A stretch of 46,378 bases of DNA from Sphingobacteriales bacterium (GTDB taxonomy: Bacteria > Bacteroidota > Bacteroidia > Sphingobacteriales > Sphingobacteriaceae): assembly GCA_004293485.1 (NCBI GenBank), contig RDYW01000047.1:1-46378 (forward strand), written 5' to 3'. Positions 1-46,378 of this stretch are shown here, piece by piece (position 1 is the stretch's first letter; each line of letters begins with the position of its first letter). The translations under genes were made by a program, and so were the position numbers. The notes below the pieces were generated by a model. The model was not told the DNA's origin. It made no database searches and worked only from the letters and a program-made list of their open reading frames with translations.

Positions 1-95
1 AAATAACAGACCTGTAAGAAAATTTGGTTATCTAACTCCTAATGAAGTATTTTTACAGCTTAAGGTAAGTGTTGCACTTATCAGTTGAACACAGC
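1..95 (+). mobile_element. IS30-like insertion sequence, 3' end (partial transposase)
   Basis: Positions 2-88 are an open frame cut by the window edge. It encodes 28 residues beginning NNRPVRKFGYLTPNEVFLQ and ends at TGA (86-88). The pattern NNRP...G(Y)xTPNEVF is the usual C-terminus of IS30-family DDE transposases, so only the tail of the gene is present. The sequence from 3 to 95 recurs as an exact reverse complement at 46286-46378. Identity stops right after ACAGC, which marks the probable IS terminus. The family call rests on a short tail, so it is moderate. Confidence 0.7.
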
Positions 96-214
96 AATTA
101 ATTTTTTAGATAAAATCTTTTACTCTTTTACAAAGTTATTAGGCTTATTTATGTTATTTTAACAACATATATTTATCGAAAAAGCATAAAATTTACTTAA
201 CCCTTAACCAATTT

Positions 215-2449
215 ATGCACATGAAAACTATCAAATTAATTGCTTACATTATAATATGTACTATAAATAATGCAGTAGCCCAAGATGAAAATGTGTTAAA
301 AGTTATTCGTATTACTACCACGGTAAGCTATAGCCCAGCAGCTATTACTTTTACATGGCCCGCTATACACCGTGGAACCCAAGTATCGGTATTTAGAAAA
401 GCGAAAAATGATTTAAGTTGGGATTTAAACGCCCCAAAAGCAACCTTACCCGGTAATGCAACCACTTATACCGACAATACCGTTGAACTAGGTAAAGATT
501 ATGAATATTTTTTTAGAGGCTATGGCCGAGATCATAACCCTTACACCTATATTTATGCCGGTGTGGGTGTAACGCAAGTGGATAGTAGAGGTAAAGTAAT
601 TTTATTGGTAGATGATACTTTTACTACTTCGCTAAAGCCCGAACTTGCTCGCTTGGAAATGGATCTTGAAGGCGACGGCTGGCAAGTAATAAGACATAAT
701 ATATTGCGTACAGCAACTGTAACTAGCGTAAAAGAAATCATTAAAAATGATTACGATGACGACCCCGAAAATGTAAAAGCCGTGTTTTTATTCGGCCATA
801 TACCTGTACCTTACACAGGTAGCATAGCTTGGGATGGCCACCCCAACCACAGTGGCGCATGGCCTTGCGATGGGTACTATGCCGATATGACCGGTATTTG
901 GACTGATAACATAGTAAATACCACCCAAGCATCAAGGGTTGAAAATCATAATACTATTGGTGACGGGAAATTCGACCAAAATTACTTTCCTGCACTCACA
1001 ACGTTGCAAATTGGTAGGGTTGATTTATCAAAAATGGTTTCTTCTACTAAATCAGAAATGACACTTTTGAAACAATATTTAAACAAACACCACGATTTTA
1101 GGCATAAAGTATTTTTTGCCGAACCAAGTTCATTTATTGATAATAATTTTGGATTAAATGGTTTTGATGCAGCCTATTATGCAAGTTGTGGGTGGCGAAG
1201 TTTTACTGCAATGTTTCCCCCATCTAAAATTAAAAACGGTGATTATATTGATGATGGCAAAACAGAAAGTTTTTTATGGGCTTATGGTGCAGGTGGTGGA
1301 ATTTATAAATCGGCTTGGGGTGTTGCGTACACCGATTATTTTTTAGGCAATAAACCTAAAATAGTGTTTAATATGTTATTTGGTAGCTATTTTGGCGATT
1401 GGGACAGTGAAGATAATTTTTTGCGAGCTCCTTTGGCCTCTGCTGGCTGGGGTTTAGCTAGTTGCTGGGCTGGCATCCCTTATTGGTTAAACCACCATAC
1501 TGCATTAGGCGAAACTATTGGCTATTCTGCATGGATAACCATGCGCAATACATGCTACCAAAGCGATGGCCCCGATCGAAACATGACCTGTATAAACCTA
1601 ATGGGCGACCCTACTTTACGCATACACCCTGTAGCACCACCTAAAAATTTAACGATTATAGGTAATAACCTAAACTGGGATGCAAGTGCCGAACCAGTAA
1701 ATGGTTATTGTATTTATAGGCAAAATAATGGTACAGGCCAATACCTAAAAATTGCAACCCTAGCAAATAATGTTTACACTTTCGTGGATTTAAACCCCAT
1801 TGAAGGCGAAAATAAATACATGGTTAGGGCACAAAAACTTGAAGCAGCAAACAGCGGAACGTATTATAATTTAAGCCAAGGGGCTTTTTATACACCACTT
1901 ACTGTACCCTTACAATTAGCAAATTATACTGTAAAATTAAATGGCAATGCAGCTGTAAATGTATGGGAAACTAAAAACGAAGTTAATGTAGATTATATAA
2001 ACATTCAACGCAGTACGGATGGTATAAACTTTATCACCATAGGAAAAATTATAGCCAAAGGTGCTGGCATGTATAGCTTTACTGATAAACAATTACCTCA
2101 AAACATTGCAACTTTATATTATCGGTTACAAATAATAGATAACGATGCCAACGAAAGTAACGAAAAAGTTTTAGCGGTTAACTTAAACCTAAGCACCGAG
2201 GGTAATTTTACAGTTTATCCAAACCCTATTACTAATAAAAACTTTATTATACAATTAAACCAATTACCCAAAGGCATCTATAAATTAAGCCTAGTAAACC
2301 AAGCAGGTAATTTAATTAAAGCATTAAATTTTGATTATGACGGCTCTTTTTACAAACAACAAATTGATATTGATGTGATTTCGGGGATATACGTTTTAAA
2401 TATATCGTCAGATAACTTTAGTGATTATAAAAAATTAATTGTTAAATAA
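215..2449 (+). CDS. T9SS-exported protein with gingipain (peptidase C25)-like core
   Basis: A 744-residue secreted protein. A signal peptide covers the first 22 residues (MKTIKLIAYI..AVAQ); the second Met, at 221, is an equally good start. A fibronectin-III-like stretch (about 30-120) precedes a region (about 125-475) that resembles the peptidase C25 fold: VILLVDD near 127, VFLFGHIPVP near 190, IGRVD near 267, and the closing NLMGDPTLRIHPV near 461. A second FnIII-like domain follows (about 475-560). The C-terminal 80 residues, with VYPNP at 667-671, form a T9SS type A sorting domain, so the protein should cross the outer membrane by type IX secretion. The positions where gingipains carry their His-Gly and Cys dyad read YG (about 357) and FGS (about 389-391), so activity is doubtful. 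Class is secure, function unknown. Confidence 0.8.
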   Translation: MHMKTIKLIAYIIICTINNAVAQDENVLKVIRITTTVSYSPAAITFTWPAIHRGTQVSVFRKAKNDLSWDLNAPKATLPGNATTYTDNTVELGKDYEYFFRGYGRDHNPYTYIYAGVGVTQVDSRGKVILLVDDTFTTSLKPELARLEMDLEGDGWQVIRHNILRTATVTSVKEIIKNDYDDDPENVKAVFLFGHIPVPYTGSIAWDGHPNHSGAWPCDGYYADMTGIWTDNIVNTTQASRVENHNTIGDGKFDQNYFPALTTLQIGRVDLSKMVSSTKSEMTLLKQYLNKHHDFRHKVFFAEPSSFIDNNFGLNGFDAAYYASCGWRSFTAMFPPSKIKNGDYIDDGKTESFLWAYGAGGGIYKSAWGVAYTDYFLGNKPKIVFNMLFGSYFGDWDSEDNFLRAPLASAGWGLASCWAGIPYWLNHHTALGETIGYSAWITMRNTCYQSDGPDRNMTCINLMGDPTLRIHPVAPPKNLTIIGNNLNWDASAEPVNGYCIYRQNNGTGQYLKIATLANNVYTFVDLNPIEGENKYMVRAQKLEAANSGTYYNLSQGAFYTPLTVPLQLANYTVKLNGNAAVNVWETKNEVNVDYINIQRSTDGINFITIGKIIAKGAGMYSFTDKQLPQNIATLYYRLQIIDNDANESNEKVLAVNLNLSTEGNFTVYPNPITNKNFIIQLNQLPKGIYKLSLVNQAGNLIKALNFDYDGSFYKQQIDIDVISGIYVLNISSDNFSDYKKLIVK

Positions 2450-2699
2450 TTGATTATTTTTAGGCTTTATTTGTTAAAAGAAAAAGGTAATATTTTAATT
2501 TTTTTATTAAAATAATTTCAATAATGCATTTGAGTTAAAAAAAAATCCACTTATTTTAATTGCTAAGTAAGCCATGGTTAAGTATATTTAATTTTAATAT
2601 TTGACAAAAAAATATATTATTTTTTACTTTACAAAAGCTATTTTTATAAATTGTAAAAAAAAATTAACATCTAATTTAATTTTAGTAAACAATTATTTT

Positions 2700-3374
2700 A
2701 TGAAACCATTTTATTCTTTTTTATTAATAGGTCTATTTTTTTGCCATACATTAATTGCGCAAACAAGAGATAAAAAATTAAAATACGGGCTAAAAGGAGG
2801 TGTTAATTTTTCGAGTGTAGCATTAAGCGGTAGTTATATTACACCAAATTTAAAAAATGGGGTTAGTAATATAACTTCGTTTTATTTTGGAGCTTATGCC
2901 GAGTTAGCTTTAAGCCATCATTTTGCACTACAATCGGGTTTAAGTGTAAGTGGCAAAGGCTCAAAAATAGATATTGAAACCCTTCAATTTATACCTTTTG
3001 TGGGTAATTTACCCATAAGGTACCAGCGTGAAACAAATATTATGTACCTCGAAGTACCTGTTAATGCGGTTTATAATTATAAAAATTTTTATCTCGGAGC
3101 TGGGCCATATTTGGCTTATGGTGTAGCAGGTTCCGAAAAAATAAATTCCACAGTATTTCCTTCAAAAGATGGTGCAGTAAAATTTGGTAATAACGTTGGC
3201 GAAATAAACCCTTTAGACTACGGTGCAAATTTTTTATTAGGCTACCAACTAAAAAATGGCTTTAACATAGGTGTAAACTATGGCTTAGGCTTGGGTAAAA
3301 CCAATATCGTATCGGGTTTTGATATTGATGCCAGCAACAGGGTGTTTACGGTTTTGGCAGGCTTCGCTTTTTAA
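2700..3374 (+). CDS. PorT-like outer-membrane beta-barrel protein
   Basis: A 224-residue protein starting at ATG 2700. An upstream TTG at 2601 would add 33 residues ahead of a good signal peptide (MKPFYSFLLIGLFFCHTLIAQ), so I reject it. After cleavage the protein opens with YGLKGGVNFSS and alternates short amphipathic strands and Gly/Asn-rich turns: LSHHFALQSGLSVSGKG, LEVPVNAVYNY, FYLGAGPYLAYG, FNIGVNYGLGLG. It ends in an aromatic strand with terminal Phe (VFTVLAGFAF). This is the pattern of the PorT/OMP_b-brl_2 family of small Bacteroidota barrels. Substrate and role are not predictable. It stands alone, 250 nt after the upstream T9SS cargo gene. Confidence 0.75.
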   Translation: MKPFYSFLLIGLFFCHTLIAQTRDKKLKYGLKGGVNFSSVALSGSYITPNLKNGVSNITSFYFGAYAELALSHHFALQSGLSVSGKGSKIDIETLQFIPFVGNLPIRYQRETNIMYLEVPVNAVYNYKNFYLGAGPYLAYGVAGSEKINSTVFPSKDGAVKFGNNVGEINPLDYGANFLLGYQLKNGFNIGVNYGLGLGKTNIVSGFDIDASNRVFTVLAGFAF

Positions 3375-4120
3375 CTTTTTGCATATCCGTTTGTTAAAAG
3401 AAAGCCACTTTTTATTAAACTTTTATTTTCCTATCTTTTATTGTGTGTGGCATTACAAGTAAATTTCAACACTATTTCCTACTAAAATAGGCTTATATTA
3501 AAAAAGTATAAAATATTTATTAAACATTAATTATCAAATGATTAAAAAAGGTTATTATTTCCGAGTATTTACCATAGAAGTGCAGCTACAAATTGTTAGG
3601 AGATAAACAAAGAATTGATTTTAGTTAATACATTCGAGGATTGTAAGTTTTACATGCAAACCCGAAAAAAGCATAAAACAAAGCCAAAAGTATTGGATTT
3701 AGCCGTATTTAAAATACAAAGCATTAAGCATGCTACAAAAACAATTGCGCAAAGAAATTTGCGTACCGAGCTGCTAAATGCAATGATAGAAATAGCAGAA
3801 AATGACTTAAAAATTAGTATCTGAAAAAAGTTTTCACACTATAACATTAATTTTGTAAGTTATTAGGGTTGTATTTTTACAATTTTAATCGATGGTAAAA
3901 AATAAGTATGTAGGTTTAAAATCATACCCAAATTATAAATTGGCATAGTCTATTTTTTGTTTGCTTCACTTAAGGCTAAAAAATAAAGAACAAACTGAAT
4001 TAATGAACCTGCTTCAACTCAAAATTTAAATCGGGTATTACAGCGCAAAACAGAAAAAATGTTTTGCAAAAAGTAATGTATAAATTAGAGCTCAGTAAAT
4101 AAATTTGCTTAAAACAGCTT
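3375..4120. other. Long AT-rich intergenic stretch, mostly featureless
   Basis: About 750 nt separate the outer-membrane barrel gene from the rpmA terminator. Apart from the doubtful small frame at 3654-3824 I see no gene, no convincing promoter and no RNA structure. The stretch is very AT-rich with short broken frames on both strands, consistent with degraded coding DNA, but no homology is recognisable by eye. Confidence 0.4.
3654..3824 (+). CDS. Small basic hypothetical protein
   Basis: An open frame runs from just after TAG 3597 to 3824. The first ATG is at 3654 and gives 56 residues, rich in Lys and Arg at the start (MQTRKKHKTKPK) and then probably helical (IKHATKTIAQRNLRTELLNAMIEIAENDL). 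A GAGG lies about 13 nt upstream of that ATG. I recognise no family. A separate 22-codon frame (ATG 3538 to TAA 3604) lies just upstream in another frame, so this could be the remnant of a decayed gene. Confidence 0.3.
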   Translation: MQTRKKHKTKPKVLDLAVFKIQSIKHATKTIAQRNLRTELLNAMIEIAENDLKISI

Positions 4121-4124
4121 GCAT

Positions 4125-4162
4125 AAAAAAACGCTTTTTAAACAAATAAAAAGCGTTTTTTT
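4125..4162 (-). terminator. Intrinsic terminator of rplU-rpmA
   Basis: CGCTTTTT (4132-4139) and AAAAAGCG (4148-4155) form an 8-bp stem around an 8-nt loop. Seven A residues precede it and seven T residues follow it on the plus strand, so it can act in both directions. It lies about 30 nt beyond the rpmA stop and is the natural end of the minus-strand ribosomal protein operon. Confidence 0.8.
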
Positions 4163-4192
4163 AGGGGCATTTAAAGCCAAAAAAATAAACTA

Positions 4193-4567
4193 TTAAGCAC
4201 CCTCAACAGCTGAAGCAGTTTTTTCAACTTTAGCTTTTTTTGCTGGTTTAATTACTTCTTGTATAATTGATTGGGCTACTATATTATTTTTATCATTTTT
4301 TGCTGCAGAAAAATCAAAAGGTATAACCGAAACGTACGATTTGTTGTCAGCTTTTTTACGGAAAGATACTTTACCTGCTATTAAAGCAAATAAGGTATGA
4401 TCTTTACCAATACCTACATTTTTTTCGGGGTGATGTTTAGTACCACGTTGTCTAACAATAATGTTACCAGCAATTGCTGCTTGGCCACCAAATATTTTGA
4501 TACCCAAACGTTTGCTGTGCGATTCTCTACCATTGTTTGAACTACCCGCTCCTTTTTTATGTGCCAT
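4193..4567 (-). CDS. rpmA: 50S ribosomal protein L27
   Basis: A 124-residue L27, the large-subunit protein whose N-terminus reaches the peptidyl transferase centre. The start [15 protein letters not shown] and the following [20 protein letters not shown] are diagnostic. No Firmicutes-type cleavable N-terminal extension is present. The conserved core ends near residue 85. The remaining 40 residues are a Lys/Ala-rich extension ([15 protein letters not shown]), common in Bacteroidota. It is the second gene of rplU-rpmA, 48 nt behind rplU, and is followed by a clear terminator. Confidence 0.97.
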
Positions 4568-4615
4568 GTTGTATATTTTAAATGTTAAGCATAGCTTAAC
4601 ATGTTATCAAATTAA

Positions 4616-4927
4616 TTAAATCGTAATGTTATCGATAATGATTTTAGTGAAATACTGGCGATGGCCATTTTTCTTTTTGTAACCTTTACGGCGTTTTTTG
4701 TGAAAAACAATTACTTTATCGCCTTTTAAATGAGACACGATTTTTGCCGAAACTTTAGCTCCACCTACTGCAGGCGTACCTACCGTAAATGCTCCATTGT
4801 TTTCAATCATTAAAACGTTATCAAATTCAACGATAGCGCCTTCATCCCCTTGTAACCTGTGTACAAAAAGGTGCTGGTCTTTAGCAACTTTAAATTGCTG
4901 GCCTGCTATATTTACTATTGCGTACAT
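4616..4927 (-). CDS. rplU: 50S ribosomal protein L21
   Basis: A 103-residue L21, which binds 23S rRNA early in large-subunit assembly. The N-terminus [14 protein letters not shown] and the basic C-terminal signature [17 protein letters not shown] are family hallmarks, and the length is normal. It is the first gene of the rplU-rpmA operon, with a promoter 27 nt upstream of the ATG. Confidence 0.97.
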
Positions 4928-4953
4928 ATTTTATATTTTTTTTGTTAAAGGTG

Positions 4954-4984
4954 CAAATATAAAAATTATGTTTACAAAATCAAA
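4954..4984 (-). promoter_or_regulatory. Bacteroidota-type promoter of rplU-rpmA
   Basis: Read on the minus strand, TTTG (4984-4981) is followed after 19 nt by TATATTTG (4961-4954). This matches the Bacteroidota sigma-ABfr consensus TTTG-N19-TAnnTTTG at the ideal spacing. The -7 box ends 27 nt from the rplU ATG. Confidence 0.75.
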
Positions 4985-5160
4985 CCTAAAATTTAAACTT
5001 GTAGCTATAAAATGCTATTAAATATTAAAAATAAAATATGTTCAAATTATTTTTAAATCAAATACCTATATTTAAAAACAAAATTAAAATAGTCTTCATA
5101 TCTAAAAAAATAAACAAAGTGTATATTTTATATTAACTATCTTTTTTAAAACATTGCTTC

Positions 5161-7296
5161 ATGAAAAAAATTTTATTCCTGCTTCTTATATTAATAACTA
5201 ATTTTGTTTACGCTATTAATTATTATGTTAGGCCATCGGGTAACAACGCCAATAGTGGTAAAAGCCCTACTTTGGCATGGCAAACGCTTGAAAACATCAA
5301 CAATACCACTTTTTTAGCTGGCGATAATATTTATTTAGAAGAAGGCTTTACTTATTACGGAAATATATATTTAAACAGCACAGATATAGGTACCGCAACC
5401 AACCCTATTACGATAACATCGTGGAATGCAGCAGGTGCGCTAACTAACAAAGCCACCATAAATGCTGGCAATTTATCGGGTATTTATGCGTACAACACCG
5501 CTGGAATAAAAATTTCTGACTTAAATATTTTTAGCTCCACACAATCGGGCGATGGTATTTCATTTTATTGCGATTTATCTGGCAATGTAAAGCTTAATTA
5601 TATTTTTATAGAAAATATTGAAATACAGGGTTTTAGGTATGGTGTAAGAGTTGGATCGTGGAATAATCTTGCTGGTTATACCAATGTAACCATTCGCAAT
5701 TCCGATATTCACGACAATGTAGTAGGTGGTATTTTAACGTATGCACAAACAAAGTTAGCGCACCAAAACTTTACGGTTTCGTATTGCAAAGCCTATAATA
5801 ATTTTGGCGACCTTACAAATACCACCACCAATACAGGAAGCGGAATTATAATTGCAGGCGTAGATGGCGCAAACGTAAACCATTGTATTACATATAATAA
5901 CGGCCAAAACAACCGTAATTTGGGTGGTGGTCCAGTGGGTATTTGGTGTTACGAAGCTAATAATGTTGTAATGGAGTACAACGAATCGTATAATAACAAA
6001 GCAGGCTTAACACTTGATGGTGGCGGTTTTGATATCGATGGTGGAAGTACAAACTGCATTATGCAATATAATTACAGCCACGGAAACGAAGGAGCTGGAT
6101 TTTTATTTGCACAATTTTCGGGCGCAACTACTATGAATAATAATACTTGCCGATACAATATTTCGGAAAACGATGGCCGAAAAAACAGTTTTGCCGGTAT
6201 CGAACTTTTTGCTGCGCCTGGGCATTCAATAAGCAATACCTACATTTACAACAATACAATTTTTGTAAGCCCAGCCAGCACAGGTTCGCCTAGCGCCATT
6301 GTAGTATTAAACGGCACCACTACCACAAATACGCAAATTAAAAACAATATATTAATTACAACGGGCGGTTTAAGTATTGTAAAAGCAAGCTCTACTTCGG
6401 GTATTATTTTAAATGGTAATAATTATTGGTCATCAGGCGGCACTTTTAATATTAATTGGAGAGGTACCAACTATGCCAGCCTAGCTGCTTTTAAAGCCAC
6501 AAGGCAAGAAACAGGTACAGGTTTTCAGCTCGACCCTATGTTAGTTAACCCTAATGGGGGGATAATTATTGGAAACACAAATAACTTAAGCACTTTAACA
6601 GGATACCAATTACAACACGGTTCGCCCATGATTAATGCTGGCTTAACTATTGCCAATGCTGGCACAAATGATTTCTACGGAAATACAATTCCCATAAACA
6701 GTTTTTTTGATATTGGAGCGCATGAATATAATTTAGTTTTACCAGTCGGTTTAATTGATTTTAAAGCCAAAGCCACTTCGAACGGAAATGTATTAACTTG
6801 GAAAACCTTGAGCGAAAAAAACAACAATGGTTTTGAAATTTTACGCTCAGTAAATGGTGTTGATTTTGATAAAATTTATTTTATCAAATCAATAGCAATT
6901 AATGGTAACAGCAGTTCGGTTTTAAATTACACATTTAATGATATTACAAACGATGAAATAATATATTATAAATTAAATCAAATTGATTTTAATGGAAAAA
7001 CCACCCCCTATGCTGTTATAAAAACCGAGGCAGAATTTGCCACCGAAAATTTTGTTTTTCCTAATCCGCTAATCGATAATTTGAATATAATTATTACATC
7101 GGGTAGCACAAATAAAGTTAATATCGGGGTGTATAACCATAGAGGTATACTTATGGTTTCAAAGGAAGAAACACTTAAAAAAGGAAAAAATAGCATTAAA
7201 CTTATTGTTAATAATTTAGAAGCAGGTTGGTATTTATTAAAAGTTAACAACGCTTTTGGTTTACCTATTTTATCCCGAAAAATTATAAAGTTATAA
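5161..7296 (+). CDS. T9SS-exported right-handed beta-helix protein
   Basis: A 711-residue secreted protein. It has a signal peptide (MKKILFLLLILITNFVYA), then NYYVRPSGNNANSGKSP..AWQTL, the usual opening of DUF1565/parallel beta-helix proteins. Through about residue 510 it carries repeated short rungs typical of the pectate-lyase-like helix (for example VTIRNSDIHDN, ADGANV-type turns, YNNTIFVS, IKNNILITT). It closes the helix with FFDIGAHEY near 520. A linker (about 525-625, with LTWKTLSEKNNNGFEI) leads to a T9SS type A sorting domain with VFPNP at 632-636. Such folds often bind or cleave acidic polysaccharides, but no catalytic set can be assigned here. Surface display or secretion by T9SS is a firm inference; the substrate is unknown. 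Confidence 0.85.
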   Translation: MKKILFLLLILITNFVYAINYYVRPSGNNANSGKSPTLAWQTLENINNTTFLAGDNIYLEEGFTYYGNIYLNSTDIGTATNPITITSWNAAGALTNKATINAGNLSGIYAYNTAGIKISDLNIFSSTQSGDGISFYCDLSGNVKLNYIFIENIEIQGFRYGVRVGSWNNLAGYTNVTIRNSDIHDNVVGGILTYAQTKLAHQNFTVSYCKAYNNFGDLTNTTTNTGSGIIIAGVDGANVNHCITYNNGQNNRNLGGGPVGIWCYEANNVVMEYNESYNNKAGLTLDGGGFDIDGGSTNCIMQYNYSHGNEGAGFLFAQFSGATTMNNNTCRYNISENDGRKNSFAGIELFAAPGHSISNTYIYNNTIFVSPASTGSPSAIVVLNGTTTTNTQIKNNILITTGGLSIVKASSTSGIILNGNNYWSSGGTFNINWRGTNYASLAAFKATRQETGTGFQLDPMLVNPNGGIIIGNTNNLSTLTGYQLQHGSPMINAGLTIANAGTNDFYGNTIPINSFFDIGAHEYNLVLPVGLIDFKAKATSNGNVLTWKTLSEKNNNGFEILRSVNGVDFDKIYFIKSIAINGNSSSVLNYTFNDITNDEIIYYKLNQIDFNGKTTPYAVIKTEAEFATENFVFPNPLIDNLNIIITSGSTNKVNIGVYNHRGILMVSKEETLKKGKNSIKLIVNNLEAGWYLLKVNNAFGLPILSRKIIKL

Positions 7297-7433
7297 CACA
7301 TTTATAAAGATGTAAACCACTCATAACTATGATTTTGTTGAAAAATTATAGTAAAATTTAATCTCATAAATAAAATTTTATTAATTGCGTTTAAAATAAT
7401 ACGAACCGATATTAAATTTATTAAAAAAACGAT

Positions 7434-8162
7434 ATGAAAAAGATAATACGAATACTTACTGTTATAATTATAGGCTTACAAGCATGTAAAAAAACACCAA
7501 AGCCTCCGGTAATAGAAAATCCTATTTTGTTAAATTATACTTTTGAAAACGATAGTGAAGGTTGGGTTTATGGCTATTCCGATTATCCATCAACGTTATC
7601 GTTAAACGATAGTTTAGTGCTTTATCAAATGCTGTATGGCCATGCTACTTTACCAGCCAGTATTGCGCCTGCTCAAAAAGGGTTGCGTATAAAAGGCATG
7701 AACCGCAGCGACGACTTATTTATGTATGTAAAAAAAAACTTATCGGGCTTAGTTCCCAATACTTTATATAAAATAACTTTTGAAATAGAAATGGCCTCAA
7801 ACGCACCAACAAATGCAGTAGGTGTTGGTGGTGCACCAGGCGAAGGTGTTACATTAAAAGCGGGTGCAAAAGCATAAGAGCCTAAAAACATAAAAGATGG
7901 TAACAACTTTTATAGGTTAAATATTGATAAAGCAAACCAAAAAAATACAGGTATTGATATGCAAATTTTAGGCAATATTGGTGTTGCTGATGATACACGA
8001 AATCATACATTAATAAGCCGTAATAGCGCTTCACCATTTTTGGCATTAACCAATTCAAATGGCCAAATTTGGATAATTATTGGTACAGATAGTGGTTACG
8101 AAGGGCTTACTGATTTGTATTTTTCAAACATTAAAATAAAATTAGAAAAACAAATAAACTAG
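7434..8162 (+). pseudogene. Lipoprotein gene interrupted by an in-frame TAA
   Basis: The frame opens at ATG 7434 with a lipoprotein signal (MKKIIRILTVIIIGLQAC; the lipidated Cys is residue 18) and would make a surface or periplasmic lipoprotein. It meets TAA at 7875-7877 after 147 codons. The same frame then continues without interruption to TAA 8160-8162, giving EPKNIKDGNNFYRLNIDKAN and later NSNGQIWIIIGTDSGYEG. The whole reads as one beta-rich domain of about 242 codons. A single base change or a sequencing error explains it. There is no start codon close after the stop to restart translation. The family is an uncharacterised Bacteroidota lipoprotein. Confidence 0.7.
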
Positions 8163-8223
8163 TTTTAATATTTTTTTTAAAACGCCCAGTTATTTAAACC
8201 AAACAACACTTATTAAAATGTAA

Positions 8224-9909
<1,686 letters not shown>

Positions 9910-10091
9910 AATATATAAAGAAATTTACAGTGAATAGTAAAGATTAGATAAGAATTAATCAAGATATTCTAAATCCTTCAATCTTAAAATCAAGCAAATA
10001 AAAATTTAGATAATTGAGATTTAAAGAAGATAATACGCTAATACAAAATACACAGGAATGAAAGAATGAGGTTATTGCAATAAATGTTTGT

Positions 10092-10132
10092 GTAAATACT
10101 TGCTAATTCTAGCATAATTGGCAAGTATTTAC
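10092..10132. promoter_or_regulatory. 17-bp palindromic operator-like site upstream of fic
   Basis: Arms 10092-10108 and 10116-10132 are inverted copies (gtaaatacttgcYaatt; 16 of 17 match) around a 7-nt spacer. The right arm ends 31 nt before the fic start codon, a typical place for an autoregulatory operator. A 16-nt copy of the arm (taaatacttgccaatt) recurs at 11454-11469, over the end of the fic frame. Confidence 0.55.
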
Positions 10133-10163
10133 TTACCTTTACATTTAATCATTTGTTATAATC

Positions 10164-11177
10164 ATGATAGAAACAGCACCGCCATACAATTTAACTGAGG
10201 CATTACAAAGGATCAATCATCCTAAACTAGCATATAAAATAAAAGAACTAAATACCGAGTATTTGTATTGGGATAAAATTAAATATAAAAAAATAGATGG
10301 ACTTAGTGCTGAAGAATTGTGGGAAAACACAAAACTCATAAGGCACTTGAATTATAAATTATTACCTCTAAATCAACATATTTTTAAGTATTACAATACC
10401 GATTATGTTCAAAAATCACTTCATCAGTTTGATATGCACATTGGTGGATATATGGGTGCAAAAAGTGTAATACCCGAACAAGATAAGGCAAGATATTTGG
10501 TAAGTGCTATAATGGAAGAGGCAATTAGTAGCAGCATTATGGAGGGCGCAGCAACTACCCGTAAAAAGGCAAAAGAAATGCTTCGCAAAGAAATAAAGCC
10601 CAAAAATAAAAGCGATCAAATGATTGTAAATAATTATTACACTATTAATCATATTGTAGCACACAAAAATGATGACCTAACCCCAGAAAATTTATTGCAA
10701 ATACATCACTTAATGTGTAATAGAACATTAGGTAGCACAACTGAAGAAGGAGCTTTTAGAAATTCGGATGATGTTTACGTTGTAAACCACAGTACAAGTG
10801 AGGTAGTACATACACCACCTAAACATAATGAAATCCAAAATCTTATATCCGAACTTTGTTTGTTTTTTAATACAGATAACGAAAATGATTTTATACATCC
10901 TATTTTAAAAGGTATCATCATTCATTTTATGATAGGTTGGATACATCCTTTTACAGATGGTAATGGGCGTACAGCCCGGGCGTTATTTTATTGGTATTTA
11001 TTAAAAAAAGGTTACTGGCTTACCGAATATTTATCTATATCAAAAATTATACAAGGCAGTAAAAACAAATATGAAAAAGCATATTTATACACCGAAATAG
11101 ACGAATTGGATTTAACTTATTTTGTTACCTATCATATAGAGGTAATGCATAAAGCTTTTGAAGCATTAAAAAAATAA
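10164..11177 (+). CDS. Fic-domain protein, truncated by in-frame TAA
   Basis: A 337-residue Fic protein, of the family that transfers AMP (or another phosphate-containing group) to hydroxyl side chains of target proteins. The catalytic motif HPFTDGNGR is intact at 261-269, followed by TAR. An (S/T)xxxE(G/N) inhibitory motif (S123, E127, G128 within SSSIMEGAATTRK) lies upstream of the core, as in Fic proteins that carry their own inhibitory helix. The frame stops at TAA 11175-11177, yet coding continues in frame to 11456 and looks like a winged-helix domain, so the catalytic half may now be made without it. The gene has an operator-like palindrome upstream and no neighbouring antitoxin. The molecular target is unknown. 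Confidence 0.85.
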   Translation: MIETAPPYNLTEALQRINHPKLAYKIKELNTEYLYWDKIKYKKIDGLSAEELWENTKLIRHLNYKLLPLNQHIFKYYNTDYVQKSLHQFDMHIGGYMGAKSVIPEQDKARYLVSAIMEEAISSSIMEGAATTRKKAKEMLRKEIKPKNKSDQMIVNNYYTINHIVAHKNDDLTPENLLQIHHLMCNRTLGSTTEEGAFRNSDDVYVVNHSTSEVVHTPPKHNEIQNLISELCLFFNTDNENDFIHPILKGIIIHFMIGWIHPFTDGNGRTARALFYWYLLKKGYWLTEYLSISKIIQGSKNKYEKAYLYTEIDELDLTYFVTYHIEVMHKAFEALKK

Positions 11178-11456
11178 AAAAAAGAAAAACAACAAGAAAA
11201 TGTTCAAGTTGCACAATATTTAAAACTTGCCAATGTAAACGAAAGGCAAGCCCAAATTTTAAAAATATTATATGATGAACCTGATGTAGTTTTTTCTGTA
11301 AAAGAAATAGCCAATAGGTTTTTAATAGCCAATTTTACTGCTCGTACAGATTTAACTAAACTTGTTGCATTAGGCTATATGCAAATGATACCTGTAAATA
11401 ACGTAAAAAGTAATTTTATACGTTCAGCGCAATTTGAAAATCTAATAAAGAAATAA
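11178..11456 (+). pseudogene. Detached C-terminal winged-helix part of the Fic gene
   Basis: In the same frame as fic and directly after its TAA, 92 codons remain open to TAA 11454-11456. They include NERQAQILKILYDEPDVVFS, VKEIANRF, ARTDLTKLVALGYMQMIPV, the helix-turn-helix and wing pattern seen at the end of many Fic proteins. The first internal ATG lies far downstream in the domain, so independent translation is unlikely. Either the stop is read through, it is an error, or the gene is damaged. Confidence 0.6.
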
Positions 11457-11469
11457 ATACTTGCCAATT
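11454..11469 (+). repeat. Third copy of the fic operator half-site
   Basis: taaatacttgccaatt here is identical to the reverse complement of 10116-10131 and differs at one base from 10093-10108. No inverted partner follows. Copies therefore bracket the fic locus on both sides. Confidence 0.5.
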
Positions 11470-11602
11470 ATTTTAAAACTAACAAGAATTAACAAACATA
11501 AATGTCTAAACAATTCGAACAAAATTAAAATAATAATTTTTTGCCTAATTTTAAAATAACCAAAAATGCAATTATTATAATCAAGATTAAAAAATCTATT
11601 TT

Positions 11603-12559
11603 TTAATTCTCCACCACCTGGCCCATAGCACAAAATTTTTCTATCCTTTCGTTAATTAAAACGTCTATTTTTTTCTTTTTTAGTAATGCCAAATCGGTAA
11701 TTAATTTTTCTTTGATGGTAGCAGCCATAGCATCGGGGTTTTGGTGTGCACCGCCCAGTGGCTCCTCAATAATACCATCAATTAGTTTATTGCCGTACAT
11801 ATCATCGGCGGTAAGCTTTAAACACTCGGCTGCCCGTTCTTTAAAATCCCAGCTGCGCCATAAAATTGATGAACACGACTCGGGCGAAATTACCGAATAC
11901 CAAGTATGCTCAAGCATATACACCTTATCGCCTATACCTATGCCTAGTGCGCCACCCGATGCACCTTCGCCTATTACAATACATATAATAGGAACTTTTA
12001 AAACCGACATTTCCAGTAGGTTACGGGCTATAGCTTCGCCTTGGCCACGTTCTTCGGCTTCTAAGCCTGGGTAGGCACCCGGGGTATCAATAAAAGTAAC
12101 CACAGGTTTGTTAAATTTTTCGGCTATTTTCATCAAGCGCAATGCTTTACGGTATCCCTCGGGATTGGCCATACCAAAATTACGGTATTGGCGCATTTTA
12201 GTATTTATACCCTTTTGGTGGCCTATAAACATTACCGTTTGCCCGTTTATACTACCAAAGCCACCTACAATGGCTTTATCGTCTTTTACGGTACGGTCGC
12301 CATGCATCTCAATAAAATCATCGGCTATTTTTTCAATATACTCTAAGGTATATGGCCTTTCGGGATGGCGTGAAATTTGCACCTGTTGCCAGCCTGTTAA
12401 ATTATGATACACCATTTCTTTGGCATCTTCAATTTTTTTATCCAGTTCTTTTAACGTAGCATTCATATTTACTTTGGTTTTATCGGCTATTTGCTTTACT
12501 TTTTCAACCTGTAATTGCAGCTCGGTAATAGGTTTTTCAAAATCGAATGATGTTTTCAT
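11603..12559 (-). CDS. accA: Acetyl-CoA carboxylase carboxyltransferase subunit alpha
   Basis: A 318-residue protein of normal length. It forms the carboxyltransferase with AccD and moves CO2 from biotin-BCCP to acetyl-CoA, making malonyl-CoA for fatty-acid synthesis in the cytoplasm. The N-terminus [13 protein letters not shown] and the core [70 protein letters not shown] and [11 protein letters not shown] are diagnostic. It stands alone on the minus strand; accD is not in the window. Confidence 0.97.
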
Positions 12560-12624
12560 ATTTAAAAAATTTAGTTCAAATGTATTATTAAAATTTAATG
12601 CTGTTAGTTTTCTTAGGCTTAAAA

Positions 12625-12840
12625 TTATTTGTTTAGCACATCAAGGGCTTTTTTAGCCTCCTTCCATGATGTATTCTCTTTTTTATTTTTTTGCGGAGCA
12701 TTGTTTATTATTTGTTGCAAATCACTTAGTCTTAGTAAAACATCAGCAGCCGAAATACCATCTAGTTTAAATTGCTCAATATCTAAAATTACGGCTTTAA
12801 TTTCGGCTTTTTCGTTAGTTACGTATTTAATACCATTCAT
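12625..12840 (-). CDS. Small antitoxin-like protein (Phd/YefM-type start)
   Basis: A 71-residue protein. The opening [23 protein letters not shown] is the strand-turn-strand pattern seen in many Bacteroidota antitoxins of the Phd/YefM kind. The rest is helical and ends Lys-rich ([14 protein letters not shown]). No toxin-like frame is adjacent: accA starts 65 nt downstream, and a repeat element lies 27 nt upstream. It may be an orphan antitoxin or an unrelated small regulator. The existence of the gene is more certain than its role. Confidence 0.5.
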
Positions 12841-12866
12841 ATTTCTTTGTTTAAAAATTTTAATTT

Positions 12867-12937
12867 GGGCGTTTCCTGCCTGCCGGCAGGCAAGGTAACA
12901 CGCTATCGGCTACCTGCTTGCCTCTATCGTTAACGCT
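12867..12937. repeat. Bacteroidota intergenic palindromic repeat element
   Basis: A 71-nt block that is far more GC-rich than its surroundings. It opens GGGCGTTT and closes TTAACGCTC-like, so the ends are inverted (GCGTT/AACGC). Inside, tgcctgccggcaggca (12877-12892) is a perfect 16-bp palindrome, followed by CGCTATCGGC and CTATCGTTAACGC. This resembles repeat elements I have seen in Sphingobacteria-type genomes that begin GGGCGTT and end AACGC. It sits between the antitoxin-like gene and the mscS-type gene. Confidence 0.6.
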
Positions 12938-13007
12938 CTAAAATCGTAAAAAGCATTCGTTAATATGGTGTTAAAGCCATTATTTATAACCCAGCTAATT
13001 TAATAAG

Positions 13008-14162
13008 TTAGTGTAAATTTTTTTCTTCACTTTTATTAATTTGGTGGTAAAGTGTAGAAGTAGGATAAGCAAATTCGGCACCATTATTTAATACATACTC
13101 CATTACTTTATAGTTAATTTCGTCTTTTATCGCCATATAAAGCTCATATTCAATTATTTCAATATAGTATTCCACTTTAAGGTCTAACGATGATGCGCCA
13201 AATGCGTTAAAAATAACAATGGTATCATCATTACTGGTTTTTGGGTGTTGGTTAATAAATTCTTTTATCTCGAACGAGATTTTTTTCATTACCTCGGGCT
13301 TAGTTTGGTAAGTTAAACTGATAGTAAATGCAACACGGCGTAAGTTACGAAGGGTTAAATTTTCTAGCGGGCTATCAATCATTTTTTTATTGGGGATAAC
13401 TACCAATGTTTTATCTAAAGTACGCAACAAGGTGCTACGAAAGCCTACTTTTTCTATCACAGCATCGTAGCCTTCGATATGTACCAAATCGCCTACTACA
13501 AATGGCTTATCGGCAAATATGGTAAAGGAACCTAGTAGGTTTTGTAAAGTATCTTGTGCAGCCAAGGCAATGGCAATACCGCCTATACCTAGGCCTGCTA
13601 TAATGGTGGCTACATTCATGTTAAATACCGTACCCATTACAATAAAAACACAAGTTATAATCAGTAATATTTTTGATAGCTCTTTTAAAAAAGGTACCAT
13701 TTGGTCATCCGTTCGGGATGCGGTAAGCGAAGCCTTGTAAGCAAAAATATGGGCAATAAAATCTACCATACGCAAGGCAATGCGTATGGTAGAAATAATT
13801 ACCAAAAATGCAAATACCTTATCTATTGCCTCAATTAAGGTAATAGCAAATATTTTTTGGGTTTTATCAATATAGGTAATGCGCTTAAAAATAATTTCGT
13901 TTAGCGGATAGTCTAATTGATTAATGGCGGTATAAACCAATAATATAATTACCAAAAACTCTATGGGTTTAAGCAGTAACTCATAAAATTTTTGCGGGGC
14001 ACATTGGCTGTAAAATTTTTTAAACAGTAAAAACAACAGCCAACTTAAAAACTTTGAAAAATACTTTTTAAGTATAAAACCAATAATTAAAAAGGCGGCA
14101 AAAAGCGCATAATTTCGGATGCTGTTTCCCCAAAAAATTTGATTATAAAACTGATTATCCAT
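13008..14162 (-). CDS. MscS-family mechanosensitive channel
   Basis: A 384-residue inner-membrane protein. Hydrophobic segments lie at about 18-50, 66-82, 112-132 and 164-206. The last contains the pore-lining TM3 pattern NVATIIAGLGIGGIAIALAAQD. The cytoplasmic beta domain follows: LGSFTIFADKPFVVGDLVHIEG, then VGFRSTLLRTLDKTLVVIPNKKM. The family opens on membrane tension and releases solutes under osmotic downshock. It is longer than E. coli MscS (about 286 residues) because of the extra N-terminal membrane segments. It stands alone, 116 nt downstream of rplS and separated from it by a terminator. Confidence 0.93.
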   Translation of the reverse strand: MDNQFYNQIFWGNSIRNYALFAAFLIIGFILKKYFSKFLSWLLFLLFKKFYSQCAPQKFYELLLKPIEFLVIILLVYTAINQLDYPLNEIIFKRITYIDKTQKIFAITLIEAIDKVFAFLVIISTIRIALRMVDFIAHIFAYKASLTASRTDDQMVPFLKELSKILLIITCVFIVMGTVFNMNVATIIAGLGIGGIAIALAAQDTLQNLLGSFTIFADKPFVVGDLVHIEGYDAVIEKVGFRSTLLRTLDKTLVVIPNKKMIDSPLENLTLRNLRRVAFTISLTYQTKPEVMKKISFEIKEFINQHPKTSNDDTIVIFNAFGASSLDLKVEYYIEIIEYELYMAIKDEINYKVMEYVLNNGAEFAYPTSTLYHQINKSEEKNLH

Positions 14163-14221
14163 TAGGTGTTAAAAATAGGGTAAGATAGCCAAGGTATTCT
14201 AAAAAAAACAAAAAAAATATA

Positions 14222-14268
14222 GGCACAAAAAAAACCTCTCTTTTTGTAGAAGAAAGGTTATTGTTTTT
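14222..14268 (-). terminator. Intrinsic terminator downstream of rplS
   Basis: AACCTCTCTT (14233-14242) and AAGAAAGGTT (14250-14259) form a 10-bp stem with one mismatched or wobble position and a 7-nt loop. A runs before and T runs after allow termination on both strands. It begins about 20 nt after the rplS stop codon. Confidence 0.75.
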
Positions 14269-14278
14269 TTGTTGTAAA

Positions 14279-14626
14279 TTAAACCCTTTTTGATTTTATA
14301 CGGGCTGCTTTACCTGTAAGTTCTCTAATGTAGTATAACTTGGCTCTACGCACTTTACCTACATTGTTAACCTCTAGTTTGGCAATATTGGGCGAGTTAA
14401 CAGGGAAAATACGCTCTACACCTATGCCGTTCGAAATTTTACGAACCGTAAAGGTTTCGGTAGCATTGGTGCTATTTCGTTGTATAACAACGCCTTGATA
14501 AACCTGTACACGCTCTTTGTTACCTTCGCGTATGGTATAATGTACACTTACAGTATCTCCTGCTTTAAACGATGGCAGGGTTGCTTTTGCTATTACCTGC
14601 TCTTCTACAAACTTTACTAAATCCAT
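14279..14626 (-). CDS. rplS: 50S ribosomal protein L19
   Basis: A 115-residue L19, at the 30S-50S interface. The motifs [51 protein letters not shown] and [16 protein letters not shown] are diagnostic, and the length is normal. It is the last gene of the rimM-trmD-rplS group, 120 nt after trmD, and ends at a terminator. Confidence 0.97.
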
Positions 14627-14746
14627 GATTATAAGCTATTATTACGGTTATTAAATATGATAACCAACCCCCAATTTGGGTGTGCAATGTTAGGGATAAT
14701 TTTTGGTAATTAAAAGTGTAATTTATTTTTTTTTATTACGATAAAA

Positions 14747-15421
14747 CTAGTGTAATAAATCGGGGCGACGTTCTTGTGTGCGTTTTAGCGATTGCTCGTA
14801 ACGCCAGTTTTCGATTTTAGCTTGGTTGCCACTTAATAATATTTCGGGCACTTTATGGCCTTTCCAGTCGGCAGGGCGGCTGTAAACTGGCGCATCTAAT
14901 AAATCGCCTTGGAACGAATCGGAAAGTGCCGAAGTTTCATCGTTTAAAACTCCTGGCAATAGCCGCACCACAGCATCAACCACTAGGGCTGCGGGTAGTT
15001 CGCCCCCCGAAAGTACAAAATCGCCGATAGAAATCTCACGGGTAACGTATATATCGCGTATACGTTGGTCGATACCTTTGTAATGCCCACAAATAATAAT
15101 CATGTTTTTTTTTAGGGCTATCTCGTTGGCTGTTTGCTGGTTTAGGGTAACGCCATCGGGCGTCATAAAAATAATTTCATCGTAAACGGTATGTGCTTTT
15201 AGGCTTTCGATACAGTTGGCAATGGGTTCTATTTGCATTACCATACCACCACCACCACCGTAGGGGTAATCGTCAACACTTTTTTGTTTATGGGTGCTGT
15301 AATGGCGTAAGTTGTGTACATTAATTTGTACCAATCCCTTGGTTTGCGCTCTTTGCAAAATCGAATGTGCAAAGGGGCTATCAAGTAAATTGGGCAGTAC
15401 GGTAATGATATCGAAGCGCAT
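14747..15421 (-). CDS. trmD: tRNA (guanine37-N1)-methyltransferase
   Basis: A 224-residue TrmD, which methylates G37 next to the anticodon and prevents frameshifting. The start [13 protein letters not shown], the SAM-knot segments [15 protein letters not shown] and [26 protein letters not shown], and [17 protein letters not shown] with the catalytic Asp region are all visible. It is a little shorter than the E. coli protein, as is usual in this phylum. A hairpin-forming leader of about 185 nt separates it from rimM. Confidence 0.97.
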
Positions 15422-15443
15422 GGTTAATAATGTACAAAATGTT

Positions 15444-15470
15444 ACTGTTGATGTTTTTTAAATCAACAGT
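15444..15470. promoter_or_regulatory. Perfect hairpin in the trmD leader
   Basis: ACTGTTGAT (15444-15452) and ATCAACAGT (15462-15470) form a 9-bp perfect stem around a 9-nt A/T-rich loop, starting 22 nt upstream of the trmD start. On the minus strand no U-run follows it, so it is more likely an RNA structure or binding site than a terminator of rimM. On the plus strand T residues do follow, but no gene ends there. Confidence 0.4.
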
Positions 15471-15607
15471 TTTTTAAATCAATAAAAATATGGTGGTTAA
15501 TATTTTATGTATGTTTTTACTTGTTAATATTAATGTATTTAAGCAACACATAAAAGGTATTTTTTGAGTTTTCACCCCTATATTTTAAAAAACTTAATTT
15601 CCCTTAT

Positions 15608-16132
15608 TTACTCCATATAAATATCAATCAACCCATCTGGTAAATTAATGATAATGGTTTGCTTATCAATATCAATTTCGTTTATTAAATCATCGCTCAG
15701 CGGAAACAAAATTTCTTTTTCTTTGTACATAAGGGCTGCAATATATTGTTTTGGCAACGCTTTTACCTCCGTTATTTGCCCTAGCAATCCTTTATTAATA
15801 TCGGTAACGGTAAAGCTTTCTAAATCTTTAAAGCTAAATTCATCTTTGTTTTTTTTTGGTTTTAAGCGGTTAGCTAAATAAATTTTTTTGTGTATAATTT
15901 TTTTTGCTTTATCTATGTGGTTTATATCTTCAAATAAAAAATAACCCATCAGCGGTTGCGGAATTTTGTAGGCTTCTACAAAATGAGGTATCATTTTACC
16001 ATCATACTCGATAAAAACTGCCTCAAGTTTAAGTTTTTCGGGCTCGTGGTAACTAAATGATACCTGTACTTCGCCTTTTAAACCTTTGGTTTTGGCTATG
16101 TAGCCAATTTCGAAACAATCGGTTATATTCAT
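15608..16132 (-). CDS. rimM: 16S rRNA processing protein RimM
   Basis: A 174-residue RimM, which helps mature the 30S head and binds S19. The N-terminal domain has CFEIGYIAKTKGLKGEVQVS. The C-terminal PRC-barrel part carries LLGQITEVKALPKQYIA, EILFPLSDDLI and the closing LPDGLIDIYME. It lies 18 nt downstream of purM and upstream of trmD. The rpsP gene that often precedes rimM is absent here. Confidence 0.95.
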   Translation of the reverse strand: MNITDCFEIGYIAKTKGLKGEVQVSFSYHEPEKLKLEAVFIEYDGKMIPHFVEAYKIPQPLMGYFLFEDINHIDKAKKIIHKKIYLANRLKPKKNKDEFSFKDLESFTVTDINKGLLGQITEVKALPKQYIAALMYKEKEILFPLSDDLINEIDIDKQTIIINLPDGLIDIYME

Positions 16133-16150
16133 CGATAATTTATTTAAAAA

Positions 16151-17329
16151 TTATTCGTAATCAAAAACTCCAAAAGGAGAATAGATAGTTACTTTTTTGT
16201 TTGTGGCATTTTGTACTCGTCCTACAATTTGTGCAGCTATATTAAATGATTGCGAAATGGCGATAATATCTTGTGCCAAAGCTTCATCGGCATAAATTTC
16301 CATGCGGTGGCCCATATTAAATACTTTGTACATTTCTTTCCAATCGGAGTTTGATTGCGCTTGTATTAATGTAAACAAAGGTGGGATAGGAAAAAGATTA
16401 TCTTTGATGATATGTAAATTATCGATAAAATGAAGCACTTTGGTTTGTGCGCCGCCACTGCAATGCACCATTCCGTGTATTTGGTGGCGGTATTTATCTA
16501 ATATTTGTTTAATTACGGGGGCGTATGTTCGGGTGGGCGATAGCACCAGCTTGCCAGCGGTTATGTTTAGGCCTGGGTTAATTTCTATTTTATCTGTTAG
16601 CGTTTTATTGCCCGAAAATACCAAATGGCCGGGTATGGCGGGGTCGTAACCTTCGGGAAACTGTGTGGCTAGGGTATTATTAAAAACATCATGCCGGGCT
16701 GATGTAAGGCCATTAGAACCCATGCCTCCATTGTATTCGGTTTCGTAAGTGGCTTGCCCTGAAGACGATAATCCAATGATAACATCTCCAGCTTGAATTT
16801 TTTGGTTGTTTATTACATCGCTTCGTTTTATACGGCAGGTAACGGTCGAATCAACAATTATGGTGCGTACAAGGTCGCCTACATCGGCGGTTTCGCCACC
16901 AGTACTATAAATCGAAATGCCTAGTTGGCGTAAATGGGCTAATATTTCTTCGGTTCCGTTAATAATTTCGGCTATAACTTGGCCAGGTATTAAGTTTTTA
17001 TTACGCCCTATGGTTGAAGATAATAAAATGTTTTCGGTGGCGCCTACACACAATAAATCATCTAAGTTCATTACAATAGCGTCTTGTGCAATGCCTTTCC
17101 ATACCGATAAATCGCCTGTTTGTTTCCAATACATATAAGCTAACGACGATTTTGTACCAGCTCCGTCGGCATGCATTATGTTACAATATGCAGCATCGTT
17201 ACCTAATATATCGGGTATTATTTTGCAAAATGCTTTTGGAAAAATACCTTTATCAATATTTTTGATGGCATTGTGCACATCATCTTTAGCCGCCGAAACG
17301 CCTCTTTGGTTATACCTATTATCGCTCAT
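16151..17329 (-). CDS. purM: Phosphoribosylformylglycinamidine cyclo-ligase (AIR synthetase)
   Basis: A 392-residue PurM, the purine-pathway enzyme that closes the imidazole ring of AIR using ATP. I use ATG 17329 (MSDNRYNQRGVSAAKDDVHN); a further upstream TTG would add only four residues. The motifs MHADGAGTKSSLAYMYW, QDAIVMNLDDLLCVGA, GGETADVGDLV and IGLSSSGQATYE are typical. The family is usually about 345 residues; this longer form with a spaced C-terminus (GMVHCSGGAQTKVLHF) is the usual Bacteroidota version. It precedes rimM by 18 nt, an unusual pairing that suggests co-transcription. Confidence 0.95.
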   Translation of the reverse strand: MSDNRYNQRGVSAAKDDVHNAIKNIDKGIFPKAFCKIIPDILGNDAAYCNIMHADGAGTKSSLAYMYWKQTGDLSVWKGIAQDAIVMNLDDLLCVGATENILLSSTIGRNKNLIPGQVIAEIINGTEEILAHLRQLGISIYSTGGETADVGDLVRTIIVDSTVTCRIKRSDVINNQKIQAGDVIIGLSSSGQATYETEYNGGMGSNGLTSARHDVFNNTLATQFPEGYDPAIPGHLVFSGNKTLTDKIEINPGLNITAGKLVLSPTRTYAPVIKQILDKYRHQIHGMVHCSGGAQTKVLHFIDNLHIIKDNLFPIPPLFTLIQAQSNSDWKEMYKVFNMGHRMEIYADEALAQDIIAISQSFNIAAQIVGRVQNATNKKVTIYSPFGVFDYE

Positions 17330-17338
17330 TATATGGCA

Positions 17339-17346
17339 CAAATATA
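17339..17346 (-). promoter_or_regulatory. TAnnTTTG -7 box upstream of purM
   Basis: On the minus strand TATATTTG (17346-17339) ends 9 nt before the purM ATG, which would leave an extremely short leader. No good TTTG -33 box is visible at the expected distance. If real, the purM transcript is nearly leaderless. Confidence 0.4.
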
Positions 17347-17547
17347 ATTATTTTGGGACGAGTAAAAAGTGTTTTATGAAATGGATGAGCCAAAGTTATG
17401 GCTTTTGATATTTGGTTTTTAATCTTAATTTTTGATTGCTTTTCTTAAGATTTCTCCTTGAAAAGTGGGTTTACGGTATTTAAATTATTTATAATCAATA
17501 GGTTATTAGTAAATATTAAATCTCATGCAGTGTTTTCGTTAAATAAC

Positions 17548-17555
17548 TATATTTG
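17548..17555 (+). promoter_or_regulatory. TAnnTTTG -7 box of the methyltransferase-PAP2-ZIP operon
   Basis: TATATTTG at 17548-17555 is an exact match to the Bacteroidota -7 element and ends 21 nt before ATG 17577. The -33 element is weak (TTTTCG region about 17533). The site is divergent from the purM box at 17339. Confidence 0.5.
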
Positions 17556-17576
17556 CGCTAGCGTAAAAAAAATATA

Positions 17577-18314
17577 ATGCAAAAAAATTGGTATAAAACA
17601 TGGTTTAATTCGCCCTTTTACCACTTACTGTACAATGCAAGAAACACTACCGAAGCCGAATTTTTTATTGATAACTTGTGTGCTTTTTTACACCCACCAA
17701 TAAATGCTAAAATTATTGATATAGCTTGTGGCAAAGGCAGGCATGCTGTTTATTTGAATAAAAAAGGTTTTGAAGTAATTGGTACCGACCTTTCGTACGC
17801 CAGCATCAGCTTTGCTAAAACATTTGAAAATAGCAAATTACAGTTTTTTGTGCAGGATATGCGTAGCCTTTTTTATATTAATTACTTTGATTTTGCTTTT
17901 AACTTATTTACCAGCTTTGGGTATTTTGATACCCATGCCGACCATGTTAAAGCCCTTAAAAGTTTTGCAAAATCGTTAAATAAAAATGGTTTGTTGGTGC
18001 TTGATTATATGAATGCCGAAAAAATTGCACAAAATTTAGTTACAAACGAGGTTAAAACAATTAACGATATAACCTTTACCATCGAACGTAAAATAGCCGA
18101 TGGTAAAATTATAAAAAACATACATTTTACAGCCCTTCAAAATGATTACGCATTTAGCGAGGAGGTTAGCGATTTTAGGCTTGCCGATTTTACAAACCTT
18201 TTTTATGCAGCAGGTTTACAAATATGCCATACTTTTGGCGATTACAGCTTAAACCCTTTTGTAGCTTCACAATCGGATAGATTAATATTTATTTGTAAAA
18301 AAACCGAATGTTAG
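17577..18314 (+). CDS. Class I SAM-dependent methyltransferase
   Basis: A 245-residue cytoplasmic methyltransferase. Motif I is KIIDIACGKGRHAVYL (45-60), the Asp that binds the SAM ribose is in VIGTDLS, and the post-motif VQDMRSL and LVLDYMN complete a Rossmann-type core. There is no membrane segment. The substrate is not evident; close relatives are annotated only as class I methyltransferases. It is the first gene of a three-gene operon. Its last codons overlap the PAP2 start by 7 nt (ATGTTAG), indicating translational coupling. Confidence 0.88.
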   Translation: MQKNWYKTWFNSPFYHLLYNARNTTEAEFFIDNLCAFLHPPINAKIIDIACGKGRHAVYLNKKGFEVIGTDLSYASISFAKTFENSKLQFFVQDMRSLFYINYFDFAFNLFTSFGYFDTHADHVKALKSFAKSLNKNGLLVLDYMNAEKIAQNLVTNEVKTINDITFTIERKIADGKIIKNIHFTALQNDYAFSEEVSDFRLADFTNLFYAAGLQICHTFGDYSLNPFVASQSDRLIFICKKTEC

Positions 18315-18880
18315 AAAAAATTATCCAGCTCGATTATCAATTATTTTACACCATAAATACAGGTTTATCTAACCCTGTTTTTGATTTTTTGATGCCTATA
18401 TTACGTAACAAACTAGTGTGGATACCATTTTACCTTGCCATAATTTACTATTTTATAAAAACTTATAAGCTAAATGGTGTTTTTTTAACCTTAACGTTAG
18501 CAACATGTATTGCTTTTGCCGATTTTACATCAGCATCTGTAATAAAAAAAACAGTTAAACGGCCTCGTCCTTGTAACGATCTTGCATTTATGCAACGGGT
18601 AACTATACGTGTACCTTGTGGTACAGGTTTTAGCTTTCCATCCACACATGCTACCGATCATTTTGCTATTGCTTTGTTTTTAATTACCTTGTTTTTTAAA
18701 AAGTACAAATACACTATAATTATACTTTTAAGCTGGGCATTTTTAATTGCCTTTGCCCAGGTGTATGTAGGTGTACATTTTCCTACCGATGTGTTGTGTG
18801 GTACTTTGTATGGGGCTTTAATAGGCTGTAGCTTTGCCAGTTTTTTCAAATATAAATTTCCAAAATTGATTTTAGCGTGA
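18308..18880 (+). CDS. PAP2-family membrane phosphatase
   Basis: A 190-residue integral membrane protein of the PAP2/undecaprenyl-pyrophosphate phosphatase type. The first signature is K(80)-x6-R(87)-P(88) in KKTVKRPRP. The second, usually PSGH, reads PSTH (111-114). The third, usually SR-x5-H-x3-D, reads AQ-VYVGV-H157-FPT-D161, so the Ser-Arg is replaced by Ala-Gln while the His and Asp remain. Such proteins act on lipid phosphates at the outer face of the inner membrane. It overlaps the methyltransferase by 7 nt and the ZIP gene by 4 nt. Confidence 0.88.
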   Translation: MLEKIIQLDYQLFYTINTGLSNPVFDFLMPILRNKLVWIPFYLAIIYYFIKTYKLNGVFLTLTLATCIAFADFTSASVIKKTVKRPRPCNDLAFMQRVTIRVPCGTGFSFPSTHATDHFAIALFLITLFFKKYKYTIIILLSWAFLIAFAQVYVGVHFPTDVLCGTLYGALIGCSFASFFKYKFPKLILA

Positions 18881-19596
18881 GTTATTTTAATATCCTGTTG
18901 CTTTTTAGTGGAGCCTTAACTGGTGGCTTATCTGTTTTTTTATTTAAAAACGATAGCCAACAAAAACTTAAATTAATACTATCGTTTAGTGGAGCTTACT
19001 TGTTTGCCATAACAGTATTACATTTATTGCCCGATGTATATACCGATGGTAATAAAACCGTTGGCTTATTTATTTTGCTGGGGTTTATATTTCAAATAGT
19101 TTTAGAGCAATTTTCGGAGGGGGTAGAGCATGGGCATGTACACAAGCATGTTAAGCACAACGAAGTTGTTTTTCCTTACGGTATTATAATAAGCTTATCT
19201 TTACATGCTTTTTTAGAAGGTATGCCATTATCTGGTGATAGCCACAACTCGTTGGTGTATGGTATTGCTATACATCATATACCTGCAGCATTTGCATTGG
19301 CTAGTATTTTGTTGCAAAATAATATTAGCGGGGTTAAAACCGTAGTTTTATTGGTGGTATTTGCGCTTATGTCACCAATGGGGTATATATTTAGTAACCA
19401 ATTAAGTATGGGTAATTTTGGTGATTTATCACATTATTACACATCTATTATGGGTATTGTAATTGGTATATTTTTACATATTTCTACTACAATTTTATTC
19501 GAGTCTACGGTTGATCATAAGTTTACTATCAAAAAAACTATGGCCGTAGCTATGGGTATTTCTATAGCATTGTTGGGTTATTTTTTAGGTTATTAG
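18877..19596 (+). CDS. ZIP-family metal transporter
   Basis: A 239-residue inner-membrane transporter that probably imports Zn2+ or another divalent metal. The start is GTG 18877, overlapping the PAP2 stop as GTGA, the usual sign of coupling. About eight hydrophobic helices are visible. The metal site residues are in SLHAFLEGMP and IHHIPAAFALASILL. A His-rich loop (EHGHVHKHVKHNE, about residues 83-95) lies between helices, as is usual in ZIPs. It ends tail to tail with the marR-type gene, overlapping by 4 nt. Confidence 0.92.
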   Translation: MSYFNILLLFSGALTGGLSVFLFKNDSQQKLKLILSFSGAYLFAITVLHLLPDVYTDGNKTVGLFILLGFIFQIVLEQFSEGVEHGHVHKHVKHNEVVFPYGIIISLSLHAFLEGMPLSGDSHNSLVYGIAIHHIPAAFALASILLQNNISGVKTVVLLVVFALMSPMGYIFSNQLSMGNFGDLSHYYTSIMGIVIGIFLHISTTILFESTVDHKFTIKKTMAVAMGISIALLGYFLGY

Positions 19597-20042
19597 CCTC
19601 TTAAATCGTCTAATAAACCGTTTAATAATTCAGCTTGTTTTTGGGTAATGTTTTCGGTAATAATATTATCCATAACTTTTTCAAGTTCTATTTTATCTAA
19701 AAGCTTTAAACCTTGGTTGGTAATCAAAATATTTCTAGCTCGGGTATCCTGATCGTTAATTTCGCGAGTAATCAATTGTTTTTCGACTAATCGAGTTACA
19801 ATACGTGATGCATCAGACATTTTATCCAACATCCTATCTTTAATAATATTTATGGTTATAGGTTGTGGGTATTGCCCACGCAATATACGCATTACGTTAT
19901 ATTGCTGCATAGTAATTTTATATTTTTTAAGCTCGTGTTGCAGTAAAGTACTTATCCAATTATTGGTATAAATAATATTAACCACCAGTTTATGATATTG
20001 ATTATCAAAGTCTTTGTTAAAAATTTCTTTTTCTAATTTCAT
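19593..20042 (-). CDS. MarR-family transcriptional regulator
   Basis: A 149-residue winged-helix DNA-binding protein. The central part has TMQQYNVMRILRG, INIIKDRMLDKMSDASRIVTRLVEKQLITRE and the wing DTRARNILITNQGLKLL, which is the MarR pattern. The terminal helices would form the dimer. The ligand and targets are unknown. It converges on the ZIP operon, which may be coincidental. The roughly 170 nt upstream up to 20212 hold no clear operator. Confidence 0.9.
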   Translation of the reverse strand: MKLEKEIFNKDFDNQYHKLVVNIIYTNNWISTLLQHELKKYKITMQQYNVMRILRGQYPQPITINIIKDRMLDKMSDASRIVTRLVEKQLITREINDQDTRARNILITNQGLKLLDKIELEKVMDNIITENITQKQAELLNGLLDDLRG

Positions 20043-20212
20043 AAGTTATCAAATAGTATCAGTTTTTTAGCGCTGGTAATTTTATTTTTTGTATTTTAAA
20101 GAACTTTACCTAAGCCATATAAAACAGAACAGAACTCAAAAATATAATTTAGGTTTTTTTTTAGAAAAATAGACTCAAAATAATATGTTTCTATATTATT
20201 TTAGGCGTTTAA

Positions 20213-20308
20213 TTATTTCGGTCGTAAAATATCTCTGATGAGTTGCTCCTCAGCGTTGCTCATTTCCTTTTCTTTTAACGGTATAAATATACACTTGTTT
20301 TTTTCCAT
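20213..20308 (-). CDS. Possible 31-residue peptide
   Basis: A frame from ATG 20308 to TAA 20213 encodes MEKNKCIFIPLKEKEMSNAE and 11 more residues, hydrophilic with no membrane segment. It lies in the 465-nt gap between the marR-type gene and the small membrane protein gene. I recognise no family. The codon pattern is plausible but the length makes chance a real possibility. Confidence 0.25.
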   Translation of the reverse strand: MEKNKCIFIPLKEKEMSNAEEQLIRDILRPK

Positions 20309-20508
20309 TGCTTATCAAATTTACAAATTGTGTGTATTTTTTGAGAAACGTTTTAGTTATCTAAGTTGCTACAGTGCCATTGAAATTGGTTTGGTATTTT
20401 AGTATTTGGCATGTGCCATAAAATTTTAAAAAAATTTTATTTAAAAAATAAAATATCAATCGAAATTTGGTATTAAAACTTAACTTTGAGGCATAAATAA
20501 TTGATAAA

Positions 20509-20685
20509 ATGGAAAAAGAATTCGACTACCAAGATTATAACTGGCTATATTATGTAATAGGTTTAAGTGCAGGCATTTTAACTGGCTATGCGGTAGAGGG
20601 GCATGTAATTTTAGGTGCTGTACTGGGTTTATTATTTGGCGGTTTGTTAAAATTTGCCATTAACAAAAGCCGTAAACCACAATAA
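20509..20685 (+). CDS. Small two-helix membrane protein
   Basis: A 58-residue protein from ATG 20509 to TAA 20683-20685. It starts with an acidic hydrophilic head (MEKEFDYQDYNW), has two Gly-rich hydrophobic helices (YYVIGLSAGILTGYAV and VILGAVLGLLFGGLLKFAI) and ends in a basic tail (NKSRKPQ). This predicts an inner-membrane hairpin with both ends on the same side. It faces valS tail to tail, with 16 nt between them. The function is unknown; the regular composition makes a real gene likely. Confidence 0.6.
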   Translation: MEKEFDYQDYNWLYYVIGLSAGILTGYAVEGHVILGAVLGLLFGGLLKFAINKSRKPQ

Positions 20686-20701
20686 AGCAAGCATTATTTA
20701 A

Positions 20702-23356
20702 TTATAATGCTTGCAAACTTTCGGTTAAAATTTTCAACTTAGCTTCGGCATCGGCTAATTTATTTTTTTCGTTTGCCACGATTTCGGCTTTGGCATTAGC
20801 CATAAATTTTTGATTTGATAATTTGGCGTTTACCGATTTTAAAAATCCGTTTAGGTAATCTATTTCTTTGGTAATGCGCTCGGTTTCGGCGATAGCATCT
20901 ACACTCCCCGCAAGGGTGATAAAAAACTCGTCTTTCCCCGCAAGGAAAGAGAAAGCACCTGCAATTTTTTCATCAACAATATCAAAACTACTAAGGTTAC
21001 CCAGTTTTGTTATAATGGTTTGATATTTGATAAATAAAATATCCGAATTTATTTTTACCGCCAATGGCAAGGCTTCTTTAGGCGAAATTTGTTTCTGATT
21101 TCTTAGGTTTCTAATTTCGGCAACGGCTTGTTTTATAATCTCTATTTCTTTTAAAATTTGGTTATCAAAGGGTTTGGCTGGGGTAATTTGTGCTACAATA
21201 CAGCAATCTAAGGTTTCACGCTCGCCAAAAACCTCTTCATCATGCCAAAGTTCTTCGGTTAAAAAAGGCATAAAAGGGTGTAGCAGTTTTAAAATATCGG
21301 CGAAAAAATTAACTGTTGCTTTATAGGTTGCCGCATCGGTAAATTGCTGGTAAGGCGGCTTTATCATTTCGAGATACCAAGCGCAAAAATCGTCCCAAAC
21401 TAGCTTATAACAAGCCATTAAGGCTTCGCTTAGGCGGTAATTTGTAAAGTGATTTTCTATTTCGGTTAGGGCTTCTTGGTATCGGTTGGCAAACCAATTA
21501 ATGGCTATTTGGTTATGCGTTTCTGTATTTAATACTTCTATATTTTGTGGTTTAATGCCTTTAATAAGCTTAAAAGCATTCCAAATTTTATTGGCAAAGT
21601 TACGGCCTTGTTCGCAACTGCTTTCATCAAACATAATGTCGTTGCCGGCCGGCGAGCATAGCAGCATACCTACACGTACGCCATCGGCTCCGTATTTTGT
21701 TATCAAATCTAATGGGTCGGGCGAGTTGCCTAACGATTTCGACATTTTACGCCCCAGTTTATCACGCACAATCCCCGTAAGGTAAACGTTTTTAAAAGGT
21801 ACTTTGCCTCTAAACTCGTGTCCTGCCATTATCATTCGGGCTACCCAAAAAAACAATATTTCGGGTGCTGTAACTAAATCGTTGGTGGGGTAGTAATAAT
21901 TTACATCGGCATTACCTTTTTTTGTTGGGTCGGCAAAAACAGTTGGGTCGAAAACCGAAATCGGCCACAGCCACGATGAAAACCAGGTATCTACTACGTC
22001 TTCGTCTTGTTTAATGTCAGATAAGGATAAGTGTGGGGTTGAGGTTTCGTTAAATTGTGCTAGGGCTTCTTGTGCAGTTTTTGCAATAACAAATCGGCCA
22101 TTAGGCGCATACCAAGCAGGTATTTGCTGCCCCCACCACAGTTGGCGAGAGATGCACCAATCTTTAACATTGCCCATCCAGTGGCGGTAGGTGTTTAAAA
22201 ATTTATCGGGAATTAGGTTTACTTCACCGCTTTCTACATAAGCTAAAGCTGGTTGCGCCATTTCGGTCATTTTGCAAAACCATTGCATAGATAATTTAGG
22301 TTCAATAGCTGCATCTGTACGTTCGGAGAAACCAATTTGCGATGTATAATCATCCGTTTTTTCTAAATTACCGGCTTCGTTTAGCAATTTGGCAATTTTT
22401 TTTCGGGCAATAAAACGGTCATCGCCTACTAAAATTTGGGCATTTTCGTTTAGCGTTCCATCATCGTTTAAAATATCAATAATGGGTAAATTATATTTTT
22501 GGCCAAGCTCGTAATCGTTTAAATCATGCGCTGGGGTAACTTTTAGGCAGCCAGTTCCAAAATCTATGGTAACATAATCATCCTCAATTATGGGTATTTC
22601 TTTATTTATAAGTGGGATGTAAACCCGCTTTCCTTTCAGGTGTTGGTAACGTTCATCGGCTGGGTTTACACATATTGCGGCATCGGCCATAATGGTTTCG
22701 GGGCGGGTGGTGGCAACAGTTAAAAAATCGTTATCGGCACCAACAACCTGATATTTAATATAGTATAATTTTTGATTTACTTCTTTGCGGATAACTTCCT
22801 CGTCTGATACGGCGGTTAAACCTTTTGGGTCCCAGTTTACCATACGCACTCCACGGTATATTAAACCTTTTTTATGTAGGTGTATAAAAGTATCAATTAC
22901 GGCTTCACTCATAGGAGCATTCATGGTAAAGCTGGTACGGCTCCAATCGCAACTGGCGCCTAGTTTTTTAAGTTGATCTAAAATTATATCGCCGTATTTG
23001 TTTTTCCAATCGTAAGCGTATTTTAAAAATTGTTCTCTGGTAATATCTTTTTTATCGATGCCTTTTTCTTTAAGCATAGCCACTACTTTGGCTTCGGTGG
23101 CTATCGAAGCATGGTCGGTACCAGGCACCCAGCAGGCATTTTTACCTTGCATACGGGCTCGGCGAATAAGTACATCTTGTATGGTATTGTTTAGCATGTG
23201 TCCCATGTGCAGTACGCCCGTAACATTGGGTGGTGGTATTACTATGGTGTAGGCCTCTCGTTCATCGGGGGTTGAGGTAAAAAAATTATGGTCGAGCCAA
23301 TATTTATACCATTTATTTTCGGTTTCGGTGGGGCTATACGTTTTGGCAGTAATCAT
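20702..23356 (-). CDS. valS: Valyl-tRNA synthetase
   Basis: An 884-residue class I synthetase that charges tRNA-Val and edits mischarged threonine. I use ATG 23356 (MITAKTYSPTETENKWYKYW); an upstream TTG adds ten residues with no family support. The HIGH motif is HMGH (50-53) in PPPNVTGVLHMGH, and KMSKS is in GRKMSKSLGNSPDPL. The editing domain has TTRPETIMADAAI and TPAHDLNDYE. The C-terminal coiled-coil arm (about 815-884) ends the protein. The length is normal. Confidence 0.97.
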   Translation of the reverse strand: MITAKTYSPTETENKWYKYWLDHNFFTSTPDEREAYTIVIPPPNVTGVLHMGHMLNNTIQDVLIRRARMQGKNACWVPGTDHASIATEAKVVAMLKEKGIDKKDITREQFLKYAYDWKNKYGDIILDQLKKLGASCDWSRTSFTMNAPMSEAVIDTFIHLHKKGLIYRGVRMVNWDPKGLTAVSDEEVIRKEVNQKLYYIKYQVVGADNDFLTVATTRPETIMADAAICVNPADERYQHLKGKRVYIPLINKEIPIIEDDYVTIDFGTGCLKVTPAHDLNDYELGQKYNLPIIDILNDDGTLNENAQILVGDDRFIARKKIAKLLNEAGNLEKTDDYTSQIGFSERTDAAIEPKLSMQWFCKMTEMAQPALAYVESGEVNLIPDKFLNTYRHWMGNVKDWCISRQLWWGQQIPAWYAPNGRFVIAKTAQEALAQFNETSTPHLSLSDIKQDEDVVDTWFSSWLWPISVFDPTVFADPTKKGNADVNYYYPTNDLVTAPEILFFWVARMIMAGHEFRGKVPFKNVYLTGIVRDKLGRKMSKSLGNSPDPLDLITKYGADGVRVGMLLCSPAGNDIMFDESSCEQGRNFANKIWNAFKLIKGIKPQNIEVLNTETHNQIAINWFANRYQEALTEIENHFTNYRLSEALMACYKLVWDDFCAWYLEMIKPPYQQFTDAATYKATVNFFADILKLLHPFMPFLTEELWHDEEVFGERETLDCCIVAQITPAKPFDNQILKEIEIIKQAVAEIRNLRNQKQISPKEALPLAVKINSDILFIKYQTIITKLGNLSSFDIVDEKIAGAFSFLAGKDEFFITLAGSVDAIAETERITKEIDYLNGFLKSVNAKLSNQKFMANAKAEIVANEKNKLADAEAKLKILTESLQAL

Positions 23357-23449
23357 AATCGGAACAGGTTTTTTCAAAAAAAACAAAATTAAAATTTATG
23401 GGCATAAAATGCTTGCTATTTGAAATATTAGTTTTTAAGCTAAATACAT

Positions 23450-24565
23450 TTAGTGCATTGCGTTTTCTAAATCGGCAAGTAAATCGTCTATGTGTTCTAA
23501 TCCTACCGAAACTCTTAGTAAGTTTTTAGGGGTTGTACTATCTGCTCCTTCAACGCTGTAACGGTGTTCAATCAAACTTTCTACCCCGCCAAGGCTGGTG
23601 GCTTGTGTAAAAAGTGTAAGCTTATTTATAATTGTACGAGCAGCTTTCTCGCCACCTTTAACTAAAAAAGAAAGCATTGCACTGTAAGCCAACATTTGTA
23701 TTTTGGCAATTTGGTGTTGTGGGTGCGATGGTAAGCCAGGGTAAAATACAGCTTCAACCTTTGGGTGATTTTGTAAATATTGGGCAATTATTAAGGCATT
23801 ATGGCAATGCCCACGCATACGGTAAGGCAAGGTTTTTATGCCTCGTACGGTTAAGTAACAATCGAAAGGAGAGGGGATAGCTCCACCATAAATTTGAATA
23901 TTTTTGATTTTATCCCAAAATGGGTTAAGGTGTTTGGTAACCAATGCACCACCAACAATATCGCTATGCCCATTTAAGTATTTGGTATTGCTGTGCATTA
24001 CCAAATTGGCACCTAAGTTTAAAGGTTGTTGGCATATGGGCGTTGCAAATGTATTATCAACGGCTACTATCAAGTTATTTTTTTTGGCAAGTTGGCATAT
24101 TGCTTTAATATCGGATATTTTTAAAAGTGGGTTTGATGGGGTTTCTAACCAAATTAATAGTGTATTGGGTTTTATGTTTTTTTTTACAAGCGGTAAATTT
24201 CCTACATCAATAAAATCGAATTGTAAAATATTGTTAAACATTGTTTTAAGCTGGTTTCGTAAACCATGGTACATATCATCGGGGCAAATAATATGGCTAC
24301 CAGGTGTTAAAGCCTGAAAAACAGCCATTGCTGCTGCATTGCCCGACGAAAAAGCCGCTGCGGCTTCGCCTCCCTCTAAGGCTGCTAGCAAGTTTTCTAA
24401 CGCTTGCCTATTGGGGTTATTTGCTCGCGAGTACATAAATCCGCCTGGATATTCGCCATTATGCCCACGCACATATGTAGTTGAAAGTGTAATGGGTTGT
24501 ATTACTGCTTGGGTATTTTTATCAATTTGGTTACCAGCGTGTATGGCTATGGTTTCAGGTTTCAT
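23450..24565 (-). CDS. PLP-dependent trans-sulfuration enzyme (cystathionine gamma-synthase/lyase type)
   Basis: A 371-residue fold-type I PLP enzyme of cysteine/methionine metabolism. The PLP lysine is K195 in HSNTKYLNGHSDIVGG. YSRANNPNR (45-53), SSGNAAAM (73-80) and VDNTFATP (169-176) are family motifs, and the C-terminus SLGGVESLIEHR fits the MetB/MetC group. Sequence alone does not separate synthase from lyase. A second, MetZ-like member lies at 42993-44165, so this one is more likely a cystathionine synthase or lyase. It is probably monocistronic. Confidence 0.88.
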   Translation of the reverse strand: MKPETIAIHAGNQIDKNTQAVIQPITLSTTYVRGHNGEYPGGFMYSRANNPNRQALENLLAALEGGEAAAAFSSGNAAAMAVFQALTPGSHIICPDDMYHGLRNQLKTMFNNILQFDFIDVGNLPLVKKNIKPNTLLIWLETPSNPLLKISDIKAICQLAKKNNLIVAVDNTFATPICQQPLNLGANLVMHSNTKYLNGHSDIVGGALVTKHLNPFWDKIKNIQIYGGAIPSPFDCYLTVRGIKTLPYRMRGHCHNALIIAQYLQNHPKVEAVFYPGLPSHPQHQIAKIQMLAYSAMLSFLVKGGEKAARTIINKLTLFTQATSLGGVESLIEHRYSVEGADSTTPKNLLRVSVGLEHIDDLLADLENAMH

Positions 24566-24687
24566 TGATTGGATAGTAAGTAATTTATGATATACAATGC
24601 GTTTTTAATTTTATAAAGGTAATATTAAATATCTTCATAAAGTTAAAACGCTAAATTACATTTCGCAACTACATACTTATTTAATTT

Positions 24688-24727
24688 TTCCTTCCGATGA
24701 TGCAAAGGCAAACAGCAACGGAAGGAA
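24688..24727. promoter_or_regulatory. Hairpin between ssb and the trans-sulfuration gene
   Basis: TTCCTTCCG (24688-24696) and CGGAAGGAA (24719-24727) form a 9-bp perfect stem with a 22-nt loop. It lies in the minus-strand leader of the PLP-enzyme gene and beyond the ssb stop. No U-tract follows on the minus strand, so a simple terminator is doubtful. The loop and flanks do not match a SAM riboswitch that I can recognise. Confidence 0.4.
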
Positions 24728-24804
24728 GAAATTTTTATAATTTGGCTTTTTATAGTTCTAAAATTAGTTGCTTTAAACCTAATTAATGGGCCGTACTCAT
24801 TTTT

Positions 24805-25140
24805 TTATTTTTTACCCATAAGTAGTATTTCGTTTACTAAAACTTCTGTAACGTAGCATTTTATGCCATTTTTGTTTACGTAGCTTCGGCTGGTAAGTTT
24901 ACCTTCGATGCTTACTTCGCTACCTTTTTGCAAATATTTTTCGGCAATAGTGGCTTGTGCATTCCAAGCTATTAGGTTATGCCATTGTGTATCTTCTACT
25001 TTTTCGCCTTTTTCGTTTTTGTACGAATCGCTTGTGGCTAAACTTAATTTGGCTACTTTTTTGCTTTCCGAAATGTTTTTTACTTCTGGTGCGCTGCCTA
25101 TAAAACCTGTTAAACGAACGCTGTTTTTTAAATTACTCAT
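24805..25140 (-). CDS. ssb: Single-stranded DNA-binding protein, short form
   Basis: A 111-residue OB-fold protein. It starts SNLKNSVRLTGFIGSAPEV and has KVAKLSLATSDSYKNEKGEK, TQWHNLIAWNAQATIAEKYL, KGSEVSIEGKLTSRSYVNKN and a final YVTEVLVNEILLMGKK. It binds single-stranded DNA during replication and repair. It stops right after the OB fold: the disordered linker and the acidic DDDIPF-type tip that recruits partner proteins are absent. This may be an accessory Ssb next to a longer one elsewhere in the genome. Confidence 0.93.
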   Translation of the reverse strand: MSNLKNSVRLTGFIGSAPEVKNISESKKVAKLSLATSDSYKNEKGEKVEDTQWHNLIAWNAQATIAEKYLQKGSEVSIEGKLTSRSYVNKNGIKCYVTEVLVNEILLMGKK

Positions 25141-25586
25141 GATATTTTGTTTTTTAACGAACAGCTGGCTTAATTGCCAACCGACGATACAAAAGTGTGG
25201 TTGATAAGAAAAAATAGTCGGATATTACCTATTTATAAACGATTATACACGTTTATACACAGTTAATAATTATTTTTTTTATTTATAGTAGTTTGATTTC
25301 TTGTAATTTATATATTTAAATAACGTATAATTTTTTTATTTTTTTTAAATGTTATTAATTAAAGCTACAAAAAATTTATACTGCAATAAAATATTTAAGT
25401 ACACTTTAAACTATAATTTTTAATTAATTATGTTGGGCGTATAATCGGCTATTGTGTTTATTTTTTACTTGTATTTGTAATGTTTTAGTGCGTTGTTTGT
25501 GGTTAAATTATAAAACAAAGCTATAAGTATGTTTGTATGTAAACCAAGCATCTAATTATTCTTAAAAATTAAAAGCAATTTAATTA
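25141..25586. other. Divergent intergenic region ahead of the carotenoid cluster
   Basis: The 446 nt between ssb (minus) and the glycosyltransferase gene (plus) are very AT-rich. I find no gene. The only clear signal is TATGTTTG at 25528-25535. Short repeats of tttata(c/a)a and taaacgatt/tatacacg type occur around 25230-25265, but I cannot assign them. Confidence 0.4.
25528..25535 (+). promoter_or_regulatory. TAnnTTTG -7 box of the carotenoid cluster
   Basis: TATGTTTG matches the Bacteroidota -7 consensus and ends 51 nt before ATG 25587. The nearest TTTG upstream (about 25496) lies 28 nt away, longer than ideal, so the -33 element is uncertain. Confidence 0.4.
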
Positions 25587-26684
25587 ATGATTTACTTGTT
25601 ATATACTATTTTTTTGTTTTTAATACTACGGTTTACGGTAACTCTTTTTAATTTTATATCAAACCCAAAATTAACAACTTCGCCAAAAAACTACAATTGT
25701 TTGGTATCGGTACTTATACCTGCCCGAAACGAACAACAACATATTTTAACCCTATTACAATCGCTAAAAAAGCAAGATTATCAATCCATCGAAGTAATTA
25801 TTTACGACGATGCTTCAACAGATTATACATTAGCCATTTGTCAAAACTTTTGTGCTACCGATGACCGCTTTACTGTTATCGGCAATAGCCAGCTTCCCCA
25901 AGGATGGATGGGTAAAAACCACGCTTGTTACCAATTGGCAAAAAAAGCAAAGGGTACCTATTTTTTATTTTTAGATGCCGACGAAGTAGTAAGTAACGGA
26001 CTTATAAACAATGCTATACACCGTATGGAAACAGGTAAACTAGCTTTATTAAGTTTATTTGCCAACCAAATTATGCTAACTATTGGCGAAAAAATGGTGG
26101 TGCCACTTATGCACTTTTTGTTGTTAAATTTACTACCGCTTCGTTTGGTTAAAGTATCAAAAAATCCATCAATTGCAGCGGCAAGTGGGCAGTTTATGAT
26201 GTTTGATGCGGCTATATATAAAAGCCAATTTTGGCATAAGCAAGTAAAAAATAAAGTGGTTGAGGATATTGAAATAATGAAAAAAGTGAAACAATTTGGC
26301 TACAAAGGCGAAACATTATTGGCCAACAACTACTTACACTGCCGTATGTATGCCTCTTATAGCGAAGCCTTACATGGCTTTAGTAAAAATATTTTGGCAG
26401 GTTTTGGCGGCAGTTATTTGGGCTTAACGGTTTTTGTTTTACTTATTGGTTTTGGCTTCCCTTTAATTTGTGTTTTTTTTAGTTTTAAACTTGTGTTTTT
26501 GGCTTTTGTTTTAATTTTTATAACCAAAATAATGATTAGCCTAATGGCGGGCCAAAATATTTTCGCAAATTTAATTTTGCATTTTGCACAATTTTTAACA
26601 TTATTGTTGCTAACCATATTATCAATTTATAAATCAATAACCCAAACACAAGTTTGGAAAGGTCGCTCAATTAATGGATATTAG
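25587..26684 (+). CDS. Family 2 glycosyltransferase, carotenoid-cluster type
   Basis: A 365-residue membrane-anchored GT2. An N-terminal helix (about 1-22) precedes the GT-A domain, with VSVLIPARNEQQHI, IYDDASTDYT, a TYFLFLDADEVV DxD-type metal site, and VVEDIEIMKKVKQFG. Two or three C-terminal helices (about 275-355) follow. It is next to CruF-like and CrtW-like genes, which suggests it transfers a sugar to a hydroxylated carotenoid (a CruC-like role). That is inference from context. Its end overlaps the next gene by 11 nt. Confidence 0.8.
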   Translation: MIYLLYTIFLFLILRFTVTLFNFISNPKLTTSPKNYNCLVSVLIPARNEQQHILTLLQSLKKQDYQSIEVIIYDDASTDYTLAICQNFCATDDRFTVIGNSQLPQGWMGKNHACYQLAKKAKGTYFLFLDADEVVSNGLINNAIHRMETGKLALLSLFANQIMLTIGEKMVVPLMHFLLLNLLPLRLVKVSKNPSIAAASGQFMMFDAAIYKSQFWHKQVKNKVVEDIEIMKKVKQFGYKGETLLANNYLHCRMYASYSEALHGFSKNILAGFGGSYLGLTVFVLLIGFGFPLICVFFSFKLVFLAFVLIFITKIMISLMAGQNIFANLILHFAQFLTLLLLTILSIYKSITQTQVWKGRSINGY

Positions 26685-27312
26685 TAAAGCTTATTTATCA
26701 AAAATTTTTATCGTTATATTTCATGTCGTAGGGTTTGTAGGTTTTGTTTTACCTGATACTCGAGAGTTTTTTATTACTTTAGTTCCTTATCATTTATTAT
26801 TAATGGCAGGTATTTTAGTAGCAAATTTTGCAAAATTTACACCCAAAATGTTTTACGTTGTAGCTATTATTATATTTGCGGGTTTTATAATCGAAGTAAT
26901 TGGAGTGCGTACAGGCAAAATTTTTGGACATTATTTTTACGGAAACACCCTCGGGTTTAAACTATTTTCGGTGCCTTTAATAATAGGTATAAACTGGTTT
27001 ATTGTTGTTTTTATGGTGGCTGGCACCCTAAGGTCGTGGTTAAAAAAGCAAAAAGTATTACGTACCTTATTAGGTGCTTTGTTGCTTGTTGTAATGGATT
27101 ATTTAATTGAACCTGTGGCTGTTAAGTTTGATTACTGGGCCTGGCAAAACAATATTATTCCTGTACAAAATTATATGGGTTGGTTTGTTGTGTCGCTACT
27201 GATGATGGTTTTTTATAATTATTTTGATTTTAAAAAACGAAACAATGTGGTTAAAGTAATGCTTATATCGCAACTACTTTTTTTTGTGGCTTTAAATATT
27301 TTTACCATTTAA
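26674..27312 (+). CDS. cruF: Carotenoid biosynthesis protein, CruF-like 1',2'-hydratase
   Basis: A 212-residue polytopic membrane protein of the DUF422/CruF family, which hydrates the terminal double bond of gamma-carotene-type carotenoids to a tertiary alcohol. Six to seven hydrophobic helices are visible. Conserved segments include FIIEVIGVRTGKIFGHYFYG, VPLIIGINWF, VMDYLIEPVAVKFDYWAW and NYMGWFVVSLLMMVFY. It overlaps the glycosyltransferase by 11 nt, and the hydroxyl it creates would be a plausible acceptor for that enzyme. Confidence 0.82.
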   Translation: MDISKAYLSKIFIVIFHVVGFVGFVLPDTREFFITLVPYHLLLMAGILVANFAKFTPKMFYVVAIIIFAGFIIEVIGVRTGKIFGHYFYGNTLGFKLFSVPLIIGINWFIVVFMVAGTLRSWLKKQKVLRTLLGALLLVVMDYLIEPVAVKFDYWAWQNNIIPVQNYMGWFVVSLLMMVFYNYFDFKKRNNVVKVMLISQLLFFVALNIFTI

Positions 27313-27353
27313 TAAAAGATGGTATTTTTATCTTGTAATTTAAGCGTAGTTTT

Positions 27354-28217
27354 ATGAATGAAAACCCAATGCCTTATCGTTTAACTGTAGAGATAGACTC
27401 CGATTCGGGCTTTTGTTTTGGTGTGGTATATGCCATTGATATGGCCGAACAAATTTTAGAAGAACAAGGTTATTTATATTGCCTTGGCGATATTGTACAT
27501 AACGACGAAGAAGTAGAACGCCTAAAAGCTAAAGGTTTAAAAATTATTACCAACGATGAACTTAAAACATTAAGCAACGAAAAGGTTTTAATACGGGCGC
27601 ATGGCGAAGCACCCGAAACTTATCGGATAGCTTTGCAAAACAATATATCGCTTATTGATGCTTCGTGTCCGGTGGTGTTAAAATTGCAAAACCGTATAAA
27701 AACATCGTACGACCAGCAAGAACCGATTGTAATATTTGGTAAACATGGCCATGCAGAGGTAATTGCTTTACAGGGGCAAACCAATAACGAAGCTATAGTT
27801 TTTCAGGATATTGCCGAACTAGAAGATGTAAAATTACCCACTTCGTTTACACTTTATAGCCAAACTACCAAATCAACCGATAGGTTTTATGCGATAAAAA
27901 AACAATTACAAGATAAAGGATACAACGTAAAAGCCAACGATACTATTTGTAGGCAAGTATCAAACCGAGATAAAGATTTACCAACATTTGCCAAACGATT
28001 TGATAAAATTGTATTTGTTTCGGGCAAAAAATCATCAAACGGAAAAGTACTTTACGAAGTATGCCGAAAAAATAACCCAGCCACCTATTTCATAAGCAAT
28101 GCCGATGATTTAGAGAAATCGATGTTTAATGCAGGCGATACCGTAGGCATAAGTGGCGCTACATCAACCCCTATGTGGTTAATGAAAGATGTTAAAAAAA
28201 TTATTGAAGCCTATTAA
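27354..28217 (+). CDS. ispH: 4-hydroxy-3-methylbut-2-enyl diphosphate reductase
   Basis: A 287-residue iron-sulfur enzyme, last step of the MEP pathway, making IPP and DMAPP. The three cluster cysteines are visible: C21 in SGFCFGV, C105 in DASCPVV, and the third in NDTICRQVSNRD. Substrate-binding VHN (48-50) and IRAHG (80-84) are intact, as is SGKKSSNGKVLYEV. It lies between cruF-like and crtW-like genes, so isoprenoid supply and carotenoid modification are encoded together. Confidence 0.95.
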   Translation: MNENPMPYRLTVEIDSDSGFCFGVVYAIDMAEQILEEQGYLYCLGDIVHNDEEVERLKAKGLKIITNDELKTLSNEKVLIRAHGEAPETYRIALQNNISLIDASCPVVLKLQNRIKTSYDQQEPIVIFGKHGHAEVIALQGQTNNEAIVFQDIAELEDVKLPTSFTLYSQTTKSTDRFYAIKKQLQDKGYNVKANDTICRQVSNRDKDLPTFAKRFDKIVFVSGKKSSNGKVLYEVCRKNNPATYFISNADDLEKSMFNAGDTVGISGATSTPMWLMKDVKKIIEAY

Positions 28218-28250
28218 AACAAATCATACTGTTTTTAAATTGCTTAATTG

Positions 28251-28958
28251 ATGCAAAATCTTACAAAAACCCCATTATATAAAGGTTTGTATATTGCCAT
28301 TGCTGTTATAGTTTTATGGTTTGTAGCAATTATTGTGTTAATGAACTATCCCATAAATTTTTTATCACCTTGGGCTTATGTTTTTATTTTGGTACAAATG
28401 CACCTTTACACTGGTTTATTTATTACCGCACACGATGCTATGCATGGTATTGTAATGCCCCAAAAGCCCAAAATAAATTTTATTATCGGGCAATTGTGTA
28501 CCCTATTGTATGCTTTATTTCCTTTTAATACGCTAAAATCAAAACATTTTAAACATCATAATTTTGTACATACAGCAAAAGACCCTGACTATTACGAAGG
28601 TGGTTTTTTTATTTGGTATTTTTCGTTTATCAAGCAGTACATTACATGGTGGCAAATTATATTTATGGCCTTAGTTTTTAATATTCTAAAAATATACATC
28701 CAACAGCCTAATTTATTATTGTTTTGGGTATTGCCATCGCTACTAAGCACCTTGCAATTATTTTATTTTGGCACTTACAGGCCACATAAAGGGCAGCATA
28801 ACAATATTTACCAATCTACTTCGCAAGCTAAAAATCATTTTGTGGCTTTTTTTACTTGCTATTTTTTTGGCTATCATTACGAACATCACCACTCGCCAGC
28901 TACACCTTGGTGGAAGTTATGGAAAATTAAAAATAAACAAGTTTATACACATCAATAA
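28251..28958 (+). CDS. crtW: CrtW-like carotenoid ketolase (membrane fatty-acid-hydroxylase fold)
   Basis: A 235-residue di-iron membrane oxygenase. ATG 28251 is preferred over the adjacent TTG. The His boxes are HDAMHG (61-66), HFKHHNFVH (99-107) with KDPDYYEGG after it, and YHYEHHHSP near the C-terminus. This spacing and TGLFITAHDAMHG are characteristic of beta-carotene ketolases. It would add 4-keto groups to carotenoid rings in the inner membrane. Its place in a carotenoid cluster supports the call; a related desaturase is possible but less likely. Confidence 0.85.
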   Translation: MQNLTKTPLYKGLYIAIAVIVLWFVAIIVLMNYPINFLSPWAYVFILVQMHLYTGLFITAHDAMHGIVMPQKPKINFIIGQLCTLLYALFPFNTLKSKHFKHHNFVHTAKDPDYYEGGFFIWYFSFIKQYITWWQIIFMALVFNILKIYIQQPNLLLFWVLPSLLSTLQLFYFGTYRPHKGQHNNIYQSTSQAKNHFVAFFTCYFFGYHYEHHHSPATPWWKLWKIKNKQVYTHQ

Positions 28959-28980
28959 AATATAGAGCTACAAAAAATTT

Positions 28981-30000
28981 ATGGGTAAAAAAGGAATATT
29001 ATTAGTGAATTTAGGTACACCCGATAGCTCCAGCACAGCTAACGTACGCAAATATTTAAAGCAGTTTTTGATGGACGAAAGGGTAATTGATATAAACCCT
29101 TTGCTGCGTAATGTATTGGTTAAAGGCGTAATTGTGCCCATACGTGGGTCAAAATCGGCCAAGTTATATAAACAAATATGGGACGATAAAACGGGCTCGC
29201 CATTAATGCATTACAGTATATTGCAAGCAAAATCATTACAAACTAAAATGGGTAACCATTATCATGTAGAGCTTGCAATGCGCTACCAAAGCCCATCTAT
29301 AAAATCGGCTTTAAATAAATTAAAAAATGCACAGGTTGATAGCATAAAAGTTATCCCTATGTTTCCGCATTATGCATCGGCCAGCACAGGCTCGGTAATG
29401 CAAGAGGTTATGCAGCAAATAAGTAAATGGCTTACTATACCCCCTGTTACGTTTGTAAATTCGTTTTATAACCACCCTTTAATGATAAAAACATTTGCCC
29501 AAAACGGAAAAAAATACCAACCCGAAACCTACGACCATGTTTTATTTAGTTTTCACGGATTGCCGCAAAGGCAACTCGTAAAATCCGACCATTCGCAACA
29601 GCATTGCCAACAAGTAAGCCATTGCTGCCATACCATTACCGAAAATAATAAATTTTGTTACTCGGCACAATGCTACCATACCGCACAACTTATTAGTGAA
29701 GAACTGCAAATACCTAAAGAAAAATACACGGTTTGTTTTCAATCGAGGCTAGGCAAAACCCCATGGGTACAACCTTATACCAACGAAGTTTTAAAAACTT
29801 TAGCAGCCAAAAAGTACAAAAGGCTATTGGTTTTTTGCCCTGCGTTTGTGGCCGATTGTCTCGAAACCGTTTACGAAGTTACAGAAGAATACGGTCAAGA
29901 ATTTAAAGAAATGGGAGGTGAGCATTTACAATTGGTAGAAAGCTTAAACGATAACCCATTATGGATAGATGCGCTGGAGGATATTGTGTTAAATGGTTAG
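28981..30000 (+). CDS. hemH: Ferrochelatase
   Basis: A 339-residue enzyme that inserts Fe2+ into protoporphyrin IX, the last step of protohaem synthesis. It starts KKGILLVNLGTPDS and has VRKYLKQFLMDERVID, MFPHYASASTGSV, the catalytic-His segment LFSFHGLPQRQ, TVCFQSRLGKTPWVQPYT and CPAFVADCLETVYEV. The length is normal. It lies 22 nt after crtW-like, probably in the same transcription unit. Confidence 0.96.
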   Translation: MGKKGILLVNLGTPDSSSTANVRKYLKQFLMDERVIDINPLLRNVLVKGVIVPIRGSKSAKLYKQIWDDKTGSPLMHYSILQAKSLQTKMGNHYHVELAMRYQSPSIKSALNKLKNAQVDSIKVIPMFPHYASASTGSVMQEVMQQISKWLTIPPVTFVNSFYNHPLMIKTFAQNGKKYQPETYDHVLFSFHGLPQRQLVKSDHSQQHCQQVSHCCHTITENNKFCYSAQCYHTAQLISEELQIPKEKYTVCFQSRLGKTPWVQPYTNEVLKTLAAKKYKRLLVFCPAFVADCLETVYEVTEEYGQEFKEMGGEHLQLVESLNDNPLWIDALEDIVLNG

Positions 30001-30027
30001 TTTATATCAGTTTCACCCTAAAAAAAA

Positions 30028-30630
30028 ATGACCCAAGCCTTAATTATATTTTTAAAACACCCCCAATTAGGCTTGTGCAAAACCCGAATAGCCAAAACTA
30101 TTGGCCATATTAATGCTTTAAAAATATACCAAAAATTACTGCAACACACCCATCAAATTACCCAAAACCTACCCGTACAAAAATATTTATATTTTGATAA
30201 ACCCAGCGATAACCCATTAAATTGGGCTGGTAATTATAAAATCGAATACCAAAATCAAGGTAATTTGGGAATCAAAATGGAGCAGGCTTTCGCCGAAGTT
30301 TTTAATAGGCAACATTATCCAGTAATTATTATTGGTACCGATTGTATGGAGCTTAGCACCCAAATTATTAACGATGCTTACCGACAATTAAACTATTACG
30401 ATGTAGTAATAGGCCCTGCCAAAGATGGAGGCTATTATTTGCTAGGCTTAAACAATCCCACACCTAAAATTTTTAAAAATATAGCTTGGAGCACCGCTAC
30501 TGTACTATCCGATACCATAAAAACGGTACAAAACCTAGGTTTAAGTTATTGTTTTATGCCGTTATTATCGGATGTAGATGTGGAAGAGGATTTGAACGAT
30601 GAACTGCGTAAACTTATCAGCGAAAGTTAG
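30028..30630 (+). CDS. TIGR04282/DUF2064-type glycosyl/nucleotidyltransferase-like protein
   Basis: A 200-residue Rossmann-like protein. ALIIFLKHPQLGLCKTRIA, VIIIGTDCMELSTQIINDAY, VVIGPAKDGGYYLLGL and LSDVDVEEDL are the family marks (CofC/ArsG-like sugar-phosphate or nucleotide transfer). In the literature some members are tied to arsenosugar synthesis, but nothing here indicates that. It is the last gene of the carotenoid/haem cluster, 27 nt after hemH. Confidence 0.8.
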   Translation: MTQALIIFLKHPQLGLCKTRIAKTIGHINALKIYQKLLQHTHQITQNLPVQKYLYFDKPSDNPLNWAGNYKIEYQNQGNLGIKMEQAFAEVFNRQHYPVIIIGTDCMELSTQIINDAYRQLNYYDVVIGPAKDGGYYLLGLNNPTPKIFKNIAWSTATVLSDTIKTVQNLGLSYCFMPLLSDVDVEEDLNDELRKLISES

Positions 30631-30860
30631 GTGAAATTAGTTTGATAAAAATGCTTTTGGGGTATAACGGTTAGTGCTTTGCGATGTTTGGAAATTTGAA
30701 AATTTTTCGCCCACAACGGAAGGAAAATTTAAAAACTAATGTTAACGATAGCAACAAAAGTCAAATTGAAACTCGTCTGCCCAAAAATGCCACATAAAAC
30801 TACAATTGTTCATTATTATCCCGACCACCCCCAATATTGCAAAACACCGTCTATCGGCAG
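30631..30860. other. Cassette-like boundary DNA upstream of the accessory island
   Basis: No convincing gene. The stretch has GTATAACGGTTAGTGC (from about 30661), ACAACGGAAGGAAAATTT and TCTGCCCAAAAATGCCAC, the style of imperfect-palindrome spacer that commonly surrounds accessory genes in Bacteroidota. CGGAAGGAAAATT here resembles one arm of the hairpin at 24688-24727. A 60-codon frame through it has no protein-like character. Confidence 0.35.
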
Positions 30861-30931
30861 TTTTGTTTACTCAATTGGTATAAATAAGTCCACGATACAT
30901 TTTTTTCAGGATGTTCATTGAAGTTGTTATG

Positions 30932-31768
30932 TTAAATTTCAAATGGATACTTATCTGCTTTTTTATAGCCATTCTCATTCATCCAAATAAATAAACTGTC
31001 CCAAGATTTTTCAAATTCATTTGGTTCAATAATAAAATGTCCAACAATATTTTTACCCTTTTCAATTGTTGTAAGTCCAACTTCGCCATCTACGGTTAGC
31101 TTTTGGCTTGTAATAATTCCAATGCTCATTCTTACTTTATCAGCATCTGTTACTTTAAAACTGTCGTGAAAAACTCTACACATATTTGTGTCTTTTTGAG
31201 CAAATAACCCTTTCGGCATCGCCCATTTAACAATTCGCTGAAAAGCACCGTTTATTCCGTTTACTCCAATTTGTGTAACATACGCCAAATTCATTTTTGG
31301 CATTTCTATAATTTCAATTTTCGCATTCATTTTTATCCAATTTTTAAGATTATTAATGTTGCAAAGGTATTGTTCGGTAATAAAATTTACTTTACCGTTA
31401 TTGCTATTCATTTTACTAATCTTGCTAAAATTTCCCAAATTTGATTTGCGAAACTCTAACGGACTTTGTCTATATATTTTTTTAAATGTTCTTGAAAAAT
31501 TTGATGCGTTATTAAATCCATATTTGCAGGCTATTTCCACAATAGTATATTCCTTATTGTGTATAAGCATCATTGCGGTTCTTTCAATTCGTTTTCGGGT
31601 AATGTAGGTATTTAGTGTTTCATTAGTTATTGCTTTAAAAAGTCTGTGTAAATGAAAAGGGGAATAATAGGCAACATTTGAAATTGAATGTAAGGATAAT
31701 TCAGTGTCCAAATTCTCGTCAATATATGTCAAAACCTTATTTATTCTTTTAATATATTCTTCTAGCAT
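30932..31768 (-). CDS. AraC-family regulator with GyrI-like domain, 3' end damaged
   Basis: A 278-residue regulator starting at ATG 31768 (MLEEYIKRINKVLTYIDENL); the 24 codons ahead of it are spacer DNA. Residues 1-105 are an AraC-type pair of helix-turn-helices (SLHSISNVAYYSPFHLHRLFKA, IVEIACKYGFNNASNFSRTF). The rest is a GyrI-like ligand domain (IEIIEMPKMNLAYVT, KADKYPFEI). The frame stops at TAA 30932-30934 exactly where this domain normally reads FEIY. Beyond the stop, in frame, comes HNNFNEHPEK, then after a one-base slip in an A run CIVDLFIPIE, the expected family ending. The gene therefore appears to have lost its last 20 or so codons by nonsense and frameshift. Confidence 0.85.
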   Translation of the reverse strand: MLEEYIKRINKVLTYIDENLDTELSLHSISNVAYYSPFHLHRLFKAITNETLNTYITRKRIERTAMMLIHNKEYTIVEIACKYGFNNASNFSRTFKKIYRQSPLEFRKSNLGNFSKISKMNSNNGKVNFITEQYLCNINNLKNWIKMNAKIEIIEMPKMNLAYVTQIGVNGINGAFQRIVKWAMPKGLFAQKDTNMCRVFHDSFKVTDADKVRMSIGIITSQKLTVDGEVGLTTIEKGKNIVGHFIIEPNEFEKSWDSLFIWMNENGYKKADKYPFEI

Positions 31769-31794
31769 TTCTTGTAGGTGAGGTTGTAAAATTG

Positions 31795-32250
31795 GCGCAT
31801 AACGTTTTCGGCCATGGCGAAGTGCCGGATTTAGAAGCACTTAATTTCAATTTAGCACTAATGTTCATTTCAAAACCGAATGTTCAATTTAGCACTGACC
31901 CGCCACTTTTGCCAAAACCGTATTATAGCCAGTGTTATTTGACCACCTTCACTGCAAACCATTATAGGTATTAAGTTTCTGTCTCATTGTCGTGTTAGCT
32001 GTGCCTTGCGTTTTTTATTTGAATCTAAGTTTTTTAAAGTGTTGGAGAAAAAAAAATTGAGATTACTCGCTGTTTTATTTTTTTATAGGTGTTCGTGATT
32101 GCTATGGAGTTTTCTTTTGGGTCGGTGAGGAGGAAGCTCTTTTGCAATTTTTGGTCTGTGCGTTGGCTTGTGCGAAACTTTAGTTCACGAACACCGAAAC
32201 TAAAAAACAAACTGTGAGTAATTGCAAATGTGCTTATACCTGTGCGATGG
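31795..32250. other. Cassette-junction DNA between araC-like and the R-M operon
   Basis: No gene is supported. It contains GCGCATAACG (31795-31804). It also contains an imperfect inverted repeat joining GTTTTCGGCCATGGCGAAGTG (from about 31804) with CCACTTTTGCCAAAACCG (about 31902-31920). A second inverted pair is GGTGTTCGTGA (32088-32098) with TCACGAACACC (32185-32195). A 39-nt block at 32136-32174 recurs beyond hsdR. The structure recalls attC-like or spacer repeats between accessory cassettes in Bacteroidota. Confidence 0.5.
32136..32174 (+). repeat. Direct repeat flanking the R-M island, left copy
   Basis: A 39-nt block beginning GCTCTTTTGCAA and ending GGCTTGTGCG. It matches 39662-39700 in the same orientation at 33 of 39 positions with no gap, by my hand count. 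It lies just past the last gene of the R-M operon. Confidence 0.6.
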
Positions 32251-32910
32251 CTATTTACAACACACCTTAACAAAAATCCGTTTTATAACTCCGTTTTGCT
32301 CAACCGCCTTAACAACAAGCTTTAGTAAGCTACCTTTTTGCTTATAGAAAACTCTTGAATGAATTTTCTTAATGTAACCTACTTCTTTGTTGCCTTTAAA
32401 AACTTTTACAGCCTTATCATCAAACTCATTGTCTGATTCTAATTTATAGGTCAATATATCTCCAGCCTTAACACTGTCTGCCGACAATTTTAGAGTACTT
32501 AAACTAGCTAAATCTGTAAGAAATCGTAAACTTTTGTTTGGGTTATAATCAGCTAAAAATTCAAAATTATCGGTTGGGATCAAACCTTGTGTATGAGCCA
32601 ACAAATAAAATTTATCCTCTTTAAATTTTGTGTCGATTTCCCAAAAATCATAAAAATCTGAAATGTCTGAACGTTCAGATTTCATAATTCTTTGCCCAAA
32701 AACTTCTAAAACGTTTTCGGTATATTCTTTGTCAGAATTAGGAAATTCAGTATAGGGTGAAAAACCGTCTTTCTTGGCTGCATCAACACCTTTTTTTATA
32801 TAAGAAAAGCGAACGCCCAGCGTAGCGTTTCTTTTTAAAACGCCCACGATGTGTCTTCTTTTGCCAAGACCCTCTCTCCAACTAAGGTATATGTGACCTA
32901 TCTCTTTCAT
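32251..32910 (-). CDS. HIRAN-domain protein, partner of the HipA-like kinase
   Basis: A 219-residue protein. The first half (GHIYLSWREGLGKRRHIVGV, FSYIKKGVDAAKKDGFSPY, YTENVLEVFGQRI) resembles the short N-terminal domain of HipA-type proteins. The C-terminal part (about 140-215), with NEFDDKAVKVFKGNKEVGYI, fits a HIRAN domain, a fold that binds DNA 3' ends or damaged DNA in other proteins. Its ATG overlaps the stop of the kinase gene as ATGA, so the two are translationally coupled and probably work together. It is the last gene of the R-M operon. The family features are recognisable; the function is inference. Confidence 0.7.
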   Translation of the reverse strand: MKEIGHIYLSWREGLGKRRHIVGVLKRNATLGVRFSYIKKGVDAAKKDGFSPYTEFPNSDKEYTENVLEVFGQRIMKSERSDISDFYDFWEIDTKFKEDKFYLLAHTQGLIPTDNFEFLADYNPNKSLRFLTDLASLSTLKLSADSVKAGDILTYKLESDNEFDDKAVKVFKGNKEVGYIKKIHSRVFYKQKGSLLKLVVKAVEQNGVIKRIFVKVCCK

Positions 32911-33974
32911 TTGTATTGAGAATAAATTTCCCTCAATTTATTTAACCGCAAAGTTAGCAATTTCAAAACCAATTCTTTCCTTTCTTTTGGTAAGTAGTTA
33001 CTATTGCCTAAATCGAATAATTCTTTATCTACATATAACACTATCTGCTCAACCTTTTTGGGGTCAAATTGCTCTGTGATTCTTTTGAGTGGATCAAGTA
33101 CAATATCCTTTAAACCCTCACTTTCAAGGAGCTTAACTATTAACTCAAAATGACTTATTTTGTTGCTTTCCCAATGTATTTCTGCTTGTCCTTTAGCGAT
33201 ATATTTTTGGATTTCCTGTTCATTGTTGAGCATATTTTTTACTCTTTCATCATCCAATTCGCGACCAAAACTACAGCCGCTATCATAAATTGGGGCAAAC
33301 CTTGTAATTTTTGGTAACATCAATCTTGCTGTTTGAATTTCCGGTCGTATTTTCCCTTTTACAGTATATAGTGCTTTGACAATTTTTTTTAACCAGTTTG
33401 GCATTTCATTAATTTCACCCGTAATAATACCTTTTTCAACTTGAGCAACTCCTTCTGAAATTATTGTATGAACATTGATAATTGCCCAGTTTTCCTGATG
33501 TCTGTCGCTGTTACCTATCAATGCATCAAATACAATTGTTTCTGCTAACTCCTTTAAATGTTTTTCCTTTTTAAAAGAAACCAATGCATTTAGAATTAAA
33601 TCGAAATTATATTGATTACGAAGTTTGATGTTTTCAGGTTTAAAAGTATTATCAAATGCCTGCAAATATTTTCCTCCTTCAATTAACTCTTCTGATGCTT
33701 GATTAATCATTGATTTTGAAATACACCCAACAACATTTCCTCTAATGGCAATGTGATAAGGCAAAATGTCAAATCCCAAAAGTTCGCCTATTTCGGAAGC
33801 AATTATTTCTGACCAAAATTCGTATTTATAATCGCGTTGACCTTTTTTAAAAGATTGTTTAAAATAGTACAACTCACCATCTTCGGGATTCAAATATATT
33901 TTTTTATCTCGTGTGCCTCCTGTGTTCCACCACGATTGCTCATTCCATTCTGATATGTTGTAAAGCTTTGCCAT
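32907..33974 (-). CDS. HipA-like Ser/Thr kinase (CtkA/HipA fold)
   Basis: A 355-residue protein starting at ATG 33974 (MAKLYNISEWNEQS), which overlaps the hsdMS stop as TAATG. A candidate ATP-binding Lys is K39 (YYFKQS), and a helix-C Glu lies near 52 (YEFWSEIIASEI). The catalytic segment is FDALIGNSDRHQENW (149-163), with D157 and N162, and the metal-binding segment is FAPIYDSGCSF with D231. This matches the HipA pattern NxDxHxxN plus YD. HipA kinases phosphorylate protein targets and can arrest growth or act with an antitoxin. No HipB-like DNA-binding antitoxin is next to it; instead a HIRAN protein follows with a 4-nt overlap. Kinase fold is likely; the target is unknown. Confidence 0.8.
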   Translation of the reverse strand: MAKLYNISEWNEQSWWNTGGTRDKKIYLNPEDGELYYFKQSFKKGQRDYKYEFWSEIIASEIGELLGFDILPYHIAIRGNVVGCISKSMINQASEELIEGGKYLQAFDNTFKPENIKLRNQYNFDLILNALVSFKKEKHLKELAETIVFDALIGNSDRHQENWAIINVHTIISEGVAQVEKGIITGEINEMPNWLKKIVKALYTVKGKIRPEIQTARLMLPKITRFAPIYDSGCSFGRELDDERVKNMLNNEQEIQKYIAKGQAEIHWESNKISHFELIVKLLESEGLKDIVLDPLKRITEQFDPKKVEQIVLYVDKELFDLGNSNYLPKERKELVLKLLTLRLNKLREIYSQYK

Positions 33975-36550
33975 TATACAGTTTCCACTTCCACTTTCAC
34001 GCCCCAAACCTCACCAATTTTTGTTTTTATTTTTTGCTCAAATATTTCTATTAAGTGTTTGTTGGCATTTACCAATTTCATTTCTTCTTCTATCGCTTTT
34101 ACAATGGTTTGTTGTTCTTCAATTGGTGGAATTGGTATTTGAATTTTTACAATTGCATTTCCATTGAATTGCGGTTGTCCGCCACCAGTCATTAATCTTG
34201 CTGCTTGTTGGATATAGTTTTCACTTTGAGCAAATGCCCAATAATATTTCGGGTAAATTTTTGTTTTATCGAAATTCAAGCGAATTAAAAATGAAGCAAA
34301 TACAGCAGGATAATCTTCATCAAAAATCATTGTCTTCCCGTAGGTTGCACCAGTACGAGCAACAAGAATATCATCTTTTACTACAAGACTTTGTTTCGCT
34401 TCCTTAGTTAGTTCAACATATTTCGGGTCAGTATCTTTTAATTTACCATCTGAACCAATATCTGTAATACGAATAAATCTTGCATTTCCTTTTTCTTTCG
34501 CAGTTTCAGTAAATCCATATTCAGGTTTACATACTTCTCCCAACTCCACCATTTCCCAATCTGGGTTGATGGTGATGGTAGGTTTGTAGTTGTTGACTAC
34601 TTGTTTGGCTCCGTCTATTATTTTTTGGTAGTTTTCTATTTCGGCTACTATTTGTTGTTGTATTTCAAGCGGTGGGAGTGGGATTTCAAGTTCTCTTACT
34701 TGATTGAGATAAAGACCCTTTTGACTAGAACCAGTTGCTATAGACTCAATATATGTCCTACTATTGTTTATGTAATATAGCAGGAATTTGGGTATAATCA
34801 TTTCCGTATTTCCTCTTAACAGAATGATGTTTCCCATAATATTGAAATTTTGTCCTTCTCTAACTATTGCAGGATTTCCGATTGTGCCTCTTGAACTTAA
34901 AAGCACATCATTTGCATTTGGCTTGCATCTTTGGCTTAATTTTAAATCGGTTTCTTTTGAAATAAATTTTGTAGGGCAAGTGTCATCAATTAATAACTCA
35001 CGAATATTTTTTGAATCTAACATTGGAATACCTGTAGACTCATATTGCGGTGACAAATGAACTCCATCAGTAATCAAACTGCATATTTCATCAAGACGAT
35101 AAGTATTCCATTTTTCACTTCTAGCTTGTTTTTCAAAATATCTTTCTGCACTCAATACAATATCTTTATTTCCTAAAACAGTTTCCTTCTCAACTAAAGT
35201 GGCAATTGTCTGAATTTGGATTTCTTTGATTTCAGGATTAAAGGATTTTACTTTTTGGGTAATGCTATCTATCATTTTTTCTTCAATCCTATCATCCTCT
35301 AATCCTACAAATCCTAATACTGACTTATATGCTACCAAGGTTTGCAAAGCCAATGGCAAATCGTTTTTATCAATTTCTCTGCGTTGTGCTCCTAAATCAA
35401 AGCCATCGTTTTCTATTTTCAAAAACAAAATGTGTTGGCTTTTTTTTGCCAAGCGTTTATCTAAAATCAATACCGATGTTTTTACACCGCTGTATGGCTG
35501 AAACACACCTGCTGGCAAACTAATTACGGCAATCAAACTATCTTGCACCATCATTTTTCGCAATTGTTTGTAAGCGGTTTGGCTTGTTGCTACAATTCCG
35601 TTTGGTACTACAATTCCTGCACGTCCGTTGCTGTTTAAGTGTTCGGCAATGTAATCGGTAAACAATACTTCGGCTTTGTTGGCTTGTACGCCAAATTTTT
35701 TGTGTGGTCTGATGCCGCCTTTTGGTGTCATAAATGGCGGGTTTGCCAATATCACATCAAAGGTTTCTTGCCAACGGTCTTCGCTGCTCAAACTGTCGTA
35801 CTCGTGTATGAGTGGCGTAGCAAAGCCGTGTAAATACATATTGGCTAAACTCAAACGTACCATATCGGGGCTAATGTCGTAACCCACAAAATTAGTGGCG
35901 AGTTTTTTTCTATCGTCTGGCTTTAGTTTGTCGCCTTGGCGTTTGTCGGTGTTTTGGTTGAGTATGTGTTTGTATGCACTCAATAAGAAACCAGCCGTTC
36001 CGCAAGCAGGGTCAAGCACTGTTTCGTTTTTTTGTGGGTTTACACAAGCCGTTACAAAATCAATAATGTGTCGTGGAGTTCTAAACTGCCCTGCATCGCC
36101 TTGGCTTCCCATTACACTCAACAAGTATTCAAAAGCATCGCCTAACTTTTCGCTGTGGCTGTATTCAAACTCATTGATGTGTTTTAAAAACAGTTTTAAA
36201 GTGCTTGGGTCGCGGTAAGGCAGATAAGCATTCTTAAAAATGTTGCGGAACAGTTCAGGAATATTTGGATTGGTATTTAGTTTTTCCAATGCTTCGCTGT
36301 ACAACGCTAGCATATCTTGTCCACTTAGCGATGGGTCAAATAATTTACGCCAACCGTATTTGGCATATTCGCCTGAAAAGAATTTTGCTTTGCCTTTAAA
36401 TTTCTCAACGGCTTCTTTATCCATATCGTCCATAAACTTATAGATAAGAGCCAATGTAATTTGTTCAATTTGGCTTTTCGGGTCGGGTACTTTACCTACC
36501 AACACATCACGGCAATCGTCAATATTTTTCTTTGTAATGTTGTCTAGCAT
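33974..36550 (-). CDS. Fused type I R-M methyltransferase-specificity protein (HsdM-HsdS)
   Basis: An 858-residue fusion. Residues 1-470 are HsdM, an N6-adenine methyltransferase: an N-terminal helical domain, GQFRTPRHIIDFV (154-166), SAM motif DPACGTAGF (180-188) and catalytic NPPF (270-273). Residues 478-640 and 664-840 are two HsdS target-recognition domains, starting WNTYRLDEICSLI and WEMVELGEVC. Each ends in the typical helical spacer (IPLPPLEIQQQIVAEIENYQ and IPIPPIEEQQTIVKAIEEE). Most type I systems encode hsdM and hsdS separately. It lies 17 nt after the GxxExxY gene and is coupled to the kinase gene by TAATG. Confidence 0.93.
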   Translation of the reverse strand: MLDNITKKNIDDCRDVLVGKVPDPKSQIEQITLALIYKFMDDMDKEAVEKFKGKAKFFSGEYAKYGWRKLFDPSLSGQDMLALYSEALEKLNTNPNIPELFRNIFKNAYLPYRDPSTLKLFLKHINEFEYSHSEKLGDAFEYLLSVMGSQGDAGQFRTPRHIIDFVTACVNPQKNETVLDPACGTAGFLLSAYKHILNQNTDKRQGDKLKPDDRKKLATNFVGYDISPDMVRLSLANMYLHGFATPLIHEYDSLSSEDRWQETFDVILANPPFMTPKGGIRPHKKFGVQANKAEVLFTDYIAEHLNSNGRAGIVVPNGIVATSQTAYKQLRKMMVQDSLIAVISLPAGVFQPYSGVKTSVLILDKRLAKKSQHILFLKIENDGFDLGAQRREIDKNDLPLALQTLVAYKSVLGFVGLEDDRIEEKMIDSITQKVKSFNPEIKEIQIQTIATLVEKETVLGNKDIVLSAERYFEKQARSEKWNTYRLDEICSLITDGVHLSPQYESTGIPMLDSKNIRELLIDDTCPTKFISKETDLKLSQRCKPNANDVLLSSRGTIGNPAIVREGQNFNIMGNIILLRGNTEMIIPKFLLYYINNSRTYIESIATGSSQKGLYLNQVRELEIPLPPLEIQQQIVAEIENYQKIIDGAKQVVNNYKPTITINPDWEMVELGEVCKPEYGFTETAKEKGNARFIRITDIGSDGKLKDTDPKYVELTKEAKQSLVVKDDILVARTGATYGKTMIFDEDYPAVFASFLIRLNFDKTKIYPKYYWAFAQSENYIQQAARLMTGGGQPQFNGNAIVKIQIPIPPIEEQQTIVKAIEEEMKLVNANKHLIEIFEQKIKTKIGEVWGVKVEVETV

Positions 36551-36567
36551 ATTGTCTGAACCTTTGA

Positions 36568-36990
36568 TTAGCGGTGATTATTTTGATTAACTATGATTTT
36601 GTTGAACTTTGGATTAACCAGTCTCCTGTATTCTAAACTTTTGTTTCCAAAATTTATTAGCATTCCAATTTCAAGGTTGTATGCCTCTAAATAATTTATG
36701 GCTTGTGCCAGATGCACATCTTCCAATTTTGTTAATGCTTTTAACTCTACTGAAATAAAGCCCTCTACTAAAAAATCAACTCTTCTTGTTCCTATTTGTT
36801 CCTCTTTATAAAAAATAGGCATTTCGTGTTCTCTACTAAAACTAAAGCCTTGCAAAATCATTTCTTTTTCTAATGCTCTTTGATAAATAACTTCTTGAAA
36901 TCCATTTCCAAGAATTTTATGTACCTCCATTGAGCAACCGATAATTTTCCCAGTTAAGTCAGAGTATTTATATTGTTCTTTTACAATCAT
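36568..36990 (-). CDS. GxxExxY protein
   Basis: A 140-residue protein of the GxxExxY family, with ATG 36990 as start. The name-giving motif is G30-F-Q-E33-V-I-Y36, followed by PIFYKEEQIGTRRVDFLVEG and ISVELKALTKLEDVH. The pattern (Glu, Asp, then E-x-K) resembles a PD-(D/E)xK nuclease core, which is how this family is usually interpreted. It sits inside the R-M operon, 31 nt after hsdR and 17 nt before hsdMS. Such genes are common in Bacteroidota, often near mobile DNA. Its role in the R-M unit is unknown. Confidence 0.85.
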   Translation of the reverse strand: MIVKEQYKYSDLTGKIIGCSMEVHKILGNGFQEVIYQRALEKEMILQGFSFSREHEMPIFYKEEQIGTRRVDFLVEGFISVELKALTKLEDVHLAQAINYLEAYNLEIGMLINFGNKSLEYRRLVNPKFNKIIVNQNNHR

Positions 36991-37021
36991 AGTCAATCAT
37001 TAAATCAGTTTAATCACAGGT

Positions 37022-39574
37022 TCAGACGAATTTTTGCATTGGAACGTAGGTTTTAATGTAGTAAGGCAGTTTGCTTTTCATTTCATCATCTACACGATTA
37101 AAGTCTTCTACATTAAAACTTGGGTTGTGATAGAGTTCAGTAAAATCTTGTTGGTCTATAATATTTCTTACGCTTGGGTCGGTGATGTAAGCATAAAAGA
37201 AATAGCGTAAGCCTTGCAAATCGTCTATATTGGAAACATTGTTGGTGCTGATAAACTTTTCAAATTCATCACTCAATAAATCGTCTTTGCCTTTTATTTG
37301 GTTGCCAAAATAAATGAGTTCTAATAATTCACGCCAACCAATTTTGCGGTCGATTTTTAACGACCTGCGAAGTTTTTCCAAGTCAAAATATTCTTCTGGT
37401 TTGTTGTCGTATTTCTCTTTGGCTCTTGCTGTGGCTACTTCCACATCACCAGCCTCCATCAACTGTTTTATTTCAACATCAGTTTTTACCTTTTCTTCAA
37501 ACTGCTGAAAAAACATTCGGTCAACCTTCATTCCTGCAAAGTCAACTTGTTGTTCGTGTAAAGAATGAATTCTATCATCTTCTTTGTACTCGTAACCTTC
37601 TCGTTTTGGTTTGATGGTGTTGTCGTCCACCGTTGGCATATCATCGCCTTTGTCGAAGTTTACAGGCAGTTTTAATACTTGGTCGTACTGATATTTTTCT
37701 TCAAAGTATTCGCAAGTAGCAAAGAAGTCAAAGAGTTTAAACGCTGCTTTGTCAATGGAAATGTTTTCTTCCTCGCCAAGGTCGTTTTTAAATTTGTGTT
37801 CAAATTTGTGAATACGAGTTCCTCGTCCTTTAATCTGAATAAATTCTGTTGGCGAAAATATTGGTCGCATCAAACCAAGGTTTAAAATATTTGGGCAATC
37901 CCAGCCGGTGGTCATCATTCCAACAGTTACACAAACTCTTGCTTTGCTTGTTTTGTAGGATTCTAAAATTTCGTTGTCTTTGGCAAAATGGCTAAAGCCC
38001 AATAATTTGTCATTGCTAAAATCAACTGTCATTTGCTGACTGTTCTGCACATTGGAAGTTACTTGAACGGCAAAGTCGCTTTGATACTTGCCAGGAAATA
38101 TTTGGTGTGCATATTCATTGAGCAGTTGAGCCAATTTTGCAGCGTGATTTTGCGAAACGGCAAAAACCAAACTCTTTCCAAACTCTCCGTTAATTGGGTC
38201 TTTCAGTCCATTTTCAATAAATGTTTTGCAAAACACACGGTTGGTTTCTTCGCTGAAAAACTTCCTTTCAAAATGATTTTGCTTATAATTTACTTCTTCT
38301 AAAATGTCCTCTTGTTCGCTACTGGCAACCGTTACCATAATACCGTAACCTTGCTCTGATAAAAGTTTGGTGGTTACATCAGTTCGTGCATCTACCACAA
38401 TAGGCTGTCGCAAATAGCCATCTTTTGCACCGTCCACAAGCGTATATCGATATGTTGGAATGCCACTCTCACAACCGAAGGTTGTGTAAGTGTCAAGCAA
38501 CATTCTCCGTTCTAGCTCTCGTGGGTCGTCAATGTTGTCGGTGTCTAAATGTTTTAAATAGTCTTTTGGTGTTGCTGTTAAGCCTAATTTGTAACCCAAG
38601 AAATATTCAAACAATGCTCTGCTATTTCCACCTCCTAGTAGTCGGTGCGATTCATCAGAAATAATCAAATCAAAGTCGGTCGGTGAAAAAAGCGTTTTGT
38701 ATTTGTTGTTTACCATCAACGATTGAATGGTAGTAACCACAATGTCCGCTTTACGCCAATCGTTTTTCTTCTCTTTGTAAACAACTGTTGTTATGTCGTT
38801 TTTTAAATAGTTGGTAAAATCTTTTCTTGCTTGTTCTTCCAATTCCAAGCGGTCAACTAAGAATAAAATTCGTCTTGCGTTTCCAGTTCTGTAAAAGAGT
38901 TTGATTAATGCAGCAGCAGTCAATGTCTTTCCTGTGCCTGTTGCCATTTCCAACAAGAAACGATTTTTGCCTTCACTTACTGATTGCTGAACGGCTTTGA
39001 TTGCTTCAACTTGGTAATAGCGAAGAAAACGAAGTTTCAAATTGAAAATTAAATCTTTCTTTTTCTGCTCGTCTTGAAACTCAGGTATTTGTTTGTAGTT
39101 CGGAAGTTGTGTTAAAACAACATAGTCGTCATTTATTTGTTCGCTAACTAATTTGCATGGGTCGGGATTGAATTGATAATATTGTTTAATGGATTCCAAT
39201 GTCGGAAACACTTGAATTTGTTCAGGGTTCCCAGTTTCTATATTCCATAAATAATGAAGTGTTCCGTTTGAAAGAATAATGAATTTAACCTTTTGAGATT
39301 TGGCGTAATTCCTTGCTTGTTCTTTTCCAACAAGTGGATTCAAACTTTCTTTCTTCGCTTCTAAAACTAGTATTGGGTTTTGGTTTTCGTCAACCAGCAA
39401 AAAGTCAATGAAACCACTTTTAGAATTTTCAAAGTCTACGCCTAAATCGTCCATTTTGATGGAAGATTCCAATTTAATAGTTGCTATACCTTTGTCCGTG
39501 TCAAAGAAGCTCCACCCTGATTCCTCAAGGAGTTTATTAATTTTTATTCTTGCTTTAGCTTCTTTTTCTGCCAT
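37022..39574 (-). CDS. hsdR: Type I restriction endonuclease R subunit
   Basis: An 850-residue HsdR of the EcoEI-like type, which cuts unmodified DNA after ATP-driven translocation. The N-terminal nuclease has D57 (GFIDFLL) and E72-A-K74 (LVLEAKKE), a PD-(D/E)xK site. The helicase motor has Walker A ATGTGKT (211-217), DESH (307-310), GLTATP and the motif VI segment IQIKGRGTRIHKF. The C-terminal part (about 690-850) interacts with HsdM/S in this family. It is the first gene of the R-M operon, transcribed away from aroB and from its own flanking repeat. Confidence 0.94.
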   Translation of the reverse strand: MAEKEAKARIKINKLLEESGWSFFDTDKGIATIKLESSIKMDDLGVDFENSKSGFIDFLLVDENQNPILVLEAKKESLNPLVGKEQARNYAKSQKVKFIILSNGTLHYLWNIETGNPEQIQVFPTLESIKQYYQFNPDPCKLVSEQINDDYVVLTQLPNYKQIPEFQDEQKKKDLIFNLKLRFLRYYQVEAIKAVQQSVSEGKNRFLLEMATGTGKTLTAAALIKLFYRTGNARRILFLVDRLELEEQARKDFTNYLKNDITTVVYKEKKNDWRKADIVVTTIQSLMVNNKYKTLFSPTDFDLIISDESHRLLGGGNSRALFEYFLGYKLGLTATPKDYLKHLDTDNIDDPRELERRMLLDTYTTFGCESGIPTYRYTLVDGAKDGYLRQPIVVDARTDVTTKLLSEQGYGIMVTVASSEQEDILEEVNYKQNHFERKFFSEETNRVFCKTFIENGLKDPINGEFGKSLVFAVSQNHAAKLAQLLNEYAHQIFPGKYQSDFAVQVTSNVQNSQQMTVDFSNDKLLGFSHFAKDNEILESYKTSKARVCVTVGMMTTGWDCPNILNLGLMRPIFSPTEFIQIKGRGTRIHKFEHKFKNDLGEEENISIDKAAFKLFDFFATCEYFEEKYQYDQVLKLPVNFDKGDDMPTVDDNTIKPKREGYEYKEDDRIHSLHEQQVDFAGMKVDRMFFQQFEEKVKTDVEIKQLMEAGDVEVATARAKEKYDNKPEEYFDLEKLRRSLKIDRKIGWRELLELIYFGNQIKGKDDLLSDEFEKFISTNNVSNIDDLQGLRYFFYAYITDPSVRNIIDQQDFTELYHNPSFNVEDFNRVDDEMKSKLPYYIKTYVPMQKFV

Positions 39575-39961
39575 CTAATTCAGTTCAATTTTTTGTCGGT
39601 CAAGATACGATTTTTCACCCTTAAAACGATCATTATCGTTCTGTGGCGGGTGGGAGAATTGGCTCTTTTGCAAGCTTGGGTTTGTGTGTCGGCTTGTGCG
39701 GCTTGCTAATGTGCCAATTGTGCGATGGCAGAATTTCAATTTTTTTTGTGCGGTGGGGAAAAAATAAAAAACATAGCGTTGGTCAGCGTGTCGGTTTAGA
39801 AGCTGTCCTGTTGCAATATGGTCTGTATGTTTTTGGTCACCTGTCAAAATGGTTTGTCTTTGTGTTAATGTTTAAATTTTAGGTCGGTCTGTCGTCTTTG
39901 GTACGGTCGTCCTACCATTAGCGCATAACTCTCCACCTTCCCCGAACGCCTTAAAATAAAT
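39575..39961. other. Right boundary DNA of the R-M island
   Basis: No gene is supported. It contains an inverted repeat AACGAT/ATCGTT (39625-39640) that could be an hsdR operator, the right copy of the 39-nt repeat, a GC-richer block (39641-39800), and GCGCATAAC (39921-39929), which also occurs at 31795-31803 in the same orientation. A minus-strand 90-codon frame here and a 79-codon frame at the left boundary translate to similar nonsense, which reflects the shared DNA repeat. Confidence 0.5.
39662..39700 (+). repeat. Direct repeat flanking the R-M island, right copy
   Basis: A 39-nt block beginning GCTCTTTTGCAA and ending GGCTTGTGCG, 33/39 identical to 32136-32174 in the same orientation. 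It lies 88 nt upstream of the hsdR start. Confidence 0.6.
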
Positions 39962-41023
39962 TTATAACGTTCTATAAAAATCTAAACTTTGTACAATATC
40001 GGTTTCGGTAACAGGTATATCGTATAGGCAATTACCTATTTTATCGGGTAGCGAAAAGTTTATATTGCCAGCATTGTTTTTTTTATCGTTGCGCATGGTG
40101 GAAAGTAGTGCTTGTTCGATACCTGTTTTTAAGCTGTATTTGCCATAAAATTTAATAAAAGTGTGGCAAATAATTTGTAAATCATGGTTACTTAGTTTTA
40201 CGAGTTTGCTGGCCAAATAGGCTTCGCATACCATACCAATAGCTATGGCCTCGCCGTGTAAAAGGCTGTGTTTTTCGTTATTTAGGCTCCACGATTCTAT
40301 GGCATGGCCAATGGTATGCCCATAGTTTAAAATTTTACGTAATCCGTTTTCGTAAGGGTCGGTGCTTACTACTTTATTTTTAATTTCTACGGAAGTAAAA
40401 ACCAAGTCGTTACTTACATTATCAACAGTATCAATTTGTTGTAAACGTTCAAAATAAGCCTTATCGGCAATTATACCGTGTTTAAGCATCTCGGCAAAGC
40501 CTGATGTAATCTCCCGTAAGGGTAACGTTTTTAAAAAATCGGAACTAATAATTACTGCTTTGGGTTGTACAAAGGTGCCAATAATATTTTTTACAGCATT
40601 CATATCAATACCCGTTTTACCACCTACCGAGGCATCTACCTGCGAAAGTAGGGTAGTAGGTATTTGTATAAAATCTATCCCACGCTTAAAAGTTGAGGCA
40701 GCAAAACTGCCCATATCGGTAACCACACCACCACCAAGGTTAATTACAAGGGCTTTACGGTCGGCTTCAAAATCTAGCAACATGCGCCATATAGCGATAC
40801 AATAATCGATATTTTTGTTTTCTTCGCCATAAGGTATTTCAATAATATTATATGTATCTAATTGTGGTAGTTTGCTTTGTAAAACAGGTAGGCAATATTT
40901 ACCTGTGTTTTCATCGGTAACGATAAATATTTTTGAATAAGTATTAAGGGCTAAAAAATCGGTTAAACTTTGTAATGTATTATCGAAATATATATTGTAA
41001 AACTCGGATGTAATTTGTTTCAT
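39962..41023 (-). CDS. aroB: 3-dehydroquinate synthase
   Basis: A 353-residue enzyme, second step of the shikimate pathway (DAHP to 3-dehydroquinate; uses NAD+ and a divalent metal). Recognised by IFIVTDENTGKYCLP, VINLGGGVVTDMGSFAASTFKRG, IPTTLLSQVDASVGGKTGID, the metal-site FAEMLKHGII and LNYGHTIGHAIE, and LLHGEAIAIGM. The length is normal. The start overlaps the S4-domain gene stop by 4 nt. Confidence 0.96.
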   Translation of the reverse strand: MKQITSEFYNIYFDNTLQSLTDFLALNTYSKIFIVTDENTGKYCLPVLQSKLPQLDTYNIIEIPYGEENKNIDYCIAIWRMLLDFEADRKALVINLGGGVVTDMGSFAASTFKRGIDFIQIPTTLLSQVDASVGGKTGIDMNAVKNIIGTFVQPKAVIISSDFLKTLPLREITSGFAEMLKHGIIADKAYFERLQQIDTVDNVSNDLVFTSVEIKNKVVSTDPYENGLRKILNYGHTIGHAIESWSLNNEKHSLLHGEAIAIGMVCEAYLASKLVKLSNHDLQIICHTFIKFYGKYSLKTGIEQALLSTMRNDKKNNAGNINFSLPDKIGNCLYDIPVTETDIVQSLDFYRTL

Positions 41024-41226
41024 ATTATTTTTATGCTGTGATTGTTAAAGGTAACTACATCGCCTTTTTTTACTTTTAGCCGTTTGCGGTAATCGGTTAG
41101 GCCATTGTGTTTTACTAGGCCTTGGCTTACTACCATTTGGGCTTCGCCACCCGATGATACGGCATCGGTAGCTTTAAGTAATTGTATTAAATGTATAAAT
41201 TCTCCTTCGAGTTTAAAAGTTACCAT
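41020..41226 (-). CDS. S4-domain RNA-binding protein (YbcJ-like)
   Basis: A 68-residue protein that is essentially one S4 domain: FIHLIQLLKATDAVSSGGEA, VSQGLVKHNG, YRKRLKVKKGDVVTF. The family is thought to bind structured RNA, often ribosomal. It overlaps aroB by 4 nt (ATGA), so the two are co-translated. The HAD gene upstream ends 57 nt before it. Confidence 0.85.
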   Translation of the reverse strand: MVTFKLEGEFIHLIQLLKATDAVSSGGEAQMVVSQGLVKHNGLTDYRKRLKVKKGDVVTFNNHSIKII

Positions 41227-41282
41227 AATATTGGTGCAAACTTACATAAATGATTTACCCTTGTATAAAATAATTATAGGCT

Positions 41283-41915
41283 TTATAATAAGCCATTGGT
41301 TTTAAAATAAGTTTGCACATTATCGGGTGCAGTCATCAAATAAGTGTGCATACCAAGCTGCTGGGCTGTTTTTAAATGTTGTGGGCTATCATCAATAAAT
41401 AGTGTTTCGCTTGGCTTTAAGTGGTTTGATTGTAGTACATATTCAAAAATATCGGCGTTAGGTTTACGCATGCCTAGCAAATGCGAGTAATATACTTTGT
41501 TAAATAGCGATGAATTATCTTTTAAACCAAACGTTTTTTCAACATAATTGCTAAAATGTTTAAAATGAATTTCGTTTGTATTGCTAAGTAAAAAGGTATT
41601 GTATTTTTGTTTAATTTTTAGGAGTAACTCGTGGTTACCCGCATCAATACCTACAAAAATAGTATTCCAAGCGGTATCAATTTGCTGGTCGCTTAGTTCG
41701 GGTTTATTTGCCTTACGGCGGATTCCGTTTCTAAACGCATCGACACTTATATTGCCTTTTTCAAATTCATCAAACAAAGGGTCATGCCCTTTATGAGCAA
41801 AAAAATCTTCAATATTGCTTATGCCCAAGTTTATAAATGCTTGCTGAGTGCGCTGAAAATCAATAGTAAAGATAACATTACCGTAATCGAATATTATATT
41901 TTTAATATTTTCCAT
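41283..41915 (-). CDS. HAD-family hydrolase (YihX-like)
   Basis: A 210-residue phosphatase-type HAD enzyme. ATG 41915 (MENIKNIIFDYGNVIF) is preferred over the upstream TTG. The nucleophile is D10 in DYGNV (second motif residue Gly, as in YihX-like members). Motif II is LLSNTNEIH, the motif III Lys is in GMRKPNADIF, and motif IV is FIDDSPQHL. A helical cap lies between residues 15 and 85. The likely substrates are small sugar or nucleotide phosphates. It reads away from the tRNA gene. Confidence 0.88.
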   Translation of the reverse strand: MENIKNIIFDYGNVIFTIDFQRTQQAFINLGISNIEDFFAHKGHDPLFDEFEKGNISVDAFRNGIRRKANKPELSDQQIDTAWNTIFVGIDAGNHELLLKIKQKYNTFLLSNTNEIHFKHFSNYVEKTFGLKDNSSLFNKVYYSHLLGMRKPNADIFEYVLQSNHLKPSETLFIDDSPQHLKTAQQLGMHTYLMTAPDNVQTYFKTNGLL

Positions 41916-41977
41916 AATTGTTTCCAAAATTGGTTAAAAACTTGTAAAATTGCAACCGCAAATAAGCAATAATTGCT

Positions 41978-42051
41978 GCGCCTATAGCTCAGTTGGTTAG
42001 AGTAGAAGACTCATAATCTTTTGGTCCCTGGTTCGAGCCCAGGTGGGCGCA
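41978..42051 (+). tRNA. tRNA with CAU anticodon (probably tRNA-Ile2, possibly elongator Met)
   Basis: All arms fold. Acceptor GCGCCTA/TGGGCGC is closed except for one U-G pair. D-arm GCTC/GAGT; anticodon arm GAAGA-CTCATAA-TCTTT with CAT at 34-36; T-arm CCTGG-TTCGAGC-CCAGG. The discriminator is A and CCA is not encoded. It lacks initiator features (no 1-72 mismatch, no three G-C pairs in the anticodon stem). The C4-G69 and C5-G68 pairs, known recognition elements for the lysidine synthetase TilS, favour Ile2, in which C34 is modified to lysidine to read AUA. Confidence 0.93.
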
Positions 42052-42056
42052 CATCA

Positions 42057-42092
42057 AAAAAAGCCACTTAAATATATTTAAGTGGCTTTTTT
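42057..42092. terminator. Bidirectional terminator of the tRNA and the sulfur operon
   Basis: A perfect 24-nt palindrome (42063-42086; arms GCCACTTAAATA and TATTTAAGTGGC) is preceded by A residues and followed by T residues. It lies 11 nt beyond the tRNA and 63 nt beyond the rrf2-like stop, so it can end transcription from both sides. Confidence 0.85.
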
Positions 42093-42149
42093 TGTTTACC
42101 TATTATTTTAATAATACCACAATTTGTAAATTGGGTTTATATATTTTAA

Positions 42150-42575
42150 TTATATTGATTTTTCTTTATCGATTAAATCGGCAATAGTGGTTTCGGAAAG
42201 TACCTTTAACGTTGCATCTCGCACATTTAAATAAGCATCGCGTATGCCGCAGGTTTTTTCGTCTTTACATTCTTCGCATTTTTGGTAAAAATTTATACTT
42301 ACGCAGGGCAATTGCGATATTGGGCCGCCCGTTAGGCGTATTACTTGAACAAGATTAATTTCGCAAGGTTTTTTTAATAACGAATAGCCACCTCCTGCAC
42401 CTTTTTTACTGTACAAAAAACCAGCATTGCGCATTTCTAAAAGTATTTGCTCTAAAAATTTTTTAGGGATATGCTCGGTTTCGGCAATGGTAGAAATGTT
42501 TATAGATTGTTTATCAAAATTTTTACCCAATGCAACAAGTGCTTTAATAGCGTATTTGGTTTTTTTAGATAGCAT
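42150..42575 (-). CDS. Rrf2-family transcriptional regulator
   Basis: A 141-residue winged-helix regulator: MLSKKTKYAIKALVALGKNF, HIPKKFLEQILLEMRNAGFL, SKKGAGGGYSLLKKP. Cys91, Cys100, Cys103 and Cys109 lie in the segment PCVSINFYQKCEECKDEKTC, where IscR/NsrR-type members bind an Fe-S cluster or metal. It overlaps the osmC-like gene by 11 nt and is third in metZ-osmC-rrf2, which suggests it controls sulfur or cysteine supply, probably including its own operon. The ligand is unproven. Confidence 0.9.
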   Translation of the reverse strand: MLSKKTKYAIKALVALGKNFDKQSINISTIAETEHIPKKFLEQILLEMRNAGFLYSKKGAGGGYSLLKKPCEINLVQVIRLTGGPISQLPCVSINFYQKCEECKDEKTCGIRDAYLNVRDATLKVLSETTIADLIDKEKSI

Positions 42576-42990
42576 TACCGTTAATTTCTATACTATATGT
42601 AATATTTACGCCACCTGCTACAAGCATATCGTGTACCGAGCAGTATTTTTTTACAGCTAGCTCGGCCGCTTTAGCAACTTTGGTAGCATCTAAAGTGCCT
42701 GTAAGTTTAAAAAGTAGATGTATGTGGGTAAATATAGTGGGTATTTGCTCCCTACGTTTGCCATCTACGGCTACCGAAAATTTTTCGATTACTTGCCTTT
42801 GTTTTTTTAAAATACTTACCAAATCTAACGAACTGCATGATGCTAAGGCCATTAAAACCATTTCCATGGGGCGTACGCCTAAGCCTAGGCCACCAATCTC
42901 GGGCGAGCCATCTATGTGTACTTTTATATCGCCCGAACCTATTGCCTCAAAGTGTACAGCATCGTTTATTCTATTTAATTCTACTTTCAT
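42565..42990 (-). CDS. OsmC/Ohr-family protein (YhfA-like)
   Basis: A 141-residue protein from ATG 42990. The two cysteines typical of the family are in MALASCSSLDLVSIL and VKKYCSVHDML, and GLGVRPMEMVLMALASC is the helix of the catalytic site. OsmC/Ohr proteins reduce organic peroxides by thiol chemistry; YhfA-like members have no firm substrate. It starts 2 nt after the metZ-like stop (TGATAATG) and overlaps rrf2-like by 11 nt. Confidence 0.88.
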   Translation of the reverse strand: MKVELNRINDAVHFEAIGSGDIKVHIDGSPEIGGLGLGVRPMEMVLMALASCSSLDLVSILKKQRQVIEKFSVAVDGKRREQIPTIFTHIHLLFKLTGTLDATKVAKAAELAVKKYCSVHDMLVAGGVNITYSIEINGNAI

Positions 42991-42992
42991 TA

Positions 42993-44165
42993 TCAACTGG
43001 TTTTTTGTAATGCTGTTGCAATATCGTTTAAAATATCGTCGATGTTTTCTAAACCTACCGAAATACGGATTGAGCCAGGGTAAATACCTATACTTTGCCT
43101 TTCGCTTTCGCTGAGTTTAGCGTGTGTGGTAGATGCCGGATGGGTGGCAATAGTACGCGAATCGCCTAAATTTGAAGATATTAAAATCATACTTAAAGCA
43201 TCCATAAATTTTTTGGCACTATTAAAACCACCTTTAATGATAAAGGTAACTATACCACCGCCTTGTTTCATTTGTTTTAGTGCCAATTGGTATTGTGGGT
43301 GCGAGGGCAAATGTGGGTAACGCACTTGCTCTACTTGTTTGCTTGCTTCAAGCATTTTGGCAACTTTTAAAGCGTTACTGCAATGCCTATCCATACGTAA
43401 GGGCAAAGTTTCTAAACTTTTAGATAGTAGCCAGGCATTAAAAGCCGACATGGCTGGGCCTGTGTGGCGTATAAAAAACATCATTTCTTTAATAAGTTCT
43501 TTTTTACCTACTACTACGCCGCCTAACACTCGGCCTTGGCCATCCATATATTTAGTGGCCGAGTGGCTTACAATATCTACACCATAATCTATAGGTTTTT
43601 GTAAATATGGTGTAGCAAAGCAATTATCTACATTTATAATAATATGTGGGTAATGTTGTTTAACTGTTTTACAAAGCCAAGCTAAATCTACCAGTTCTAA
43701 GCCAGGGTTTGAGGGGGTTTCCAAAAAAATCATTTTGGTAGCTGGCGTAATAGCCGCTAATAAAGCATCGGGTTTGGCAGCATCCACGTAAGTGCTATTA
43801 ATGCCCCAGCGTGGTAATAAGGTAGTAAGCAACTGGTGTGTTGAGCCAAAAATAGCTCGGTAGGCCACCACATGGTCGCCACTTTTAAGTAAGCCAGCAA
43901 ACGAAGCAAACACGGCAGCCATACCCGATGAAAAAGCTAAGCCCGCTTCGGCACCTTCCATTTCGCAAATTTTATCAATAAATTCGTTGGTGTTAGGGTT
44001 CGAGTAACGTGAATAAATGTTACCCTCTAGCTCATCGGCAAAAATAGCTCGTCCCTGCTCGGCGTCATCAAAAATAAAACTTGAGGTTAAATAAAGCGGA
44101 GCTGAGTGTTCGCGGTTTTGGCTACGGGCAGTTTGGGTGCGTATAAGTTTGGTTTCTTGGTTCAT
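42993..44165 (-). CDS. metZ: O-succinylhomoserine sulfhydrylase-like PLP enzyme
   Basis: A 390-residue trans-sulfuration-family enzyme, most like MetZ, which makes homocysteine directly from O-acylhomoserine and sulfide. The PLP lysine is K205 in HSATKYMDGQGRVLGGVVVG; the DGQGRVLGG segment is typical of MetZ. YSRYSNPNTN (51-60), SSGMAAVFAS (79-88) and VDNCFATP (179-186) are the other motifs. It is the first gene of metZ-osmC-rrf2. The gene at 23450-24565 is a second member of the family. Confidence 0.9.
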   Translation of the reverse strand: MNQETKLIRTQTARSQNREHSAPLYLTSSFIFDDAEQGRAIFADELEGNIYSRYSNPNTNEFIDKICEMEGAEAGLAFSSGMAAVFASFAGLLKSGDHVVAYRAIFGSTHQLLTTLLPRWGINSTYVDAAKPDALLAAITPATKMIFLETPSNPGLELVDLAWLCKTVKQHYPHIIINVDNCFATPYLQKPIDYGVDIVSHSATKYMDGQGRVLGGVVVGKKELIKEMMFFIRHTGPAMSAFNAWLLSKSLETLPLRMDRHCSNALKVAKMLEASKQVEQVRYPHLPSHPQYQLALKQMKQGGGIVTFIIKGGFNSAKKFMDALSMILISSNLGDSRTIATHPASTTHAKLSESERQSIGIYPGSIRISVGLENIDDILNDIATALQKTS

Positions 44166-44306
44166 TAAATGCTTTGGTATCTATTTTTTTCAATGTTAAG
44201 CAGATTAAATGTGTATCTGAAATTTTTTTACATAATTTTAATCTATCGTTTACCTTAATAGTTTAAAAAAATTTATACCATAATACAAAATTGGCTTACT
44301 ATTAAT

Positions 44307-45296
44307 TTATTCTAACATTAAATTACAGCCCCTTATATCGCTGTTATCAAACCTGCCCAATACTTCAAACGAAGTTTTGGCGTGTTTTTTGCCTACATCT
44401 TGCGTAGCAATAAAGGAGCAGGAATGTATATTGGCTAAGTCTATTACATTTATTCCGCCTGTTTTACCGTTTTCGAGTAAAGCTAATGGGTCGTTAGTAT
44501 CTCTGATAAATATTTGCATCCATTTAGGGCATTTAAAAATACCATCACCAGACGAGTAAGCCTGCGAAAGTAGCTCGGTCATTCCGTATTCGGAGTGAAT
44601 GTAGCTTACGCCTAAACCCTTTTTTAACAATTCATGCAGTTCTTCCCTAATCATTTCCTTCCGTTTGCCTTTCATCCCGCCAGTTTCTATCACTATTAAT
44701 TCGGGAAAATTTATAGTGTGTTTTTCAACAAAATCAAGCAGGGCAAAGGTAACGCCAATAAGTATAGTTTTTTGATTTTGGGATTTTAAATTTCCCAATA
44801 TAGCTAGCAATTCATCTGTATTGTACAAAAAAAAACCGCTTTGTGGATGCTCGCTTTTGGCAATCAAATCATTTACCATATAAATTAGCGACGAGCCATC
44901 ACGCTCCAAATAGTTGGGCAATAGGGCTAAAATGCAAGTATTTTTAATGTTTCCATAAAAATAGTTAAAGGCTTGGGTATAACTTTGTTCGTATATTTTA
45001 ACATTGCTTACATGATGTTTGCTTTGCGCCGATGCTGTTGTACCCGAACTTTTAAATATAATTTGGGTGGGGCTATTGCCCGATATTATAAGGTGATGTT
45101 TAAAAAAAGCGATAGGTAAAAACGGAATTTGTGCAATACTTTTAACCTCCGAAACAATTACGCCAAGGTGTTTAATATATTCACGATAGATTGGGTTATT
45201 TACCGACTGATAATTAAAAACCTGCAAAGCAACTGTATTAAAATCGTTGGATGATTTTATTGCGAAAATATTGTTTACAGCAGGGTAGGGGCGCAT
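44307..45296 (-). CDS. LuxE/PaaK-family acyl-adenylating enzyme
   Basis: A 329-residue protein of the LuxE acyl-protein synthetase group, which activates a carboxylate with ATP. Visible are IPFLPIAFFKHH, the AMP-binding loop FKSSGTTASAQSKHH (about 82-96), LPNYLERDGSSLIYM, VIETGGMKGKRKEM, the HSEYGMTELLSQAYS core and a final GRFDNSDIRGCNLMLE. It is shorter than PaaK and of normal length for the Bacteroidota LuxE-like group. No lux genes are nearby. The substrate is unknown. Confidence 0.85.
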   Translation of the reverse strand: MRPYPAVNNIFAIKSSNDFNTVALQVFNYQSVNNPIYREYIKHLGVIVSEVKSIAQIPFLPIAFFKHHLIISGNSPTQIIFKSSGTTASAQSKHHVSNVKIYEQSYTQAFNYFYGNIKNTCILALLPNYLERDGSSLIYMVNDLIAKSEHPQSGFFLYNTDELLAILGNLKSQNQKTILIGVTFALLDFVEKHTINFPELIVIETGGMKGKRKEMIREELHELLKKGLGVSYIHSEYGMTELLSQAYSSGDGIFKCPKWMQIFIRDTNDPLALLENGKTGGINVIDLANIHSCSFIATQDVGKKHAKTSFEVLGRFDNSDIRGCNLMLE

Positions 45297-45462
45297 CTAT
45301 TTGCTTTTTATTTGATATAAAAAAAATGCAACATTTTAACTAGATAATTTTTTTTGCAAATTTATGAATGCAAATCAATATATCAACCCTTATTTTTTAA
45401 GTTTTATTTTATTATTCGCTATTTTGTAGCCTAATAAAATCAAAATTGTACTTTTATGGCCG

Positions 45463-46134
45463 ATGAAAAAAAATATTGTAATCGCAATTGATGGTTACTC
45501 GTCATGCGGTAAAAGCACTTTGGCAAAAACCTTGGCGCAAAAACTCAATTATATATATATTGATAGCGGAGCTATGTACCGGGCTGTAACTTTATATTTT
45601 ATCAGGCAAAATGTTGATTTAATTAGCCATGAGGCAATTGTTACAGCATTAAAAGATATTGATATTGATTTTGATTCGAGAGATTACCAATCACATGTAT
45701 TGTTAAATGGCGAAGATGTATCTGAAGAAATTAGGCAAATGCATGTATCACAATTGGTAAGCCAAGTATCGGCTATTAATGAAGTACGCCAAAGTATGGT
45801 AAAGCAACAACAAAAAATGGGCAAACAAAAAAATATTGTAATGGATGGCAGAGATATCGGAACTTTTGTTTTCCCTGATGCAAACCTTAAATTATTTATG
45901 ACCGCCGACCCTAAAACTAGGGCCGAACGAAGATACAAAGAAGCGCAAGCTAAAGGCGAAAATATAAGCCTCGAAGCAGTTTTTGATAACCTAGCCCACC
46001 GTGACTTTCAGGATACTACCCGATTAGTAAGCCCATTGGTAAGAGCTAACGATGCTATTGTATTGGATAATACAAACCTAAACCAAGCCGAACAGTTGGC
46101 ATTTGCCATGGCGTATTTGCCTAAAAATTTGTAA
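45463..46134 (+). CDS. cmk: Cytidylate kinase
   Basis: A 223-residue P-loop kinase that phosphorylates CMP and dCMP. The P-loop is DGYSSCGKSTLAK (9-21), followed by YIDSGAMYRAVTLY, MDGRDIGTFVFPDANLKLFM and DPKTRAERRYKEAQAKGE. The start is ATG 45463; an ATG eight nt upstream is out of frame. The usual partner ispH is not adjacent (it is at 27.4 kb). The gene runs toward the IS copy at the window edge. Confidence 0.95.
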   Translation: MKKNIVIAIDGYSSCGKSTLAKTLAQKLNYIYIDSGAMYRAVTLYFIRQNVDLISHEAIVTALKDIDIDFDSRDYQSHVLLNGEDVSEEIRQMHVSQLVSQVSAINEVRQSMVKQQQKMGKQKNIVMDGRDIGTFVFPDANLKLFMTADPKTRAERRYKEAQAKGENISLEAVFDNLAHRDFQDTTRLVSPLVRANDAIVLDNTNLNQAEQLAFAMAYLPKNL

Positions 46135-46285
46135 GCAAACATTTTTTAAATTACTTAAAAATAAAATGGTAAATTGTAGTGCTTACCTAAAATTAATTGT
46201 CTATTTTTTTAATTATCTTTTTAGTTAAAATATACATTATTTTAATAACAACACAAAAAATAGTATTTTTTTTAATATTGTATTA

Positions 46286-46378
46286 GCTGTGTTCAACTGA
46301 TAAGTGCAACACTTACCTTAAGCTGTAAAAATACTTCATTAGGAGTTAGATAACCAAATTTTCTTACAGGTCTGTTAT
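46286..46378 (-). mobile_element. IS30-like insertion sequence, 3' end (second, inverted copy)
   Basis: The exact reverse complement of 3-95. The transposase tail ends at TGA (46295-46293 on the minus strand). The flanking bases differ from those at the left end (TATTA before 46286, AATTA after 95), which fits insertion of the same element at two sites. The frame is cut by the window edge. Confidence 0.7.

What the first reader, a model, noticed from the sequence alone, without database searches (positions are those of the whole stretch)
32251..39574. Type I R-M operon coupled to a HipA-like kinase and a HIRAN protein
Five minus-strand genes run hsdR, GxxExxY, hsdM-S fusion, HipA-like kinase, HIRAN protein, with gaps of 31 and 17 nt and then overlaps TAATG and ATGA. 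The sequence shows that the last three are translationally coupled, so kinase and HIRAN protein should be made in proportion to the methyltransferase. HIRAN domains bind DNA ends or lesions in other proteins, and HipA kinases can arrest growth. A testable idea is that the kinase-HIRAN pair senses restriction products or failure of modification and halts the cell, as a second defence layer or a safeguard of the R-M unit. A HipB-type antitoxin is absent.
Basis: partly seen in the sequence, partly recalled or inferred. Interest (0 to 1): 0.75.

Follow-up and report, generated by a model that had tools for sequence, protein, structure and literature searches.

The report
Toxin-like kinase riding restriction-modification operons
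A bacterial DNA-restriction operon carries at its end a ready-made two-gene module, a toxin-like kinase and a protein that looks like its inhibitor joined to a DNA-end-binding domain; the same module occurs alone and on phages but is found behind restriction genes far more often than controls, which suggests a second, growth-stopping layer of phage defence that I found no test of.

Summary
In detail: hsdR, GxxExxY, an hsdM-S fusion, a HipA-like kinase and a HIRAN protein form one minus-strand run with the stated overlaps. The last two genes fit a predicted class, HipI-HipN (Gerdes 2021), and PADLOC candidate PDC-M03A/B. The HIRAN protein is not only a DNA binder: its modelled N-terminal half has the fold of HipS, a kinase-blocking antitoxin, its C-terminal half that of HLTF's DNA-binding HIRAN domain. 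So HipB is absent, but an antitoxin-like domain is present. The pair does not need R-M: 51 of 68 chromosomal relatives and 58 of 58 viral ones lack R-M within 4 kb upstream, as does the window's closest relative in the 3.5 kb readable. Yet R-M linkage is strongly enriched (17 of 68, against 1 of 40 HipA loci and 3 of 310 neighbouring genes), needs at least 12 changes on the kinase tree, and involves several R-M types. Best model: a self-contained kinase gated by HipS-HIRAN, RloC-like in logic, that arrests growth on sensing DNA ends and is repeatedly recruited behind R-M genes. Identity and architecture are well supported; inhibition, gating, target and defence role are inferred.

The parts
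37022..39574 (-). hsdR, type I restriction subunit (850 aa)
   Evidence: ResIII 2.9e-41, HSDR_N_2 1.6e-9; EcoAI/FtnUII-type NCBIfam hit below its cut-off
36568..36990 (-). GxxExxY / PD-(D/E)XK family protein between hsdR and hsdMS (ATG start; the listed TTG ORF starts at 36996)
   Evidence: TIGR04256 1.5e-38
33974..36550 (-). hsdM-hsdS fusion (858 aa; methyltransferase then two target-recognition domains)
33972..33976 (-). TAATG stop/start overlap, hsdMS to kinase
32907..33974 (-). HipI-type kinase (355 aa); PADLOC PDC-M03A; CtkA/HipT fold by model of the relative L063
33489..33506 (-). kinase catalytic loop D157-R158-H159-..-N162
   Evidence: D157, R158, H159 and N162 each 74 of 74 intact kinases
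33294..33485 (-). extra segment (residues 164-227) between catalytic loop and D231; segment length 47-90 aa in most of the Bacteroidota-type clade, 23-37 in L052, L059, L075 and L089, 15-23 in distant and phage members
   Evidence: helical in the L063 model
33282..33284 (-). D231, metal-binding Asp of the DFG-equivalent (role by analogy)
   Evidence: 74 of 74
32907..32910 (-). ATGA overlap, kinase to HIRAN gene
32251..32910 (-). HipN-type protein (219 aa): HipS-like + HIRAN; PADLOC PDC-M03B
32545..32910 (-). HipS-like / HipA N-subdomain-1 domain of HipN (residues 1-122)
   Evidence: AF2 model pLDDT 95.3; Z 10.6 to HipS(Lp) 8ezr_A, rmsd 2.4, 99 aligned; Z 11.6 to HipA N-terminus 2wiu_C
32254..32538 (-). 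HIRAN domain of HipN (residues 125-219) with N161/F163/D164/A167 motif
   Evidence: Pfam; Z 9.9 to HLTF HIRAN-DNA 6kcs_A, rmsd 2.1; N161 74/80, D164 74/80, A167 76/80
30618..39958 (.). block absent from congener G400 (R-M operon, pair and an AraC/GyrI-like gene)

Best explanation
The kinase and HIRAN genes are a HipI-HipN module: a short HipA/CtkA-type kinase followed by an antitoxin-like partner that joins a HipS-type kinase-blocking domain to a HIRAN domain of the kind that binds DNA 3' ends in HLTF. Shown here: match to the class, catalytic residues, the two-domain partner (by model), near-constant pairing, natural fusions, stand-alone and phage carriage, and strong but facultative association with R-M genes just upstream. 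Inferred: HipN holds the kinase off through its HipS domain; binding of DNA ends by HIRAN (restriction fragments, phage-degraded DNA, stalled forks) releases or re-orients it; the kinase then phosphorylates a translation component, as HipA and HipT do, and the cell stops growing. Because the sensor is built in, the module works alone, but sitting behind R-M genes ties its dose to an enzyme that makes DNA ends in invaders. In logic it resembles the DNA-break-activated toxin RloC, not the R-M-silenced PrrC.
For: PADLOC PDC-M03A/B; HipI-HipN description in PMC8262856 (passages). HipN model: residues 5-122 match HipA N-terminus and HipS, 125-219 match HLTF HIRAN bound to DNA. Kinase part of the L063 model matches CtkA Z 28.0 and HipT Z 18.4; profile E 4e-27 to CtkA. 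K39, D150, D157, N162, D231 invariant in 74 of 74. A HipN hit directly follows the kinase in 76 of 80 chromosomal loci; of the other four, L053 has a disrupted HipN start, L096 the first residues of HipN at the contig end, and L030 and L066 end inside the kinase. A HipN ORF lies beside or fused to the kinase in 75 of 75 viral loci, 15 of them fusions (some are near-copies). R-M upstream in 17 of 68 against 1 of 40 HipA controls (p 0.0024) and 3 of 310 internal controls (p 2.6e-11). At least 12 changes of R-M state forced by starred branches. Kinase broken with HipN intact in 7 loci, the reverse in 1, a weak hint that the kinase is the harmful partner. RloC/PrrC comparison: PMC3874168 and PMC12707154 (passages).
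Against: No activity, toxicity, DNA binding or defence has been measured. HLTF's stacking Tyr93 aligns with F163, and this column is variable (Y 22, F 20 of 80). HIRAN-less kinase + HipS-only pairs also follow methyltransferases in 3 of 3 loci seen (L023-L025), so R-M association does not require a HIRAN sensor. Most pairs (51 of 68) are not linked to R-M. The asymmetry of broken genes (7 kinases, 1 HipN) is not significant for their lengths (about 0.13, my estimate), and draft-assembly errors may contribute: in L053 an apparently intact kinase is followed by a HipN broken after about 22 residues. HipA_C is below Pfam's cut-off in the window kinase.
Confidence: 0.43

Rival explanations
1. Dedicated R-M guardian (PrrC-like): the R-M complex itself holds the kinase off, and anti-restriction proteins or failed modification release it.
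For: Overlap with hsdMS; 17 of 68 loci have R-M upstream; the gap to the preceding gene is short in linked loci, median 15 against 93 nt in unlinked same-strand loci.
Against: 51 of 68 relatives and 58 of 58 viral loci with 4 kb upstream have no R-M there; closest relative L030 shows none in the 3.5 kb readable; linked systems are type I, IIG, ISP, beta-class and DISARM-like, with no evident common protein to bind. In PMC3874168 prrC is described as invariably linked to a type Ic R-M locus (passage).
Confidence: 0.1
2. Addiction module: a conventional toxin-antitoxin pair that stabilises the R-M island or prophage carrying it, with no role in sensing DNA ends.
For: Toxin/antitoxin-like architecture; block of about 9.3 kb present/absent between congeners; pairs next to integrases in a Clostridioides and a Vibrio phage.
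Against: 15 of 75 viral loci have single-chain fusions in which the inhibitor cannot decay separately from the toxin; several kinases are broken while HipN stays intact; Flavobacterium copies sit behind an aldehyde dehydrogenase-sized gene without R-M methyltransferase genes (Pfam checked in L062 only).
Confidence: 0.22
3. Passive hitchhiking: 3' ends of R-M operons are tolerated landing sites in defence islands, and there is no functional link.
For: Most copies are elsewhere; no fixed R-M type; L104 and L108 have R-M next door but on the opposite strand.
Against: Enrichment over classical HipA loci in the same phylum and over other genes in the same loci; same-strand, closely spaced placement downstream of R-M genes; no other recurrent neighbour (commonest Pfam family 3, commonest PADLOC family 2, of 74 upstream proteins scanned).
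Confidence: 0.2
4. The kinase phosphorylates R-M subunits to tune restriction (self-protection of the host), with HipN as a DNA-responsive regulator.
For: Overlap with hsdMS.
Against: Module occurs without R-M and on phages; related kinases with known targets act on tRNA synthetases (PMC8262856 table, passage).
Confidence: 0.05

Closest known systems
HipI-HipN (hipIN) putative toxin-antitoxin modules, Gerdes et al. 2021 (PMC8262856, passages)
   Same: Short Hip kinase without N-subdomain-1, followed by a two-domain HipS-like + HIRAN protein; same gene order
   Different: Paper describes HipI in Actinobacteria, Firmicutes, Proteobacteria and Cyanobacteria; the word stems 'restriction' and 'bacteroid' do not occur in its main text. 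Here: mostly Bacteroidota, a longer kinase segment, and frequent placement behind R-M genes
PADLOC candidate PDC-M03A/B
   Same: Both proteins match
   Different: Candidate only; no paper naming PDC-M03 found in the library
HipBST (HipS-HipT) of E. coli and Legionella
   Same: HipS-type kinase inhibitor; kinase fold
   Different: No HipB here; inhibitor domain is fused to HIRAN
HipL kinases
   Same: Same three domains in the same order (15 viral fusions found here)
   Different: One polypeptide instead of two
RloC and PrrC anticodon nucleases (PMC3874168, passages)
   Same: Translation-disabling toxins linked to R-M (PrrC) or activated by DNA breaks and only rarely R-M-linked (RloC)
   Different: Anticodon nucleases with ATPase domains, not kinases
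CtkA (Helicobacter pylori)
   Same: Best solved structural match of the kinase (Z 28)
   Different: The depositors call it a proinflammatory kinase; its gene context was not examined here
diDNase-HIRAN-HipA clusters (PMC11706625, passages)
   Same: HipA + HIRAN genes predicted to be defence genes
   Different: Third gene is a dinuclease, not an R-M system

Membership tests
HipI-HipN module | Short Hip-type kinase with Gly-rich loop near N-terminus and core catalytic motifs | tested here: met
   G20, K24, K39, D157, N162, D231 conserved in 72-74 of 74; PDC-M03A 4.3e-57
HipI-HipN module | Downstream partner with N-terminal HipS-like domain | tested here: met
   Model residues 4-121 vs HipS(Lp) Z 10.6; by sequence 5 of 24 N-termini (two HipS-only proteins among the 24) match Couple_hipA, the window's does not
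HipI-HipN module | Downstream partner with C-terminal HIRAN domain | tested here: met
   PF08797 25.6 bits, cut-off 24.7; Z 9.9 to HLTF HIRAN
HipI-HipN module | Placement in the published Hip tree (clade XI, HipI subclades) | not tested
   Published sequences were not fetched
Toxin-antitoxin system | Kinase toxic alone and neutralised by partner | not testable with these tools
   Indirect and weak: broken kinase with intact HipN 7, reverse 1
HIRAN DNA-end sensor | Conserved DNA-pocket residues (HLTF N91, Y93, D94 equivalents; the role of D94 is recalled) | tested here: inconclusive
   N161 74/80, D164 74/80, but the Y93 column is variable; N90A-N91A disrupts HIRAN function in HLTF (passages of PMC11237066); Y72 and Y93 stack on the DNA bases (passage of PMC4666394)
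Type I R-M system | HsdR, HsdM and HsdS functions with their family domains | tested here: met
   (domains only; no activity)
PrrC-type R-M guardian | Obligate genetic link to an R-M system | tested here: not met
   51 of 68 without R-M within 4 kb upstream; 0 of 58 viral loci with it
HipBA toxin-antitoxin | HipB HTH antitoxin gene adjacent | tested here: not met
   Neighbours are hsdMS and HipN; next gene downstream is AraC/GyrI-like, 410 nt away

The most novel reading that the evidence does not exclude
A two-step immune operon: R-M cuts foreign DNA, and the HIRAN half of HipN reads the resulting 3' ends as proof of infection and licenses the Hip kinase, released from its HipS half, to shut down translation. 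The same DNA-end-gated kinase cassette has been plugged behind R-M systems of several types many times independently and is also carried by phages.
Probability: 0.3. Interest if true: 0.82.

Novelty: new variant of a known kind. Interest (0 to 1): 0.57.

Why it matters
Known links between restriction and programmed arrest seem few; the R-M guardians named in the review passages I saw are PrrC and PARIS (PMC12707154). Here a Hip kinase is paired with a partner whose modelled halves are a kinase inhibitor and a DNA-end binder, which gives a concrete and easily tested switch. Recruitment of one cassette to type I, IIG, ISP, beta-class and DISARM-like loci would make it a general add-on, and would give a function to prokaryotic HIRAN domains, called uncharacterised in PMC11090510 (passage).

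Tried and rejected
PrrC-like obligate guardian: rejected as the main reading by the survey. Operon promoter search: counts close to those of shuffles, uninformative. Plasmids: no kinase match and one lone HipN. First viral-contig scan with the window kinase alone found no relative. Direct repeats between 160-nt and 150-nt stretches around the block's two junctions: none of 9 nt or more. HipS by sequence against PDB chains: no credible hit, so it rests on the fold. A 107-row mixed alignment for the complex was misaligned (kinases mostly 10-18% identical to the first row) and was replaced by a 27-row one. A 7-to-0 asymmetry of broken genes that I first drew did not hold: L053 has a broken HipN behind an apparently intact kinase. 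Literature: PDC-M03 0 papers; HIRAN + HipA + restriction-modification 3 papers; HipN/HipI experiments: none seen in the listings beyond PMC8262856. Absence is for this open-access library only, which states that it holds no bioRxiv preprints.

Counting rules and dropped rows. One search kept the best 80 of 421 confirmed loci, so the sample leans to the Bacteroidota-type clade. The 17 of 68 uses loci with at least 4 kb upstream (12 of 80 dropped, L030 among them); R-M means HsdM, HsdS or beta-class methyltransferase. HsdR-profile hits alone were not counted, because a helicase profile is unspecific: L065, L067, L072, L073, L074, L096, L101; of these only L072 was scanned, with the aggregated Pfam and PADLOC calls showing one type I R subunit (T1RH-like_C, REase_I) among the 74 proteins, which I take to be L072's, so L072 and L100 (methyltransferase downstream) are in the 68 but not among the 17. 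The tree has 77 rows: window, 72 of the 80 loci (8 broken kinases left out) and L020, L021, L027, L028; 19 labelled R-M (window and L100 included), 50 none, 8 unlabelled (under 2 kb upstream). L104 and L108, with R-M next door on the other strand, count as none. Gap medians are to the nearest preceding gene of at least 100 aa, which in six linked loci (L034, L054, L055, L076, L078, L087) is an accessory gene, not R-M. Dereplicated at 90% identity, intact kinases only: 14 of 56 clusters have R-M. Residue counts leave out L030, L053, L066 and the broken kinases. For some searches I gave 74 of 148 listed upstream genes (same strand only, without the genes of seven Flavobacterium loci and others already scanned or very long). 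HipA controls: 40 loci chosen from the listing, mostly best-scoring with room on the contig. Viral loci: 56 pairs, 15 fusions and 4 whose HipN overlaps more or follows a short kinase ORF (L203, L242; L241, L250).
Full report
Observation. Profile searches agree with its gene names. The kinase is a weak HipA_C match (23.1 bits, cut-off 30.5) and the HIRAN match is just above its cut-off (25.6 against 24.7), but PADLOC's models name the two genes at once: PDC-M03A (191.8 bits) and PDC-M03B (95.1 bits), a listed phage-defence candidate.

Identity. Gerdes et al. [quoted passage not shown] I tested this architecture on the window. An AlphaFold2 model of the window's HIRAN protein (39 aligned sequences, mean pLDDT 95.3, pTM 0.91) has two domains: residues 5-122 match the HipA N-terminal subdomain (2wiu_C, Z 11.6, rmsd 2.7) and HipS (8ezr_A, Z 10.6, rmsd 2.4, 99 of 101 residues); residues 125-219 match the HLTF HIRAN domain bound to DNA (6kcs_A, Z 9.9, rmsd 2.1). 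In HipBST, HipS blocks the kinase by inserting a Trp near the Gly-rich loop (PMC10627512, passages). So the statement that no HipB antitoxin is present is true, but a HipS-type antitoxin domain is built into the HIRAN protein. By sequence the HipS half is recognised in only 5 of 24 N-termini scanned (Couple_hipA, best 1.5e-8) and not in the window's own protein.

Kinase. The profile of six relatives finds CtkA in the PDB at 4e-27. A model of the kinase and HipN of a relative, L063, read through the single stop between them (27 rows, pLDDT 90.7, pTM 0.76) matches CtkA at Z 28.0 and HipT at Z 18.4. K39, E56, D150, N155, D157, R158, H159, N162 and D231 are invariant in 74 of 74 intact kinases, so these look like active enzymes. 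Between the catalytic loop and D231 most of the Bacteroidota-type clade has 47-90 residues (23-37 in four members); distant and phage members have 15-23.

The pair is the unit. A profile scan of genome contigs gave 80 loci, the best of 421. A HipN hit follows the kinase directly in 76 of 80, two of them cut by the contig end; of the other four, L053 has a disrupted HipN start, L096 the first residues of HipN at its contig end, and L030 and L066 end inside the kinase. In viral contigs 75 loci were found; all 75 have a HipN ORF beside or fused to the kinase, and 15 are single-chain fusions, the HipL arrangement; several of the 75 are near-copies. Annotated phage examples lie beside integrase genes, and a fusion lies between replication-endonuclease and exoribonuclease genes and the portal gene of Escherichia phage 899.

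R-M linkage is facultative but strongly enriched. By one automatic rule (HsdM/HsdS or beta-class methyltransferase gene, same strand, ending within 4 kb upstream): 17 of 68 HipI-HipN loci; 1 of 40 classical HipA loci of the same phylum, and that one 3,963 bp away; 3 of 310 other genes in the same loci at least 5 kb from the kinase (Fisher p 2.6e-11 against the internal control; 0.0024 against HipA). The gap to the preceding gene is short in linked loci (median 15 nt, n 19, against 93 nt, n 42, in unlinked same-strand loci; p 1e-4), though in six of the linked loci that gene is an accessory one. Only L100 has a same-strand R-M gene within 4 kb downstream. Linked systems are type I (10 loci by profile; four of their subunits in four loci confirmed by Pfam), type IIG or Eco57I/MmeI-like (L051, L055, L076, L083, L087), type ISP (L050), a beta-class methyltransferase (L041) and a DISARM/Druantia-like composite (L100). 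The sister kinases L050 and L051 sit behind methyltransferases of different type. On the kinase tree the R-M label needs at least 12 changes, all 12 forced by starred branches; random labels need 16.9 on average and at most 2 of 500 shuffles were as low, so the label is also somewhat clustered. The window's nearest relative L030 (88% identity over 234 aa) has no R-M hit in the 3.5 kb upstream that its contig holds. Of 58 viral loci with 4 kb upstream none has R-M there; one of 75 has an HsdM- or HsdS-profile hit at all, downstream. Among 74 upstream proteins of unlinked loci no other family recurs much (Pfam at most 3, PADLOC at most 2).

Which partner is harmful. In seven loci (L072, L084, L088, L090, L095, L097, L107) the kinase is frameshifted or truncated while HipN is full length; L096 has an in-frame stop in the kinase and its contig then ends. 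The reverse occurs once: in L053 an apparently intact kinase is followed by a HipN broken after about 22 residues. Seven to one is not significant given the gene lengths (about 0.13, my estimate), so this is only a hint.

The island. In a congener (G400; aroB protein 93% identical) the genes flanking the window's block are adjacent: nucleotide matches end at 30617 and resume at 39959 in the window, and lie 34 nt apart in G400. The R-M operon, the pair and an AraC/GyrI-like gene are thus one present/absent block. Of 17 other genomes of the genus searched with the kinase, 16 had no match and one a weak match of 30% identity.

Mechanism. My best reading: HipN holds the kinase off through its HipS half; the HIRAN half, which keeps the N and D of the DNA pocket in 74 of 80 relatives each, senses DNA ends and releases the kinase; the kinase stops growth, probably by phosphorylating a translation component as HipA and HipT do. 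Natural fusions argue against activation by antitoxin decay and for a ligand-driven switch. This is the logic of RloC, a toxin activated by DNA breaks and only rarely linked to R-M, rather than of PrrC, invariably linked to and silenced by R-M (PMC3874168, passages). Shown: architecture (by model), pairing, linkage. Inferred: inhibition, DNA gating, target, defence. Evidence against DNA gating as the reason for the R-M link: three of three kinase + HipS-only pairs without HIRAN (L023-L025) also directly follow, or lie one gene from, Eco57I/MmeI-type methyltransferases.

Novelty. The two-gene class was predicted in 2021 and is in PADLOC; HIRAN-HipA clusters with a dinuclease were reported in 2025 (PMC11706625, passages). 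I found no paper that tests HipI-HipN or reports its recurrent placement behind R-M genes (searches; listings, open-access library only, no bioRxiv). That PADLOC's PDC-M03 was itself found through embedding in defence operons is possible; I recall such a programme but could not check it. I therefore call it a new variant of a known kind.

Noticed in passing
L023:2018-3438, L024:9388-10842, L025:8409-9814: HipA-like kinase followed by a 131-aa HipS-like protein without HIRAN, directly behind (L023, L024) or one gene after (L025) Eco57I/MmeI-type methyltransferases: a HIRAN-less cousin that also sits behind R-M genes.
   Followed up: partly
window 33974-36550; also L034:5405-7927 and L054:2893-5418: HsdM and HsdS fused in one protein (two target-recognition domains in the window's), which would give one M per S instead of the usual two (the usual ratio is recalled).
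   Followed up: no
window 36568-36990: GxxExxY (PD-(D/E)XK-like) gene inserted between hsdR and hsdMS; a single-sequence search found no homologue in the 80 HipI-HipN loci.
   Followed up: no
L050:5208-9987 and L051:4760-9996: Two sister loci share small upstream genes of the same or similar size and order, but carry methyltransferases of different type (Type ISP against Eco57I/TaqI) before sister kinases: an apparent R-M swap in place.
   Followed up: partly
L034:8303-9160, L054:6178-7278, L055:9034-9708, L076:5973-6929, L087:8991-9947: Accessory genes lie between R-M and the kinase: a putAbiC-domain protein (L054), DUF4062 proteins (L076, L087) and proteins without a Pfam match, suggesting a shared accessory slot.
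   Followed up: partly
L100:1858-14652: Magnetococcales composite of DruE-like and DpdE/DrmD-like helicases, the HipI-HipN pair and a DrmMI-like methyltransferase in one run of same-strand genes.
   Followed up: partly
L026:4019-5578; L198-L201: HipL-type kinase-HipS-HIRAN fusion in Escherichia phage 899 (annotated hypothetical); 100% or 87% identical copies on four viral contigs.
   Followed up: partly
L062, L065, L067, L073, L074, L081, L096: In these Flavobacterium-type loci the pair sits behind a 515-517 aa gene that is an aldehyde dehydrogenase in L062 (Pfam checked there only), without HsdM/HsdS hits, which suggests long vertical residence.
   Followed up: partly
L029:7983-8732 (pOSC7112.02): Plasmid HipN-like gene with no kinase detected beside it and about 1.4 kb of unannotated sequence upstream: a possible orphan antitoxin.
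   Followed up: no
window 30932-31840: AraC-type regulator with GyrI-like domain inside the same present/absent block, 410 nt downstream of HipN on the same strand.
   Followed up: no
L241:7989-9600, L250:2163-3877: Two viral copies with a short kinase ORF (168 and 217 aa) before a full-length HipN, perhaps broken kinases.
   Followed up: no
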